A stretch of 64,000 nt of DNA from Sorangium aterium (lineage in GTDB: Bacteria; Myxococcota_A; Polyangia; Polyangiales; Polyangiaceae), in contig NZ_JAQNDK010000005.1 of assembly GCF_028368935.1 (NCBI RefSeq), positions 186,001 to 250,000 of the forward strand, read 5' to 3'. Shown here piece after piece: positions 1 through 64,000 of this stretch (the stretch's first letter is position 1; every line of letters begins with the position of its first letter). The notes below the pieces were generated by a model, which saw only the letters and a list, made by a program, of their open reading frames with translations, made no database searches and had not been told where the DNA came from. A program made the translations under genes and the position numbers.

Positions 1-2
1 CG

Positions 3-314
3 GCGAGGAAGGAACCGCAGACGGCGGACTGCAGCACAGGGCTGCAGGTCCCTCATGGCGCGCGGTCGCTGCGGTCGTCCGATGGCAGCGCTGTGCGCAG
101 GCCGAGCGAGCCGGTCGCGGAGACGGGTGACGGGCAGTCTCGGGAAGATGAGTCGGAAGATCGACCGACGATTCCGTCGTTGAGCCCGCTCGAAGCGGAA
201 GCGGAGCTCTCCGACGATTCCGAGGCGACTGTCGTTGATCCGCCAGCGTTCCCGGAGGACATCACCACGGTCGTTCAGGGCGAAGGTCGCGCTCGAGGCG
301 GCGACAAGAGCTGA
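3..314 (+). CDS. 3' end of an unidentified acidic protein (5' truncated)
   Basis: The frame is open from the left edge of the window to a TGA at 312-314, so the N-terminus lies outside. The visible 103 residues are rich in Ser, Asp, Glu and Pro, with no hydrophobic segment and no recognisable domain. It looks like the disordered acidic tail of a larger protein. A GTG at 93 could start a 73-residue protein, but the open frame upstream and the lack of a ribosome site favour a truncated gene. It ends 24 bases before the ABC ATPase gene, so the two are probably co-transcribed. Function cannot be assigned. Confidence 0.5.
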   Translation, partial: ARKEPQTADCSTGLQVPHGARSLRSSDGSAVRRPSEPVAETGDGQSREDESEDRPTIPSLSPLEAEAELSDDSEATVVDPPAFPEDITTVVQGEGRARGGDKS

Positions 315-338
315 CGGGAACGCGAGCGCAGGAGCGAG

Positions 339-995
339 GTGAGCGCTGTGAGGACGATCGAGCGCGTGGTGGCCCGTGGCGTCGTGAAGACCTACGGAGC
401 GACGGCGGCGTTGCGCGGAGTGAACGCGACGATCGAGGCAGGGCGATTGACGCTCATCGAGGGGGCGAACGGGTCCGGCAAATCGACGCTGCTCGGGATC
501 CTCGGGACCGTGATCCGTCCCACGTCGGGCGCTGTGAGCTACGAGCCGCTCGGCGACGATGCCGGGATGGCTCGCGGCACCATCGGCTGGCTGTCCCACG
601 AGTCGCTGGCGTACCCGGACCTCTCCGGTCGGCAGAACGTCGAGCTGGCGGCCGGCTTCCACGGGCTCGACGCGCACGAAGCGTGGCGTCATGCCGAGGA
701 GCGCTTCGAGCTCGGGAGCTTTGCGCTAAGGCCGCTCCGCACGTGTTCGCGCGGCCAGCGGCAACGAATCGCGCTCGCGCGAGCGCTGGTGCACCACCCG
801 TCGCTGGTGCTGCTGGATGAGCCGACCACGGGTCTTGACCGCGGCGGCGTCGCGCGACTCCTCACGGTCGTGGAGGCGGAGGTCGAGCGAGGGGCCGCGG
901 TGGTCGTGGTGTCCCACGAGCCGGAGGTCTTCCGAGAGCGGGCGGCTGCCCGTCTGGTGCTGGAGCGGGGTCGCGTCGTCACCGACGCTCCCTGA
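339..995 (+). CDS. ABC transporter ATP-binding protein, CcmA-like
   Basis: A 218-residue ABC ATPase, the usual size for a stand-alone subunit. Walker A is GANGSGKST, Walker B is LVLLDEPTTGLD and the switch histidine is in VVVSHE. The signature reads CSRGQRQR, so the usual LSGGQ start is changed. The segment WLSHESLAYPDLSGRQNVEL resembles CcmA, the cytosolic ATPase of the heme exporter used in cytochrome c maturation. No ccmB or ccmC follows here, so the CcmA assignment rests on the protein alone; a generic exporter ATPase is the alternative. The GTG start has GGAG 5 bases upstream. It follows the truncated gene by 24 bases and converges on bioD. Confidence 0.8.
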   Translation: MSAVRTIERVVARGVVKTYGATAALRGVNATIEAGRLTLIEGANGSGKSTLLGILGTVIRPTSGAVSYEPLGDDAGMARGTIGWLSHESLAYPDLSGRQNVELAAGFHGLDAHEAWRHAEERFELGSFALRPLRTCSRGQRQRIALARALVHHPSLVLLDEPTTGLDRGGVARLLTVVEAEVERGAAVVVVSHEPEVFRERAAARLVLERGRVVTDAP

Positions 996-1142
996 CGACG
1001 CGCACCGATCTTTCGGAAGTCCCGCGAACCCACCGAGCGTGTTCTCGGACCGGAGCTCAGGACCAGGTACTCGGGTCCGGTAGCCCGGCTTGATTTCTCA
1101 CGACGTCGAGGCTGGCCACCCCTCGAACGTGACGATGTCTCG

Positions 1143-1841
1143 TTAGGACATTGCGAGGCGTGCCAGGGCGACCTGCGCCGCGGCGAGTGAAGCCGGTGCG
1201 GTTGGAGCCGCGCGCGGCATCACCACCGCGCCGGAAGCGATGCCGAGCGCGGCAAGCTCCCCCGCGTTTGTGCCAGTCGATGCGTCGGGCGCTGCCGGCG
1301 GGTTCAGCACGATCACGGCTGGCGGAAGACCAGGAGCGAGCGCACGGAGGGCGAGCGTGCAGCAAGCGACCTCGTGAAGGATGCCTAGCCGGTCGAGGCC
1401 GACCAGCACGACGGCATCGGGGGAGAGTGCGCGCACGAGGTCTGCGTTCGTCAGTCCTGGTCCGAGCGGGGAGAGGAGCGCGCCGGCGCTCTCCACGATG
1501 GCAAGGGGAGCTGGCTGCCTGTCGACCCACGCGCCGGCGACCTCCAGCGAGATGGCGCGTCCGCAACGGCGCGCTGCCAGGTGAGGGGAGAGCGGCTCGG
1601 CGAAGCGGTAGGGTGCTGGCTCGGGTTGGACCGAGCTGACGAGCGCCAGGTGTTCGGCGTCGGTCGTCGAGGTGCCGTCGACGCCCGACTCGATGGGCTT
1701 CAAGCCGCAGACCTTGTTGCCGCGAGCTGCCAGCGCTGCGACCAGCGCGACCGACACGTGTGTCTTGCCCACCCCGGTCCCGGTTCCGACCACCGCGACC
1801 CGGATCCGTCCTGTTTCACGTGAAACAGGATGCCCCCTCAT
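1143..1841 (-). CDS. bioD: Dethiobiotin synthetase
   Basis: Catalyses ATP- and CO2-dependent closure of the ureido ring of 7,8-diaminopelargonic acid to dethiobiotin, the penultimate step of biotin synthesis, in the cytosol. The 232-residue length is normal for the family. Near the N-terminus it has the P-loop GTGTGVGKTH (Lys26), then KPIESG, typical of BioD, and later a conserved VESAGALLSP segment. The ATG at 1841 overlaps the bioF stop in an ATGA, so translation is coupled to bioF. Codons 6-10 (Val-Ser-Arg-Glu-Thr) are the reading of a perfect parS site, an unusual constraint on this part of the gene. Residues before the P-loop are poorly conserved in the family and tolerate this. Confidence 0.93.
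   Translation of the reverse strand: MRGHPVSRETGRIRVAVVGTGTGVGKTHVSVALVAALAARGNKVCGLKPIESGVDGTSTTDAEHLALVSSVQPEPAPYRFAEPLSPHLAARRCGRAISLEVAGAWVDRQPAPLAIVESAGALLSPLGPGLTNADLVRALSPDAVVLVGLDRLGILHEVACCTLALRALAPGLPPAVIVLNPPAAPDASTGTNAGELAALGIASGAVVMPRAAPTAPASLAAAQVALARLAMS
1812..1827. promoter_or_regulatory. parS site (ParB-binding centromere-like palindrome)
   Basis: The sequence TGTTTCACGTGAAACA is a perfect 16-bp palindrome and matches the widely conserved bacterial parS consensus at every position. ParB binds parS, loads as a CTP-dependent clamp and recruits SMC for origin segregation. The site lies in the 5' coding region of bioD. Such intragenic parS sites are common, and most are near the replication origin. 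No parA or parB gene is in the window, and I saw no second full-length site. Confidence 0.9.
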
Positions 1842-3004
1842 CGTATCGCCTCCCGGAACCCTGCGAGGGCACGCTCGACGTCCGACTCGGAGAGCGACGC
1901 GTTCGCCACGATACGGAGCCGCGACGTGCCCGCCGGCACCGTCGGCGGCCGGATCGCCTGGACGAGGACGCCCTCGCTCGCGAGGCGTCGAGACATCTCC
2001 ACCGCGGCCCCCGTCGACTTCAGAATCCACGGGAGGATCGGGCCCGAGGAGGCAGGAAGCAGCTCGGCCCCCAGCGCCTGCAGACCGGAGCGAAGCCGGC
2101 GGGTGAGCAGCGCCAGGCGCGCCCGAGCCGGGTCGTCCGCGGCGGCGCGGCGGACCCGCTCCGCTGCAGCGAGCGCCACCACCGGGCTGATGCCTGTCGA
2201 GTAAACGAAGCTCCTGGCACGGTTCCACAGGTAAGTTCGCAACGTCGAGGAGCCCGCCACGAAGGCGCCGTGGAGTCCGAGCGACTTGCCGAGCGTGCCG
2301 ATGAGCACGTCGGGGCGAACCCCGACCTCGGCGCAGAGGCCAGCGCCGCGCGGTCCGAAGACACCCAGGGCGTGCGCCTCGTCCACGATCAACGCGGCAT
2401 CGTGGCGATCGCAGAGCTCACGCAGGCGGCGGAGGTCGGGGGTGTCGCCATCCATGCTGAAGAGCGATTCGGTCACCACCCACCGGCGGCGGGCGCCCCT
2501 GGCCCGCACGAGAGCGCTCTCGACCGCCTCCACGTCGACATGGCCCACGACCTCGACCGTCGCTCCCGAGAGACGGCATCCGTCGATGAGCGACGCGTGG
2601 TTCAGCGCGTCCGACACGACGACATCCCCCGGCCTGGCCAGCGCGGCGACGGTGCCGACGTTGGCCGCATACCCTGAGGAGAACAGCAGCGCCGCCTCCA
2701 CGCTCAACCAGGCGGCGATCTCCCTCTCGGCCATCAGATGGGCCTCGTGGGTCCCGCTCACCAGGCGGGACGCCCCCGCACCGCTCGCGGTTCCGACCTC
2801 GGAAGGCAAGGCGAGCCCGGCGTAGCCGAGGTAGTCGTTGGAGCACAGGACCAGCATTCGCGCTGGAGCCGGGGCCGCTGGAGGCGTGCGCAGTAGGCCG
2901 GCACGCTCCATCTCGGAGAGCTCGTCCTGGAGATGGCGAAGGGCGTTCACGCCTCCAGGCGCGGGGTTGAGGGCCTGGAAAGCTTCATCCATGGGTGCGG
3001 GCAT
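1838..3004 (-). CDS. bioF: 8-amino-7-oxononanoate synthase
   Basis: PLP-dependent alpha-oxoamine synthase that condenses pimeloyl thioester with L-alanine to form 8-amino-7-oxononanoate, the first committed ring-building step of biotin synthesis. 388 residues, standard length. Visible landmarks are SNDYLGYAG, GAGASRLVSGTH, the LFSSGYAANVGT loop, DEAHALGVFG (cofactor-binding Asp) and the Schiff-base Lys240 in GTLGKSLG. The frame is open far upstream, but the ATG at 3004 is chosen because it has GGAG 5-6 bases upstream and the protein then starts at the conserved domain. It is followed by bioD with a 4-base overlap, giving a bioF-bioD operon. bioA and bioB are not in the window. Confidence 0.93.
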   Translation of the reverse strand: MPAPMDEAFQALNPAPGGVNALRHLQDELSEMERAGLLRTPPAAPAPARMLVLCSNDYLGYAGLALPSEVGTASGAGASRLVSGTHEAHLMAEREIAAWLSVEAALLFSSGYAANVGTVAALARPGDVVVSDALNHASLIDGCRLSGATVEVVGHVDVEAVESALVRARGARRRWVVTESLFSMDGDTPDLRRLRELCDRHDAALIVDEAHALGVFGPRGAGLCAEVGVRPDVLIGTLGKSLGLHGAFVAGSSTLRTYLWNRARSFVYSTGISPVVALAAAERVRRAAADDPARARLALLTRRLRSGLQALGAELLPASSGPILPWILKSTGAAVEMSRRLASEGVLVQAIRPPTVPAGTSRLRIVANASLSESDVERALAGFREAIR

Positions 3005-3069
3005 GCCATCTCCAGTCAGTGGCAGGGGCCGATCGGCAGGACCGCCCCGCCATGTATGGGCACTCCAGC

Positions 3070-3399
3070 TCAGCGCGTGCTGTCGTTCGCTCCGCTGGAC
3101 GAGGGCGACTCCGGACCGGCGCCGAGGACCGCGTCGACCCGCTGCAGGATACGGCCAAATGCGTCCCGCGCGCGCCCTGCGATCGCCGACGCCCGGGTCC
3201 GCTCCTGCTCGAGATCGTGCGCGAGCGCGATGGCGGCGAGCAACATGGCCTGGGGGGTCACGGCACGGCCGGCGGGCACAACGGTAGCGAGCTTCTGATC
3301 GACGACCGCGGCGAGCCGCTGGAGCTCCTCGTCGCTCGCGGACGTCACCACGCGGTAGGTCTGACCTCCTACCCGTAGCTGCACTGTGCGGCGCGCCAT
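3070..3399 (-). CDS. zapA: Cell division protein ZapA
   Basis: A small (109-residue) FtsZ-associated protein that bundles protofilaments and stabilises the Z ring. The N-terminal half (VQLRVGGQTYRVVTSASDEE, then QRLAAVVDQKLATV) is the typical ZapA globular domain. It is followed by an Ala/Leu/Glu-rich helix that forms the tetramerising coiled coil. The C-terminal 20 residues are disordered. It lies 65 bases upstream of bioF on the same strand and could be co-transcribed with the biotin genes, although the functions are unrelated. The start is at an ATG with no competing upstream start. Confidence 0.85.
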   Translation of the reverse strand: MARRTVQLRVGGQTYRVVTSASDEELQRLAAVVDQKLATVVPAGRAVTPQAMLLAAIALAHDLEQERTRASAIAGRARDAFGRILQRVDAVLGAGPESPSSSGANDSTR

Positions 3400-3605
3400 T
3401 GCCCCCGGACGCTACCATGAACGCCAGCGGGCGCGCAGGGCGGGCTGCGCGGTGCGAACGGAGCGACTCACCCGCGACGGATGCGACGGACGGGACACAC
3501 GCGACGCACCAAAAACGAACTCAGGCCATCCTCACGCAGGGCGCAGGCTCTGCGCCGCAGAATTCAGGCGCGCTCCCCGCCAGCGCCCTGTAGCATGGCT
3601 CCATC

Positions 3606-4220
3606 ATGGCCACCGCGGGCCGCCCAGCTGCCTTGGTTGCCGCGCTCCTCGGAGCCCTTCTCCTCCACGGCACAGCCCGCGCCGAGCCCCAGGCGAGCGC
3701 CGGCGTCACCGTCGGCCTCGCCGGCGTTGGCCTCGATCGGCAGCTGTGGGACTCCACGGTCTTCCACGTCGGACTGCGCGGAGATGTCCTGTTCGGTCGC
3801 GCTGCCAACGCCGACTTCGGCGTCGGTCCCTACGCCGAGGTGCTCACCCACGCGTTCGATGAGATCCAGACCGGCGCTGGGGTCTCCGTGCTCGCGCCCA
3901 TCCACGACACGTTCCCCCTGGTCCTGTCCACCGGCGCCTACGGCCGGTGGAGCGGCGACGCCCGTGGCGTGGAGCCAGGGATCGCCGCCGCCATCTTCTG
4001 GGGCGGACGCAGCTACAACTTCCACTCGCGCTACGGGATGAGCACAGGGCTGCTCGCCCAGGTGCGGTTCGGGCTCGGCGGCTCGAAGGAGACCGCCGTC
4101 GTCCTCGCGGCGCAGCTCGATCTCGCGCTGCTCGCCCTCCCGTTCGTCTACCTCTTCGAGGCTGCGAAAGGGCCGTCACCCGAGGCAGCCCCGGTGCGCC
4201 GCGCCAAACCGGCGCCCTGA
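3606..4220 (+). CDS. Secreted or outer-membrane beta-barrel-like protein
   Basis: A 204-residue protein with a clear Sec signal peptide (residues 1-26, hydrophobic core LVAALLGALLLHG, cleavage expected after ARA). The mature part alternates polar and hydrophobic residues with many Gly and aromatic residues (FHVGLRGDVLFGR, YNFHSRYGMSTG), as in small outer-membrane beta-barrels. The tail is Pro/Ala/Lys-rich. I do not recognise a named family. It is transcribed divergently from zapA across a 206-base spacer and converges on the cysteine-rich lipoprotein-like gene. Copies of GGCGCC just past the stop may form weak hairpins. Confidence 0.7.
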   Translation: MATAGRPAALVAALLGALLLHGTARAEPQASAGVTVGLAGVGLDRQLWDSTVFHVGLRGDVLFGRAANADFGVGPYAEVLTHAFDEIQTGAGVSVLAPIHDTFPLVLSTGAYGRWSGDARGVEPGIAAAIFWGGRSYNFHSRYGMSTGLLAQVRFGLGGSKETAVVLAAQLDLALLALPFVYLFEAAKGPSPEAAPVRRAKPAP

Positions 4221-4255
4221 AGGCGCCTCGATCCGGCGCCTGCTGGGGAGCGCCT

Positions 4256-5035
4256 CTACAGGCCGAAGCTTGCGATGTGATCGGCGCAGGGCTGACCGAG
4301 GTCGCGACAGTCCTGAGGACCCCGGGCGCCAGGGCAGGCACCCTCGAGCTCCTTGGCGTCCTCGCACTCCTCGTTCGCGGAGCTGGAGCAGCAGTCCGGC
4401 GGCGACGTGTCGACGCATCGGCTGCAGGCGAAGCAGACCCTGACGGGGTAGGTCCACTCCTTGGTCTCGACCTCCTGGCCACCCAGCGTCCTGCCGCGCA
4501 ACACCACCGTCGCCCACACCTGGATGTCGCGCCGGAGCTGCGCGGCCTGCACGCGCAAGGTGTCCATCGTGGCGCCGTCGATCAGGAGGACCTCGGTGCA
4601 GTTGTAGCCGGGGTCGCCGGACGTGCTCGGGTCGACCGCGCCGGTGATCGGAACGACGTATCCCGGCGTCACGTCGTTGCCCTCGATGTCGGCGACGCGG
4701 ACCTCGGCCTCGTAGAGCTGGACGCGGGACGTCTCCGTGCGGAGGACGTCCGGGTCGCCGCGCTCTACGATCTGGTTGCCCACCAGGAGCATCGCGCTGT
4801 GGCTGCCCGCATAGGCCGAGTCCACCGCGTCCTCGGTCCAGAACGGTTCGCTGGGACCGCAGCTCACGGTGCAGTCTCCCGTCTCTGCCATCCGCATGCG
4901 GATGAACAGGCTGCTCTCGTTGTCGGCGCACGCAGGCCCGAGCAGGCCACCCGACGTCGCGAGCAGCGCGAGCGCGCACAACCTCCTCGCGAGGCTGGGC
5001 GTTGCGTTCACGGACCCTTCTCCTTCATCAGTCAT
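4256..5035 (-). CDS. Cysteine-rich secreted/lipoprotein-like protein
   Basis: A 259-residue exported protein of unknown function. The first 37 residues form a signal sequence (LCALALLATSGGLLGPACA); the Cys may be a lipoprotein acylation site, though the preceding GPA is not a strong lipobox. The last third is rich in Cys (CFACSRC, DCCSS, ECEDAKE), suggesting disulfides or a metal site outside the cytoplasm. The start at 5035 has GGAGG 9 bases upstream; an upstream ATG at 5065 and a longer open frame lack a ribosome site. Cys-rich secreted proteins of this kind are frequent in myxobacteria. Confidence 0.65.
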   Translation of the reverse strand: MTDEGEGSVNATPSLARRLCALALLATSGGLLGPACADNESSLFIRMRMAETGDCTVSCGPSEPFWTEDAVDSAYAGSHSAMLLVGNQIVERGDPDVLRTETSRVQLYEAEVRVADIEGNDVTPGYVVPITGAVDPSTSGDPGYNCTEVLLIDGATMDTLRVQAAQLRRDIQVWATVVLRGRTLGGQEVETKEWTYPVRVCFACSRCVDTSPPDCCSSSANEECEDAKELEGACPGARGPQDCRDLGQPCADHIASFGL

Positions 5036-5270
5036 GTCCAACGCCTCCACCGCGGAAATGAACATCAGCAGCGAACAATGAGAGCCGCCGATGCAAGTCG
5101 ACCTGCCGGATCGTACTGCGCGAGCCGACCCACGGCCGGGGCGAAAAGAGTAGCGGGTCAGGCCGCCGACCGGCAAATTCGCGATGGCCGTCGCCGCCCG
5201 AAGAGCGACATCACCCCGCCTCGCGGGAACCACGCGTGAGCTCCAGATACGCTACGATGCCGCCGGCCAG

Positions 5271-5609
5271 ATGAGCAAACCCGAGGAGAGCGGCGCCGTC
5301 GGCGAGTGGAGTCGCCTCGCGATCACCGAGCGCGCCGAAGGCGTCCGCATCTCGGTCCAGGTGCGTCCGAAGTCGTCGCGCTCGGCCATCGTCGGGGTGC
5401 GCGAGGGCGCGCTCGACGTGTCGTTGACCGCGCCGCCCGTGGATGGCGCCGCCAACGCGGAGCTCGTCAAGCTGCTCTCGCGCGCGCTCGACGTGCGCCA
5501 GAGCGATGTCCAGATCGCCCTCGGCGCGAGCGGCAGGAGCAAGGTCGTCGCCGTCCGCGGGCTCAAGGAAGCCGAGGCGCGAAAGCGGCTCGCCGGGGCG
5601 AAGCGATGA
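5271..5609 (+). CDS. DUF167 (YggU-family) protein
   Basis: A 112-residue protein of the small alpha/beta DUF167 family. The family core is visible: RISVQVRPKSSRSAIVGV, then LDVSLTAPPVDGAANAELVKLL and a closing GRSKVVAVRGL. The biochemical role of the family is not established. Its stop codon overlaps the dapF start (ATGA at 5606-5609), so translation of the two is coupled. It is the first gene of a tight run continuing through dapF and two signalling proteins. An upstream in-frame start at 5184 adds sequence outside the domain and is less likely. Confidence 0.85.
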   Translation: MSKPEESGAVGEWSRLAITERAEGVRISVQVRPKSSRSAIVGVREGALDVSLTAPPVDGAANAELVKLLSRALDVRQSDVQIALGASGRSKVVAVRGLKEAEARKRLAGAKR

Positions 5610-6403
5610 AGGAAAACGTCGTCCGGTTCGAGAAGTGGGAAGGTCTTGGCAACGACTTCATCCTGGTCGAGGCGGTCCCGATGACCGCCGAGGCGGCGCG
5701 GCGCCTCTGCGACAGGCGGTTCGGCATCGGCGCCGACGGCGTGCTCGTGATCGATCGCGAGCAGCCGCGCATGCAGGTCTGGAACGCCGACGGGAGCCGC
5801 CCCGAGATGTGCGGCAACGGGATCCGCTGCGTCGCGGCTTATCTCGTCTCCCGCGGCACCCCTCAGAAGGCGCTCACCATCGCGACCGACGCCGGCGACA
5901 AGCGGTGCGAGGTCACACGGGCGGGCGATCGCTTCGACGTGCTCGTCGGCATGGGCCGGGCCCGCATGGGCGAGACGCTCGTCGTCACGGCGCTCGGCGC
6001 GGAGCACCGGTTCGCCACCGTCGACGTCGGCAACCCGCACGCGGTGACGTTCGATCCCTACACGGAGGACGCGATCGATGAGCTCGGGCCGATCGTCGCG
6101 ACCACGCCCGCCGAAGGCGTCAACGTCGAGTTTTGCCGCGTTCGACCTGCCGAGCACGGCGAGGCAGCGCGCATCGACGTGACCGTCTGGGAGCGCGGCG
6201 TGGGCCGCACGCTCGCGTGCGGCACGGGCGCCTGCGCCGCAGCGGCCGCGGCGTGCGCGCAGGGCCGCGCGCCGTACGGAGCACCGCTCCGCCTGGCGCT
6301 GCCGGGCGGCTCGCTGCGTATCACCGTCGCGCCCGGATCCCTGGAGCTGCTCATGCAAGGCCCGGCGCGCCGGGCGTTCTCGGGCGAGGTGGTGATCGCG
6401 TGA
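5606..6403 (+). CDS. dapF: Diaminopimelate epimerase
   Basis: Interconverts LL- and meso-diaminopimelate without cofactor, supplying meso-DAP for peptidoglycan and lysine. The 265-residue protein has both halves of the pseudo-symmetric fold and both catalytic cysteines: Cys69 in MCGNGIRC and Cys205 in ACGTGACA. The N-terminal KWEGLGNDFILVE and the VDVGNPHAVTF segment are also typical. It overlaps DUF167 by ATGA and the following signalling gene by GTGA (6400-6403). The operon thus ties a cell-wall precursor enzyme to a regulatory protein. Confidence 0.95.
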   Translation: MKENVVRFEKWEGLGNDFILVEAVPMTAEAARRLCDRRFGIGADGVLVIDREQPRMQVWNADGSRPEMCGNGIRCVAAYLVSRGTPQKALTIATDAGDKRCEVTRAGDRFDVLVGMGRARMGETLVVTALGAEHRFATVDVGNPHAVTFDPYTEDAIDELGPIVATTPAEGVNVEFCRVRPAEHGEAARIDVTVWERGVGRTLACGTGACAAAAAACAQGRAPYGAPLRLALPGGSLRITVAPGSLELLMQGPARRAFSGEVVIA

Positions 6404-8286
6404 CCGCCTCGCTCGAGGGGGTCTGGAGTCCTGGCCGGGCGCCGGCCCACGAGTTCTCGCTCAAGGTGCTCGCCGTCATCGCCGACGAGGCGACGCGCAC
6501 GCTGTTCTCGCGCGTCATCACGTCCGATGAGCTGCTGCTCGCCGGCGATCTCGCCGAGGGGATCGTCCTTGCCGAGACCGCCGCGCCCGACATCGCCTTC
6601 ATCGACGTCGGGCTCGGGGACGGGGCCGGCCTCGCCATGGTCCACCACCTGAAGGCCCTCGCGTCCGAGGCCACCGTCTTCGCGCTGGCGACGAGGGCGG
6701 AGCTCGAGGCGGGCGCCCATGCGGTCGCGCTCGGCGGCGCCGGGCTCTTCCTGCTGCCCCTCGGCGGGGACGAGGTGCTGAACGCGGTCGGCTCGGTGCG
6801 CCTGCGCTTCGCCGAGCGGGCTCTCCGGATGCAGCTCGAGCAGGAATCCGCGCGCAGCGCGCGCGCGGCCGGGTGGATCGCCCGCTTGGCCGAGCTCGCC
6901 GACGCGCGCGACCGCACGGCGGCGGCCCAGCAGCTCGCCGAGGTGTTCGTCGAGGCGACGGGCGCGGCGGCAGCCGCCGTGTACCTGACCGCCGGAGAGC
7001 GCTCCAGCGAGCTGGTCCGCTCCGCGGCGATGGGGCCGCTCGAGCGCGCGCCCGCCTACGGGACCGAGACCGACATCCTCGATTTCGCCCGGCGCGAGCA
7101 GCTCATCGTCGTCCCGCTGGCTCTCCGCAAGCTCGCCGCAGGGCACCTCCTTCTCCAGAAGGAGCCTGGCCGCAGCTCCGCGTTCCCTTCGGTCAGGCGC
7201 CCGGACAGCGCCGCCTCGACCCCGCGGCGCGCCCCCCTCCTCGACGGCCTGGTCAAGCTCCTCGCCACGCAGGCGACGACGGCGCTCGCCCTCCTCGGCG
7301 AACGCGAGCGCTCGACGGGCGGCGCAGCGATGAAGGATCCGGCGTCGAGCGCTTACTCGTTCGCCTACTACGTCGATGTCGCCGGCCGGGAGATCGACAA
7401 GGCCAGGCGGTACGGCCGCCGGTTCACGATCGCGACCATCGTGATCGAGCCTGACGCGGCAGCCGCACCGGAGCGCCCAGGCGACCTCGCCTTCTGGAGG
7501 ATCACGCCGGCGCCCCCTGCCAACACGCACAACCCGGGTCAGGTTGTCGAGCACCTGCTCCGCGCCGTGCGCGACACCGACATCCTGGCCCGCGTCGATG
7601 AGAACGAGTTCCACCTGCTGATGCCGGAGACGGCCGCCCTGGAGGCTCACGCCTGCCATCGACGGATGCTCTCCAACGTCGCCGAGAGCGAGAAGCGGGC
7701 CGGGTACCTTCCGAAGGGGCTGCTCGTCGGCGTCGCCACGTTCCCCCATGACGGCCAGAGCCTCGCTCAGCTGCTCCGCATCGCCCGGCGGCGGGCCGAC
7801 GCCACCAAGTCCTCGATCGTCCATCGCATCCCTCAGGATCGGCGGAGCATGGGCGAGATCATCAACCTCCTCTTCCGGGAGTCCCCCGCGCCCGGTGGAG
7901 CTTCCGCGATCTCGGCGCCCCGCGCGCTCGATCTGTCGGTGTCCGATACGATCCTGCTCGCGACGTCGGTCGTCAGGAACGCGCTCCGCGGGGGCGCGGT
8001 GTTCGTGCTGGTCGCTCACCACGACGGGCTGAGCCTGGGAGCGCAGGTCAAGGCGCTGCTGGCCTCGCCGCGCGACGACGTGGTGGTGCACACCGTCGAT
8101 CTCCGCTCCTCGCCTGGGTGCGACGACATCGAGGCGCTCTGTGTCCTCGCGGAGCACGGCGCGTATGCCCTGATCGGGCGTAACCAGGGGGGCTTCGTGA
8201 AGGGTATCCACGCCGCCGATCCGCTGCTCGCGGACTTCCTCGCGGAGCGGCTTGGCCGCGCGGCCGGGTTGCGGGTCTTCGGCTGA
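6400..8286 (+). CDS. Receiver-GAF-degenerate GGDEF signalling protein
   Basis: A 628-residue cytosolic regulator. Residues about 20-140 resemble a receiver, with Asp in APDIAFIDVG at the phosphoryl position. A GAF-like segment (about 170-310) follows. Then comes a GGDEF-family domain starting near YYVDVAGREIDKARRYGRR. The catalytic GGDEF motif is replaced by DENEF (residues 400-404), so cyclase activity is unlikely. The inhibitory I-site RxxD is kept as RDTD (391-394) with the correct five-residue spacing, which predicts c-di-GMP binding. SgmT of Myxococcus and PopA of Caulobacter are known receptors of this kind. The C-terminal 150 residues are not assigned. GTG start overlapping the dapF stop, so coupled. 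Confidence 0.8.
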   Translation: MTASLEGVWSPGRAPAHEFSLKVLAVIADEATRTLFSRVITSDELLLAGDLAEGIVLAETAAPDIAFIDVGLGDGAGLAMVHHLKALASEATVFALATRAELEAGAHAVALGGAGLFLLPLGGDEVLNAVGSVRLRFAERALRMQLEQESARSARAAGWIARLAELADARDRTAAAQQLAEVFVEATGAAAAAVYLTAGERSSELVRSAAMGPLERAPAYGTETDILDFARREQLIVVPLALRKLAAGHLLLQKEPGRSSAFPSVRRPDSAASTPRRAPLLDGLVKLLATQATTALALLGERERSTGGAAMKDPASSAYSFAYYVDVAGREIDKARRYGRRFTIATIVIEPDAAAAPERPGDLAFWRITPAPPANTHNPGQVVEHLLRAVRDTDILARVDENEFHLLMPETAALEAHACHRRMLSNVAESEKRAGYLPKGLLVGVATFPHDGQSLAQLLRIARRRADATKSSIVHRIPQDRRSMGEIINLLFRESPAPGGASAISAPRALDLSVSDTILLATSVVRNALRGGAVFVLVAHHDGLSLGAQVKALLASPRDDVVVHTVDLRSSPGCDDIEALCVLAEHGAYALIGRNQGGFVKGIHAADPLLADFLAERLGRAAGLRVFG

Positions 8287-8305
8287 CTCGGAGGGCGCCG
8301 ATCCA

Positions 8306-9958
8306 GTGTCTCGCAGGGTGCTGTTGGTTGATTCGGACGTGGACGCGCTCGGCGCGCTCGCGTCGGCGCTCAGGGCGCGTGGTCTCACCGTGACCAACGC
8401 GAACGGCGCGTTCGAGGCCGTGGAGCAGGCGTTCAAGCGCCGGCCCGACGTCGTGCTCGCCGCCAGGGCGCTCGACGAGGACAACGCGCTCGCGGACGCG
8501 TTCGCCGCCGTCCCCGACCTCGCCGATACCCCCATCCTCTTCCTCGTCGACGGCGCCGAGGGCGATCCGAGCTTCGACGAGGTCCTGCGCGGCGACGTCG
8601 ATCACATCGTCTCGCGGATCACCGAGGCGTCGCCGCGCGGCTCCAAGCCGACGGTGCCGCAGGAGATCCGTGGCGATCTCGAGCAGGCCCCGCTCGTCGA
8701 CCTGCTCCAGCTGCTCGCCATGAACCGCCGGAGCGGCACCCTCGGCATCACCACGCCGACCGGGGCAGCGGAGCTCCGGCTCTCGGCAGGGGAGGTGATC
8801 GATGCCGTCTACCGCCGCCTCGAGGGCGAGAAGGCGCTTTATCGGCTGCTCGGAGAGCGGGACGGACACTTCGCGTTCTCGCCCGGCGAACCGGCGAGCG
8901 CGCGCCGCATCATGGCGCCGACCTCGCGTCTCTTGATGGAAGCGCTCCGCCAGGTCGACGAGGTCCAGCGCCGGCGAGCCGAGCTCGCGCCGGCCGGTGA
9001 GGCCTTCCTGGTGACCGAGCCCGCGAGCGACGATCTCGACCTGTCACCGCTCCCGGACCACGAGACGTTCAGCGTCGACGCGACCTTCGGCGACAGCGCC
9101 GCGGCGGACCGAGCGAGCGCCGCACCCCTGGCGAACGCCATGAGCTCGGTGCCCGACTTCACCGCCGCGCCGATGCCGGCGAGCGACGTGAAGGGCAACC
9201 GCGTCGGGTCGATGCCGCCGCCGCCCACGCTCCGCGCGGCCGAGCCGGCCGCGTTCCGGCTCGACGCGCTCCGCACCCCGACGACGTCGCCGCCGGCGCC
9301 CCTCGGGGAGCCCGCGGAGCGCACCGCCGTGGCCGAGAAGCTGACGGCGCTGCTCCAGATGCCGCACAACCTCGACGAGCTGCTCGACGAGATCAGCGGG
9401 CCGGATCTCCTGATCCTCGAGGTCCTGATGGAGCTGACGGCCTCCGGGAAGATCCGCCGCATCTCGCTCGCCGACCTCACGACGCCGTTCGCGCCGTCGG
9501 AGCACCTTCCGGTCCTCCGGTCCCTCGTGACCCGCCTGGCCCGGCCGGGCTTCGCGCCGCCGCCTCACCTCGTCATCGCCGCGAGCACGCGCCGTATGGC
9601 GACGCTCTCTCATGCGGTCCGCCGCATCGGAGACGCCGTCGTCCCCGCCGAGCCTCCGCCGCAGGCGGCGATCCCAAGGCCGCTCGGCGTGATCCGGCTC
9701 GGCGACGCCGTCGAGCTCGCCCTGGTCGGCCTCCCCATCGAGGAGAGCTTCTCGCCGGCCTGGCCGCTCGCCCTGCACGGCGCGGCCGCGGTCGTCCGGC
9801 TCGGCGATGGCGGGGAGGACGCGCTGGCGGCGCACTGCGAAGCGCTGGAGCTCTTGCTGCTCGACGCAGAGGCCATGATGGGGCCGCTCGATCTCGCCTC
9901 ACCGGGACAGATCACGCTGCTCGTCCGCGCCGCGCTCGAAGCCGCCGCGGGCGTGTGA
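8306..9958 (+). CDS. Pseudo-receiver and DUF4388 regulatory protein
   Basis: A 550-residue protein. Residues 3-105 have the receiver fold pattern (RRVLLVDSDVDALG at the start), but the phosphorylated Asp is replaced by Ala53 (PDVVLAARA), so it should not take part in phosphotransfer. Residues about 122-196 (GDLEQAPLVDLLQLLAMNRR to DGHFAFSPGEP) match DUF4388, a PatA-like domain common in deltaproteobacterial signalling proteins. The middle is Pro/Ala-rich linker and the C-terminal 200 residues are unassigned. GTG start with GGAGG about 12 bases upstream. It lies 19 bases after the GGDEF-like gene and probably works with it. Confidence 0.75.
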   Translation: MSRRVLLVDSDVDALGALASALRARGLTVTNANGAFEAVEQAFKRRPDVVLAARALDEDNALADAFAAVPDLADTPILFLVDGAEGDPSFDEVLRGDVDHIVSRITEASPRGSKPTVPQEIRGDLEQAPLVDLLQLLAMNRRSGTLGITTPTGAAELRLSAGEVIDAVYRRLEGEKALYRLLGERDGHFAFSPGEPASARRIMAPTSRLLMEALRQVDEVQRRRAELAPAGEAFLVTEPASDDLDLSPLPDHETFSVDATFGDSAAADRASAAPLANAMSSVPDFTAAPMPASDVKGNRVGSMPPPPTLRAAEPAAFRLDALRTPTTSPPAPLGEPAERTAVAEKLTALLQMPHNLDELLDEISGPDLLILEVLMELTASGKIRRISLADLTTPFAPSEHLPVLRSLVTRLARPGFAPPPHLVIAASTRRMATLSHAVRRIGDAVVPAEPPPQAAIPRPLGVIRLGDAVELALVGLPIEESFSPAWPLALHGAAAVVRLGDGGEDALAAHCEALELLLLDAEAMMGPLDLASPGQITLLVRAALEAAAGV

Positions 9959-10114
9959 CCGGCCGACGAAAACGTCGCTTTAGAACGGATCTTCCGGGTT
10001 TCTCACCTCGGAAACCGGCGTTCGACTCGGCGGCTCACGGCGTTGCGAGAACAGGTTTCTGCTATCGTCGCACACGCCTCGCTTCAGCAGTCCGGCGAGG
10101 AGAGGAGCGCGATC

Positions 10115-11227
10115 GTGCTTATCGGAGTCCCCAAAGAGATCAAGACACGTGAGTACCGCGTCGGCATGACGCCCGCGGGAGTCCGGGCCCTGGTCGGGCA
10201 CGGGCACAAGGTCCTCGTGGAGACCGGCGCCGGCGAAGGCAGCGGGCTCTCCGACGAAGCCTACGCACGCGCGGGCGCGCTCATCGCGAGGTCGGCAGCA
10301 GAAGCGTGGAGCGCCGACATGGTTGTGAAGGTGAAGGAGCCGCTCCCCGCCGAGTACGGCCACTTTCGCCCGGGTCTCCTCCTCTATACCTACTTGCACC
10401 TGGCCGCCGAGCCGGATCTCACCCGGGAGCTCGCCAAGCGAGGCGTGACCGGCGTCGCGTACGAGACCATCCAGCTCGAGGACGGCTCGCTGCCGCTGCT
10501 GCGGCCCATGAGCGAGGTGGCCGGCAGGATGGCCGTTCAGGTCGGCGCCTCGTGCCTGGAGAAGGAGCGGGGCGGCAAGGGCGTGCTCCTCGGCGGCGTG
10601 CCGGGGACGCGGCGCGGCCGCGTGGCGATCCTGGGCGGCGGCGTGGTCGGCCGGAACGCAGCGACCATCGCGGTCGGGATGGGGGCGCAGGTCACCGTGC
10701 TCGATGTCCGCGCCGAGACGATGAGCTACCTCGAAGACGTGTTCGGCGGCGCGATCGAGACGCTCTACTCCAACGCGGAGAACATCGAGACGATGTGCGA
10801 GCGCGCCGATCTCGTGATCGGCGCGGTGCTCGTGCCCGGCGCCAAGGCGCCCCAGCTCGTGACCGAAGAGCTCATCCGACGCATGGAGAAGGGGACGGTC
10901 GTCGTCGACGTCGCCGTGGATCAGGGGGGGTGCATCGCGACATGCCGCCCGACGACGCACGACAACCCGACCTACGAGGTGCACGGGGTCGTTCACTACT
11001 GCGTCGCCAACATGCCAGGCGCGGTCTCGCACACGAGCACCTGGGCGCTCACGAACACGACGATCGGCTACGCGGTGGCGATCGCCAACCAGGGCATCGT
11101 CGCCGCGGCCAAGGCCGACAGGGCCGTGGCCCTCGGGATCAATACCCACGGCGGCCACGTGACCTACGGCCCCGTCGCGGCGGCCCACCGGCTGGAGTAC
11201 GTGCCGGTCGAACGCGCGCTCGGCTGA
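10115..11227 (+). CDS. ald: Alanine dehydrogenase
   Basis: NAD-dependent reversible conversion of L-alanine to pyruvate and ammonia. 370 residues, the usual family length. The N-terminus [18 protein letters not shown], the KVKEP motif and the Rossmann glycine-rich loop [14 protein letters not shown] are diagnostic, with the Asp of VLDVRAE placed to bind NAD ribose. The catalytic His is expected in the [11 protein letters not shown] segment. The GTG at 10115 has a GAGGAG-like ribosome site; the longer frame from 10043 would add unconserved residues. It is followed after 15 bases by an isopropylmalate-dehydrogenase-family gene, suggesting a two-gene amino-acid unit. Confidence 0.93.
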
Positions 11228-11242
11228 CGGGAGCGCGATCTC

Positions 11243-12334
11243 GTGGCAGCCAGAAAAAACAAGAAAATAGCGATTATCGGTGGTGACGGCATCGGCCCGT
11301 CCGTCATCGACGAGGCGAAGCTGCTGCTCGAGCTCTATCAGGCGCGAGCAGGGCTGCCGATCGACCTCTGGGAGCTCGATCTCGGCGCCGATCGGTACCT
11401 GCGCGACGGGACGACCTTTCCCAACCAGATCCAGATCGCCATCCAGCGCGAGTGCTCGGCGGTGCTCCTCGGCGCCCTGGGTGATCCCCGCGTGCCCAAC
11501 CTGGAGCACGCGCGCGACATCCTCTTCGGCATGCGCTTCGGCTACGACCTCTACGCCAACGTGAGGCCCGTCCGCGCGCTGTCGGACCGGCTGGTGCCGC
11601 TCAAAGGCCGCACGGCGAAGGACATCGACTTCGTCGTGTTCCGCGAGAACACCGAGGGGATCTACGTCGGGATGGGCGGGCAGTTCAAACGCGGCACCCC
11701 CGACGAGGTCGCGATCAACGAGGACGTAAATACGAGGAAGGGCGTCGAGCGGATCATCCGCGCGGCCTTCGACTACGCGCGAGCGAACGGCCGGACGCGG
11801 GTCACGATGGCGGACAAGTCGAACGCGATGCGGCACGCGCACGAGCTCTGGCTGCGCGTCTTCCACGAGGTGCGCGCCCAGTACCCGGAGATCCAGTCGA
11901 ACCACGTCTACGTGGACGCCCTCTGCCTGTACGTCATCCAGGATCCCGCGCAGTTCCAGGTGATCGTGACGAACAACCTGTTCGGCGACATCGTGACCGA
12001 CCTCGGCGCGGCGCTGCAGGGGGGGCTCGGCATGGCGGCGAGCGCGAACGTGCACGCGTCCGATCCGGGGCGCGTCGCGCTGTTCGAGCCGGTGCACGGG
12101 TCGGCGCCGCCGCTCGCCGGCAAGGACGTCGCGAACCCGTTCGCGGCGATGCTCACCGCGGGGCTGCTGCTCGCTCACCTCGGGTGGCCCGAGGAAGAGC
12201 GCCGCATCGAGCGCTGGGTCTCCCAGGCGCTCGACAAGGGGATGTGCACGGTCGATGTGGGCGGCACGCTCGGCACACGCGCTGCCGGCGCATGGGTCCG
12301 GGAGCAGATCGCCGCCGAGCTGGGACCGCCGTGA
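11243..12334 (+). CDS. Isocitrate/isopropylmalate dehydrogenase family enzyme
   Basis: A 363-residue NAD(P)-dependent beta-decarboxylating dehydrogenase. It shows IIGGDGIGPSVI at the start, the substrate loop around RPVRAL, RENTEGIYVG, the Lys of MADKSNAM, the metal-binding NNLFGDIVTDLGA and FEPVHGSAPPLAGKDVANP. Length and motifs fit 3-isopropylmalate dehydrogenase (LeuB), acting in leucine synthesis. Tartrate/D-malate or homoisocitrate dehydrogenases share these motifs, and no leuC or leuD is nearby, so I give no symbol. GTG start with GGGAG upstream, 15 bases after ald. Confidence 0.85.
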   Translation: MAARKNKKIAIIGGDGIGPSVIDEAKLLLELYQARAGLPIDLWELDLGADRYLRDGTTFPNQIQIAIQRECSAVLLGALGDPRVPNLEHARDILFGMRFGYDLYANVRPVRALSDRLVPLKGRTAKDIDFVVFRENTEGIYVGMGGQFKRGTPDEVAINEDVNTRKGVERIIRAAFDYARANGRTRVTMADKSNAMRHAHELWLRVFHEVRAQYPEIQSNHVYVDALCLYVIQDPAQFQVIVTNNLFGDIVTDLGAALQGGLGMAASANVHASDPGRVALFEPVHGSAPPLAGKDVANPFAAMLTAGLLLAHLGWPEEERRIERWVSQALDKGMCTVDVGGTLGTRAAGAWVREQIAAELGPP

Positions 12335-12434
12335 GGTGACCCGGGGCGCCCGCGCGCGGCCGGAAGCCACGGGCGCGGGGGCTCGATCGCCGAGAAGTTC
12401 GGGTGTCCGATCCTCCTGTGATACGGGACCGCCA

Positions 12435-15400
12435 ATGGGCGTAGGATCGAGGGCAGTGGAGCACGCGGGGCCGCGCAGCAATGCAGCGAGCGAGTCTCGG
12501 CACGAGCGGCTGGGCGGAGCGCGCGCCGAGTTCGTGGCGAACCTGGGTCGCCGCGTGGCGGAGCTCCGCGAGATGGTCCGGCGGATCGAGGCAGACGGGG
12601 ATGCGCCGCGGCTCGTCGAGGAGCTGAAGCGGCGCCTGCACTCGCTCGGCGCGGGGGCGCGCCTCCTGCGCTTCGCGCGCGTCGCCGAGCGGCTCGCCGA
12701 AGGGGAGTCGCAGCTCGCCGCCGCGAACGGCGCGCGGCTCAGCGGCGAGGCCGCGGCGGCCCTGCGGAAGCTGCTCGAGGAGCTGCCCGCCCTGGCCTGG
12801 GGGCAGTCGGCCATGGGCGAGCAGGCGCCGCGCGCCGCCGAGCCGATCGAGCAGGCGTCGGCGCCGCCCCGCGCGCGCGCTGCCGCGGATCCGCCGAACG
12901 CCCGCGGCGCCGGCGCGCGGCCGAAAGCCACGGACGCGGCCGCGGCCAAGGGCCAGGCCACGACGTGGATCGCGGGCGTGAGCAACGGCCGCGCGCTCGC
13001 CCCCGAGCCGCTCTCGCTCGACGATGAAGAGGAAGCGCGCGCGTCCTCGACGCGCGGCGTGGAGCAGGCGCCCCCCGCCGAGGCGCCGGAGGCCGCGCCG
13101 GCCGCGTCGATCGACGCGCCGATCACGGTCCTCGTCGTGGGCGCCGCGCCGCTCGCCGAGGCGCTCGACGCGGCGAGCGCCGACGCCGGGCCGTCGTTCG
13201 AGGTGGAGCGGACCGACGACGTGGAGACGGCCATCGATCTCGCCCGGGCCTTTGCGCCGGATCTGGTCCTGCTCGACGCGGACATGCCGGGCGCGCGCGG
13301 GCTCGCGGAGGCGCTGGCCGCCGATCCGCTGACCGACCTGGTCCCCGTCGTCGCCGTCGGCCGCTTCGCGCGGCCGGAGGACGCGGCCCCGTACCTGGCG
13401 CTCGGCGCCGCGCGCGCGCTGCCGAAGCCCGTGTCGCCGGACGCGCTCCGGCGCGCCGCCGCGGAAGCAGCGGCGGCCTGCGTGCGCGCTGAAGCCTCGC
13501 GCGCCGTGCGCGGACCGTTCGGGGCCGTCAACCTCGACGAGCTCGGGGCGCGCCTCGCCGCGGAGCTGCGCCGCGGCCTCTGCGACGCCGCCGAGCCGAG
13601 GAGCCGCGGGGCGCACGTGGATCTCGGCGACGGCGCGGAGGTCCTCGCGGCGCTCTGGGGCGCGGTGGCGCGCATCCGCGATCTCGTGACGATCCGCTCG
13701 CAGGGCGGCGTGCGCTTCTCGCCGAACGGGCCGGAGGGCGCGCTGCCGCTCGCCCCGTGGATGATCGCGCCGAGCACGCCCGAGGGCGAGCGCTCGCGGC
13801 TGCACAGCGAGATCCGCGCGAAGTCGCCGGCGCGCACGATCAGCGCGTCGAGCGCGGCGCCGGGCGACGCGGCGCTCGACGCCCTCGACATCGTTGTGGC
13901 GGACGACGATCCGGCGGTGACGTGGTTCCTCGCCGGCGTGCTCCGGGCCGCGGGCGCGAACGTGCACGAGGCGCACGACGGCGCGCGGGCGCTCGACCTC
14001 GCGTACCAGACGACGCCGGACCTTGTCGTGAGCGACGTGCTGATGCCGCGGCTCGACGGCTTCGCCCTCTGCCGTGCGCTCAAGCGCGACGTCGCGCTGC
14101 GCGACGTGCCGGTCATCCTGCTCTCCTGGAAGGAGGACCTGCTCCAGCGGCTCCGCGAGCTCGGCGCCCAGGCCGACGGCTACCTCCGCAAGGAGGAGAG
14201 CGCCGCGGCGTTCGTGCAGCGGGTGCACGAGGTCCTGCGGGGCAGGCGGCGCGTCGCGGAGCGCATCGCGACGGGCGGAGAGGTCCGCGGGCGGCTCGAC
14301 GGCATGACGACGCGGACGCTGCTGTCGCTCTCGTGCGCGCGCCGGCCCGACGCGCTCGTGTCGGTCCGGGACGCCGCGTTCCTGTACGAGGTGCTGCTCA
14401 AGGACGGCCGCCCCGCCGGCGCGACGCGGACGGCGCAGGACGGGACGTTCCACCGCGGCCCCTCGGTGCTCGCGGCGCTCCTCGGCGTCGGCTCCGGCCG
14501 CTTCGTCGTGGCGCCCGCGCCGGAGAGCGAGCTCGCCGCGCCGCCGCGCCCCGGGTTCGAGGGGACGCTCGCGGAGCAGCTCCTGCCCGCGATCGCGGCG
14601 GCCCGGGCCGCCCAGCGGCTGTTCCACGGGCCGCCGTTGATGCAGGTCGAGCGCGTCGTCCTCGACCTGGAGGGGATGGGCGCGACCGCCGACGCGACGC
14701 CCGAGCCGGCGCGCTCGCTCCTGAGGGCGCTCGCCCGGGGGACGTCGCCGCGATCGGTCATCACCTCGGGGGAGTTCGCCGCGAGCCTCGTCGAGGACGT
14801 GCTGAACGACGTCGCGGCGCGCGGCGGCGTGCGTCGGGTGATCGGCCGCGAGGGAGACGACCTGCTCGCCCCCGCCGTGGCCTACGAGGAGGAGACGCTC
14901 CGCGGCGTGCGGCGCCTCCCGGAGCGGGCCGCCCCGGTCGTGGCGCTGCCGGCGGAGCTCGCCGGCGACGTCGCCGCAGCGTCGTCGCGCGCGTCGGTCG
15001 AGCTCACCGACGACCAGCTCACGGTGGTGCCCGGCTCGGTGGCGCCGAGATCGGCCATGCCGGCGCGCGGCTCGGCGGCGCCGAGCTCGGCGGTGTCGGG
15101 GCCGGGCTCGGCCATGTCTATCCCCGTGCTGTCCGTGGACGGCGAGGACGAGGACACGGCGTTCGCGAGCGCGCCCGAGGAGGAGGCGAGCGCGCTCGCC
15201 AGCGCGCTGGTCAGCGCGCGGGTTCCGAGCGATCTCGCCAGCGCGCTGGTCAGCGCGCGGGTTCCGAGCGATCTCGCCGAGGTTCGAGGCGATGTGGTCA
15301 GCGTGCGCGCGGCGCGGAGCCCCCAAATGGAGGCCGCTGCGCTGGCGGGCGTGACGCCGGCCGTGCCCGGCGTGGCGCCCGCGCCCCGCAGGCCGGAGGC

Positions 15401-16163
15401 CACGCTGCCCGCGCTGGAGTACCCGAAGCCCGAGCGGCTGCTGACGCTGGGCTCGCTCCCACCGCCGCCCGTCGTCGAGGAGCCGGCGCCCGCGGCGCTC
15501 AAGGTCCCCGCGGCGCCGCCCGCCGCGCGGCTCGCGGCCCCCGCTCCGGCGCCCGCCCTCGACGAGTCGCCCACGCCGCGCCGCGTGCGCCGGCCGTCGG
15601 CCTACGTGCCGACGCCGCAGCCGCCCGCCCGCGACAACCGCACGACGATGTGGGTCCTCTTCGCGGTGGCGGCGTTCGTCTTCGCGGTGGCCGCGCGGTT
15701 GTCGCGCGATCACGAGCTGCAGGGCGCTCCGCCGCCCCCAGAGCAGCCGGGCCCGGCAGCCGCAGAGCCCGCGACCGCTGCCCCGGCCGGCGCTGCCGCG
15801 CCTGCCGCCGCCGGCTCGTCGAGCGTGGTCGCGGCGGCGGTCGCCGCCACGCCGGCCGCGGCTGCCGCCGGGCCGATCGGCGAGACGACGGCCAACCCGG
15901 TGCTCCCCGAGACGCTGCCGCTGGCCGCCGAGCACAAGGTGCCCGAGGGGCAGGGCATGCTGGAGGTGATCGCCGGCGCGGGCGACACGCTCTTCGTCGA
16001 CGGCCGGAAGGTCGGCACCGGCAGCGTCAAGCTGCCGCTCGCGCCCAAGGACGGCGCCTACGAGATCCGGGCGAAGCTCCGGGACGAGGAGCGGGTGCGG
16101 TTCGCGGTCGTCAAGGCCGGCCGCCTCACCCGGCTCCGCGTCGCGCCGCCGTGGCGCCGCTGA
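12435..16163 (+). CDS. Large Hpt/receiver/DUF4388/PEGA membrane-anchored regulator
   Basis: A 1242-residue protein. An N-terminal helical segment (RRLHSLGAGARLLRF) resembles an Hpt domain. A first receiver-like domain (about 225-355) keeps a phosphorylatable-looking Asp but lacks the acidic pocket. A second, canonical receiver (about 480-600) has VVADDDPAV and Asp534 in SDVLMPRLDG. A DUF4388-like domain follows (about 615-700). After 300 residues of Ala/Pro-rich linker with an internal repeat come one membrane helix (WVLFAVAAFVFAVAA, about 1071-1090) and a PEGA-like C-terminus (LFVDGRKVGTGSVKLPL), presumably outside the inner membrane. A GTG at 12456 with a better ribosome site (GAGGG) is an alternative start. 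Confidence 0.75.
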   Translation: MGVGSRAVEHAGPRSNAASESRHERLGGARAEFVANLGRRVAELREMVRRIEADGDAPRLVEELKRRLHSLGAGARLLRFARVAERLAEGESQLAAANGARLSGEAAAALRKLLEELPALAWGQSAMGEQAPRAAEPIEQASAPPRARAAADPPNARGAGARPKATDAAAAKGQATTWIAGVSNGRALAPEPLSLDDEEEARASSTRGVEQAPPAEAPEAAPAASIDAPITVLVVGAAPLAEALDAASADAGPSFEVERTDDVETAIDLARAFAPDLVLLDADMPGARGLAEALAADPLTDLVPVVAVGRFARPEDAAPYLALGAARALPKPVSPDALRRAAAEAAAACVRAEASRAVRGPFGAVNLDELGARLAAELRRGLCDAAEPRSRGAHVDLGDGAEVLAALWGAVARIRDLVTIRSQGGVRFSPNGPEGALPLAPWMIAPSTPEGERSRLHSEIRAKSPARTISASSAAPGDAALDALDIVVADDDPAVTWFLAGVLRAAGANVHEAHDGARALDLAYQTTPDLVVSDVLMPRLDGFALCRALKRDVALRDVPVILLSWKEDLLQRLRELGAQADGYLRKEESAAAFVQRVHEVLRGRRRVAERIATGGEVRGRLDGMTTRTLLSLSCARRPDALVSVRDAAFLYEVLLKDGRPAGATRTAQDGTFHRGPSVLAALLGVGSGRFVVAPAPESELAAPPRPGFEGTLAEQLLPAIAAARAAQRLFHGPPLMQVERVVLDLEGMGATADATPEPARSLLRALARGTSPRSVITSGEFAASLVEDVLNDVAARGGVRRVIGREGDDLLAPAVAYEEETLRGVRRLPERAAPVVALPAELAGDVAAASSRASVELTDDQLTVVPGSVAPRSAMPARGSAAPSSAVSGPGSAMSIPVLSVDGEDEDTAFASAPEEEASALASALVSARVPSDLASALVSARVPSDLAEVRGDVVSVRAARSPQMEAAALAGVTPAVPGVAPAPRRPEATLPALEYPKPERLLTLGSLPPPPVVEEPAPAALKVPAAPPAARLAAPAPAPALDESPTPRRVRRPSAYVPTPQPPARDNRTTMWVLFAVAAFVFAVAARLSRDHELQGAPPPPEQPGPAAAEPATAAPAGAAAPAAAGSSSVVAAAVAATPAAAAAGPIGETTANPVLPETLPLAAEHKVPEGQGMLEVIAGAGDTLFVDGRKVGTGSVKLPLAPKDGAYEIRAKLRDEERVRFAVVKAGRLTRLRVAPPWRR
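15201..15278 (+). repeat. 39-bp perfect tandem duplication in the regulator's linker
   Basis: Two identical 39-base units (15201-15239 and 15240-15278) encode the peptide SALVSARVPSDLA twice. The unit is a multiple of three, so the frame is kept. It looks like a recent slippage or unequal-crossover event in the disordered linker. Confidence 0.95.
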
Positions 16164-16262
16164 GCGCGCCGCGAGCGCTCCTCCAGGCAATCGAGGAGCC
16201 CGCGCTCGCCCCGGGGTGCCCAGCCACAGGCAGGGGACCCCGCTCGTGGTAGAGGACGCCCC

Positions 16263-18584
16263 GTGCGCGCCCGCGTGATCCGAACCCGCCGTTCCGCTTC
16301 CGCTTCCGCTTCCGCGCTCACGCTCGTCTCCGCCGCGGCCGCGCTCCTCTCCGGTTGCACCGGGTGCGAGTCGTCGACCCGGGATCTGCCCGCCGGCGCC
16401 CCGGCCACGGCGTCCGCGAGCCCGCAGGCGGCGCCTCCGCCGCCGGCGCGCGACGTCGTACACCTCATCGACGAGCTGCCCAGCTGCGATCTCGAGCACC
16501 GCGGGCTCCTGTTCGATACCGGCGCGAACGCGCTCATCGGCCGCTTCGCGTGGCAAGGGACCGTGCCCACCGGCATCCAGGCGGTCGAGCACGATGGATC
16601 CACCTGGGCGCGGATCTCGGAGCGGCAGATCAAGCTCACGTTCGTCCTGCCGTCCGCGAGCCCCATCTTCGTGTCCGCCCGGGCCGTCGGGCTCACCTCC
16701 AAGTACGCCACCGTCTCCCTGGACGATCAGCTCCTCGGAACGCTCCGCCTCCAGCGCGACCAGATCCGCATCGCCTCGACCCCGACCACCACGCTCCCCG
16801 CCGATCCCGGCCTGCACACCCTCACGCTCCAGTTCTCCGGCCGGCTCCGCCAGGGGGAGTCGTTCGCCGACGTCGACTGGGTGCGCGTGGGCATCCCCGA
16901 CGAGGACCCGGCCACGTACGGCCCCCCGACCCTGCGGGACGTCGTGGCGCCCGCCGCCGCCCTGTCGGGCGTCCCCCACCGGTCCATCGCGCTGCGCGCG
17001 CCGGGCGCGGTCCGCTGCGCCTTTCGCCCTTCCAGGGTGACCCGCCTCCGCGCCGCCATCGGCGCGCTGGGCTCAGGAGAAGGCGACGCCGAGATCCGCG
17101 TCCTCCGCGACGGCCAGGAGCCGCTCGTGATCCAGCGCGTCCACGTCGACGGCGGCGACAAGGCGGCCTGGACTGACGTCGAGCTGCCGCTCGCGCCCTT
17201 TGCCGGGTCCCTCATCTCCCTCGAGCTCCGCGCCGCCGCCGCGGCCCGCGGCGGGCGCATCCTCTTCGGCGACCCCGTCCTCGCCGGATCGCCGGAGCCT
17301 CCTCCGTCCGTGCCCGCCGCGCGCGCCGTCGTGATCGTCGCCATGAACGGGGTCGAGCGGCCCGATCTGCCCCCCTGGAGCGGTCGTCCGGAGCCGCACC
17401 TCGCCACGCTCTCGGAGCTCGCGACGTCGGCGACGACGTTCGATCACCACCGGGGGCCGAGCACGGTCGTGTCCGCCGTGGCCGCGTCGCTGCTCACCGG
17501 TCTTCCGCCGCCGGCCCATACCGTCGCCGACACCGGGGCCCGCCTCCCTGCCCATGTCACCACCATCGGCGCCATCGCGAGCGACAGCAGCATCCGCACC
17601 GGGTTCTTCACCGGCGTCCCCACCACCTTCCGGGCGTTCGGCTTCGGGCCCGGCTGGTCCCGGGTCCTCGAGCATCCCCCGACGAGCGGCGAGCCAGCCA
17701 CCACCCCGATCGACGCCGCCGCCGCCTGGATCAGCGAGACCGTCCGTCAGGACGCTTCCAACCGCCTCCTCGCGTTCGTCCACGCGCGCGGCGGCCATCC
17801 GCCCTGGGAGGTCAGCCCGAAGGAGCTGAACGCCCTCAAGCCCGCCGATTACGCCGGCCCCGTCGAGCCGCGCCGCGCCGCCCAGGTGCTGGCCAGGCTG
17901 AGGAGCCGGCGCCGCGATGTGCTCAGCCCCGAGGATCGCGACCGGATCCGCGACCTCTTCTCCATCGCCCTCGCCGGCCAGGACCGCGCCCTCGGCAACC
18001 TCATCGGGACCCTCAAGGCCGCTGGCCTGTGGGACGACACCCTCTTCATCGTGACAGGCGATCTGGCCAGCGGGCGCTCCGACGCCGCGCTCTACGGCGA
18101 GGGCATGGACCTCCAAGAGCCCGTCCTGACGCTCCCGCTTTATGTCCACTTTCCCGGTGATCTGTACGCCGGCCAGCGCGTCGCTGCCCCGACCGAGATC
18201 ATCGACGTCGCGCGCACGGCGATCGCCGCCCTCGGCCTGTCGTTCGCCCGCAAGCCGCTCGGGAAGGATCTGGCGGCGGTCGCCTCCGGCCTCGAGGGCG
18301 TCGAGCGCGGCCCCCAGATCGCCGCCCTCGGCGATCGTTACTCCACCCGCTGGGGCAACCTCGTGCTTTCGGGTCGACTCGGCGTTCCCCCCTTTCTCTG
18401 TGACCTCGACGTGGACCCGACCTGCGCCTTCAACCGTCGCGAGGTGATGCCCCTCGCCACCGTGTCGCTCTTCCGGCGCACCGTGACGTTCGACCTGTCC
18501 GTGCGCGCGCCCGCGGCGCAACGGGAGCCGGCCACGATCGACGCGGAAACGGCGGCCGTGCTCAACGTATGGGGCGCGAACTGA
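16263..18584 (+). CDS. Sulfatase-like (alkaline phosphatase superfamily) lipoprotein
   Basis: A 773-residue predicted lipoprotein: an Arg-rich start, a short hydrophobic core and lipobox LLSGC. Residues about 60-370 contain beta-rich, carbohydrate-binding-like sequence. From about residue 355 the protein resembles sulfatases: VIVAMNGVERPDL, then a nucleophile-region counterpart HRGPSTVVSAVAASLLTGLP, and later DDTLFIVTGD where active enzymes usually have a metal-binding D-H. The usual CxPSR or SxPSR sulfatase signature and that His are absent, so catalysis is doubtful. GTG start with AGAGG upstream. Four TTCCGC hexamers (16292-16315) encode the Ala-Ser run of the signal peptide. Confidence 0.7.
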   Translation: MRARVIRTRRSASASASALTLVSAAAALLSGCTGCESSTRDLPAGAPATASASPQAAPPPPARDVVHLIDELPSCDLEHRGLLFDTGANALIGRFAWQGTVPTGIQAVEHDGSTWARISERQIKLTFVLPSASPIFVSARAVGLTSKYATVSLDDQLLGTLRLQRDQIRIASTPTTTLPADPGLHTLTLQFSGRLRQGESFADVDWVRVGIPDEDPATYGPPTLRDVVAPAAALSGVPHRSIALRAPGAVRCAFRPSRVTRLRAAIGALGSGEGDAEIRVLRDGQEPLVIQRVHVDGGDKAAWTDVELPLAPFAGSLISLELRAAAAARGGRILFGDPVLAGSPEPPPSVPAARAVVIVAMNGVERPDLPPWSGRPEPHLATLSELATSATTFDHHRGPSTVVSAVAASLLTGLPPPAHTVADTGARLPAHVTTIGAIASDSSIRTGFFTGVPTTFRAFGFGPGWSRVLEHPPTSGEPATTPIDAAAAWISETVRQDASNRLLAFVHARGGHPPWEVSPKELNALKPADYAGPVEPRRAAQVLARLRSRRRDVLSPEDRDRIRDLFSIALAGQDRALGNLIGTLKAAGLWDDTLFIVTGDLASGRSDAALYGEGMDLQEPVLTLPLYVHFPGDLYAGQRVAAPTEIIDVARTAIAALGLSFARKPLGKDLAAVASGLEGVERGPQIAALGDRYSTRWGNLVLSGRLGVPPFLCDLDVDPTCAFNRREVMPLATVSLFRRTVTFDLSVRAPAAQREPATIDAETAAVLNVWGAN
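16292..16315 (+). repeat. Hexanucleotide repeat (TTCCGC x4) in a signal peptide
   Basis: Four perfect copies of TTCCGC encode alternating Ser/Ala residues between the Arg-rich start and the hydrophobic core of the sulfatase-like lipoprotein. Gain or loss of a unit would change the signal peptide length by two residues without a frameshift. Confidence 0.85.
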
Positions 18585-18939
18585 GGCGCGCGCGATCGAC
18601 GCACGCCCGCGCCTGCGAGCCGGGGAGAGCCCGCTGACGGCGCCCGGCGGCGCGCCGGCGCCCTGCGCGGGCGAAGGCGTCCGCGACATCGCGCAGGCCG
18701 CGCGCGATCACGCTCCAGCGGTGCCATGACGCCTCGCTGCGGGGCAGCACGCCCCGCGTCGCGCGCGCCGTGACGCCCCCGCGCGGGTTGGCCGATCGAC
18801 GTACGCCCGCGCCCGCGCGTGCGCGTCGTGCGCTCGCTTCGCGCGCGGAAGGCGCCTGGCATGCTTCGCGCAAACCCCGCAGACCGCACAGGCCAAGCGC
18901 CTCGACGGCGCTTCATCATTCCGTGAGAGGAGTCCCCGC
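18585..18939. other. 355-base intergenic region before the HHE gene
   Basis: No gene supported. It contains two related stretches (around 18593-18625 and 18790-18830), each starting GATCGACG(C/T)A and running into CGCCCGCGCC-like sequence, so it may be an old imperfect duplication. Minus-strand open frames here are Arg-rich artefacts of GC content. The promoter of the HHE gene should lie in the right half; I see no convincing -35/-10. Confidence 0.5.
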
Positions 18940-19701
18940 ATGAAGGCGACCGACCTATTGAAGGAGCATCACCAGGAAGTCGAAGAGCTCTTCGAGCGCA
19001 TGTCGCAGGCTGACAACGACGAGATCAGCGCGCTCCGCGACGAGCTCGTGGCGACCCTCGTGAGCCACTCGGCCATCGAGGAGGAGCTCTTCTATCCCGA
19101 GAGCCGGGAGGCGCTCGGCGCCTCCCCCCTGATCCCGACCTCGTACGAGGAGCACGCGCTCGTCGACGTCATGTTGCAGAAATTGCTCAGCGCCGAGCCG
19201 GGTGACGAAACCTTTCACGCCAGGCTCGACGTGCTGAAGGAGCTCGTGCAGCACCACGTCGAGGAAGAGGAGAAGGAGCTCTTCCCCCAGGTCGAGAGCG
19301 CCATGGGCGCCGAGCGCCTCGAGGAGCTCGGCAGCCGCCTGGCCATGCGCTTCGGCCAGGTGCGCGAGAGCGACGTCGAGGCGCTCCTCGCTCGGAACGT
19401 CGCGAAGAGCATGCCCGCCGCCGGCCGCCGCGCGCGCGCAGCGAAGCCGCAGGCGCGCAAGGCGGCGGCCAAGCGTCCACCCGCGAAGCGCGCACCGAAG
19501 CGCGCGTCGACGCAGCGCGCCGAGCCGGCGCGGGGGGCGCAGAAGGGGCGCCGCACCGCCGCGACCGGACGGAAGAAGGCGGCGGCCACGCCGCCCACGA
19601 AGACCGGGCGAGCCGCGCCCGCGCGCAAGGCGAGCCGGCCGGCGAAGACCAGCCGCACGGGCCGCAAGGGCGGTCGCGCGAGCAGCGCCTCCGCGCGCTG
19701 A
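18940..19701 (+). CDS. Hemerythrin HHE-domain protein with histone-H1-like tail
   Basis: 253 residues in two parts. Residues 1-150 are a four-helix hemerythrin-like domain with candidate iron ligands His10/His11, His43, Glu47, His72, His105/106 and Glu110. Such domains bind a di-iron centre and sense O2, NO or iron, or protect against oxidants. Residues 155-253 are almost entirely Lys, Arg, Ala, Pro, Thr and Gly (KAAAKRPPAKRAPKRAS type), like eukaryotic histone H1 tails and bacterial H1-like nucleoid proteins. No signal peptide. The tail suggests DNA or RNA binding. The start ATG has a GAGAGGAG site upstream. Converges on the SRAP gene. Confidence 0.85.
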   Translation: MKATDLLKEHHQEVEELFERMSQADNDEISALRDELVATLVSHSAIEEELFYPESREALGASPLIPTSYEEHALVDVMLQKLLSAEPGDETFHARLDVLKELVQHHVEEEEKELFPQVESAMGAERLEELGSRLAMRFGQVRESDVEALLARNVAKSMPAAGRRARAAKPQARKAAAKRPPAKRAPKRASTQRAEPARGAQKGRRTAATGRKKAAATPPTKTGRAAPARKASRPAKTSRTGRKGGRASSASAR

Positions 19702-19737
19702 CCGTCACGAGCGCACATCAACGTACGTTGCCGCAGA

Positions 19738-20583
19738 TCAGCGGCGCGAGGTCCGGCCGGAGGGGACGGCGGGCCTCGCGCCGCCATCGAGATCGAACAG
19801 CGGAAGCGTGCCGCCGGCCTTCGGAGAAGCGGCCTTCGGGGCGGCGGTCTCCGCCGCGAGCTCCTGCAGCAGGGCGGGGTCGTCGTGGGCGACCGAGTTG
19901 ACCCGCGGCGAGACGGCGCGCGCCGCGAGGGCGCCGCGAGGCGCCGGCCGGAGCAGCGCCTCGGCCCGATCCGCGTCCGCGCCGTCACCGAGGCCGAGCC
20001 AGAGGTCCACGTCCCCGGGGCCCAGCAGGACCGGCATCCGGTCGTGGATCGGCGCGACGTCGGCGTTCGCCTCGGTGGTCAGGAGCGTGAAGCGGAGGTC
20101 GGGCTCCCCCGTGTCGGCGTCCTTCGCCGGCTGGTACAGCCCCGCCAGGCGGAGCAGCCCGCCCTCCGCGGGGTGGAACCAGGTGGGCCGCCGCGCGCCC
20201 TTGGGCCCGGTCCACTCGTAGAAGCCGTCCGCCGGCACCACACAGCGGCGCGCCGCGAACGCTTCGCGGAACGTCGGCTTCGCCCGCGCGCTCTCCGCCC
20301 GCGCGTTGGCCAGGAGCGAAGGCCCGGCGCCGCCCCTCGCGAATCGACCCAGGAAACCCCAGGTCGCCGCCTCCAGCGCGCGCCGGCCGTCCCGAGCGCG
20401 CAGCACCGGGTGGACGGTCGCAGGTGCGATGTTGAAACGAGGCCGAAACCTTGCCGCTATCTCCGGATCAGCGGCAATCGGCCGAGCCGGACCGCCGCCT
20501 GCTCGGCCCCCGCCAGAGGACGACTCGAGCAGCGCGATGAGGGTCGCAAAGTCCGGAACGGCGAGGGTGAAACGCGCGCACAT
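19738..20583 (-). CDS. SOS response-associated peptidase (SRAP, YedK/HMCES family)
   Basis: Forms a stable thiazolidine crosslink through Cys2 with abasic sites in single-stranded DNA, shielding them during replication. The protein starts MCARF, exposing Cys2 after Met removal. Other family landmarks are RFNIAPA, the Asn of NARAES, the Glu of DGFYEW and the His of IHDRMP. 281 residues, slightly longer than the usual 220-240 because of an insertion near residue 25 and a Pro/Ala-rich C-terminal extension. It is divergent from acnA with only 61 bases between starts, which contain an AT-rich CTAGATTAG element. Confidence 0.93.
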   Translation of the reverse strand: MCARFTLAVPDFATLIALLESSSGGGRAGGGPARPIAADPEIAARFRPRFNIAPATVHPVLRARDGRRALEAATWGFLGRFARGGAGPSLLANARAESARAKPTFREAFAARRCVVPADGFYEWTGPKGARRPTWFHPAEGGLLRLAGLYQPAKDADTGEPDLRFTLLTTEANADVAPIHDRMPVLLGPGDVDLWLGLGDGADADRAEALLRPAPRGALAARAVSPRVNSVAHDDPALLQELAAETAAPKAASPKAGGTLPLFDLDGGARPAVPSGRTSRR

Positions 20584-20644
20584 AACACTAGATTAGCGGC
20601 TTCGGGGCGCCTACAAGGGCGCTCCGGACGTTGGAGGAGGCCGC

Positions 20645-23398
<2,754 letters not shown>

Positions 23399-23457
23399 CG
23401 CGTCTTGCCACGCCGCTCCTCGCCGCTCCGCCCGGCGGGGAGCGGGCCCATCTTTGA

Positions 23458-24819
<1,362 letters not shown>

Positions 24820-24824
24820 CGGCG

Positions 24825-27026
24825 ATGGCAGCGGACGAGGAAGCCAAGCGTGAGCTTCCGGAGGCGCGGAGCGCGCGCAACGGAGGGGACGGCGAGCGGC
24901 GCTCGCAGATCCCGGAGTCGTGGGGCGCGCGCGGCGGAGGGGACGGCGAGCGGCGCTCGCAGGTCCCGGACTCGCGGGGCGCGCGCGGCGGGGGGGACGG
25001 CGAGCGGCGCTCGCAGATCCACGGGCCGCCGACCAACGCGGAGACGTCGATGGCGCTCGCGCGCCGGCGGCTTCTGGACCTCTGCAAGCGGCACAAGGAC
25101 GAGCTCATCGACGACTGGATCGAGAACGTGCTGGCGCTGCCGCCGGAGCGGGGCCGGTACACCGATCGGCCCGTGGGCGAGGTCACGGAGAACGTGCGCT
25201 CCTGGCTCGCCGCGTTCACCAGGATCCTCGAGGACGGCAGCGAGACGCTGCTCGACGAGTTCATCACGCACCTCGTCGAGCAGCGCTACGCGACCGGGTA
25301 CTCGATCAGCGGTCCCCTGATCGCCGCGTCCGAGTTCCGCACCGCGGTCGCGGGCGTGCTCGACACGACGCACGACGACGCCGAGGGGGACGGCTCGTCC
25401 TCGATCGACGTGCTCCGCGCCGTCGACGCGCTGCTGCTCCAGTTCGAGCACCGCTTCGCCGAGGCGTACGCCCAGCGCTCGCTGTTCGCCTCCGAGGAGC
25501 GCTACCGCGAGATCGTCGAGCTCTCGTCCGACGTCCTCGCGACGATCGACCAGGAGGGCATGCTGACGCGGCTGAACGTGCGGTTCGAGGCGCTCTTCGG
25601 TCACTCGCGGCAGGCGTGGATCGGCCGGCCGATCACCGCGCTCGCGGTCGCGGCGGACGTGCCGGCCCTGCGCACGCTCGTGCTGTCGGCGTCGCGGGCC
25701 GAGGCGCCGCGGGAGGCCACCATCCGCTGCGGGACGCGCGCCGGCCTGACCAAGGTGATGACGGTCCGGATCACGCGGCTCTACGGCGAGGACGCCTCGC
25801 TCGCGCTCATGCGCGACGTCACCGAGGAGGTCGCGCGCCGCGCGCAGATCCTCCACAGCGAGAAGCTCTCCTCGATCGGCCAGGTCGCGGCGAGCGTCGC
25901 GCACGAGCTCAACAACCCCATGGCGTGGGTGATGGCGAACCTCGAGCAGATCCGGAGCGGGGCGCACAAGCTCGTCTCGGCGGCGCGCCCGGTCGCCTCG
26001 GGCTCGTACGAGGACCTGCTGCGCGCCATCGACCTCATCGATCGCTCGTGCCACGAGGCGCTCGCCGGCGTCGAGCGGATGCGGGACATCGTGACGGACC
26101 TCAACCTCTTCTCGAGCAGCAGCGAGCGCAAGCCCGAGCGGGTCGATCTCGTCGACGTGATCGAGCTCGCGCTGCGCATGACGGGCCCGCAGCTCAGCCA
26201 GCTCTGCCGCATCGAGCGCAGCTACGGCGAGATGCCGCCGTTCGTCGGCTATCCGGGCAAGCTCTCGCAGGTGTTCGTGAACCTGTTCATCAACGCGGCG
26301 CAGGCGATGCCGAAGCGCCCGCGCGACGAGAACATGGTGCGCGTGACGACGCGCTTCGACGCCGGCGTCCACCACGTCGAGGTGGAGGACAACGCGCGCG
26401 GGATGACCCCGGAGGTCGTCGAGCGGATCTTCGACCCGTTCTTCACGACGAAGGAAGAGAGCGCGCGCCCGGGCATCGGGCTCTGGGTGTCGCGCAACAT
26501 CGTCGAGGAGCAGCACGGCACGATGACGGTGTCGAGCACGCCCGGCGTCGGCACCGTCTTCACGATCCGCCTGACCGGCCTCAACCCGACGGATCTGCCC
26601 GCGCCGCGGCCGCCGCCGGAGCCGCCGCGCGCGTCGCCGCGCGGGACGATCCTCTTCGTCGACGACGAGCCGATGCTGCTCAACGCCTTCGCGCGCGCGT
26701 TCGAGGAGCGGCACGAGGTGCTCGTGGCGAAGAGCGGCCACGAGGCGCTCGACCTCCTGCGGGACCGCGGCGGCCGGATCGACGCGATCGTCTGCGATCT
26801 CCTGATGCCGCAGATGAGCGGGATGGCGCTGTACGACGAGATCGGCGAGCGGTTCCCGCAGCTCTTGCCGAAGATGGCCTTCATGTCGGGCGGCGCCTTC
26901 ACGCCGAGCGCGCGCGAGTTCGTGGAGCGGGTGGACAACCCGAAGATCGCGAAGCCGATCTCGCTCGACGATCTGGAGCGGGTGATCGGCGATCTTCTCA
27001 GCGGCGGGTCGAAGCGGGGGCACTAG
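24825..27026 (+). CDS. Hybrid sensor histidine kinase (RsbRD-N-like, PAS, HisKA, HATPase, receiver)
   Basis: 733-residue soluble kinase with no membrane segment. Residues 15-67 are an Arg/Gly-rich 18-residue repeat. Residues about 80-215 resemble the RsbRD N-terminal domain (ARRRLLDLCKRHKDELIDDW). A PAS domain follows (about 228-345). The HisKA domain has His360 in SVAHELNNP. The ATPase has the N box NLFINAAQAM, and DNARGM. The C-terminal receiver carries Asp658 in CDLLMPQMSG. It should sense an internal signal and phosphorylate itself, then its receiver. It lies 5 bases after serS and 20 before the AttH-like gene. No dedicated response regulator is adjacent. Confidence 0.88.
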   Translation: MAADEEAKRELPEARSARNGGDGERRSQIPESWGARGGGDGERRSQVPDSRGARGGGDGERRSQIHGPPTNAETSMALARRRLLDLCKRHKDELIDDWIENVLALPPERGRYTDRPVGEVTENVRSWLAAFTRILEDGSETLLDEFITHLVEQRYATGYSISGPLIAASEFRTAVAGVLDTTHDDAEGDGSSSIDVLRAVDALLLQFEHRFAEAYAQRSLFASEERYREIVELSSDVLATIDQEGMLTRLNVRFEALFGHSRQAWIGRPITALAVAADVPALRTLVLSASRAEAPREATIRCGTRAGLTKVMTVRITRLYGEDASLALMRDVTEEVARRAQILHSEKLSSIGQVAASVAHELNNPMAWVMANLEQIRSGAHKLVSAARPVASGSYEDLLRAIDLIDRSCHEALAGVERMRDIVTDLNLFSSSSERKPERVDLVDVIELALRMTGPQLSQLCRIERSYGEMPPFVGYPGKLSQVFVNLFINAAQAMPKRPRDENMVRVTTRFDAGVHHVEVEDNARGMTPEVVERIFDPFFTTKEESARPGIGLWVSRNIVEEQHGTMTVSSTPGVGTVFTIRLTGLNPTDLPAPRPPPEPPRASPRGTILFVDDEPMLLNAFARAFEERHEVLVAKSGHEALDLLRDRGGRIDAIVCDLLMPQMSGMALYDEIGERFPQLLPKMAFMSGGAFTPSAREFVERVDNPKIAKPISLDDLERVIGDLLSGGSKRGH
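24868..25022 (+). repeat. 54-bp minisatellite in the histidine-kinase N-terminus
   Basis: Units start at 24868, 24922 and 24976; the third is cut short at about 25022. Each encodes a version of the 18-residue peptide GARGGGDGERRSQVPDSR. Unit length is a multiple of three. The repeat is in the disordered N-terminal extension, before the first domain. Confidence 0.9.
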
Positions 27027-27046
27027 GCTGGAGGAGCGGGGGCTCG

Positions 27047-28075
27047 ATGGCGCGCGCGAAGGCGAGGACGATCCGGGAGCGGGCGAACCACGCGCGTTAC
27101 CGGCCGGGGCAGCGGGGCGGCTTCTACGAGAGCTTCTTCCAGCGGGCGAACCACCCGACGCGCCCGCTCGCCTTCTGGATCCGGTACACGCTGTTCAGCC
27201 CGGCCGGGAGGCCCGAGGCCGCGGAGGGTGAGCTCTGGGCGGTCTACTTCGACGGCGAGTCGGGGCGCCACGTGGTCGCCAAGCGCGAGGTCCCGTTCGC
27301 CGGGCGTTGCTCCTTCGCCCGCGACAGCCTGTCGGTCGCCATCGACGGCGCCCGCCTGAGCCTCGGCAGGCTCACGGGCGCGGCGGGGGAGGGGGAGGAC
27401 GCCATCACCTGGGACCTCGCGTACGAGGGCGGCGGGGAGCCTCTCCTGCTGCTCCCCGCGGCCCTCTACGGCGCCCCGCTGCCGAAGGCGAAGGCGCTGG
27501 TCGGCGCGCCGATGGCCGTCTACAGCGGCCTCCTCCGCGTCGCCGGGCGCGGGGTGGACGTCTCGGGCTGGGTGGGCAGCCAGAACCACAACTGGGGGAC
27601 GAAGCACACGGACCTCTACGCCTGGGGGCAGGTCGCCGGGTTCGACAGCCACCCGGACAGCTTCCTCGAGGTCGCCACGGCCCGACTGAAGGTCGGACCG
27701 TTCTGGACGCCGAACATGACACCGCTGGTCCTCCGGCACCGGGGCGAGGAGATCGCGCTCACCTCGCTCGTCCAGTCGGTCCGCGCCGACGCCTCGTTCG
27801 ACTACTTCACCTGGCGCTTCCGGACGGAGACCGATCGGCTGAGCGTCGACGGGCAGATCTCCGGGTCCGCCGGCGATTTCGTCGGCCTGGCCTACAGGAA
27901 CCCTCCCGGCGGCGTGAAGCATTGCCTGAACACCAAGATCGGGGCCTGCACCGTCACCCTGCGGCGGAAGAGCCTGGGCCGCGAGGTCGGGATCGAGACC
28001 CTGACGACGGCGCGGCGCGCGGCGTTCGAGATCCTCACGGACGACCGAGGCCATGGCGTGACGATCCGGGCCTGA
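27047..28075 (+). CDS. AttH/CrtC-like (tocopherol cyclase-like lipocalin fold) protein
   Basis: 342 residues. The order of motifs (HPTRPLAFWIRYTLF, later GWVGSQNHNWGTKHTDLYAW and WGQVAGFD) resembles the AttH / carotenoid 1,2-hydratase / tocopherol-cyclase superfamily, which binds hydrophobic ligands between two beta barrels. There is no signal peptide. No isoprenoid genes are adjacent, so a specific reaction cannot be assigned. ATG at 27047, preceded by GGAGGAGCGGGGGC. Twenty bases after the hybrid kinase gene on the same strand. Confidence 0.6.
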   Translation: MARAKARTIRERANHARYRPGQRGGFYESFFQRANHPTRPLAFWIRYTLFSPAGRPEAAEGELWAVYFDGESGRHVVAKREVPFAGRCSFARDSLSVAIDGARLSLGRLTGAAGEGEDAITWDLAYEGGGEPLLLLPAALYGAPLPKAKALVGAPMAVYSGLLRVAGRGVDVSGWVGSQNHNWGTKHTDLYAWGQVAGFDSHPDSFLEVATARLKVGPFWTPNMTPLVLRHRGEEIALTSLVQSVRADASFDYFTWRFRTETDRLSVDGQISGSAGDFVGLAYRNPPGGVKHCLNTKIGACTVTLRRKSLGREVGIETLTTARRAAFEILTDDRGHGVTIRA

Positions 28076-28225
28076 TCCACGCTGGACGCACCGTCCTCCG
28101 TGCTCGGCGCAGGCGGCCGGGCTAGCGCGAAGGCGCGGGGCGCCGCCGCCGAGCGATGCGCTGCGCGTCCGGCGCCAGGTCGGCTAAAGAAGGTGCGGTA
28201 CGTCACCGCACGAAAGGCGGACGCC

Positions 28226-28675
28226 ATGAGTCTCAAGCACCCCCGGACCATCCTCGTTGCACTGGACAGCTCCCCCAAGGCGTCGCTCGTCCTCGCGGAG
28301 GGCGTCGACCTCGCGCAGAAGCTCGGCGGCAAGCTCGTGCTCGTGCGCGGGATCGGGCTTCACCACAGCCTGCCCGCGGAAGCGCTGAACGAGTCGCCGA
28401 CCCGCGTCCCCGAGATCCTGGAGCGGAGCGACCGCGAGGAGCTCTCGCAGCTCGCGCGCGACGTGCCGCCCGAGCTCCTCGCCAAGGTCGTGATCCACGT
28501 CGGCGTGGCCTGGGAGGTCATCTGCCGGACGGCCGACGAGGAGAACGCGGATCTCATCGTCATCGGGTCGCACGGCTACTCGGGCATCGACAAGGTGCTC
28601 GGCACGACGGCGGCGAAGGTCGTGAACCACACGAACCGGTCGGTGCTCGTGGTGCGCGACAAGCCGGCGGACTGA
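28226..28675 (+). CDS. Universal stress protein (UspA family)
   Basis: 149 residues, a single Usp domain: TILVALDSSPKAS at the start, and the nucleotide-binding pattern G-2x-G-9x-G-(S/T) seen as IGSHGYSGIDKVLGTTAAKV. The complete motif suggests the ATP-binding subclass. The start at 28226 (MSLKHPRT) has AAAGGCGG upstream; the longer frame from 28100 is not conserved. Converges with the chalcone-isomerase-like gene, 16 bases away. Confidence 0.93.
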   Translation: MSLKHPRTILVALDSSPKASLVLAEGVDLAQKLGGKLVLVRGIGLHHSLPAEALNESPTRVPEILERSDREELSQLARDVPPELLAKVVIHVGVAWEVICRTADEENADLIVIGSHGYSGIDKVLGTTAAKVVNHTNRSVLVVRDKPAD

Positions 28676-28691
28676 CGGGGCCTCGCCTGCC

Positions 28692-29237
28692 TCAGCGGAG
28701 CCTGGCGATGAGGGCGTCGCTCAGCGTGGGCTGATCGATCTTGCCGAGCCAGATCCGCCAGGTGGCCTTCATGAAATCGACGCCTGCCACGGTTGCCGTC
28801 CCGCCGCCGGCGACCGTGACGGTGGTCGTCTTCGCGCCCGGGTCGTACGCGATGGTGACCTCTTCTCCCGCCTTGAGGTCTCCGTTGAACGCCGCCACGA
28901 ACCTCTCGATCTTCGGCGTGTCCGTGTATCGGTTCAACGCATAGGCGTCCCGCAGCGCCTTGACGATGCTCGCGCGGTCGACGTCGCGGAGCATCGTCCA
29001 CACGAACTTCTTCCCCGTGTCCATGTCGATGACAGCCTCCTTGGACTTGGTGGCGGGGAGCTGATCCATGTAATGGCTGATCCGATAGACATCGATGTTG
29101 ACCACGCCGATGGTCCTCACGCGGACGCCCGTGCCGGTGAGCGTGTAGCCCGGCAAAGCAAGGAGGCTCCCGACAGCGAGGAAGACCGCCGCGAACGCGG
29201 CGAGGAGAGCTGGAGATTTGCTGCGCGCGAGTTGCAT
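28692..29237 (-). CDS. Chalcone-isomerase-like secreted protein
   Basis: 181 residues with an N-terminal signal sequence (SPALLAAFAAVFLAVGSLLA). The mature domain fits the bacterial chalcone-isomerase-like family: GTGVRVRTIGVVNIDVYRI, then an acid-rich middle and GVDFMKATWRIWLGK near the end. Family members lack the plant catalytic residues and their role is unknown; some bind fatty acids or sit in electron-transport gene sets. The ATG at 29237 has GGAGGAGG upstream. It is divergent from the VWA lipoprotein gene across 394 bases with several inverted repeats. Confidence 0.8.
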   Translation of the reverse strand: MQLARSKSPALLAAFAAVFLAVGSLLALPGYTLTGTGVRVRTIGVVNIDVYRISHYMDQLPATKSKEAVIDMDTGKKFVWTMLRDVDRASIVKALRDAYALNRYTDTPKIERFVAAFNGDLKAGEEVTIAYDPGAKTTTVTVAGGGTATVAGVDFMKATWRIWLGKIDQPTLSDALIARLR

Positions 29238-29308
29238 CGGATCGACCTCCTCCGGCATCGCCGCTCCGTGCGGCGCATCGTGTCTGGGCGCCGCGCTCCG
29301 GCGATCGC

Positions 29309-29350
29309 CTGTCGATGGTCGTGAATGAGCAAGACCTGAACCATCGACAG
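29309..29350. promoter_or_regulatory. 11-bp inverted repeat, 20-base spacer
   Basis: CTGTCGATGGT (29309-29319) and ACCATCGACAG (29340-29350) are perfectly complementary. It lies about 70-110 bases upstream of the chalcone-isomerase-like start and in the divergent intergenic region, so it could be an operator or a leader hairpin. Confidence 0.55.
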
Positions 29351-29369
29351 AGGGACGTTGGGAGTCGCG

Positions 29370-29390
29370 GATCTCGCGAGATCTCGAGAT
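29370..29390. promoter_or_regulatory. Overlapping palindromes (GATCTCG / CGAGATC) in divergent region
   Basis: A 14-bp perfect palindrome GATCTCGCGAGATC (29370-29383) overlaps CGAGATCTCG (29377-29386) and ATCTCGAGAT (29381-29390). The alternating half-sites are what one expects for cooperative binding of a dimeric repressor. Which of the two divergent genes it controls is unknown. Confidence 0.5.
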
Positions 29391-29631
29391 GTGCCCTGGA
29401 GTCAGGCAGGGACGACCCATGGATGTGTGCTCGGAGGGGGCTCCGGGCGCGGAGCGGCGGCGTTCCGCCGGTGCGAGCGCCGGCGGTGGTGCTGTCGGCG
29501 CGGGCTCTCCCGGAGATCTTTTTTCGGCCCGGTCCGTAGAAGCCGCGCGCTGCGGGGTCCGGGAGATCGCGGCGGAGGGACGCGGTCCCCCCGTGGGCCG
29601 CGCCATGGCTTGCGGCGGAAGGAGCTTCTCG

Positions 29632-31170
29632 ATGCGGACGATGCTCGCTGGATTGCTGATGGGATGGGCGGCTCTGGGCTGCACGGCCAGCGCGGCGGCG
29701 CCTCCGGGCACGAGCGCCGCGGCGGTGGCGGCCGCGTCGGGCGCAGCGGCTCGGGAGGACGCGACGAAGGGGGAGGAGGCGAAGCGGGTCGCCGTGGCCG
29801 TGGCCCCGGCGGCGCCGGCCGAGCCCTCCGCGGCGGCGGCCGAGGCGCCGTCGTCCCGCCCGGAGCCGCGGCCTTCGGGGAACCAGGGCGTGTGGATCGG
29901 CGCCGCGGGCGCGAGCGACTTCGTGCTGCCGGGGAGGCGCGAGACGCAGCTCGGCGTGTGGATCGACGTCCCGGCGGCGCGCGCGGCCCGCGGACAGCAG
30001 CGCGCGCCGGCGGCGGTCGTGCTGCTCGTGGACGCCTCCGGCTCGATGCAAGGCCCCAAGATGGAGAACGCGCGCGCGGCCGCGCAGGCGTTCGTCGACA
30101 GGCTCCCCGACGGAGACCTCGTCTCGGTCGCGTCGTTCGCCGACACCGCGCAGGCGCGCGTCTCGCCCACCGTGCTCGGCCGGTCGACGCGCCCCGCGGT
30201 GGCGCGCGCCATCGCCGCGCTCGGCCCTGACGGCAGCACCAACCTCTTCGCTGGCCTCCAGCTCGCGGAGCAGCACGCGCTCGCCGCGCCGTCGACGCAC
30301 GCCGTCCGGCGCGTGGTGCTCATCTCGGACGGCCAGGCGAACATCGGGCCTTCCTCTCCCGACATCCTTGGAGCGCTCGCCCAGCGCGGCGCCGCGCACG
30401 GGGTGCAGGTCACGTCGATCGGGGTGGGGGCCGATTACGACGAGCGCACGCTCAACGCGCTCGCCATCGGCTCCAGCGGCCGGCTGTACCACCTCACCGA
30501 GGCGCGCGAGATGTCCTCCGTCCTCGAGCGCGAGCTCGCCCTGCTCCAGACGACGGCGGCGACGGGCGCGTTCGTCGAGATCGTCCCGGCGCCCGGCGTG
30601 GAGCTGCTCGACGTCCCCAACGAGCGCACCGAGCGCTCCGGGGACGCGCTCCGGGTGCTGCTCGGCACGATGTTCGGCGGGCAGCACCGCGAGATGCTCG
30701 TGCGGGCGCGGGTCACCGCGCCGGCGGCCGGCTCGCACCCGCTGGCGAGCGTGCGGCTCCACTTCCGTGACGCCGAGAGCGGCAACCTCCCGCGCGTGCA
30801 GGAGGTGGTCGCCAGCTACGATGTGACGAGCGATCCGGCCCTCGTCGCCGCGCACCAGAACGAGAAGACCCAGACGATCGCCGCGGTGATGGAGGCGGGT
30901 ATGATGCAGCTCGACGCGGCCCAGGAGGTGAGCGCGGGCAACTTCGGCGCGGCCGAGGCGAAGCTCGCGGCAGCGGAGGACCGGCTCCGGCAGCAGGCGG
31001 CGCGCGCCCGCTCGGACAAGGAGAAGGAGCGCGCCGTCCAGGCGGCCTCGGCGCTTGCGAGCGCGCGGAAGACCGCGCGCGCGGCCGCGGCGGCCCCGCC
31101 CTCGCCCGCGGCGCGGCGCATGGAGGCGCTCGAGATGAACAGCGCCTCCCCGGTCTGGTCGGGCCGCTGA
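29632..31170 (+). CDS. VWA-domain lipoprotein
   Basis: 512 residues. Signal peptide with lipobox ALGC (MRTMLAGLLMGWAALGC), so an envelope lipoprotein. After a 90-residue Ala-rich linker comes a von Willebrand A domain (about 125-310) with MIDAS motif DASGS at Asp134, a conserved Thr (DGSTNLFAGL) and the closing Asp of LISDGQAN. C-terminal part has Ala/Arg-rich helices. VWA proteins bind partners through a metal ion; bacterial exported ones often act in surface assembly. ATG at 29632 has AAGGAG 7 bases upstream; a longer frame from 29389 lacks a ribosome site and would bury the signal peptide. Confidence 0.85.
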   Translation: MRTMLAGLLMGWAALGCTASAAAPPGTSAAAVAAASGAAAREDATKGEEAKRVAVAVAPAAPAEPSAAAAEAPSSRPEPRPSGNQGVWIGAAGASDFVLPGRRETQLGVWIDVPAARAARGQQRAPAAVVLLVDASGSMQGPKMENARAAAQAFVDRLPDGDLVSVASFADTAQARVSPTVLGRSTRPAVARAIAALGPDGSTNLFAGLQLAEQHALAAPSTHAVRRVVLISDGQANIGPSSPDILGALAQRGAAHGVQVTSIGVGADYDERTLNALAIGSSGRLYHLTEAREMSSVLERELALLQTTAATGAFVEIVPAPGVELLDVPNERTERSGDALRVLLGTMFGGQHREMLVRARVTAPAAGSHPLASVRLHFRDAESGNLPRVQEVVASYDVTSDPALVAAHQNEKTQTIAAVMEAGMMQLDAAQEVSAGNFGAAEAKLAAAEDRLRQQAARARSDKEKERAVQAASALASARKTARAAAAAPPSPAARRMEALEMNSASPVWSGR

Positions 31171-31210
31171 TCCGGTACACCCGCCGAGGCGCGTCGCTGG
31201 CGCCTCCCAG

Positions 31211-31284
31211 TCGCCGCTGGCGGCTTCCCGTCGCTGCTCCCTGCCCGTCGCCGCTGGCGGCTTCCCGTCGCTGCTCCCTGCCCG
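31211..31284. repeat. 37-bp perfect tandem repeat
   Basis: Two identical units, 31211-31247 and 31248-31284, starting TCGCCGCTGGCGGCTTCCCG. A degenerate third copy may lie just upstream (CGTCGCTGGCGCCTCCCAG). Intergenic, 40 bases after the VWA gene. No function known. Confidence 0.95.
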
Positions 31285-31295
31285 TTCATGACAAG

Positions 31296-31420
31296 CCATC
31301 ATGAGCTGGCAGGTGCGGTGTCCATCATGAGCTGGCAGGTACGGTGTCCATCATGGGACCGAAGATGCAATGTCCGTCGTGGGACGGCCGGACGCGATGT
31401 CCATCATGGACGGGTTGACC
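31296..31420. repeat. About 26-bp repeat array around TGTCCATCATG, IS21-end-like
   Basis: Five consecutive units begin CCATCATG or CCGTCGTG, at 31296, 31322, 31348, 31374 and about 31401. The first two differ by one base; later ones decay. A further TCCATCATGGA occurs near 31486. Arrays of this kind (GGTGTCCATCATG repeated with GCTGGCAGG) resemble, to my memory, the multiple terminal repeats of IS21-family elements. No istA/istB is present, so this would be a solo end or remnant. Confidence 0.5.
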
Positions 31421-31594
31421 GGCTCTGCATGGCCGCCGGCATCCGGTCATGGTTGATCCATGATTCAACATTGACGGTACAGTCCATCATGGATTGGAAG
31501 CTGCACCTCGCGTGCCCCTCGACAGGGGTCGGGGCCCGCGAGACATTGTTCCGGGCCCTCCGGCACGTCGCCTCCTCGGGGCCCGCTCCTCGCC

Positions 31595-32791
31595 ATGAAC
31601 CCGAACGCCTTCCCGGAGTCGCGCGCCGCCGCCGTGCGCGAGCTCTGGTCGCTCGACCCGGCCGTCACCTTCCTGAACCACGGCTCGTACGGCGCCTGCC
31701 CGCGCGCGGTGCTCGAGGCGCAGCAGCGCTACCGCGATCGGCTCGAGCGTGAGCCGGTCCGGTTCTTCCTTCGCGAGCTGGAGCCCTTGCTCGACGCGGC
31801 CCGAGGCGCGCTCGCCTCCTTCGTCGGCGCCGACCTCGACGACCTCGTGTTCGTTCCCAACGCGACCGTCGGGGTCAACACGGTGTTGCGGTCGCTCTCG
31901 CTGCGGCCCGACGACGAGCTCTGCATCACCGATCACGGGTACAACGCCTGCAACAACGCGGCCGAGGCGGTCGCGGCCCGCGCCGGTGCGCGTGTCGTGA
32001 TCGCGCCGGTGCCGTTCCCCATCGAGGCGCCCGAGCAGGTGGTCGAGGCGGTGCTCGCGCGCGTGGGGCCGCGAACGCGGCTCGTCCTCGTCGACCACGT
32101 GACGAGCCCGACGGGGCTCGTGTTCCCGGTCGCCTCGCTGATCGCCGCGCTCGCGGAGCGCGGCGTCGACGTCCTGGTCGACGGCGCGCACGCGCCCGGC
32201 ATGGTGCCGCTCGATCTACGCGCCCTCGGGGCGGCCTACTACACAGGCAACTGCCACAAATGGCTCTGTTCGCCGAAGGGCGCGGCGTTCCTCCACGTGC
32301 GGCGGGACAGGCAGGGCGCGGTCCGCCCCCTCTCCATCAGCCACGGCGCCAACTCGCCGCGCACCGACAGGTCGCGCTTCCTGCTCGAGTTCGACTGGAC
32401 CGGCACGGCCGACCCCAGCGCGGCGCTCTGCGCCGCGGACGCGCTCCGCGCCATGGCCGCGCTCGTGCCCGGCGGCTGGCCCGCGCTCCAGGCGCACAAC
32501 CGGGCGACGGCGCTCGCCGCGCGCGACCTCCTGTGCGAGGCGCTCGGCTGCATGCCGCCGAGCCCCGACGCGATGATCGGCGCGCTCGCGACGGTGCCGC
32601 TCCCCGACGCGCCGTCGTCCCGGCTGCGCCTCGATCCGCTCCAGGACGCGCTGCTCGAGCGGTGGGGGATCGAGGTGCCGGTGTTCGCCTGGCCCGCGTC
32701 GCCCCGGCGGCACCTCCGGATCTCGGCCCAGATCTACAACGACAGGCCGCACTACGAGCGGCTCGCGGCCGCTCTCGCCGCGCTGCTGTAG
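31595..32791 (+). CDS. Class V aminotransferase, isopenicillin N epimerase-like
   Basis: 398-residue PLP enzyme of the NifS/CefD-like group. It shows FLNHGSYGACPRAVL near the start, VFVPNATVGVNTVLRSL, the cofactor-binding Asp in DGAHAPGMVPL and the Schiff-base Lys in GNCHKWLCSPKG. Closest families are isopenicillin N epimerase and cysteine-lyase-like proteins, but there is no beta-lactam or Fe-S cluster context, so the substrate is unknown. The start ATG has no strong ribosome site. The last codons and stop lie in a 36-bp tandem duplication. Upstream is the IS21-like repeat patch. Confidence 0.85.
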   Translation: MNPNAFPESRAAAVRELWSLDPAVTFLNHGSYGACPRAVLEAQQRYRDRLEREPVRFFLRELEPLLDAARGALASFVGADLDDLVFVPNATVGVNTVLRSLSLRPDDELCITDHGYNACNNAAEAVAARAGARVVIAPVPFPIEAPEQVVEAVLARVGPRTRLVLVDHVTSPTGLVFPVASLIAALAERGVDVLVDGAHAPGMVPLDLRALGAAYYTGNCHKWLCSPKGAAFLHVRRDRQGAVRPLSISHGANSPRTDRSRFLLEFDWTGTADPSAALCAADALRAMAALVPGGWPALQAHNRATALAARDLLCEALGCMPPSPDAMIGALATVPLPDAPSSRLRLDPLQDALLERWGIEVPVFAWPASPRRHLRISAQIYNDRPHYERLAAALAALL

Positions 32792-32853
32792 CGGCGCGCG
32801 GGAGGGCCCGGCCTCGCGCTGCTGTAGCGGCGCGCGGGAGGGCCCGGCCTCGC
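32782..32853 (+). repeat. 36-bp perfect tandem duplication across a stop codon
   Basis: Units 32782-32817 and 32818-32853 are identical. The first contains the TAG stop of the class V aminotransferase gene (32789-32791), so the last codons and stop are duplicated downstream. The coding product is unaffected. The following 200 bases up to the next gene hold no ORF I support. Confidence 0.95.
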
Positions 32854-33057
32854 GCGCTGCTCCGCAGCGGGGTGCCGCGCAGCGCTCGCCTCATTCCTCC
32901 GGGTCGCCCCATGCCCGTCTCGCTGCGGGATGGCACGGGCGCTGTGGGCACCGGCGGCCGCGGGACGGCGCTGGCCGCCGGAGATGCGTCCACCGCTCGC
33001 CCGAGCAGAGCGCGTCTGCCTGCCGAGACGATAGGATGCGCGCTCCAAGGAGACACG

Positions 33058-34395
33058 ATGCCACGTCGAATCCTGGTCTTGTCCTCGCTTTCCTGGCTGG
33101 CGGCGACCCTCGTGGTCGCGTCGTCTGCTGCGCAGCCCGCGACGTCTCGCCCGGCAGCTAGCCCTGCGCCCTCCGCGTCGGCGGGAACGCCTCCGGCGCC
33201 GGGCACACCGCAGCGACCAGCGACGCCGCAGCCGCCCGCGACGTCGGCGCCGGGCACACCGCAGCCGCCTGCGACGCCGGCGCCGGGCACACCGCAGCCG
33301 CCTGCGACGCCGGCGCCGGGCGCACCGCAGCCGCCTGCCTCAGGCGCACCGCAGCCGCCCGCGACGCCGTTGCCCGGCGGGCCACCGCAGCCCCCGGAAC
33401 CCGGCGCGCCCGGAGCGGGCGCACCTGAGCCAGACGCCTCGCCGCTCGCGCCGGCAGAGGCGCAAACCGCGCCGGGAGCAGCCGGGCCGCCCTCGGACTC
33501 GGCGCCGCCCGACCGGAAGGCGGGCGGGCCGGAGGCGGGCCGCAAGGGCAGCACGCCGGCGTCCTGGGCCGTGTCCCTCTCGGACGCCGAGCTGGGGCCG
33601 CCGCCCGCGCGCGCGTCGGGAGGCGGCAGAGCGATCGACGAGGGGATCGTCCCGCTGAGCCGGCGTGGCGCGATCGGCCTGGAGACCTCCTCGTTCACCG
33701 GCGGCGACGGCGAGGTCTCCGGGCTTTCGGTCGCCCTCTTCGCCCGTATGCCGTTCGCCCCGCACACGTTCCTCGATGTCCGACTCCCGTTCGGGCTCGC
33801 GATGGCCGAGCGCACCGACGCCGTGCTCGGCAACGTGACGCTCGGCGCCCATCACGTCGCCCGCGTCGGCCGGACGTTCTGGCTCACGGTAGGCGGCGAC
33901 GTCGGGCTGGCGACGCTCTCGGGCAAGACCCACGACCACGCCAGCTACGAGCCCGTCAGCGCCAGCCGGGCGTACTGGGATCTCCACGAGTACTTCCCGA
34001 GCATCCTCCCCATCCACGCGCGCCTCGGCGCCGAGGCCCACGTCGGCTCGCTGATGATCGGGCGCTTCCAGCTCGAGCCGGTGCTCTACATCCCGCTCGG
34101 CCGCAACAAGGAGTACGAGGTCGCGATCCAGCACGCCGTCGAGCTCCAGATCGGCCACGGCATCGGCGGCGGCGTGCGCGTGCAAGGGATGGCGCTGCCC
34201 ACGTTCGACAACGTGAGCATCCGGCACGCCGTCGCCCGCAATCTCTACGTCCTGGCCATCGAGCCTTTCCTCGCGATCGAGCGCAACCTCGCGTTCCTCC
34301 GGACGGGCCTGCTGCTGCCCTTCGACGAGGAGCTCGGCCCGCCGCTCGACCACACATGGGGCTTCCACTTCACCGCCGGTGTCCACGTCGACTGA
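33058..34395 (+). CDS. Exported Pro-rich protein with beta-barrel-like C-terminus
   Basis: 445 residues. Signal peptide at 1-25 (ILVLSSLSWLAATLVVASSAA). Residues about 30-150 are almost only Pro, Ala, Gly, Thr and Gln, with an 11-residue repeat GTPQPPATPAP. Residues 200-445 show alternating beta strands with aromatic girdles (FLDVRLPFGLAM, FWLTVGGDVGLATL, YIPLGRNKEYEVAIQH) ending in FHFTAGVHVD, as in outer-membrane beta-barrels; the Pro-rich region would span the periplasm. ATG with AAGGAG 6 bases upstream. No named family recognised. Confidence 0.75.
   Translation: MPRRILVLSSLSWLAATLVVASSAAQPATSRPAASPAPSASAGTPPAPGTPQRPATPQPPATSAPGTPQPPATPAPGTPQPPATPAPGAPQPPASGAPQPPATPLPGGPPQPPEPGAPGAGAPEPDASPLAPAEAQTAPGAAGPPSDSAPPDRKAGGPEAGRKGSTPASWAVSLSDAELGPPPARASGGGRAIDEGIVPLSRRGAIGLETSSFTGGDGEVSGLSVALFARMPFAPHTFLDVRLPFGLAMAERTDAVLGNVTLGAHHVARVGRTFWLTVGGDVGLATLSGKTHDHASYEPVSASRAYWDLHEYFPSILPIHARLGAEAHVGSLMIGRFQLEPVLYIPLGRNKEYEVAIQHAVELQIGHGIGGGVRVQGMALPTFDNVSIRHAVARNLYVLAIEPFLAIERNLAFLRTGLLLPFDEELGPPLDHTWGFHFTAGVHVD
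33252..33350 (+). repeat. 33-bp Pro-rich coding repeat
   Basis: Three 33-base units start at 33252, 33285 and 33318 (GGGC(A/G)CACCGCAGCCGCCT), encoding GTPQPPATPAP-like peptides. A looser copy precedes them at about 33201. In frame with the exported protein. Confidence 0.85.
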
Positions 34396-34479
34396 GGCGC
34401 GCGGCCGAGGCGCCCGGCGACGGGCCGCGCCTGCCTGGCGGCCGAGCCCGCAGCGCACGAACCCGCGTCCGCACCCGCT

Positions 34480-34827
34480 CTAGGCGCCGCGTGCGCGGCT
34501 CGCTTCGCCGATCGCGTGGGTGATGTGCCCCTCCAGCTCGCCCGCGGGCAGCTGCTCGGACTCCACGACGACGAGGCGCGCGCCCGCGTCCTCCGCGAGC
34601 AACTCGAAGGTCTTCGGCGCACGATCGTGCAAGTGGCTCGGCAAGACGATCGCCAGCGGGCGGAGGCGGACGGCCACCCCCCACGCCGAGGCCGCATCGC
34701 AGGAGCGGACGAGGAAGCGAGCCCGCGCTGCAACCCTCCGGCAACGAGCCAGAAAATGGGGGCTGCAGTCGAGCGCCAGCACCATGGGTATCCGGATCAA
34801 CTGACTGCTACTAGGGGGCTCCGACAT
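34480..34827 (-). CDS. Small receiver-like hypothetical protein
   Basis: 115 residues. The pattern MVLALDCSPHFLARCRRVAA, a second strand RARFLVRSCD, a third LRPLAIVLPSHL and a fourth ARLVVVESEQL resembles the alternating strand-helix fold of response-regulator receivers, but the phosphorylatable Asp position is not convincing. Converges with the beta-barrel-like gene (84 bases apart). A downstream ATG at MVLALD is an alternative start. On its upstream side lies the 1.5-kb region with no gene. Family not recognised. Confidence 0.55.
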   Translation of the reverse strand: MSEPPSSSQLIRIPMVLALDCSPHFLARCRRVAARARFLVRSCDAASAWGVAVRLRPLAIVLPSHLHDRAPKTFELLAEDAGARLVVVESEQLPAGELEGHITHAIGEASRARGA

Positions 34828-36399
34828 AGGACGATGCTACTCCAGCGAAGCGCGATTGCGCGTCCTCTTATCCCGCATAACCGATACAGAGCCTTCCCGA
34901 AATAAAAAAACAACAAGCTCGCCAGCTCATGTAAGCAGTCACGCGTGATTTTGGTGTATCGGGTAACGTTCTGTGAGCGCAGGATATTTGAAATGAACGC
35001 TGCGAGATGGGGAGGCGCCAGCGCACGACAGCCCCCGCGGGACCTCGCGCAAAATCGCCGAGAATTCGGGCCTCCTTGCGCTGCAACAGGAGCGCGTGAT
35101 GCCCTGAGCGATCGCGTGGTGATGAAATGATGCACCATGGACGGAGAAAGTCCCGGCGCACACCAGTGAAAGCAACATGGCGATCGGATGTCAGGAATGC
35201 CCGGACGGGTGAAGTCAGCGCACACGTGGTAGACGCCGCTCGGGACGTAGGTTGTGAAGGCAGCGTCCACGAGACCGTCGCACAAGATGGCTCGTGTTCA
35301 CCCCTGATGCTGCCCAGATCGCCGCAGCGGCTCGACGCCTCCCGCCGGTCGAGGTCGGCACGCCGCAAAGGAGTTGGCGAGCACACGTAATGGAGATCGT
35401 GTGTCGTCGCCGCGCGGCGGGCGAGCCCCGGCAACGCGGCCATCGGCCGGAGCCGCCCCCAGGTGCCTGCTGCCCTCTCCGGCCGCGCGCCAGGCGTCGC
35501 GACAGGGCGCGCCGCGCGCTCCCTGCGAGGGCTCGGTGAGCTCGACACGCCCTTTGTTGGCAACCACCCAGTGCTCGCCGAGCGCCGCAACGGCCATGAA
35601 CCGGTTACGTTCCTCACAGGAGCTCGGGGGCGTGGCTTATCGAGTCCCCTTCGAAATGTTTCCGGCAGGTTGCGGGGAACGCCGGCGGCGGAGGTGGTCG
35701 CCGGCGGCGCGATCGCCGCGTCGGCAGAGGACCGGGCCGTCTCCCACGCCGGCGGCTGCAGGGCAGGAGCACCGGGGAGAGGTCGAGAGAGGTGGCGGTG
35801 TCGAGCTGGCACCTGCAATAAGGTTCCAACTATATCATCTCGTGGCCGGGATAGAAGAGAACAGCGTCGGGTACGTGATCGCAAAGGCGTCGGCCGTTGC
35901 GGTGGGGCGCCGACCTCGCATCCAAGGTCGGAGTCGATGCTGTAGCGGAGCTGTATTTTTACAGCTACGTCCTGCGAAGGGGGGTTATCCTTCTCGGCGG
36001 TCGGATAGCCGAGCTGATCGGGCGATAGCGTGGATCACCCGTCAGGGAGGCGGCGCCGCGCCAGCAAGCGGGTGGTGCCCTGATCCCGAGAGAGCTCAGA
36101 CGAGGTCGGGAGGTTAGGAAGAACACTTGCCTACCACCCGGAACATGAGGGTTTCGGGCGGACACGACCCGCCAGCTCCTGTGATGTTGAGGAGTGGACA
36201 CCTCGACGCGGCGCCGCAGCGCGACGGCCATGGGGCCGACGGCGCGTGACCCGGGGCCCGGCCCCGGGGCGCCGACTCGGGGCGCCGAGCGGCCGGGCGG
36301 GCGACGTGGCCGGGGCGACGCGCGCTCGCGCCCGGGCGGCGCCGCGAACCGACCGCTCGCCGGCGGGACGCTGGGTCGCACATGGTATATGCCGGCGCC
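34828..36399. other. 1.57-kb region without a supported gene
   Basis: Open frames exist on both strands (for example 34868-35884 minus, 35374-36117 plus), but their translations are Ser/Arg/Pro-rich mixtures without domain patterns. The left 1.1 kb is less GC-rich than its surroundings and has AT runs such as AAATAAAAAAAC near 34902. A minus-strand stretch near 35180-35285 (GLVDAAFTTYVPSGVYHVC) and another near 35520-35597 (MAVAALGEHWVVANKG) look briefly coding-like, so it may be a graveyard of decayed or transferred genes. The right end should hold the promoter of the TPP enzyme. Confidence 0.5.
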
Positions 36400-38022
36400 A
36401 TGGCGCAGGTGCACGGCGGCAGGCTCGTCTCCAAGGCCCTCGCGAGGCACGGGGTGACGCACCTCTTCACCCTGTGCGGCGGGCACATCCAGGCGATCTA
36501 CGACGGGTGCCTGGATGACGGCATCCGGGTGGTCGACGTGCGACACGAGCAGACCGCCGGACACGCCGCCGACGGGTACGCGCGGGTGACCGGAAGGCCG
36601 GGGGTGTGCGCCGTCACCGCGGGGCCGGGCGTCACGGACGTGGTGACGGCCGTCGCCAACGCCCAGCGCGCGGGCGTCCCGATGGTCGTCATCGGGGGCG
36701 CCGGCCCGCGCGCCCTCGCCGACATGGGCTCGCTGCAGGACATGAACCACGTCGAGCTGATGCGCCCCATCTCGAAGTGGAGCGTCTCCGTCCCCTCGAC
36801 CGATCGCATCCAGGAGTACGTGGACTCGGCCTTCCGCGTCGCCCAGGCGAACGTGCCAGGCCCGGTCTTCCTCGAGATGCCGCTCGACCTGCTGATGAAC
36901 TACGCCGGCGACGACGCGCCGGCCACCGCGCCCACGGCCCCGCCTCGCCCCGGGGGAGACCCGGCCGCCGTCGCGCGGGCCGCGGCCATGCTGAGGGAGG
37001 CCGAGCGGCCCATGTTCATCGTCGGGAGCCAGCTCCGGTGGTCGCCGCGGCGCGACGCGCTGCGCCGCTTCGCCGACGCGGTGAAGGCGCCCTTCTACCT
37101 GAACGGCATGGCCCGCGGCGCCCTGCCCCACGCGCACCCGGGGCTGATGAGCCGCTCGCGCCGCTTCGCGCTCTCGCAGACCGACCTCTGCGTCGTGCTC
37201 GGGACCCCCTTCGACTTCCGCCTCGAGTACGGCCGCGCCGTCAGCCCGGCGGCCAAGGTCGTCCAGATCGATCTCGACGGGAGCGAGCTCGGCAGGAACC
37301 GCCGCGTCGACCTCGGGATCGACGGGGACAGCGGCGTCGTCCTGGAGCAGCTGCTCGCGGAGGTGCCCGACAAGACGGCCGCGGCGTGGCTCTCGGCCGT
37401 GCGCGAGGCCGAGGAGCGATCGCGCGCGAAGATGCTGGCGGAGATCGCGAGCGACGGCGACCCGCCGAACCCGCTGCGCGTCTGCGCGGAGATCGGCAGG
37501 CGCCTCGGCAAGGACGACATCGTCATCGGCGACGGAGGGGACTTCGTGGCCACGGCCGCGAACGTGCTGAAGCTCGAGTGGCCGCAGCTCTGGATGGACC
37601 CCGGCCCGCTCGGGACCCTCGGGGTGGGGCCGGGCTACGCGATGGCGGCCAAGCTCGCGCGGCCGGAGGCGAACGTGGTCCTCGTGTACGGCGACGGATC
37701 GTTCGGCTTCCACGCGCTCGAGTTCGAGGCGATGGTGCGCCAGGGCATCCCCGTCGTGAGCGTGATCGGGAACGACGCGGCCTGGACGCAGATCCGAAGG
37801 GGCCAGGTGGAGCTCTACGGCGAGGGCCGCGCGCCGGCGACGTCGCTCGACTTCACCCGGTACGACCGCGTGGTCGAGGCGCTCGGCGGCTTCGGGGCCT
37901 GCGTGGAGCGCGTCGAGGAACTCGGGCCCGCGCTGGACGAGGCGCTCCGGTGCGGCAGGCCCGCTTGCATCAACGTGAAGATCGCGAAGAGCGACTTCCG
38001 CAAGGGCGCGATCAGCGTCTGA
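36400..38022 (+). CDS. TPP-dependent enzyme, acetolactate synthase-like / 2-hydroxyacyl-CoA lyase-like
   Basis: 540 residues, full-length three-domain TPP enzyme. The PYR domain has the cofactor-activating Glu in VRHEQTAGHAADGYAR, and GPGVTDVVTAVANAQ. The PP domain has the metal motif GDGSFGFHALEFEAMVRQG with Asn of IGNDAAW. The C-terminus KSDFRKGAISV and the SLQDMNHVELMRP segment are closer to the ILVBL / 2-hydroxyacyl-CoA lyase branch than to IlvB, and there is no ilvN partner. It could cleave 2-hydroxy fatty acyl-CoA or condense pyruvate. ATG at 36400 matches the family start; one at 36382 is possible. Five bases before the M17-N gene. Confidence 0.8.
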   Translation: MAQVHGGRLVSKALARHGVTHLFTLCGGHIQAIYDGCLDDGIRVVDVRHEQTAGHAADGYARVTGRPGVCAVTAGPGVTDVVTAVANAQRAGVPMVVIGGAGPRALADMGSLQDMNHVELMRPISKWSVSVPSTDRIQEYVDSAFRVAQANVPGPVFLEMPLDLLMNYAGDDAPATAPTAPPRPGGDPAAVARAAAMLREAERPMFIVGSQLRWSPRRDALRRFADAVKAPFYLNGMARGALPHAHPGLMSRSRRFALSQTDLCVVLGTPFDFRLEYGRAVSPAAKVVQIDLDGSELGRNRRVDLGIDGDSGVVLEQLLAEVPDKTAAAWLSAVREAEERSRAKMLAEIASDGDPPNPLRVCAEIGRRLGKDDIVIGDGGDFVATAANVLKLEWPQLWMDPGPLGTLGVGPGYAMAAKLARPEANVVLVYGDGSFGFHALEFEAMVRQGIPVVSVIGNDAAWTQIRRGQVELYGEGRAPATSLDFTRYDRVVEALGGFGACVERVEELGPALDEALRCGRPACINVKIAKSDFRKGAISV

Positions 38023-38027
38023 TCCAC

Positions 38028-38549
38028 GTGGAGCTACGGTTCATCTCCCCCGACCTGCAGAGCCTCGACGAGCTCGACTCGGAGGTGCTCGCGTGCGCCC
38101 CGTTCAGCGACGCGCGGCCGGTCCACGGCGTGGCCGGCCTCTGCGACTGGCGGCTCGGCGGCCGGATCTCCGAGCTGAGGCGGCAGGGCCTGATCACCGG
38201 CGAGCTCGGCGAGGTCGTCATGATCCCGTGCAAGCCGCGCATGGCGTTCGACAAGCTCGTCCTGTTCGGCGCCGGCCGGCGCGACGCGTTCGACGAGGCG
38301 ATCTTCCGCGAGATCGTGCGCGGGATGCTCGCCACGATGGGCGGGCTCTGCACGCGCGCCGCCGTGGTGGAGCTCCCGGGGCGACACGACGGGCTCATCC
38401 CCGCCGAGCAGGCGGCCGACGCGCTCCTCGACTGCGCGGGCAGGGAGCGCGGCGACAACGTGTGGACGCTGGTGGAGCGCGCCGAGGGCAGGCAGCAGAT
38501 CACCCAGCACATGATCGAGCAGCGCCGCAGGGTCCGGCGGGCGCTGTAG
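38028..38549 (+). CDS. Stand-alone M17 peptidase N-terminal (macro-like) domain protein
   Basis: 173 residues. ELRFISPDLQSLDELDSEVL, then ACAPFSDARPVHGVAGLCDW, LGGRISELRRQGLITG and MAFDKLVLFGAG match the N-terminal domain of M17 leucyl aminopeptidases, which is macro-domain-like. The catalytic metallopeptidase domain is completely absent, so it cannot be a peptidase. A binding role (nucleotide, ADP-ribose or protein) is plausible but inferred. GTG start 5 bases after the stop of the TPP enzyme, so the two are surely co-transcribed. Converges on the hybrid kinase. Confidence 0.75.
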   Translation: MELRFISPDLQSLDELDSEVLACAPFSDARPVHGVAGLCDWRLGGRISELRRQGLITGELGEVVMIPCKPRMAFDKLVLFGAGRRDAFDEAIFREIVRGMLATMGGLCTRAAVVELPGRHDGLIPAEQAADALLDCAGRERGDNVWTLVERAEGRQQITQHMIEQRRRVRRAL

Positions 38550-38575
38550 CCGCGCGGCGCGCGGCGCGGAGGACG

Positions 38576-40642
38576 TCAGGAAGGCTCCTTCGGCAGGTCG
38601 ACGGTGAAGGTCGCCCCCTCGCCCGGCCGGCTGTCGACCTGGATCGTCGCCCCGAGCGCGTCGGCGATCTGCCGCACGATCCACAGCCCCATGCCGAAGC
38701 CGCTGTAGTTCTCGCTGGAGACGGCGCGCTCGAAGCGCTCGAAGATGCGGGCCTGCTGCTCCGGGGCGATGCCGATGCCGCGATCCCGCACCGTCAGGCG
38801 GGCGCGGTCCGCGAGGTCCTCCAGCGTGACGTCGATGGGCTTGCCGGCGCCGTACTTGATGGCGTTCGAGAGGAGGTTCGTGACGATCTGATCGAGCCGC
38901 AGGCGATCCCACCGGCCGACGATCGAGGCGGGGGCCGACAGGTTGACGGGGCAGCCGGCGGCGCAGAGCTCCTCGCGGAACCGCTCCAGCGCCTCGTTCA
39001 CCGTGGCCGCGAGATCGACGTCCTCGAGCTCGATCTGCAGGCGGCCCGCGGAGATGCGCGAGATGTCGAGCAGGTTCGTGATGAGCCGGGCAAGCCGCTC
39101 GACCTGCCGCTTGATCATCTCGAGCCGCGGCGTGGCGCGCTCGGCGGTGAGCCCGCCGCGCTTGCCGGCGCGCAGGAGGCCGTCGACCTGCAGCTGCATG
39201 GGCGTGAGCGGCGTGCGGAGCTCGTGCGAGGCGATCGTGAGGAAATCGTCGCGCGCGCGCACCGCGAGCTGCGCCTCCCGGTAGAGCCGGGCGTTGTCGA
39301 CGGCCAGCGCCGCGCGCCGCGCTAGATCCTGCGCGAGGTCGAGATCGACGGCGTCGTAGCGCCGGTGCGTCGAGGCGAACGAGAGCGTGCCCAGCGTGCG
39401 GCCGCGCGCCGTCAGCGGGACCGTGAGGTGCGAGGCGAGCGAGAGCGAGCGCAGCGCCTCGTAGTGCGCCTGATCGAACGAGATCGCGCGGACGAACGAG
39501 TCGGTCACCTTGGGGATGAGCTCCGGCTGCGCCGTGCGCAGGACCCTGCCGATGCCCCGCCCGGCGGAGTCGGCCGTGATCCTGCCGAGGAGCTCGGTCG
39601 CCATCGCCATCGACGGATCCGCGTGGGCGGTCACCTGCCGATCGATCGCGCCGGACTCGTCCTGCAACAGGAGCACGCAGATCGACGCGAAGTCGGGGAG
39701 CGCGACGCGGACCACGCGCCGCAGCGTCTCCTCGAAATCGAGCGACTCGCCGAGGATCTGCCCGGCGGAGACGAGGATGCGCTGCGCCTCGTGGACGCGG
39801 CGGCGCTCCGTCACGTCGCGGGTGACCTTCGCGAAGCCGCGCAGCTGCCCGGCCTCGTCGAAGAGTACGCTGATCACCTCGTTCGCCCAGTAGCGGGTGC
39901 CGTCCCTGCGGACGCGGTAGCCCTCCTGGATCGAGCGGCCGGTCTCCACGGTGGACTCGAGCTCTGCGGCGGGCCTGCCGAGCTCGACGTCCTCCGGCGG
40001 GAAGAGGACCGAGCAGTGGCAGCCGATGATCTCGTCGGCCCGGTAGCCGTTGATGCGCTCTGCGCCCGGGTTCCAGCTGGCGATGCGGCCCGCGGGATCG
40101 AGCATGAAGATGGCGTAGTCCTGGACGCCCTCCACGATGAGGCGGAAACGCTCCTCGCTCTGCTTGAGGCGCCGGTCGGCGCGCGCCTCCGCCGCTTCCA
40201 TCTCCCGGCGCAGGAGGAGCTCGCGCATCCTGCGGTTCTCGTCCTCGTAATGCTTCCTGCGCAGCTGGGCGCGCAGGCGCGCTTTGAGCACCGTGAGCTC
40301 GCCCGTCTTCGTCACGAAATCGTCGGCGCCGGCCGAGAGGGCGTCGAGGATCGCCTTGTGATCGTCGCGGCCCGTGAGCATCAGCAGCGGGATCGGCCGC
40401 CACGAGGCGTTCGCTTTGATGCGGAGGCACGTGGCCGGGCCCGATAGACCCGGCATCACCATGTCGAGCAGAATGCCGTCGATGCGCGCCACCGTGAGCC
40501 GCGCGAGCGCCTCTTCCCCTGAGTGGGCGAGCACCGGCAAGTAGCCTTCGTCGCGCATCGCCGCCGCGACCTGGTTCAGGTACGTGGGGCTGTCGTCCAC
40601 GATCAGGATGCGGTGGGACGGCGTGTCCGACGGGCGGTTCAC
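38576..40642 (-). CDS. Receiver-PAS-GAF-histidine kinase
   Basis: 688 residues, cytosolic. N-terminal receiver with Asp60 in GILLDMVMPG; coiled coil at about 125-165; PAS domain (about 165-285, EGVQDYAIFMLDPAGRIASW); GAF domain (about 300-455); HisKA with His473 in IASHELRTPLTPMQ; HATPase with the N box TNLLSNAIKYG, DRGIGI and GFGMGLWIV. The receiver at the N-terminus suggests it is switched by another kinase before passing phosphate on. The GTG at 40642 is chosen because GGAGG lies 6-7 bases upstream and the receiver begins at once; a frame open to 40918 lacks such a site. 551 bases of non-coding DNA lie upstream. Confidence 0.9.
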   Translation of the reverse strand: MNRPSDTPSHRILIVDDSPTYLNQVAAAMRDEGYLPVLAHSGEEALARLTVARIDGILLDMVMPGLSGPATCLRIKANASWRPIPLLMLTGRDDHKAILDALSAGADDFVTKTGELTVLKARLRAQLRRKHYEDENRRMRELLLRREMEAAEARADRRLKQSEERFRLIVEGVQDYAIFMLDPAGRIASWNPGAERINGYRADEIIGCHCSVLFPPEDVELGRPAAELESTVETGRSIQEGYRVRRDGTRYWANEVISVLFDEAGQLRGFAKVTRDVTERRRVHEAQRILVSAGQILGESLDFEETLRRVVRVALPDFASICVLLLQDESGAIDRQVTAHADPSMAMATELLGRITADSAGRGIGRVLRTAQPELIPKVTDSFVRAISFDQAHYEALRSLSLASHLTVPLTARGRTLGTLSFASTHRRYDAVDLDLAQDLARRAALAVDNARLYREAQLAVRARDDFLTIASHELRTPLTPMQLQVDGLLRAGKRGGLTAERATPRLEMIKRQVERLARLITNLLDISRISAGRLQIELEDVDLAATVNEALERFREELCAAGCPVNLSAPASIVGRWDRLRLDQIVTNLLSNAIKYGAGKPIDVTLEDLADRARLTVRDRGIGIAPEQQARIFERFERAVSSENYSGFGMGLWIVRQIADALGATIQVDSRPGEGATFTVDLPKEPS

Positions 40643-41193
40643 GAGAGCCTCCGGGGCGGGCTCCTGTGAGCGAGGGCAGTCGCCATGACGGGGCGCGTGG
40701 GGCTGGTTAAACCGGTGCAGCACCCGCCGATCACCCCCCGTGGCGCCTCCACCCTCATTGGCCACCCATACAGGTTGGCATGCGTTCTCCCCCGGTCGAC
40801 GCGAAAAGGCTACCTGGCCCCATGCACTTTGCGTACAGCATCCTATTTCTACCAGCCGCCAGGCGCTCGCAACGTTGCGTCCCCCACCGCCATCCGAAAT
40901 CCCTGGGGAAGCGCACACAATGCGCGCTGTGGGCTTCGAGCGCCCGGAGCCAGCAGAGGGGGGCTTCCCGCGTTACAAACCAGGGAAATGACGCTTGACA
41001 AGCGGCGTGACGATCCGAGTTGCGCCTGACTCGAGCGACTCGAGATCCGCGCTTGGCGAGTCGCGCCCTCGCGGCGGCGCGCCGGCGTCGAGGAGGCAGT
41101 GAGCGCGCGGCGAGGAGCGGAGCTCATCACCGCCCTGGCTCCTTGGCGAGGCCAGGCACGGGCGGCGCGGAAGGTCGGAAACGCGCGGATCCG
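40643..41193. other. 551-base intergenic region
   Basis: No supported gene. It must contain the promoter of the minus-strand receiver-histidine kinase and the 3' end of the minus-strand stress cluster. An 8-bp perfect inverted repeat (GCGACTCG at 41035-41042, CGAGTCGC at 41057-41064) lies 130 bases past the stop of the TPR-like gene, possibly a factor-assisted terminator; no T tract follows. A TTGACA occurs at 40994 on the plus strand without a matching -10. Confidence 0.4.
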
Positions 41194-42006
41194 TCAGCCC
41201 TCGTCGATGAGCTCGATCATCGTGGTTCGGGCGGGCCCGCCCGCGGGAATCCAGCGGCAGAGCTCGTCGACGCCGACGTCATCGACCACCCGGCGGAGCT
41301 CCGCGCGCGCGGCGGCGGGCTCGCCGAGCGCGGTGAGCGCGTGCGCGCGGGTGATGCGGTAGCGCTGGCGCACCTCGGTGGGCTCTTCCCGCTCGCCATC
41401 ACGGAGGCCGACCAGGGAGAGCGCGCCCTCGACGTCGCCCGTGCGCACGAGCACCGCGGCGCGCGCTCCCCGCACGAGCGGCCGCGCCGACGCTGGCGCG
41501 CGCTGCTCGTCCAGGTCCGGGAGGAGCCGCCGGGCGGACTCGATGTCGCCAGCGCAGAGCTGCCATTGGGCGAGGTTGCTGATGACGAGCACCCGGACCT
41601 GCGGAGGTATCCAGTCGCGAGGCACGTCGCGCAGCGAGGCGGCCGCCGCCTTGTAGCTCCCCTCCCAGGCGAGCGACTGGCCGACGGCCTGGGCCGCAAA
41701 GGCGTAGATGATCCGCGGATCGCCGAGCTCGGTCGGCGGCATCGAGGCGCGATCCGCGCGACGCGCGGCCGGCTGCCCCGGACGCGGGAGCCGAGGCGCG
41801 GGCGCCTCGCGCGAGGATCGACCGGGCCTCGCGGCGATCAGCCGCCGGACGTCGCCGCCGAGGAGGACAAGCAGCGCGATCACGGCGGCGGCCGCGCAGG
41901 CGGCGCCGAGCGAGAGCGACCCGCCACGCCACCGGGCGAGCGCGCCCCACGCCAGCAGAGGCGCCGCCGCGCCGGCCGCCGCGAGCAAGATCGGCCGCCG
42001 CATCAT
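41194..42006 (-). CDS. Membrane-anchored TPR-like protein
   Basis: 270 residues. Two N-terminal hydrophobic helices (PILLAAAGAAAPLLAWGAL and ACAAAAVIALLVLLGG), then a 40-residue Arg/Pro linker, then helical repeats resembling tetratricopeptides (YAFAAQAVGQSLAWEGSYKA, NLAQWQLCAGDIESARRL, ITRAHALTALGEPAAARAEL). It probably scaffolds a complex at the inner membrane. Start at an ATGATG with GGAG upstream. It lies 62 bases after the Lon-like gene and closes the minus-strand stress cluster. Confidence 0.7.
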   Translation of the reverse strand: MMRRPILLAAAGAAAPLLAWGALARWRGGSLSLGAACAAAAVIALLVLLGGDVRRLIAARPGRSSREAPAPRLPRPGQPAARRADRASMPPTELGDPRIIYAFAAQAVGQSLAWEGSYKAAAASLRDVPRDWIPPQVRVLVISNLAQWQLCAGDIESARRLLPDLDEQRAPASARPLVRGARAAVLVRTGDVEGALSLVGLRDGEREEPTEVRQRYRITRAHALTALGEPAAARAELRRVVDDVGVDELCRWIPAGGPARTTMIELIDEG

Positions 42007-42068
42007 CGGCGGGCTCCGGCGCGGATCGGCGCGGGGTCGGCCGTGCGCTTCGGTGCCATCGGTCCTCT

Positions 42069-44432
42069 TCAGCGCTCCCTGAGCACGCGCCGAGGATCCA
42101 CGCTCGTCCCGCTCCTCAGCGTCTCGGCGATCGCCTGGTGGAAGCGCTCGAGCCGCTGGTCCGCCGCGTGGAACACGGTTCCCTCCGGGTACCTCCCGTC
42201 CGCGTCGGCGACGCCCGCAGGGACGCCGGTGATGATCTCGATGCCTTCCTCGACGGAGCTCACCTCGAACACGTGGAAGCGGCCGGACTCGATCGCCGTC
42301 ACGACGTCGCCCCGCAGCATGAGCGCGTCGCGGTTCGCGCTCGGGATCAGCACGCCCTGCTCGCCCGTCAGGCCCTTGGCGGCGCACAGATCGAAGAAGG
42401 CCTCGATCTTCTCGTTGATGCCGCCCACGGGCTGGATGCTCCCCTGCTGATCGATGCTGCCCGTCGCGGCGAGCTCCTGCCGGATCGGGACGCCGGAGAG
42501 CGCTGACAGGAGCGCGTACAGCTCGCTCGACGAGGCGCTGTCGCCCTCGATGGGCTCGTACGTCTGCTCGAAGACGAGCGAGGCGCCGAAAGAGAGCGGG
42601 CGGTGCTGGGCGAACCGGGCCGCGAGGAAGCCCGTGAGGACCAGCACGCCCTTGCTGTGGAGCGGGCCGGACATCTCGACCTCGCGCGCGATGTTCACCG
42701 GGCCCTCGAGGCCCGGGTAGACGACCGCCGTCACCCGGCACGGGCGGCCGAACGTCTGCGGGCCGTCGGACAGGACCGAGATCGCGTTGACCTGCCCGAC
42801 GCGTCGGCCGGTGACGTCGATGCGGATCGTCCCGTCCGAGAGCAGCTCGTGCACGTGGTCGCGGAAATGGCTCCCGCGGCGCCGCGCCGCCTCGAGCGCC
42901 TCGTTGACCTCGGGGCCGTCGACCACCTTGCGGCCGCGGCGCTGGGCCCGGTAGCCGGCCTCGGTCGCGACCTCGGCGATGAGCCCGACCTGGGCGCTCA
43001 CCTTGGTCTGGCTCTCCGCGAGGCGGCCGCCGTGGAAGAGGAGCGCGGTCACGCCGTCGGCCGTGATCGGCGGGAGGCCGCGATCGTGCGCGAAGCCGGC
43101 GAGGAACGCGGGGTACGTGAGGAGCGCCTGATCGAGCGAGATCGTCGTCTCGAAGCGCGCCTGCACCTTGAAGAGCTGCGAGAACTCCGGATCGGCGTCG
43201 TGCAGGTCCTGGTAGAGCTGCGGGTTCGTGACGAGGACGACCTTCACGTCGATCGAGATCGGCGGGAAGAGCAGCTCCTCCGCGGTGCCGCGGAAGTACG
43301 ACGGGTTGTGCTCGGGCACGATGAACTTGCCCGCGAGGAGGCAGGCCTTGAGCTGCTCGTAGAGCGCCTCGTTCTTGAGGAGCGCGCCGGCGGGCAGGAT
43401 CAGGAAGCCGCCGGCCGCCTCGTGGAGGGCGCCCGCGACCGCGAAGCCGGGCTCCGGCGGGAAGCCGGAGTCGGGCGGCGCGTGGGTGCGGCCGAACAGG
43501 GCGGTCAGCGTGGGGTAGGGGACCTCGACGACCGGGGCGCCGGAGTCGGGCGTGTGCTCCGTGAGGAGCGTCGGGACGACCACGCCGCGCGGGAGCGTCG
43601 CGCCGCCCTCCTCGCCGCGCGCCTCGTCGACGAGCAGGCGGAACTCCTTCGACACGACCGTCTCGACGTCCGCGAGGAACGCGCTGATGTCGTCGCGCCC
43701 CTCGAAGCGCGCGCGCACCGGCTGGAAGCACCCCTTCACCCCGTCGCTGAGCAGCTGCTTCACGACGCCGCGCAGCTCGACGTCGGCCTCGTCCTGCACG
43801 GTGGCGAGCCGCATCTCGAACTCCTCGATGGAGCCGGCGATGGCGAGCAGGGCCTCGCCGTCCGGCGCGTTGGCGGCGTCCTCGATCGAGGTGATCTGCA
43901 CCTCGTCCTCGCCGCGCACGAGGTCGAGGCCGAGCTCGCGCGCCGCGGACTTGAGCTGCTCCTCGAGCCGCCGCTCCTCCGCGTTCACGCGGCGCTGGAT
44001 CTTGCCGCGCGCCTGCTTGAAGCGCTCGCCTTCGGTCGCGCCGCGCAGGGCGTCGACGAGCTTCTCGTGGAGCTCCTCCATCGCCTCGACGAAGGGGCGC
44101 CCCTCGCCGGGCGGCAGCGACAGGACCGTCGGCTCGCTCGGGCGGTGCGGGTTCGGCAGGAGGAGGATATCGTCGGGCGTGGGGCGGCTCGCCGCGATGC
44201 GCTTCGCGACGGCGCGAGCGCAGAACGTCCGGCCCGTGCCTGGCGCGCCGACGACGACGACGTGGAAGCGGGGCTGGCGGATGTCGAGGCCGAAGGCGAG
44301 CGCGGCCAGGGCGCGCTCCTGCGAGCCGATTCCCGCCGACAGCGGCGCGACCTCGTCCGTCGTGGAGAAGCGGAAGCTCTGAGGCTCTACGATCTTGCGG
44401 CACTCGCTGGGGGGCAGCTTCCGGGAGACCAT
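42069..44432 (-). CDS. Lon-family ATP-dependent protease (AAA_32/LonC-like)
   Basis: 787 residues. The N-terminal ATPase has a P-loop GAPGTGRTF in which the usual Lys is Arg, as is common in this Lon-like subgroup, so ATP hydrolysis may be weak or absent. A long helical insertion follows (about 110-260). Walker-B-like GGFLILPAGALLKN and sensor regions follow. The C-terminal Lon protease domain has Ser632 (EGDSASSSE) and Lys675 (GGINEKIEAF), with the normal 43-residue dyad spacing. It degrades unfolded or regulatory proteins in the cytosol, consistent with the stress genes around it. Starts at ATG 44432. Confidence 0.9.
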   Translation of the reverse strand: MVSRKLPPSECRKIVEPQSFRFSTTDEVAPLSAGIGSQERALAALAFGLDIRQPRFHVVVVGAPGTGRTFCARAVAKRIAASRPTPDDILLLPNPHRPSEPTVLSLPPGEGRPFVEAMEELHEKLVDALRGATEGERFKQARGKIQRRVNAEERRLEEQLKSAARELGLDLVRGEDEVQITSIEDAANAPDGEALLAIAGSIEEFEMRLATVQDEADVELRGVVKQLLSDGVKGCFQPVRARFEGRDDISAFLADVETVVSKEFRLLVDEARGEEGGATLPRGVVVPTLLTEHTPDSGAPVVEVPYPTLTALFGRTHAPPDSGFPPEPGFAVAGALHEAAGGFLILPAGALLKNEALYEQLKACLLAGKFIVPEHNPSYFRGTAEELLFPPISIDVKVVLVTNPQLYQDLHDADPEFSQLFKVQARFETTISLDQALLTYPAFLAGFAHDRGLPPITADGVTALLFHGGRLAESQTKVSAQVGLIAEVATEAGYRAQRRGRKVVDGPEVNEALEAARRRGSHFRDHVHELLSDGTIRIDVTGRRVGQVNAISVLSDGPQTFGRPCRVTAVVYPGLEGPVNIAREVEMSGPLHSKGVLVLTGFLAARFAQHRPLSFGASLVFEQTYEPIEGDSASSSELYALLSALSGVPIRQELAATGSIDQQGSIQPVGGINEKIEAFFDLCAAKGLTGEQGVLIPSANRDALMLRGDVVTAIESGRFHVFEVSSVEEGIEIITGVPAGVADADGRYPEGTVFHAADQRLERFHQAIAETLRSGTSVDPRRVLRER

Positions 44433-44566
44433 GGCGGCGCACCATAGCGCCTTTCGCTGTCCGTTGGCGTGGAGCCCGCCCGGCGGCGCGCCCGCGCGCC
44501 GATCGAGGGCCGCGAGGGGGCGCCTCGCCCCCGCTGGGGCGCGTCACGCGTCACGTGGGGCGCGCG

Positions 44567-45556
44567 CTAGCGCCGCAGGACCAGCACGGGGCACGGCGCC
44601 CGAGCGAGCACGTCGCGGATGACGCCGCCATGGTGATCGGCGAGCTGCCCGTGCCAGACCAGCACTACGAGGTCGCTCGCCAGCTGCCAGGCCAGGCGCG
44701 CGATCTCCGCCGCCGGCTCGCCCTTGCCGAGGAAGAACCGCGTGGCGACGCCGTGCGGGCAGTGCCCGATCGCGCTCAGGAACCGGGCCAGGAACTCCTC
44801 GGTGAACGCGGGCCACTCGTGCTGAGGCTGGTCGACGTAGAGGGGCGCCACCATCGCGCCCGGCTCGAATGGCACAGGCGTCGAGACGGGCGGCCCCTCG
44901 TCCGCGGCCTCCCGCGGCGAGGCGCAGCCGACCAGCACGATGTCGAGCTCGGCGCCGAGCTTGCGGGCGACCTCCCCGACGGGCCCGATCGCGCTGGCCG
45001 TGCTGGGGGTCCCGTCGAGCGGCAGCAGGATGCGCTGTAGCCGCGGCGGGGAGGGCTCCTCACGGATGACGAGGACGCCGAGCGCGGCGGACTCCAGCGC
45101 GCGCGCCGCGAGCTGGCCGACGCCGAAGCGCTCGTCCATGGGCTCGTCCGCGTGCGAGGCCACGATCACGAGCGCGGTCCCGCAGCTCGCCACGGCTGAA
45201 GCGAGCGCGCCGGCCGGATCGTCGCTCGCCTCGACGTCCAGCACCATGCCCTGCAGCGCCTCCGGGGCGATCCCGAAGTGGGCCGGCACCTCGCTCGCGT
45301 CGATCGGCTCCGTGGAGAGGCACAGCCCGCGCAGCGGTGCCTCGAGCCCGTGGGCGATGAGCCGCCCGAGCGCGACGGCGCCGAGGTGGGCGCGGCGGCC
45401 GTGGAGCGCGACGACCACGCTCCTGCGCTGCAAGCCGCTCTGCGGCGGGCGCTCGTCGGCCTCCTCGAACGCGTCAGGGGGCGGCTCGACCGCGGGCGCC
45501 GGCCCGGGCGGCGCCCCGAGCCCGACCGGGGATCCGTTGCGTACGGCGCTCAGCAT
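44567..45556 (-). CDS. Tandem universal stress protein
   Basis: 329 residues, two Usp-like domains. The first (about 45-165, RRSVVVALHGRRAHLGAVAL to ALGVLVIREE) and the second (about 170-329, RILLPLDGTPSTASAIGPVG to CPVLVLRR). The glycine-rich ATP signature is not complete in either, so nucleotide binding is uncertain. The ATG at 45556 has GGAGGAGG 7 bases upstream and overlaps the GH65 stop (45550-45552), so the two are translationally coupled. The N-terminal 40 residues are a Pro-rich tail. Context points to a starvation or stress response linked to disaccharide use. Confidence 0.85.
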   Translation of the reverse strand: MLSAVRNGSPVGLGAPPGPAPAVEPPPDAFEEADERPPQSGLQRRSVVVALHGRRAHLGAVALGRLIAHGLEAPLRGLCLSTEPIDASEVPAHFGIAPEALQGMVLDVEASDDPAGALASAVASCGTALVIVASHADEPMDERFGVGQLAARALESAALGVLVIREEPSPPRLQRILLPLDGTPSTASAIGPVGEVARKLGAELDIVLVGCASPREAADEGPPVSTPVPFEPGAMVAPLYVDQPQHEWPAFTEEFLARFLSAIGHCPHGVATRFFLGKGEPAAEIARLAWQLASDLVVLVWHGQLADHHGGVIRDVLARAPCPVLVLRR

Positions 45557-48500
45557 GGCGTGACCTCCTCCCATGGCGTGACGCGGCCGCCCAGCCGCGT
45601 CGCATAGCGGCGGCCCGGCTCCGCCAGCACGGCGCAGGCGGGCGCGCCCGCGTCGAGCAGGCAGATCGGCAGCGGCGCGCTCCCCTCGAGCGCGACCTCG
45701 ACCGCCCCGTCCTCCACGTGGATCTCGAGGGCGCGGCCTCGCCAGGCGATCGGGATCTTGAGGTGCCGCCAGCCCGGCAGGAGGTGCGGCTCGATCCCGA
45801 TCGCCTCGTCCTCGTCGGGGCACGGAGGCGCGTGGGGGAGCGCCTCCGAGAGCGCGCTCCGCGGCACGCGCGTGACGCCGGCAACGCCGAACGCGACGGC
45901 TTGCCAGAGGCCGCCCATGGCGGCGATGTGCACGCCGCCCGCGGCGTTGCCCATCGTGTTGCCGAGGTCGATGTCGGCGGTCTGCTCGAAGTAGCGCTCG
46001 GCGTGGGCGTGGAGATCGAGCCGGGCGGCGACGAGCGCGTGGGCGCTGGGGCTCAGCGAGCTGCCGTGGGCGGTGCGCGGCTCGTAGTAGAGGAAGTTGT
46101 CGCGCCGGGCGCTCGCGGGCACCGCGCTCCAGAGCAGCGCGATGAGCTGCACGACGTCCGCTTGCTTCACGACCTGGCAGGCCTGCGTCCGCTCGCGCCC
46201 GAGCAGGACGTCGACCGGCGCGCTACGCACGGCGTAGTCGGCGATGGAGAACGGCGCGAGGCCGAAGTAGCCCGCGAACTGCTCGATCAGGCCGGTCTGC
46301 GGGTCGATCCCGAGGAGCAGGCGGTCGGCGACGTCGCACCAGTGGCCGGGCTCGTCGGGCCGGAGATCGAGCCGCGCGAGCAGGTCCGCTCGCGCGACGT
46401 TGCGCTGGACGAGCGCGGCGGCGACGCGGAGGTTGTGCCGCGCCATCCAGTTCGTGAACGCGTTGTCGTCCACGGTCTCGTGGTACTCGTCCGGCCCGAT
46501 CACCCGCCGGATGTGGGCGTGGCCATCCTGCCCGAGCTCGGCGCGGCTCGCCCAGAAGCGCGCCGTCTCGATCAGGATCTCGGCCCCCTCGCAGCGCTGG
46601 AAGTCGAGATCGCCGGTCGCGCGGACGTACGCGTGCACCGCGTACGCGATGTCGGCGCTGATGTGGTGCTCCTGCTCGCCGGAGAGCACCCCGACCACCT
46701 CGCCGAACGGCGTGACGACGAGCGCCGGCGTCGTCTCGTCGCCCGTGTCCGCCGACTCCCACGCGTAGAGCGCGCCCTCGTAGCCGAGCGCCTTCGCCTT
46801 GCGGCGCGCGCCGGCGAGGGTGCGGTGCCTGTAGAGGAGCAGCGCGCGGGCGGCCTCGGGGTAGCAGTGCGTATAGAACGGGACGAGGAAGGTCTCGGTG
46901 TCCCAGAAGACGTGGCCGCGGTACGCCTCCCCGCTGAGCCCGCGCGCGCCGATGGAGCAGCGCGGGTCGTCCGGGTTCGCCGCGCCGATGAGGTGGTACA
47001 GCGCGAACCGGAGGGCCCGCTCGATCCTGGGGGCGCCGTCGATCTCGACGTCGGCGTGGCGCCAGCGCTCCGCCCACGCCCGCGTGTGCTCGCCCAGCAC
47101 GTCGGCCATGGCGCGGCTCGAGAGCTCGTCCTGGAGCGCCTCGCCCGCCTCGCGCGGCGTGGGCGTGTCGCGCGACGTGTGCAGCGTCGTCGTCCGGAAG
47201 AGGCGGCGCCGCTCGGCGACGCGGACGCCGACGTCGCAGCGCTCGGCGATGGATCGCGCGCCTGTGGTGCGCTCGCAGCGCGCGCCCTCGAGGGCCTCGA
47301 GCCGGGGCGAGCTCTCCGGGGCCTGCTCCGGGAGCTCCCGCAGGTGCGAGGTCATCGCGGTGACGAGACCGCCGTGGGTGTGTCCGACGAGCAGCAGGCT
47401 CTTCGCGCGCGCGTCCGCCGCGAAGCCGGCCCAGTGCGCCGCGCCGCTCGCGCTCTTCACGTCGCCGCTCAGGATCGCGTCGACGCGGATCGTCCCGGTG
47501 AAGTTGAGGGGGGCGATGCTGAGCGCTTCCATGAGGACGTGGCGGTTCGCGAGCGACGCCGCGTGGAGCGTGTGCAGGTGCGTGAGGTGGCCTCCCTCGC
47601 CGCGCCGCAGGCACTCGCGCAGCAGCACGCCCCGCCGCATGTCGAGGGCGCGGCGGTGGTGCAGCACGCCGCTCGCCTCCGCGGAGAACGACTCGCCCTC
47701 GATGGCGACGCTCAGCCGGCCCCAGTCGGGGGCGATGACGAGCTCCGGCACGCGGCTCACGTCGGCCGAGGGCTCGAACGCGCCCGCGATGAACGTCGCC
47801 GGCCGCGACACGCTCGACCCCTCCGGCAGCGACGCGCGCGAGCCGAGGTAGCCGTTGGCGATCGCGAGCAGCGACTCGATCTCGTGCTCGCGCGCGATGT
47901 CGAACCCTGGCTCCTCGATGATCCACGCGGCGTCCCGGGGCGCCGCGAGGGAGCCGAGCTCGCCCTCGAGATCCCGCTGGAGCGCGAGGATCTCGTGGAG
48001 CCGCTGCGCGCCGGCCGTCGCATGGACGGCGCCCGCGAGCTCCGGCGCGCCGCGGAGGCCGCGCGCCTCTCCGGCCGCCGCGCCGTCGCGTGATTCGCGT
48101 GATTCGCGTGGGTCCGGCGAGATCGCGAGCCGATCGTGCGGCTCGATGCGGAGCGGCGCGATCACCTGAGCGAGCAGCGCGGCGACGGCGGAGCGCCCGT
48201 CCCGCTCCGCGCGGGCGGCGAGCGCGACCGCGGCGCCGCGGCGATCGAAGCCGTGGAGCTCCGCGCCCTCGAGCGCGCCGAGGAAGAGCCGCCTGCGGTT
48301 CTCGGCGCGCACGCCGCGAGCGAGCCGCCGAGCGAGGTGGGGCATGGCCTCGTCGGTGAAGAGCGCCACGCGCACCCCCATCGCGAGCAGCGCGTCGAGC
48401 AGCGCCGCGGCGCCGTCGACCGCCTCCCCGAGGAGGCCCGCGTCGATCGCGATGAAGCGGAAGCGGTGGTGCAGCTCGGCCGGCAGCTTGATCGAGGCTG

Positions 48501-48591
48501 CCGGCGCGTTCGCGATGGCGGGGTTGCCCGATCCGCCTCGCGCGAGGACGGCTTGCCCGGTGGCGCTGTCTTCTACGAGCAGCGACGACAT
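45550..48591 (-). CDS. GH65 disaccharide phosphorylase fused to a degenerate HAD domain
   Basis: 1013 residues. Residues about 40-165 align in pattern with the HAD domain found before GH65 in trehalose/kojibiose-type proteins, but the catalytic motif I (normally DWDGT or DxDGT) reads IDAGLL at Asp50, so phosphatase or mutase activity is probably lost. The rest is a complete GH65 phosphorylase: CSIGARGLSGEAYRGHVFWD, general-acid Glu702 in GPDEYHE, phosphate-binding KQADVVQL and YYEPRTAHGSSLS. GH65 enzymes phosphorolyse trehalose, maltose or kojibiose with inversion to beta-glucose 1-phosphate; the substrate cannot be told from sequence alone. It lies 88 bases after the receiver gene and overlaps the USP gene by 7 bases. 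Confidence 0.9.
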   Translation of the reverse strand: MSSLLVEDSATGQAVLARGGSGNPAIANAPAASIKLPAELHHRFRFIAIDAGLLGEAVDGAAALLDALLAMGVRVALFTDEAMPHLARRLARGVRAENRRRLFLGALEGAELHGFDRRGAAVALAARAERDGRSAVAALLAQVIAPLRIEPHDRLAISPDPRESRESRDGAAAGEARGLRGAPELAGAVHATAGAQRLHEILALQRDLEGELGSLAAPRDAAWIIEEPGFDIAREHEIESLLAIANGYLGSRASLPEGSSVSRPATFIAGAFEPSADVSRVPELVIAPDWGRLSVAIEGESFSAEASGVLHHRRALDMRRGVLLRECLRRGEGGHLTHLHTLHAASLANRHVLMEALSIAPLNFTGTIRVDAILSGDVKSASGAAHWAGFAADARAKSLLLVGHTHGGLVTAMTSHLRELPEQAPESSPRLEALEGARCERTTGARSIAERCDVGVRVAERRRLFRTTTLHTSRDTPTPREAGEALQDELSSRAMADVLGEHTRAWAERWRHADVEIDGAPRIERALRFALYHLIGAANPDDPRCSIGARGLSGEAYRGHVFWDTETFLVPFYTHCYPEAARALLLYRHRTLAGARRKAKALGYEGALYAWESADTGDETTPALVVTPFGEVVGVLSGEQEHHISADIAYAVHAYVRATGDLDFQRCEGAEILIETARFWASRAELGQDGHAHIRRVIGPDEYHETVDDNAFTNWMARHNLRVAAALVQRNVARADLLARLDLRPDEPGHWCDVADRLLLGIDPQTGLIEQFAGYFGLAPFSIADYAVRSAPVDVLLGRERTQACQVVKQADVVQLIALLWSAVPASARRDNFLYYEPRTAHGSSLSPSAHALVAARLDLHAHAERYFEQTADIDLGNTMGNAAGGVHIAAMGGLWQAVAFGVAGVTRVPRSALSEALPHAPPCPDEDEAIGIEPHLLPGWRHLKIPIAWRGRALEIHVEDGAVEVALEGSAPLPICLLDAGAPACAVLAEPGRRYATRLGGRVTPWEEVTPC

Positions 48592-48679
48592 CCTCGGCTT
48601 CTCCTGGGGGCCAGGGGACGCGAGGAGCGTGCCGCCGCGCCTGTGCGAGCCGGGATCGGAGGGCCGTGGCGTCGGTGCG

Positions 48680-49090
48680 CTAGCGTTGCACGGCGCCGGT
48701 CAGGCGATCGAGCACGAGCAGGAGCCGGTCGACGTCGAAGGGCTTCGCCAGCACACCGGCCACGGCGCCGCGGATGCTGGGCTCGTTCACGCCGGAGAGC
48801 AGGAGGACGGGCACCTCGACGCCCGCGGCGGCGAGCGCGGCGAGGAACTCGTCGCCGGTCATCTCGGGCATGATGTAGTCGAGCAGGACCGCCCGCGGCC
48901 GCGCGCCGCGGGCGAGGCGATCGAGCGCCTCCAGCGGCCGCGTGAAGCCCTGAACGCGGTAGCCCTCGTCGGAGAGCAGGTCGAGAAGCGACTCGACGAG
49001 CGCGGGGTCGTCATCGACGACGAAGATCTCCGCGGTCGCGCGCGGCGAGGAGGTGGCGGCCGGGCCGGGAGCGGGGACCGGCGAGCTCAT
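48680..49090 (-). CDS. Single-domain response regulator
   Basis: 136 residues: a Pro/Ala-rich tail, then one receiver domain (EIFVVDDDPALVESLL, Asp71 in LLDYIMPEMTG, Ser in LLLSGVNEP and Lys in LAKPFD). No output domain, so it acts by protein interaction or as a phosphate relay. ATG at 49090 with AGGGAAA upstream. It is the first gene of the minus-strand cluster with GH65, USP, Lon and the TPR protein, and is divergent from the NarL-type regulator. Confidence 0.88.
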   Translation of the reverse strand: MSSPVPAPGPAATSSPRATAEIFVVDDDPALVESLLDLLSDEGYRVQGFTRPLEALDRLARGARPRAVLLDYIMPEMTGDEFLAALAAAGVEVPVLLLSGVNEPSIRGAVAGVLAKPFDVDRLLLVLDRLTGAVQR

Positions 49091-49368
49091 CGTATTTCCC
49101 TGGATCGCTGGCCATTCCGGCGCATGAGGCGCGCGAAGGATACCAGAGGGTTGCCGAGACCGCATGCGCAGGCCGCTCTGGACGCATCGTTGCACCTCCC
49201 GTCACGTCCTCCGTTGCGCATTCCACGTCGCGCGGATCTCCGTCGAGCTCCGAAACTCGCTCAGGACGGAGTTTTCCTCACCAATTGGGCTTGCCGCCGC
49301 GCCGCTCCTTGCAGATCGTTGAGCACCTGATACCCCTGTAAGGTTCCTCCCAGGACGACCCGAGCAGC

Positions 49369-49397
49369 TTGACTTGAACTGCTCACGGGTATCGAAT
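49369..49397 (+). promoter_or_regulatory. Putative sigma-70-type promoter of the NarL-type regulator
   Basis: TTGACT (49369-49374), a 17-base spacer, then TCGAAT (49392-49397), about 39 bases before the ATG. Only the -35 is strong. It sits in a locally AT-richer divergent spacer (49091-49435). Confidence 0.35.
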
Positions 49398-49435
49398 TGT
49401 GGTCCGAAGGACACTCCAATCCCCCTGTGGTCATC

Positions 49436-50098
49436 ATGGCGGAAACCCCTGCTAGCAAGCTGCACATCTATCTGATCGACGATCACCCCGTCGTTCGCGA
49501 AGGCTTCGCTCGAGCGCTCTCGGACGAGCCCGACATGGTCGTCGTGGGCCAGGCCGGGACGGCGGCCGATGCCCTGCGCGAGACGGCGAGCTGCAAGCCG
49601 GACGTCGTGCTCGTCGATCTCAACATCCCCGACCGGGACGGCATCGAGCTCCTCGGGGCGCTGAGAGCGCAGCTGCCTCAGGCGAAGCTCCTCGTGTTGA
49701 GCGGGTATGACGACGAGTTCCGCGTCGCCGAGGCGCTCCGCGCGGGAGCGCAGGGGTATCTCGTGAAGACCTCGAAGCTCGAGGAGGTCATCGAGGGCAT
49801 CCGCCGGATCGCGACCGGTGGAGCGCCGCTTTCCTCGAGCATCGCGGGGGCTGTGGTGCGCGCGATGCGCAAGCCGGCGAGCGAGGGCTCCGGCGGCCTC
49901 GACGCGCTGACGCCGCGCGAGCGCCAGGTCCTGCGGCTGCTCGCGGCCGGCGTGTCGACGCGCGAGACGGCCGCGCGGCTGACGATCAGCCCGAAGACGG
50001 TGGAGACCCACCGCGTGCGCATCTACGCGAAGCTCGGGTGCAAGAGCGCGGTCGAGCTGACCCGCATCGCGGTCCGCACCGGGCTCATCGAGGCGTAA
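49436..50098 (+). CDS. NarL/FixJ-family response regulator
   Basis: 220 residues. Receiver domain with DDHPVVREGF and phosphoacceptor Asp61 in LVDLNIPDRDG; Lys in YLVKTSK. C-terminal LuxR-type helix-turn-helix (about 150-215, LTPRERQVLRLLAAG and SPKTVETHRVRIYAKL). It should bind DNA as a dimer once phosphorylated. No kinase is adjacent, so it is an orphan regulator; the divergent receiver gene may share its spacer promoter. The start ATG at 49436 lacks a strong ribosome site. Confidence 0.92.
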   Translation: MAETPASKLHIYLIDDHPVVREGFARALSDEPDMVVVGQAGTAADALRETASCKPDVVLVDLNIPDRDGIELLGALRAQLPQAKLLVLSGYDDEFRVAEALRAGAQGYLVKTSKLEEVIEGIRRIATGGAPLSSSIAGAVVRAMRKPASEGSGGLDALTPRERQVLRLLAAGVSTRETAARLTISPKTVETHRVRIYAKLGCKSAVELTRIAVRTGLIEA

Positions 50099-50147
50099 CC
50101 ACCCGCGGTCGCGCGGGGCGCTGCCCGCTCGCTCCGCGGGTGGGACG

Positions 50148-50774
50148 CTACGGTTTTCGCTCCCTTTTCGGCTTCTTCGGCGGCGCTTCCTTCTCGGTGG
50201 CCTTCGGGGCCTGGCTCGCGCGTGATCGATCCTTCGCCTCCTCGAGCAGGCGATCGATCCGCACGCCGTCGATGGTGAGCCCGTCGATCGCGCAGCCGAC
50301 GATCTCGACCTCGCGGAGGTCCGACCCCTCGAAGCGAGCGCGGCGCAGGCTCGCGTCGGACCAGCGGGTCTCGGCGGCGTCGGCGTCGTCGATGCGCGCG
50401 CGGGCGAGCGAGATGTCGTCGAGCGAGGCGCCGGCAAGGGTCGCGTTGTGCAGGCGCGCGTCGCGAAGGTCGACGTCGTCGAGCTCGGCCTCCGCGAGCG
50501 AGACATTGCGCAGGCGCGCGCCGGCGAGAGAGACGTCGTCGAGCTCGGCCTCCGCGAGCGAGACGTTGTGCAGGCGCGCGTTGCGAAGGTCGACGTCGTC
50601 GAGCTCGGCCTCCGCGAGCGAGACGTTGTGCAGGCGCGCGTTGCGAAGGTCGACGTCGTCGAAGCTGGCCCCGGCGAGCGCCGAGCCGTGAAACTGCTCG
50701 GGCTTCGCCGGCTGGGTGCCCTCGTCTTGCGTGGCGCCCGCGCTCGGCGGCGCGATGGGGGGCTTCTTGGCCAT
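50148..50774 (-). CDS. Pentapeptide-repeat protein
   Basis: 208 residues. Residues about 30-160 consist of A(D/N)LxX-type pentapeptides (SLAEAELDDVDLRNARLHNV), predicted to form a right-handed quadrilateral beta helix. The Leu at the centre of each pentapeptide is well kept. The C-terminus is Lys/Arg/Pro-rich (PPKKPKRERKP). Some pentapeptide proteins mimic DNA and protect gyrase, but without further features no target can be named. The gene contains a 60-bp minisatellite. Divergent from the hydrolase gene 53 bases away. Confidence 0.85.
   Translation of the reverse strand: MAKKPPIAPPSAGATQDEGTQPAKPEQFHGSALAGASFDDVDLRNARLHNVSLAEAELDDVDLRNARLHNVSLAEAELDDVSLAGARLRNVSLAEAELDDVDLRDARLHNATLAGASLDDISLARARIDDADAAETRWSDASLRRARFEGSDLREVEIVGCAIDGLTIDGVRIDRLLEEAKDRSRASQAPKATEKEAPPKKPKRERKP
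50401..50700 (-). repeat. 60-bp coding minisatellite (4 pentapeptides per unit)
   Basis: Five 60-base units (50401, 50461, 50521, 50581, 50641), the central three about 90 per cent identical, each encoding 20 residues, i.e. exactly one turn of the predicted beta helix. Unequal exchange between units would add or remove whole turns. Confidence 0.92.
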
Positions 50775-50827
50775 GGGTCCATGCTAGCGCTAGGCGCAGG
50801 CCGCGCGCTCGCGCGGTCCGGAGAGCC

Positions 50828-51712
50828 ATGAACGCACACGCCGGCTTCGTGCCCCACCACGCCCTCGTCTCCGCCCCCTCCGCGGCGCCTGCCCGCTGGA
50901 TGCTCGTGCTGCACGGCATCTTCGGCTCGGGCGCCAACTGGCGCACCTTCATCCGACGCCTCGCCGAGGCGCAAGCCGCCGAGGGCGCGCCTCCTGCCGC
51001 CGCCCGGCCGTGGGGCTTCATCCTTGTCGACCTGCGGGCCCACGGCATGTCGCAGAGCCCGCCTGCGCCGCACACCATCGCGGCGGCCGCGGAGGATCTT
51101 CTCCGGCTGGGCGACCGCCTCGGCCTCGATATCCGCGGCGTGATGGGCCATTCGTTCGGCGGCAAGGTGGCGCTCGCCTATCTCGAGCGCCGGCCGACGG
51201 GGATCGAGCGCGGCTTCATCCTCGACGCCGATCCGAGCGCGAGGCCCGCCGGCGAGAGCGGATCGGAGAGCCCCGGCGTGCTCGCGATGCTCCGCGCGAT
51301 CCCGCAGCCGATCCCGTCGCGCGAGGCGTTCCTCGAGGCGGTGCACGCCGCCGGGTTCAGCCGCGGCATCGCGGACTGGCTGGCGATGAATGTCCGCCGC
51401 GAGGGCGACGGCTTCCGCATCCGGCTCGACCTCGACATCCTGAACGAGCTGCTCACCGACTATTTCGCCCGCGATCTGTGGCACGTCCTGGAGGACCCGC
51501 CGGCGCCGGCCGGCCCGGGCGTGGAGGAGCGGCGCATCCACGTCGTCCTCGGCGGCAGATCCGCGTCGATCTCACCGGCCTCGCGCGACCGCTTCGAGGC
51601 GCTCGCGGCGCGCGCGCCCTGGCTCTCGGTCCACGTCCTCCCGCGCGCCGGCCACTGGCTCCACGTCGACGATCCGGAGGGCCTCTTCGACGTGATGCGG
51701 GCGGCCTTGTGA
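50828..51712 (+). CDS. Alpha/beta hydrolase
   Basis: 294 residues. Classical fold: oxyanion segment LHGIFGSGANWRTF, nucleophile Ser in GHSFGGK, acid Asp in the FILDADPSA region or later, and His of AGHWLHVDDPEG. The HGxxGS and GHSFGG motifs resemble YbfF-type esterases or haloperoxidase-like proteins. Substrate unknown. Cytosolic, no signal peptide. Followed after 79 bases by xthA on the same strand. Confidence 0.85.
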   Translation: MNAHAGFVPHHALVSAPSAAPARWMLVLHGIFGSGANWRTFIRRLAEAQAAEGAPPAAARPWGFILVDLRAHGMSQSPPAPHTIAAAAEDLLRLGDRLGLDIRGVMGHSFGGKVALAYLERRPTGIERGFILDADPSARPAGESGSESPGVLAMLRAIPQPIPSREAFLEAVHAAGFSRGIADWLAMNVRREGDGFRIRLDLDILNELLTDYFARDLWHVLEDPPAPAGPGVEERRIHVVLGGRSASISPASRDRFEALAARAPWLSVHVLPRAGHWLHVDDPEGLFDVMRAAL

Positions 51713-51791
51713 CCGGGAGCCGTGAACCGCGCGCGTGCCCCTGGACCAGGCTTTCCGCCCGCCTCTTCATCCGCTATCGCCCGGAGGACCT

Positions 51792-52601
51792 ATGCGCATC
51801 GCGTCCTGGAACGTGAACTCCATCCGCACGCGGCTCGAGCAGCTCACGAGCTGGCTGGTCCGCGCCGCGCCCGACGTCGTTTGCATGCAGGAGACGAAGG
51901 TCGAGGACGGCAGCTTCCCCGAGGCCGCGCTCTCCGAGGTGGGCTATCGCTCGGTCGTCTTCGGCCAGAAGTCCTACAACGGGGTCGCGATCGCCACGCG
52001 CTTCGGCCTCTCGGTCGACGACGTGAAGAAGGGCCTCGACGGCGACGAGCAGGACGTCGCCCGGCGGATGCTGGCGGCGACGATCGAGGGGATCCGGGTC
52101 ATCAACGTCTACGTGCCCAACGGCCAGGCGGTGGGCACGCCGGCCTTCGCCTACAAGCTCGCGTGGCTGGAGCGGCTGCGGAGCGAGCTCGACGCGCGCT
52201 ACCGTCCGGATCAGGAGATCGTGATCTGCGGCGATTTCAACGTGGCGCCCGAGGCGATCGACGTCGCCGAGCCGAAGAAGTGGGAGGGGCAGGTGCTCTT
52301 CCATCCGGACGAGCGGGCCGCGCTGGGGCGCCTGATGGAGTGGGGGCTCGTGGACGCGTTCCGCGCCTGCCACCCCGCCAAGGAGGCGTACAGCTGGTGG
52401 GACTACCGGATGGGCGCGTTCAGGCGCAACAAGGGCCTCCGCATCGATCTGGCGCTGGTGACGCGCCCGCTCGCCGCGCGCTGCACCGATGTGTCGATCG
52501 ACACGCGCCCGCGGGAGCTCCAGCGCCCCTCCGATCACGCGCCGGTCGTGGTGGAGCTCGCGGACGGCGCCGCGCCGCCTGGGGCCGCGCCGGCGGCCTG
52601 A
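51792..52601 (+). CDS. xthA: Exodeoxyribonuclease III
   Basis: Class II AP endonuclease and 3'-exonuclease of base-excision repair. 269 residues. MRIASWNVNSIRTRL, the metal ligand Glu in CMQETKVED, YVPNGQ, GDFNVAPEAID, GLVDAFR and the C-terminal SDHAPVVVEL with the catalytic His are all present. ATG at 51792 has GGAGGACC directly upstream; a longer frame from 51735 is not conserved. It converges on mepA with 13 bases between stops. Confidence 0.95.
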   Translation: MRIASWNVNSIRTRLEQLTSWLVRAAPDVVCMQETKVEDGSFPEAALSEVGYRSVVFGQKSYNGVAIATRFGLSVDDVKKGLDGDEQDVARRMLAATIEGIRVINVYVPNGQAVGTPAFAYKLAWLERLRSELDARYRPDQEIVICGDFNVAPEAIDVAEPKKWEGQVLFHPDERAALGRLMEWGLVDAFRACHPAKEAYSWWDYRMGAFRRNKGLRIDLALVTRPLAARCTDVSIDTRPRELQRPSDHAPVVVELADGAAPPGAAPAA

Positions 52602-52614
52602 GCGCGGGCGGACC

Positions 52615-53850
52615 TCAGCGGGGCGCGGCGATCGGGCGAGCGCCTGGGGCCGTGGTGGGCGGCGCGATCGCGGCCGCCGGTGCGGCCGTGGCGCGCGCTC
52701 CGTCGGCACCCGCCGGTGCGGCCGTGGCGCGCGCTCCGTCGGCACCCGCCGGTGCGGCCGTGGCGCGCGCTCCGTCGGCCACCGTCGGCGCCGCCGTGGA
52801 AGGCACGCCGTAGATGTCCGTGTCCGTCGCCGCGGGCGCTCCGGAGGCGAGCGCCTGCTTCGCTTCATCGGCGGCGCACGCGGGGCGGGCCAGCGACTCC
52901 TCGATGCAGGCGCCGCGCATCGACGGAGGGCACATCACGCGGATGTGGAAGTGGTCGTTGTGCAGGTCGGCGTCCCTGGGGCTCATCATCGCGGCCGCGG
53001 CCCGGGCCCGGAGGTCTGCCGGGACGCGCTTCTTCGCTGCGTGCGCGAGCAGCCGCGCCCGCAGCGCGTCGGTCACGAACAGGTACTTGACGCCTGCCTG
53101 CCGGTCCTCGAGCAGCGCCTGGACGAGCGCCCAGTTGCGCGCGTCGTCGAACCGCGCGCCGGGGAGGCCGATGGCGTTGCCCTCGTCGTCGAACGCCACG
53201 AACCGATCCATGCGGAGGGTCTTGCCCTTCGAGTTGACGACGTAGAACCCGACGTCGGCGTCGCGCCCCGTCTGGTGGGAGTTGTGCCCGTCGAGCGCGC
53301 CGCCCGTCCTGGCGGAGAGGTCGCCGACGAGCAGCGCCGAGTCGCCGTGCTTCTTGGCCACCTGGAAGGCGGCGCGCCGCAGGGTCTTCACGAGCACGGG
53401 CAGCCCCCACGTCCTGGCGCCCTCGCGCGCCTTGAGGTGCCTCGACGATCGGAGCCGCACGGCGCCGGTCAGCCGCCCGCGGTTCGGAGCGCCCTTCGAC
53501 AGCGGCTTCCGCTCGTCGGCGTCGGCGGCGGTGCCGTCGCGCTCCGCGCGGGACGCGTCGTCCCGCTTCGCCGCGCGCTTCTTGCTGGCCCGCTCCTGGG
53601 CCTTCTCCTTGGATCGGCTGCTGCGCGCCGCCCGCGCCTCACCTTCGCCGTCGGCCGAGCTCCGCCGCGCGGCGCGGCGCTTGTTCTGCGGGCTCTTGCC
53701 CGGCTGCTGCTCGGCCGCGGCCGGCTGCGCGCCCGTATGGGTCGAGGGAGCGCCCTGGGCCGGCGCAGCGAGCGAGAGGGCGAGCAGGAGGGCGGCGACG
53801 GGGCCTCGGAACGCAAGGCAGCGCCGAGAGGGCGGGCGGAGCAGCGGCAT
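52615..53850 (-). CDS. mepA: Penicillin-insensitive murein endopeptidase
   Basis: LAS-type zinc metallopeptidase that cuts D-Ala-mDAP crosslinks in the periplasm. 411 residues: signal peptide (VAALLLALSLAAPAQG), a 90-residue Lys/Arg/Ala/Glu-rich linker unusual for the family, then the catalytic domain with HNSHQTGRDADVGFY and the Zn-binding HNDHFHIRV. The C-terminus carries a 12-residue repeat GADGARATAAPA and is longer than the E. coli protein by roughly 140 residues overall. Adjacent to nothing else in cell-wall metabolism. Confidence 0.9.
   Translation of the reverse strand: MPLLRPPSRRCLAFRGPVAALLLALSLAAPAQGAPSTHTGAQPAAAEQQPGKSPQNKRRAARRSSADGEGEARAARSSRSKEKAQERASKKRAAKRDDASRAERDGTAADADERKPLSKGAPNRGRLTGAVRLRSSRHLKAREGARTWGLPVLVKTLRRAAFQVAKKHGDSALLVGDLSARTGGALDGHNSHQTGRDADVGFYVVNSKGKTLRMDRFVAFDDEGNAIGLPGARFDDARNWALVQALLEDRQAGVKYLFVTDALRARLLAHAAKKRVPADLRARAAAAMMSPRDADLHNDHFHIRVMCPPSMRGACIEESLARPACAADEAKQALASGAPAATDTDIYGVPSTAAPTVADGARATAAPAGADGARATAAPAGADGARATAAPAAAIAPPTTAPGARPIAAPR
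52676..52783 (-). repeat. 36-bp coding repeat at the mepA C-terminus
   Basis: Units at 52676-52711, 52712-52747 and 52748-52783, the first two identical and the third diverging at its end. They encode GADGARATAAPA on the minus strand. Confidence 0.9.
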
Positions 53851-54111
53851 GACGGGCAGGACCCTACCCTGCGGCGCCGCGGACGGAGAACTTCTTTCAC
53901 AGCCGCGCCGGGCCAGGCGCAGCCGCGTCGGGCCAAACGCCGCCGTGCCGGGCCAGGCGCGCCCACCGAGGGCGCTGCGCTGGCCGCGATCGGCGCCGGC
54001 GGACGGGGTGCTGCCGGAGGAGGGAGCGACGGGATGCGCCCGTCGAGCGCGTCCGTCCGGGCTCGGCGGTGGTGGCGGCCTAAGAATTGCGCATCATGTT
54101 GCTACAACGTC

Positions 54112-54140
54112 TTGACATATCGCCGCCGGTGCGGTTAGAA
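54112..54140 (+). promoter_or_regulatory. Promoter of the tRNA genes
   Basis: Perfect -35 TTGACA (54112-54117), a 17-base spacer and -10 TTAGAA (54135-54140). Transcription would start near 54147, 28 bases before tRNA-Arg. It is the clearest sigma-70-type promoter in the window and stands in an unusually AT-rich patch. Confidence 0.8.
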
Positions 54141-54174
54141 GCGTTCCGCGAGCCCCGCCGAGGGGCGAGCAGGA

Positions 54175-54248
<74 letters not shown>

Positions 54249-54327
54249 CCGGGCTCAACGGGCGACTCAAGCGTTCCGGCGAGATCCCGGGAGCCGTTTC
54301 AGGTTCAGTCGGTTTGACAATTCACTC

Positions 54328-54400
54328 GGGCCATTAGCTCAATTGGTAGAGCAGTGGACTCTTAATCCATTGGCTGAAGGTTCAAGTCCTTCATGGCCCA
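54328..54400 (+). tRNA. tRNA-Lys (anticodon CTT)
   Basis: Cloverleaf with acceptor GGGCCAT/ATGGCCC, D stem GCTC/GAGC, anticodon stem GTGGA/TCCAT (one G-T pair) with loop CTCTTAA, T arm GAAGG-TTCAAGT-CCTTC. Discriminator A, no encoded CCA. Reads AAG. 79 bases after tRNA-Arg, probably on the same transcript. Confidence 0.95.
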
Positions 54401-54499
54401 CCCGAGATGATTGCGGAATCCAGTCAGCCCGAGAGGCTGGCTGGGGCAGCCGGGACAACGGCTGGGACAATCGAAGAAGCAGCACAGGACAGACGCTCA

Positions 54500-54532
54500 A
54501 AAGCCTGACGACCCAGGGGGGTGTCGGGCTTT
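54500..54532 (+). terminator. Rho-independent terminator of the tRNA transcript
   Basis: AAAGCCTGAC (54500-54509) pairs with GTCGGGCTTT (54523-54532), one G-U pair, with an inner ACCC/GGGT extension (54511-54514, 54519-54522). The sequence continues CGGTGTTTTG, giving a short T run. Confidence 0.8.
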
Positions 54533-54561
54533 CGGTGTTTTGAGCGGCGCGTCAGGTCGAC

Positions 54562-54864
54562 GTCACTCCGGCGCTCCGAGCGGTGCGTCAGGTAGACGCC
54601 CACTTCTGCGAGCTCGGGGCTCGCCTCGCGCAACGGCTTCAGGGCGCCGGCGTTGAGCTCGCCGTAGGTCCGGGCCTGTCGCTCATAGCGGTAGATCCCC
54701 TGCGACGACTTGTACCCCGTCCGGTCGGTGCTCCACTCCCCGGTCTTCCCGGCGGCGAGGTTCACGGTGACGAAAGGCGCCCGTAGGACTGCCCAGCACG
54801 CCCGCCCGCTCGTCGTAGGACGTCACGACGCCCGCCGACGCCTCGGCAGGCCGGAGTGAGCGCT
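54562..54864 (-). pseudogene. Possible decayed ORF downstream of the tRNAs
   Basis: Minus-strand sequence reads SLRPAEASAGVVTSYDERAG up to GAF near 54776, then one extra base shifts it into VTVNLAAGKTGEWSTDRTGY and onward to ELAEVGVYL. The two pieces join into a coding-like stretch if one C is removed. I do not recognise the family. It lies in the tRNA-flanking zone, a common integration spot. The rest of 54401-55055 holds only the terminator and no supported gene. Confidence 0.3.
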
Positions 54865-55055
54865 GCGCGGTCGTGGATGTCCTCGCTTCGCCGCCACCCG
54901 CCGACGCACATCCCACCTCGGCATGATGCTTGCTCAAATTGCGACGATGCAGCCGACGATGCAGCCGAGAGGCTGTGGTACCGGCCAGCCCGGACGCGAC
55001 GCCCGAGGGGGACAGCGGATCTGCCGTGAAGCAGAGAGGCGATCGAGGTGGCGAT

Positions 55056-55505
55056 ATGAAACACACGGACATGGGACGACGAACCGGCCGCCGGATAGGG
55101 CTCACGCTCGGTCTTCTCGCGAGCATGGCGCTCGCGGGCTGCGGCGGTCCGAGCGAGCAAACCGTTCATGGCACGCGGCTCGCGCCCGGCGCCGATGCGC
55201 ACATCACCGCCGACATCGACTCCGACGCCGCGACCACACGGCTCGTGGTGGACGTCGTTCACCTCTCGCCGCCCGAGCGGATCGAGGCCGGCAGCGAGCA
55301 TTTCGTCGTCTGGCAGCGCCCGAGCTCCGAGTCTCCGTGGAAACGGGTCGGAGTGCTCGACTACAATGCTGACAGCCGAAGAGGCAAGCTGGCCCAGATG
55401 AGCGTGCCGCATGCCAGCTTCGATCTGCTCATCACCGTCGAGAAGCAGAGCAGCCCTCGATCCCCATCGTCTGCTGCCGTCATCGGGCCGACATCGGTCG
55501 GGTAG
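55056..55505 (+). CDS. Small lipoprotein of unknown function
   Basis: 149 residues. Signal peptide with lipobox LAGC (IGLTLGLLASMALAGC), so envelope-anchored. The mature 120 residues (HITADIDSDAATTRLVVDVV, then FVVWQRPSSESPWKRVG) suggest a small beta domain; the Ser-rich tail is disordered. ATG at 55056 with GAGGTGG upstream. No neighbours of known linked function. Confidence 0.75.
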   Translation: MKHTDMGRRTGRRIGLTLGLLASMALAGCGGPSEQTVHGTRLAPGADAHITADIDSDAATTRLVVDVVHLSPPERIEAGSEHFVVWQRPSSESPWKRVGVLDYNADSRRGKLAQMSVPHASFDLLITVEKQSSPRSPSSAAVIGPTSVG

Positions 55506-55685
55506 CCAGGAGCCCCCGGCGCCCTGCCTCGAAGGCCTTTCCCATCCACCCTGCGCGCTCTCCTTTAGCGACGATCGCGTCCGTGCGGCCGCCGTGCGAG
55601 CAGAGCTCTCCCCTCACGACTTCACGACTTCACGACAGGAGCGCGCCTGGCGCGGCCTGCACATCGCTGGGAGGATCGGCGGCGC

Positions 55686-56602
55686 ATGAGGGAAGGGTCG
55701 AGGATCGCCATCTATGGCGCCGTCGGCGCCAACGTGGCGATCGCGGCGGTCAAGTTCATCGCCGCCGCCGTGACCGGCAGCTCGGCGATGCTCTCCGAGG
55801 GTGTGCACTCTCTCGTCGACACCGCCGACGGGCTCCTCCTCCTGCTCGGCAAGCACCGGAGCGCCCGCCCGGCCGACGCCGATCATCCGTTCGGCCACGG
55901 CAAGGAGCTCTACTTCTGGACGCTGATCGTCGCCCTCATGATCTTCGCCGCAGGCGGCGGCGTCTCGATCTACGAAGGGATCTTGCACCTCCTGCGCCCG
56001 CGCCCGATCGAGGATCCGACGTGGAACTACGTCGTCCTCGGCGCAGCGGCCCTCTTCGAGGGAACGTCGCTCGCCATCTCGGTCCACGAGTTCAAGAAGA
56101 AGGACGGACAGGGCTACCTCGCGGCGATGCGATCCAGCAAGGACCCGACGACGTTCACCATCGTCCTGGAGGACTCCGCGGCGCTCGCCGGGCTCGCCAT
56201 CGCCTTCCTCGGCGTCTGGCTCGGGCACCGCCTGGAAACCCCTACCTCGACGGCGCGGCGTCGATCGGCATCGGCCTCGTGCTCGCGGCGGTCGCGATCT
56301 TCCTCGCGCAGCAAAGCCGCGGGCTCCTCGTGGGGGAGAGCGCGGACAGGGATCTCCTTGCCGCGATCCGCGCGCTCGCCAAGGCGGATCCTGGCGTGTC
56401 GGAGGTGGGGCGACCGATGACGATGCACTTCGGTCCGCACGACGTCCTTGTCGTGCTGTGCATCGAGTTCGACCCCGCGCTCACGGCCTCCGAGGTGGCG
56501 GAGGCGATCGACCGGATCGAGGCGCGGATACGGAGCCAGCGACCCGATGTGAAGCACATCTATGTCGAGGCCAGGTCATTCCCAGGGCGCGCAAGGCCAT
56601 GA
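55686..56602 (+). pseudogene. Cation diffusion facilitator transporter, frameshifted
   Basis: A CDF/ZnT-type metal exporter broken by a one-base deletion. The first frame (55686 to about 56235) gives transmembrane helices 1-4 with SEGVHSLVDTADG and HPFGHGKELYFW; it then runs out of frame to 56420. The second frame picks up at PYLDGAASIGIGL and carries the last helix and the cytosolic C-terminal domain (SEVGRPMTMHFGPHDVLVVL) to the stop at 56602. Restoring one G in CTGGAAACC near 56234 gives LGNPYLDG and a normal 305-residue protein. Either a real inactivation or a sequencing error. Confidence 0.85.
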
Positions 56603-56656
56603 CGCGCGCGTGGAGAGTGGAGAGGCCGCTCGCAGCCTCCTCTGCGAGGCGCGGCG

Positions 56657-56962
56657 TCACCACCACACGCGCCGGCGTTTGCGGCGTGAGCTCACCGCCA
56701 CCGCTGCGACACCACCCAGGGCGAGCACGGCCGCCGCAACGACGGCGACGCGCCAGGCCGTATGCTCTGCCTCGCTCCTGGCACCGCGGAACCTCGCCCG
56801 TGCCGCGACCAGGTCGCCCGCGAGCCGCTGCTTGCTGTGCTCGATCTGCTCGGCCGGGCTCGTGGGCGCCGCGAAGCCTGCGCCGGCGCTTACGTGACCT
56901 CGCTCGCTGAGGGGACGGGAGACCCTCTCCTCATCGAATCGGATTGCAGTGGACGGTTCCAT
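56657..56962 (-). CDS. Small membrane protein, DUF3618-like
   Basis: 101 residues. SPAEQIEHSKQRLAGDLVAA is the DUF3618 N-terminal helix pattern; one membrane helix follows (VAVVAAAVLALGGVAAVAV) and an Arg-rich end. DUF3618 proteins usually pair with DUF1469 (holin-like) proteins in envelope stress; such a protein is encoded 550 bases away on the plus strand. Function unknown. Converges on the frameshifted CDF gene. Confidence 0.65.
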   Translation of the reverse strand: MEPSTAIRFDEERVSRPLSERGHVSAGAGFAAPTSPAEQIEHSKQRLAGDLVAARARFRGARSEAEHTAWRVAVVAAAVLALGGVAAVAVSSRRKRRRVWW

Positions 56963-57012
56963 GTCTCCCGCGCTGCAACCGCCGTTCCTCGCCAGCGCAT
57001 CGCACAGCAGCG

Positions 57013-57294
57013 CTAGGCCGCCCCTGCCTGCCGGGCCTGCTTCCGATGCCGGAGTGCGATCCAGAGCCCGGCGGCGTTGTTGACCACCAGCGCGGCGTTC
57101 AGGGCGGTGAACACCCAGTTTCTCACGAGCAGGCTGTAGAGGAGGTTCCCGGCCGTCCCGGCGATCGCGGCGATGAAGAAGACAAGGGTGTACTTCTCCG
57201 ATTTATCCTTCTCGCCCTTCCACTCCCTGTAGGTCTGTGACCCGAAGGTCACGAGGAGCAGCAGGGAGCTGATCCAGCCCACGACATGCTTCAT
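57013..57294 (-). CDS. SemiSWEET/PQ-loop-like membrane protein
   Basis: 93 residues, three predicted membrane helices (GWISSLLLLVTFGSQTYREW, TLVFFIAAIAGTAGNLLYSL, TALNAALVVNNAAGLWIALR). Length, helix number and the GSQTYREWK stretch in the place of the PQ motif fit SemiSWEET-type half-transporters. The Pro of PQ is Ser here, so the resemblance is partial. Sugar transport is possible but not shown. Confidence 0.55.
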   Translation of the reverse strand: MKHVVGWISSLLLLVTFGSQTYREWKGEKDKSEKYTLVFFIAAIAGTAGNLLYSLLVRNWVFTALNAALVVNNAAGLWIALRHRKQARQAGAA

Positions 57295-57507
57295 CGGCGG
57301 TTCCCATGATCGGTTGCCAGGTGAGCCGTGATTGCGACGCCCGCGAGCTCGGAGCGTGAGCTCGACCTGGGCGGCGTGCGACATCCGTGCCGCCTCGCCG
57401 CGCTGCGTGCCTCCGGTGCGCGTTCGGGCGGGCCCGGCGCGCGCGGGCGCAGACGATGCATCCCGGGGCGCGCCGGGCGCGTGCTCACGCCGGCAGGGAG
57501 AGCCCGC

Positions 57508-57906
57508 ATGCAACGACAGCCGTCCATCGGTCCATCACAAACCGATCGCAGCGCGCAGGACCTCGCCGCCGACGCGGTCCACGAGGCGAAGAAGCTCCTC
57601 GGCGCGGAGCTCGCGCTCGCCAGGCGCGATCTCCGCCGGTCGGCCGCTGCCCTCTCGCGCTCGGCGATCGCGTTCGGCGTCGCGGGGGTCGCGGGGCTCG
57701 CCGGCATCGACGCGCTGATGGTGTCGCTGGCCGTGGGGCAGCGCCGCAATCATCCGGCGCGCTCGACCGCCGTGGGGCTCGGGCTGCTCGCGCTCGCGGC
57801 CGCCGCGGCGCTCGTGGGGCGGTCGGCGCTGCCCCGCAGCCCGCTGCCGATCGCCGCGCGCATCGCATCGGACATCGAGGACGTCGCCCAGCGCGTGGTG
57901 GGGTGA
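57508..57906 (+). CDS. DUF1469/holin-X-like membrane protein
   Basis: 132 residues. An N-terminal amphipathic helix (LAADAVHEAKKLLGAELALA) followed by two membrane helices (AIAFGVAGVAGLAGIDALMV, TAVGLGLLALAAAAALVG), the layout of the DUF1469 / phage-holin-3-6 family (YqjE-like). Family members link to envelope stress but have no known activity. ATG at 57508 with GGGAGAG upstream. Converges on the three-repeat membrane protein. Confidence 0.65.
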   Translation: MQRQPSIGPSQTDRSAQDLAADAVHEAKKLLGAELALARRDLRRSAAALSRSAIAFGVAGVAGLAGIDALMVSLAVGQRRNHPARSTAVGLGLLALAAAAALVGRSALPRSPLPIAARIASDIEDVAQRVVG

Positions 57907-57936
57907 GCCGTCTCGTGAGGGGAGCGTCGCCCCGGC

Positions 57937-58662
57937 TCAGCGCCGAAGCGCCGCGGCCGCGCGCCCGGAGACGGCCGATCCGCTCGTGACGATCGCCGAC
58001 CCCAGCGCGAGCAGGGCGACGAGCGTGAGCACCATGGGATAGATGCCGACCAGCGCGAGGATGCCGAGCACGACCGTTCCGGCGCCGACGAGCGACTGCA
58101 AGCCGGCGGCGGCCATCGCCGCCTGACGAGCGATGTGGGCGAGGTGCAGGTGCGCGCCGCGCGCGTCGAGCGCGCCGAGGTCCGCCGTCGCGCCGCCGCT
58201 GAGCAGCAGCGTGCCGCCAAAGACGATCACCGCGACCGACGTCAGCGTCCCGGGGGCGAGCCCGAGGAGCGCGAGGATGCCGAGCACGATGCCCGCCGCG
58301 CCGCCGACGAGCTCCGCGCCCATGCCGCCGCCGAGCTCGGCGCGCGTGTCCCACTCGACGGGCGCCGTGGTCCGCGTCAAGGCGCCGAAGCGCGACGCGA
58401 TCGCGCCGCCGTGCGCGATCAGCGCGGCGCCGAAGACGATCGTGGCGATCGAGGTGAGCTCTCCCGGCATGACCCCCGTCAGCCCAAGGATGGCGAGGAC
58501 GATCGCCCCCGCGCCGCACACCACCTCGGCGAGCGAGCCGCCGAGCACGATCCGCGGCGCCTCCCTCTCCTCCTCCGGCCTGCGCCGCGCGCCAGATATC
58601 GGCGCGATCGGGCTCTCCTGCTGTGTAAACCGTTCACGCTCCTCGGGTCCTAGCGTCTGCAT
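57937..58662 (-). CDS. Membrane protein with three internal hydrophobic repeats
   Basis: 241 residues, about six membrane helices arranged as three copies of a pattern like GAGAIVLAILGLTGVMPGEL + SIATIVFGAALIAHGGA (starts about residues 48, 118 and 189). The first 38 residues are charged and cytosolic. The repeats suggest internal triplication. Family not recognised; similar short multipass proteins occur in myxobacteria. Function unknown. Confidence 0.75.
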   Translation of the reverse strand: MQTLGPEERERFTQQESPIAPISGARRRPEEEREAPRIVLGGSLAEVVCGAGAIVLAILGLTGVMPGELTSIATIVFGAALIAHGGAIASRFGALTRTTAPVEWDTRAELGGGMGAELVGGAAGIVLGILALLGLAPGTLTSVAVIVFGGTLLLSGGATADLGALDARGAHLHLAHIARQAAMAAAGLQSLVGAGTVVLGILALVGIYPMVLTLVALLALGSAIVTSGSAVSGRAAAALRR

Positions 58663-59022
58663 GATTCCCCCATCCTGTGGTGTGGCCTCGCCGCGGCTAC
58701 GCGCCTCTGGCTTGCATGTTCTGCGCCCCGCTGCGGGTCGCCGATGCGATTTGGGTCCACGGGCTCATCGGTCTGCGGCCGCGTGTCGAGCGGGCCGAAG
58801 CGCTGCTCGCTCGCCGCGGCCGCTGACGGCGAGGCCTCGCGTCACCATGTTCTCCCCCGGAACTCGGGCAGCGCAAACCTCGTGCACTGTCGAAAGGAGC
58901 AGCGGTGAACGGCAGGCGAGCGAACAGGCGAGGGTCGCTGGCCGGCGGCCCGAACCAGCCGCGGGAGCGCCCGTGAGCGAACGCTCGCCCGAGGGACATG
59001 CCATCGTCAGTCAGGAGGAGAT
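58663..59022. other. 360-base leader region with two tiny overlapping ORFs
   Basis: Two short plus-strand ORFs precede the 59023 gene. ORF 58905-58976 (GTG start, AAGGAG 5 bases upstream, 23 codons, VNGRRANRRGSLAGGP...) overlaps by GTGA with ORF 58973-59026 (17 codons, MSERSPEGHAIVSQEEI), which overlaps the ATG of the next gene as ATATGA. The chain of overlaps suggests translational coupling, but such short ORFs can arise by chance. The rest of the region has no recognisable element. Confidence 0.35.
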
Positions 59023-59229
59023 ATGAGCAAGCTTCATCTCGAGCTCAGCGAGCGCGAAGCGGATGACACGAGGACAGCCCTTTCGACCCGGCTCGTGGGG
59101 ATGCGAGACGAGCTGGTCCACACCGACGATCGAGCCTACCGGGCGGATCTGAAGGCGACGATCGAGCGGCTCGAAGTGGTGCTCGGCCGCCTCGAAGCGA
59201 TCGTGGCGGCACCGACAGCGGCGCCGTAG
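59023..59229 (+). CDS. Small conserved-type helical protein
   Basis: 68 residues. The pattern LELSEREADDTRTALSTRLV, then HTDDRAYRADLKATIERLEV resembles a widespread uncharacterised bacterial small protein (a helical hairpin with a TD-x4-R turn). No membrane segment. Excellent ribosome site GGAGGAG 4 bases before the ATG. Followed after 70 bases by the MFS gene. Function unknown. Confidence 0.75.
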   Translation: MSKLHLELSEREADDTRTALSTRLVGMRDELVHTDDRAYRADLKATIERLEVVLGRLEAIVAAPTAAP

Positions 59230-59299
59230 CTGGTCACACCGGCGGTCGTCGGTCGAGCTGACGAGTCCCGGCGGCACGGTTCGTGGTTCACGGGGGGGC

Positions 59300-60715
59300 A
59301 TGGCAGAGCCCGCGGCGCAGCAGGGGCATGGACGCGGCGAGGAGCCCCTATCGACGGTACGGATCGCCCTGATCGCGTCCGTCGCCGCGCTGGGTGGCTT
59401 CCTGTTCGGGTTCGACACCGCCGTGATCAACGGCGCTATCGGCGCGCTGGAGAGGGTATTCACTGCGCACCCGGGAACCGTGGGCCTGTCCGTGTCCTCC
59501 GCCTTGCTCGGCGCGGCTGCCGGCGCGGTGCTCGCGGGCAGGCTGGCGGACCGTTACGGCCGGACGCGGACGATGATCGCGACCTCCCTGCTGTTCGTCG
59601 TCAGCGCGGCGGGCTCGGGGGCGGCGATCTCGCCCTGGGATTTCAGCGCGTGGAGGGTGCTCGGCGGCATGGCCATCGGCGCGGCCAGCGTCGTCGCTCC
59701 GGCCTACATCGCGGAGATCGCGCCGGCCCACCTGCGCGGCCGCCTCGGATCGCTCCAGCAGCTCGCGATCGTGCTCGGCATCTTCGTCGCCCTGCTCGGC
59801 GATTACGGCATCGCGACGTCCGCGGGCTCGGCGGCGAGCCCGTTCTGGCTCGGGGCACAGGCCTGGCGATGGATGTTCTGGAGCGCCATCCCACCGGCGC
59901 TCCTCTACGGGCTCGGCGCGCTGCTCATCCCGGAGTCTCCGCGCCACCTCGTGGCGAGGGGGCGTGTGGACGAGGCGCTCGCCGTGCTCCGTGACCTCCT
60001 CGGCGCGTCCGCCCAGGCGAAGCTCGTCGAGATCCAGAGGACGCTCTCGTCCGAGCGCCGGCCCAGGCTCGCGGATCTGCGGGGGCGCGCTGGACTGCTC
60101 CGCATCGTCTGGATCGGCATCGGCCTCTCTGCGTTTCAGCAGCTCGTGGGCATCAACGTCATCTTCTATTACTCGAGCGTCCTCTGGCAGGCGGTCGGCT
60201 TCTCCGAGCGAAGCTCGCTTGCCATCACGGTCATCACCGGCGTCACGAACATCGTGACCACCCTCGTCGCCATCGCGACCGTCGACCGCGTCGGGCGCAG
60301 GCCGCTGCTCCTCGCGGGATCCATCGGCATGACGCTGACGCTCGGCGCCATGGCGGCCGTGTTCGGCGCCGCGGGCGAGGACGCCGCGGGTAACCCCGTC
60401 CTGACGGGCGCTGCCGGCCCCGCCGCGCTGCTCGCCGCCAACCTGTATGTCTTCTGCTTCGGGGCGTCCTGGGGCCCGGTGACCTGGGTGCTGCTCGGCG
60501 AGATGTTCGAGAACCGCATCCGCGCCCTCGCCCTCTCGATCGCGGCCGCCGCGCAGTGGCTGGCGAACTTCCTCGTGAGCGCGACCTTCCCCGCGCTCAA
60601 GGCGGCCGGCCTGGGCATCGCCTACGGGCTCTACACCGCCGCCGCGGCGGCCTCGCTCGTGTTCGTCGTCGCCTTCATCCCCGAGACGAAGGGCAAGGAG
60701 CTCGAGGAGATGTGA
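59300..60715 (+). CDS. Sugar porter (MFS) transporter
   Basis: 471 residues, 12 predicted membrane helices. Sugar-porter signatures: GFDTAVINGAI in helix 1, GRLADRYGRTR after helix 2, PESPRHLVARG in the central loop, QQLVGINVIFYYS in helix 7, DRVGRRPLL and PETKGKELEE at the end. It should be a proton-sugar symporter or facilitator of hexose or pentose type in the inner membrane. ATG at 59300 preceded by a weak GGGGGG site. No sugar-catabolic genes are next to it. Confidence 0.93.
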   Translation: MAEPAAQQGHGRGEEPLSTVRIALIASVAALGGFLFGFDTAVINGAIGALERVFTAHPGTVGLSVSSALLGAAAGAVLAGRLADRYGRTRTMIATSLLFVVSAAGSGAAISPWDFSAWRVLGGMAIGAASVVAPAYIAEIAPAHLRGRLGSLQQLAIVLGIFVALLGDYGIATSAGSAASPFWLGAQAWRWMFWSAIPPALLYGLGALLIPESPRHLVARGRVDEALAVLRDLLGASAQAKLVEIQRTLSSERRPRLADLRGRAGLLRIVWIGIGLSAFQQLVGINVIFYYSSVLWQAVGFSERSSLAITVITGVTNIVTTLVAIATVDRVGRRPLLLAGSIGMTLTLGAMAAVFGAAGEDAAGNPVLTGAAGPAALLAANLYVFCFGASWGPVTWVLLGEMFENRIRALALSIAAAAQWLANFLVSATFPALKAAGLGIAYGLYTAAAAASLVFVVAFIPETKGKELEEM

Positions 60716-60768
60716 CGTGCGCTGGCCTGGCGAGAGGCGATATGTGTCGGCGCGGCTATCTCGAGGAA

Positions 60769-61608
60769 TCAGCGGGCGGCGAACTCCCGCTCGTGGATGG
60801 ATCTCACCTTCTCCAGCACCCTCGGGCCGTGCTCCCGGAACGGGAGATCCTTGGCGCGGTCCTTCTTCAGATAGACGCCCGAGAGCTCCCGGTTCGCGCC
60901 GAACGCCGCCTCGTAGAGCCGCGAAGCCCCCTGGCTCGGGGGCGGGAACAGGAACCTCATCAGCGGCTGCACGTAAAACGGCAGCCCCGACCGCTTTCCC
61001 TTCCTCAGCGTGTTGTTGGGCCCGGGATCCACGCTCCGGATCTTGATCCCGTCCCCCGCGAGCAGCGGCGCCACCTCACGCGTCCAGAGGGAGAGCGCGA
61101 GCTTGGAGGTCGCGTAGGGGCCGAAGAGCTGCTTGAACGACGCCGGGCGCTCCAGGGCTTCGGGGTCGAAGCGCCTCGTCATCTCGAATGCATTGGAGGA
61201 GGTGTTCACGACCGTCTTCAAGTCCCCCTTCCGCAGCAGCTCTCTGAGCTCCATCGCGATGACATACGGCACCACCGTCTGGAGCTCGAAGTGCAGCTCG
61301 CGGCCTTGCCTGGAGAAGGTCAGCTCCGGGGCGCTGCCGCCGGCGTTGTTGAACAGCACGTCGATCTTCTCTTCACTCTCCTTGATGGCGCCGAGCGCCC
61401 GCCTGAGGCCCTCGAAATCGGACAGATCCGCGTTGTGGACACGGAGCCTCCGGCGCTCGAGGCCCTCCCGGATCAACGGATCCTCCTCGGGGAAGCCCGA
61501 GCGATTCAGCGCGATGACCTGGAAGCCCTCCGACAGCAGACGACGCGTGAGCTCGAGCCCAATACCGTGGTTTGCGCCCGTGATGAGCGCGACCTTGTCG
61601 TGTTCCAT
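60769..61608 (-). CDS. Short-chain dehydrogenase/reductase
   Basis: 279 residues. NAD(P)-binding TGANHGIG at the start, NADLSD, NNAGG, and the catalytic Tyr-x3-Lys in YATSK, with Ser in NTSSN. The C-terminus resembles retinol-dehydrogenase/WW-oxidoreductase-like SDRs (SVDPGPNNT, GVYLKKDRAKD). Substrate unknown. The ATG at 61608 with GAGGAA upstream is preferred over a start at 61677. Converges with the MFS gene. Confidence 0.88.
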   Translation of the reverse strand: MEHDKVALITGANHGIGLELTRRLLSEGFQVIALNRSGFPEEDPLIREGLERRRLRVHNADLSDFEGLRRALGAIKESEEKIDVLFNNAGGSAPELTFSRQGRELHFELQTVVPYVIAMELRELLRKGDLKTVVNTSSNAFEMTRRFDPEALERPASFKQLFGPYATSKLALSLWTREVAPLLAGDGIKIRSVDPGPNNTLRKGKRSGLPFYVQPLMRFLFPPPSQGASRLYEAAFGANRELSGVYLKKDRAKDLPFREHGPRVLEKVRSIHEREFAAR

Positions 61609-61793
61609 GGTGTTCCTCGGGAAGCCGCGATAGCAGAAAGAATGTGCTACCGAGTGGCATTTGTCAAGGAGGGGCACCTGGACGACGCTCGACGACGCGC
61701 TCGGCGCGGTCGAGGTCTCGCGGCCGGCGTTCGATGGCTACGGGCCCTGGCGTCCAGCAGGCGCCGGCGATCTCCGCCGGGCGCGGCGCCGCC

Positions 61794-63752
61794 TCACGGC
61801 ATCCCGAGCAGCCCGCTCCCCTGGTAGACGACGAGCGCCGCGACGTACGCCGCCGCGTAGGTGTAGGCGAGGACGAACGCTGGCCAGCGCCACGACTTCG
61901 TCTCGCGCCGGATCGCCGCCACGGTGCTCATGCACTGGCAGGCCAGGACGAAGAACGCGAGCAGCGCGAGCCCGGTGCGCGACGAGTACGCGAGCGCCCC
62001 GTCCGGGCGCTTCGCCTCGCGGATCTGCTCGGCGAGCGGCGCGGGCTCGTCGTCGGCGTCCTCGACGCCGAAGATGACGCCCATCGTCCCGACCATGACC
62101 TCGCGCGCGCCGAACGAGCCGATGAGGCCGACGTTGATGCGCCAGTCGAACCCGAGCGGGGCGGTCACCGGCTCGAGCGCGCGCCCCACGCTGCCGGCGA
62201 TGCTCGACTCGAGCGACGTCGCCGCGCTCTCGGCCGCTGCGGCCGGAGCCTCGTGCGGCGCGGCGCCCGGCATAGGGACCTTCAAGAGCACCCACAGCAC
62301 GGCCGAGACGGCCAGGATCACGGTCCCGACGTCGCGCGTGAACCGCCACGCCGCCTGGCCCGCCTTGCGGACCACGAGCCGCGGCTCGGGGCTGCGGTAC
62401 GCCGGCATCTCCAGCACCATCGGGAGCGAGCGCCCGCGGGTCGCCGTGCGCCGGAGCAAGAGCGAGGCGACGAGCCCGGAGAAGATGCCGGCGACGTAGA
62501 GCGCGACGAAGAGCAGCGCCTGCACCCAGGGGCCGTGGGCCGCGAAGAACGTCGTCAGGAGGAGCGCGTAGGTCGGGATCCGCGCCGAGCAGGCCATGAG
62601 CGGCAGGACGAGGATCGCCGTGAGCCGCTCGCGCGGGTCGCGCAGGATGCGCGTGGCGTGCACGGCGGGCACCGCGCACGCGTGCCCCATCAGCAGCGGG
62701 AGGAACGCCCGGCCGCTCAGCCCCATCAGCTGGAGCAGGCGGTCGACGAGGAAGGCGCCGCGCGCGAGGTACCCGCTCGCCTCGAGCAGCTCCATGGCGA
62801 TCGTGAGGATCACGATCTGCGGCATGAACGCGAGCACCGTCCCCGCGCCGCCGAGCAGGCCGTCGACGACGAACGAGGCGGCGAGCCCCCCGCCGAGGGT
62901 GCGGGACACGAGGCTGCCGAGCTGACCGATCGCCGCGTCGAGCGCCTCGGTGACCGGGGTGGCCACGAGGAACACGGCGGCGAAGAGGAGCGCCATGAGC
63001 CCGAGGAACAGCACCGGGCCGGCCGCCGGGTGGAGCAGCACGGCGTCCGCGCGCGCGGTGAACGTCCTCCGTCGCTCCGCGCCGGCATCGCGGCGCGGCG
63101 GCTCGACGTACGCGGCGCGCGCGACCTCATCCGGGTCCCACGCCGCGGCGCCGGGGGGCTTCACGGCGCCCGACGCGATCGCGTCGAGCCGCGCGGCCGC
63201 AGCGTCGAGCACCACGCCGCGCGCGGCCGGGTCCCTCGCGCTCACGAGCAGCACCGGCAGGCCGATGGCGCGCTCGAGGGCGCCGATGTCGAGCCCGCGC
63301 CCCTCGCCCTCGAGCACGTCGCGCTGCGTGGCGACGACGAGCGGGGCGAGCCCGCGCCGCACGAGCTCACGCGTGAGCCGCAACCCGAGCGCGAGCTGCG
63401 TGGCGTCCACCACCTGGACGACGAGGCGCGGCCGCTCTTCCGCGCCGGTGCGATCGAGGAAGCGGCGCGCGACGCCCTCGTCCGTCGCCGGATCGACGAC
63501 GGCCTCGATCGAGTAGAGCCCGGGGAGATCCGCGATCGTCGCGACGGCCCCGCCCGCGAGGCGGACGTCGGCCGTGAGGATCTCGACCGTGATGCCCGGG
63601 AAGTTGCCGACGTGCGCGCTGCCCCCGGTCAGCCGGTTGAACAGCGACGATTTGCCCGAGTTCGGCCGCCCGAGCAGCGCGATGAGCGGCCGCTCGGCCG
63701 ACGCCGGGAGGCGCTCCGCGCGTGCGCCTGAAAAGTCGAGCGAGGCGGTCAT
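61794..63752 (-). CDS. feoB: Ferrous iron transport protein B
   Basis: 652 residues. The N-terminal G domain has G1 GRPNSGKSS, G2 region GNFPGITVE, G3 DLPGLYS and a G5-like VSARD. The G4 motif, usually NxxD, reads TQRD, so guanine recognition may be altered. Helical regulatory domain (about 180-230). The membrane part has the gate motifs: AFLPLLMGHACAVPAVHATR with its conserved Cys, and LPLMACSARIPTYALL. Imports Fe(II) across the inner membrane. The ATG overlaps the feoA stop by 4 bases (ATGA), as in standard feoAB operons. Confidence 0.93.
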   Translation of the reverse strand: MTASLDFSGARAERLPASAERPLIALLGRPNSGKSSLFNRLTGGSAHVGNFPGITVEILTADVRLAGGAVATIADLPGLYSIEAVVDPATDEGVARRFLDRTGAEERPRLVVQVVDATQLALGLRLTRELVRRGLAPLVVATQRDVLEGEGRGLDIGALERAIGLPVLLVSARDPAARGVVLDAAAARLDAIASGAVKPPGAAAWDPDEVARAAYVEPPRRDAGAERRRTFTARADAVLLHPAAGPVLFLGLMALLFAAVFLVATPVTEALDAAIGQLGSLVSRTLGGGLAASFVVDGLLGGAGTVLAFMPQIVILTIAMELLEASGYLARGAFLVDRLLQLMGLSGRAFLPLLMGHACAVPAVHATRILRDPRERLTAILVLPLMACSARIPTYALLLTTFFAAHGPWVQALLFVALYVAGIFSGLVASLLLRRTATRGRSLPMVLEMPAYRSPEPRLVVRKAGQAAWRFTRDVGTVILAVSAVLWVLLKVPMPGAAPHEAPAAAAESAATSLESSIAGSVGRALEPVTAPLGFDWRINVGLIGSFGAREVMVGTMGVIFGVEDADDEPAPLAEQIREAKRPDGALAYSSRTGLALLAFFVLACQCMSTVAAIRRETKSWRWPAFVLAYTYAAAYVAALVVYQGSGLLGMP

Positions 63753-64000
63753 CCGACCCGCCGCTGCGAGGGCAGGGGTGCCACGAGGATCGAGCGCGCG
63801 AGCGTCGCGTTGATCGCGAGCTCCCCGCCCGACCCGGTGCGCACGTGGAGCGGGCCGCCGAACGCCGCGCGCCGCATCGACGTGAGCGTCTGGCCGGGAC
63901 CGAGCCCCATCGCGCCGAGCCACGCGGCGAGCTCGGCGTCGAGGCCGACCTCGACCACGATCACGCGCTCACCGGCGCGCACCTCCGAGAGCGGACCCGC
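63749..64000 (-). CDS. feoA: Ferrous iron transport protein A (5' end beyond window)
   Basis: 83 residues visible, SH3-like FeoA domain: GPLSEVRAGERVIVVEV at the edge, then GLGPGQTLTSMRRAAFGGPL and ELAINATLARSILV. FeoA binds FeoB and modulates iron uptake. The frame is open to the right edge and PLSEVRAGERV is typical of the first residues, so the start codon is a few bases outside the window. A GTG at 63982 is less likely. Stop overlaps the feoB start. Confidence 0.88.
   Translation of the reverse strand, partial: AGPLSEVRAGERVIVVEVGLDAELAAWLGAMGLGPGQTLTSMRRAAFGGPLHVRTGSGGELAINATLARSILVAPLPSQRRVG

What the first reader, a model, noticed from the sequence alone, without database searches (positions are those of the whole stretch)
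18940..19701. Hemerythrin domain fused to a histone H1-like tail
An iron/oxygen-sensing HHE domain with all expected ligands is fused to about 100 residues of Lys/Ala/Pro-rich H1-type sequence. This joins a redox or gas sensor to a nucleoid-binding tail in one protein: potentially an oxygen- or NO-responsive chromatin protein.
Basis: partly seen in the sequence, partly recalled or inferred. Interest (0 to 1): 0.55.

Follow-up and report, generated by a model that had tools for sequence, protein, structure and literature searches.

The report
Iron protein with DNA-tether-like tail
Sorangium and related soil bacteria make a small iron protein of the hemerythrin kind that carries a long, positively charged, histone-H1-like tail, probably to hold its oxygen or peroxide chemistry against DNA or RNA; the fusion is real and conserved, but its function is untested.

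Summary
The ORF (18940-19701, +, 253 aa) is real. Residues 1-142 are a hemerythrin (HHE) domain with the full H-HxxxE-H-HxxxE ligand set, followed by a short helix to 157 and 96 disordered residues rich in Ala/Arg/Lys/Pro (net +30). The tail is no artefact: all 13 close orthologues found among 183 genomes of the order carry one (6 of 6 Sorangium, two further genera). Its charge density stays at 0.23-0.28 per residue in seven complete orthologues while length runs to 268 residues, and dN/dS is 0.2-0.3 within Sorangium. In a sample of the same genome the other C-termini passing the composition test sit on DNA-working proteins (AlkZ-like glycosylase, topoisomerase/RecQ, HU). New here: a sigma-54-type -24/-12 element upstream of the tailed orthologues (11 of 12 readable exactly, 12 of 12 within one mismatch). 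Best reading: a diiron protein tethered to nucleic acid, made on demand, doing O2/peroxide/NO chemistry at the nucleoid. Tethering to RNA or the ribosome is the main rival, because the domain resembles the ribosome-binding PA2171 family below its cut-off. A gas-sensing chromatin switch is possible but unsupported. New variant of a known kind.

The parts
18940..19701 (+). whole gene: hemerythrin-like protein with basic tail, 253 aa
   Evidence: orthologues
18940..19365 (+). HHE four-helix domain (residues 1-142), ligands H11, H43, E47, H72, H106, E110
   Evidence: Pfam PF01814 at residues 4-117; helices 3-23, 26-59, 64-84, 90-142 in the AF2 model, ten-residue blocks of 1-150 at pLDDT 96-98; conserved ligands
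19375..19410 (+). fifth helix, residues 146-157, linking domain and tail
   Evidence: AF2 model
19411..19698 (+). disordered Ala/Arg/Lys/Pro-rich tail, residues 158-253, net +30
   Evidence: ten-residue blocks at pLDDT 52-64; composition; conserved in orthologues; dN/dS 0.20-0.31
18857..18872 (+). sigma-54-type (-24/-12) promoter-like element TGGCATG-N4-GCGCA
   Evidence: GG and GC ten bases apart; conserved 81-97 bp upstream of the tailed orthologues in several genera
18926..18932 (+). ribosome-binding site AGAGGAG
   Evidence: sequence, identical in the five Sorangium upstream regions compared
16263..18584 (+). conserved neighbour: sulfatase-family protein
   Evidence: Pfam PF00884; synteny
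19738..20583 (-). conserved neighbour in Sorangium: SRAP-family protein, convergent
   Evidence: Pfam PF02586; synteny
20645..23398 (+). conserved neighbour: aconitase
   Evidence: Pfam PF00330 and PF00694; synteny

Best explanation
A hemerythrin-like diiron protein whose disordered basic tail tethers it, without sequence specificity, to nucleic acid, most likely the chromosome. It is made from a sigma-54-type promoter, that is under an enhancer-binding activator and so on demand (low oxygen, redox or nitrosative stress, starvation or development), and it places O2/peroxide/NO-consuming chemistry next to DNA, comparable in purpose to Dps but with another fold. Shown here: domain, ligand residues, predicted fold, tail, conservation of tail charge, conserved upstream element, conserved neighbourhood. 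Inferred: iron binding, DNA binding, sigma-54 use, the inducing signal, protection as the benefit.
For: Ligand set intact. Closest solved structure is the M. kansasii hemerythrin-like protein 6q09 (Foldseek E 2.7e-6; VIA Z 18.5, rmsd 2.0 over 150 residues), an NO peroxidase with weak catalase activity (PMC8913304, abstract start, passages). M. xanthus relatives with the same motif bind iron; H11A and H110A of MXAN_7204 lose the diiron spectrum (PMC12753109, section 12). Tail charge is kept at 0.23-0.28 per residue over 99-268 residues in seven complete orthologues, and a tail is present in 13 of 13 orthologues above the score gap. The three other frames that passed the tail test in 864 kb are DNA proteins: AlkZ-like glycosylase, topoisomerase/RecQ, HU. 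A K/A/P-rich H1-like region is the DNA-binding domain of CarD in some myxobacteria (PMC9304148, passages). Basic tails also occur on HHE proteins of other bacterial groups (L016, L017, L023), and actinobacterial relatives carry Rho_N instead (31.9 and 30.5 bits, cut-off 24.9): a nucleic-acid-binding C-terminus in another form. Sigma-54-type element: 11 of 12 readable orthologues exactly.
Against: No DNA binding, iron or expression was measured. Basic tails can bind RNA, ribosomes, polyphosphate or membranes as well. The best named family match is a ribosome-binding protein. The acidic domain (-21) could neutralise the tail in cis. The sigma-54 assignment rests on spacing and conservation only: the sixth base of TGGCAC is T in most orthologues and the bases before the -12 GC are GC, not TT. 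The strict element is not enriched in the genome (6 matches against 7 for the reversed control), and NmpR-type sites do not exceed chance in the window (15 matches, 18.2 expected).
Confidence: 0.5

Rival explanations
1. RNA or ribosome tether: a PA2171-like protein that binds ribosomes and slows translation in dormancy, with the tail adding rRNA affinity.
For: The NCBIfam PA2171 model (NF053874) is the best named family: 86.6 bits for this protein, 60-92 bits for five tailed relatives. PA2171 binds ribosomes and FtsZ and represses translation in vitro (PMC13041383, passages).
Against: Far below the curated cut-off of 190, and 0 of 60 genomes of the family pass it. The PA2171 model has 157 positions and so no such tail. 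The company of similar tails in this genome is DNA proteins.
Confidence: 0.2
2. Gas- or redox-sensing chromatin protein: the iron state changes how the tail meets DNA (for example by releasing it from the acidic domain), altering nucleoid structure or transcription.
For: Domain net -21 and tail net +30 in one chain, with the same contrast in the orthologues, would allow such a switch. Hemerythrin domains work as redox sensors in a diguanylate cyclase and an HD-GYP phosphodiesterase (PMC9388753, passages).
Against: No output domain and no sequence-specific DNA-binding fold was found. The model gives the tail no confident structure (pLDDT about 55). No data link iron state to binding.
Confidence: 0.15
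3. The tail is a generic solubility, retention or condensate-forming extension (polyphosphate, membrane, self-assembly), with no specific nucleic-acid role.
For: Low complexity, repeat expansions and variable length.
Against: Positive charge density is kept across genera, dN/dS is 0.20-0.31, and untailed paralogues show that the domain does not need it.
Confidence: 0.12

Closest known systems
Mycobacterium kansasii hemerythrin-like protein (Rv2633c homologue, PDB 6q09)
   Same: Four-helix HHE bundle with a fifth helix, same His/Glu positions by alignment
   Different: 170-residue chain without a basic tail; its Tyr iron ligand could not be placed in this protein
PA2171 family ribosome-binding persister protein (NF053874)
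   Same: Best-scoring named family for the domain
   Different: 86.6 bits against a cut-off of 190; no tail in the model
Myxococcus xanthus single-domain hemerythrin-like proteins (MXAN_7204, MXAN_5531 and others)
   Same: Same H-HxxxE-H-HxxxE motif; iron-dependent spectra shown (PMC12753109); MXAN_5531 lies in the oxygen-limitation regulon of the NtrC-like regulator NmpR, for whose own operon promoter sigma-54 dependence was shown (PMC11841059, passages)
   Different: Described as single-domain, about 150-200 aa
CarD with H1-like C-terminus (A. dehalogenans, V. incomptus)
   Same: Bacterial domain fused to a K/A/P-rich H1-like DNA-binding region (PMC9304148, passages)
   Different: N-terminal part binds RNA polymerase and CarG, no iron domain; absent from Sorangiineae according to that paper
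Chlamydial Hc2 (Pfam HC2) and histone H1
   Same: Tail composition; weak HC2 matches in relatives L023 and L083 (20.5 and 18.5 bits)
   Different: No HC2 match for this protein at E 0.1; no H1 globular domain; more Arg than Lys
Dps
   Same: Idea of iron chemistry held at DNA by basic termini (recalled; a Dps review was seen only in a search listing)
   Different: Ferritin-fold dodecamer (recalled); this is an HHE bundle with a long disordered tail

Membership tests
Hemerythrin/HHE domain family (PF01814) | Profile match over cut-off | tested here: met
   55.9 bits, cut-off 25.3
Hemerythrin/HHE domain family (PF01814) | H-HxxxE-H-HxxxE ligands | tested here: met
   H11, H43, E47, H72, H106, E110
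Hemerythrin/HHE domain family (PF01814) | Diiron centre | not testable with these tools
   needs purified protein
PA2171 ribosome-binding persister family (NF053874) | Curated cut-off 190 bits | tested here: not met
   86.6 bits; 0 of 60 genomes of the family over cut-off
Mycobacterial HLP / NO peroxidase | Fold with fifth helix | tested here: met
   6q09 Z 18.5, 150 residues, rmsd 2.0
Mycobacterial HLP / NO peroxidase | Tyrosine iron ligand | tested here: inconclusive
   Y52 is nearly invariant, but the position of the ligand Tyr in 6q09 was not given in the passages read and the structure paper is not held
YtfE/RIC iron-sulfur repair (TIGR03652) | Family model match | tested here: not met
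   not among NCBIfam matches at E 0.1 for this protein
Histone H1 / HC2 | Lys/Ala/Pro-rich basic disordered tail | tested here: met
   by composition only, Arg exceeding Lys
Histone H1 / HC2 | Pfam family match (HC2 or H1 globular domain) | tested here: not met
   only Hemerythrin matched at E 0.1
Histone H1 / HC2 | DNA binding | not testable with these tools
   needs EMSA or ChIP
Sigma-54 promoter | GG at -24 and GC at -12, ten bases between | tested here: met
   TGGCATGCTTCGCGCA at 18857-18872
Sigma-54 promoter | RpoN-dependent transcription | not testable with these tools
   needs a reporter or RNA-seq

The most novel reading that the evidence does not exclude
An oxygen-, peroxide- or NO-responsive bacterial chromatin protein built on a hemerythrin: the state of the diiron site sets whether the basic tail is held by the acidic domain or released onto DNA, so that the nucleoid of Sorangium is remodelled or shielded when a sigma-54 activator signals stress; and nucleic-acid-binding tails were joined to HHE domains more than once in bacteria.
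Probability: 0.15. Interest if true: 0.75.

Novelty: new variant of a known kind. Interest (0 to 1): 0.45.

Why it matters
Characterised bacterial hemerythrin sensors are listed in a 2022 mini review as chemotaxis proteins, c-di-GMP enzymes and P-type ATPases (PMC9388753, passages). A hemerythrin anchored to nucleic acid would add a new site of action for this fold and a possible Dps-like way, by another fold, to protect DNA in large-genome soil bacteria. The conserved upstream element gives a direct way to find the inducing signal.

Tried and rejected
Artefact or frameshift tail: rejected (13 of 13 orthologues; dN/dS). Tail as a chance product of high GC: rejected (4 of 4249 frames). Functional link to aconitase or SRAP: the neighbourhood is conserved, but SRAP was not found beside the gene in G056 and G014, so I draw no functional inference. 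NmpR-type operator GCGCA-N5-TGCGC: no excess over chance in the window. Sigma-70 promoter and intrinsic terminator scans: nothing found. Strict element as a genome-wide regulon: no excess over the reversed pattern. A search with the tail as query found only itself in the genome (150 of 454 candidates scored). HC2 in the genome found one other protein, L138, with HC2 and TfoX_N matches below cut-off. Inverted repeats upstream: GC-rich, nothing specific. Plasmids: 61 records with HHE relatives, all under 60% identity; their tails were not examined. Literature searches for such a fusion: hemerythrin with 'histone H1-like', 'histone H1-like' with 'hemerythrin domain' and hemerythrin with 'Rho termination factor' gave no paper; hemerythrin with C-terminal, lysine-rich and DNA-binding gave one Dps review; hemerythrin with nucleoid gave 5; hemerythrin with histone gave 78, of which 15 were listed and none of those titles is on point. 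The library lacks most subscription journals.

Limits. The contig scan used six short patterns, two of them from the tail, so it favours tailed relatives and gives no frequencies. Three g15 tails (L180, L183, L185) are cut by contig ends and the G019 copy is cut at its start. In one search I used loci L072-L204 plus nine others and dropped loci with under 100 bp upstream and genes with identical first 60 residues; its Fisher values ignore kinship. L204 (net +14 after residue 150) fell just under my tail threshold there and was counted as untailed although it has the element. Of the eight other PF01814 places in the genome, five were aligned (tails 0-43 residues, L005 Arg-rich, +10) and two read by eye (L001, L002); L007 was not resolved.

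Full report
Observation. The window lies in an unnamed 13.47-Mb genome; two genomes counted as the same genus (G061, G058) have contigs of exactly the lengths of the Sorangium cellulosum So ce26 and So ceGT47 chromosomes, so the organism is a Sorangium. The ORF 18940-19701 encodes 253 aa: an HHE domain (Pfam 55.9 bits) with H11, H43, E47, H72, H106 and E110, modelled with high confidence to about residue 157 (mean pLDDT 82 overall, 157 residues at 90 or more) and a disordered remainder. The remainder is 96 residues with 31 basic and one acidic residue.

Is it more than chance. In the window plus 40 stretches of 20 kb from the same genome, 4 of 4249 closed frames of at least 100 aa end in such a segment. 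The other three are an AlkZ-like DNA glycosylase, a topoisomerase/RecQ-type protein and HU. Between this protein and two Sorangium relatives the tail shows dN/dS of 0.31 and 0.20, and 0.23 between those two.

Conservation. With the HHE domain as query, 6 of 6 Sorangium genomes have a close orthologue (75-81% identity in the five others). A profile of eight HHE domains searched in 183 genomes of the order gives 13 matches of 201-280 bits and then a gap to 164 bits and below. The 13 are six Sorangium, one genome of genus g32 and six of g15, and all 13 carry a long basic tail, three of them cut by contig ends. In seven complete orthologues tail length runs from 99 to 268 residues while net charge stays at 0.23-0.28 per residue. 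A further relative, L198 from genome G003, has a tail of net +28 over 101 residues. Untailed relatives are common: the same genomes hold HHE paralogues with 0-41 residues after the domain. Neighbours: sulfatase, HHE-tail and aconitase lie together in the six larger regions examined (So ce26, G058, G060, G032, G056, G014), not always in the same order; SRAP is present in the first four of these, and in the two contig pieces L010 and L137, which end before a sulfatase gene could be seen.

Same theme elsewhere. The contig scan brought 61 loci. Basic tails of 62-64 residues, net +19 to +24, occur on HHE proteins of a Lysobacterales MAG, a Deltaproteobacteria MAG and a Binatia MAG (L016, L017, L023). 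Three actinobacterial relatives end in a Rho_N-like segment, two over the Pfam cut-off (31.9 and 30.5 bits against 24.9) and one below (16.9). Joining an HHE domain to a nucleic-acid-binding C-terminus thus looks recurrent, though no tree was made.

Upstream element. The aligned upstream regions of eight tailed orthologues share a TGGCATG-like block and a GCGCA. TGGCAYG-N6-GCA has GG and GC ten bases apart, the geometry of a sigma-54 -24/-12 promoter (consensus recalled). It occurs once in the window, at 18857-18872 (0.32 expected; the stricter form TGGCATGNNNCGCGCA 0.00 expected). Of the 12 orthologues of the score-gap group with readable upstream DNA, 11 match exactly at -83 to -97 and So ce26 has one mismatch; L198 matches at -81. 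After removal of duplicates, 9 of 10 tailed against 3 of 56 other HHE genes have it within 150 bp, 10 of 10 against 5 of 56 with one mismatch allowed (kinship not corrected). Background: 4 matches in 864 kb on both strands, the window's own included. In M. xanthus the NtrC-like regulator NmpR, active when oxygen is limiting, needs a sigma-54 site at its own operon promoter and binds the promoter of an operon with the hemerythrin gene mxan_5531 (PMC11841059, passages). NmpR-type sites are not enriched here, so the signal remains open.

Mechanism. The nearest solved fold is the M. kansasii hemerythrin-like protein, an NO peroxidase with weak catalase activity (PMC8913304). M. xanthus proteins with the same motif bind iron (PMC12753109). 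A tail of this composition works as a DNA-binding domain in CarD (PMC9304148). I therefore favour a diiron protein tethered to DNA and made on demand, with RNA or ribosome tethering second: the PA2171 model gives 86.6 bits against a cut-off of 190, and PA2171 binds ribosomes and represses translation (PMC13041383, passages). Steps shown: sequence, predicted fold, conservation, upstream element. Steps inferred: iron, DNA, sigma-54, signal, benefit.

Verdict. Real, conserved, and an unusual combination for which I found no paper in the searches named under Tried and rejected; both modules are known, so it is a new variant of a known kind.

Noticed in passing
window 18857-18872 and upstream of L103, L105, L106, L083, L089, L090, L181, L198: Sigma-54-type element conserved upstream of the tailed HHE genes; several HHE genes of the family below the tail threshold (L072, L087, L199, L204) have similar sites 29-47 bp from the start.
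   Followed up: partly
L052, L062, L027: Actinobacterial HHE proteins with a C-terminal Rho_N-like domain, two over the Pfam cut-off; L091 of the family of the window's genome looks similar by eye but gave no Pfam Rho_N match.
   Followed up: partly
window 18940-19374 against L011: Fourfold sites differ at 6 of 56 in the HHE part but 26 of 57 in the tail, against 0.17-0.35 in neighbouring genes; the low rate in the domain part is unexplained.
   Followed up: no
window 19411-19413: An ATG at residue 158, at the start of the tail and kept in the six Sorangium copies, could in principle start a free basic peptide.
   Followed up: no
L162:14207-18829: One open frame joins a type IA topoisomerase with a RecQ-like helicase and ends in a basic segment.
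   Followed up: no
L138 (G000:C2 near 845148): Small protein with a weak TfoX_N match and a classic KKAPAKKA tail, a second H1-like tail protein in this genome.
   Followed up: no
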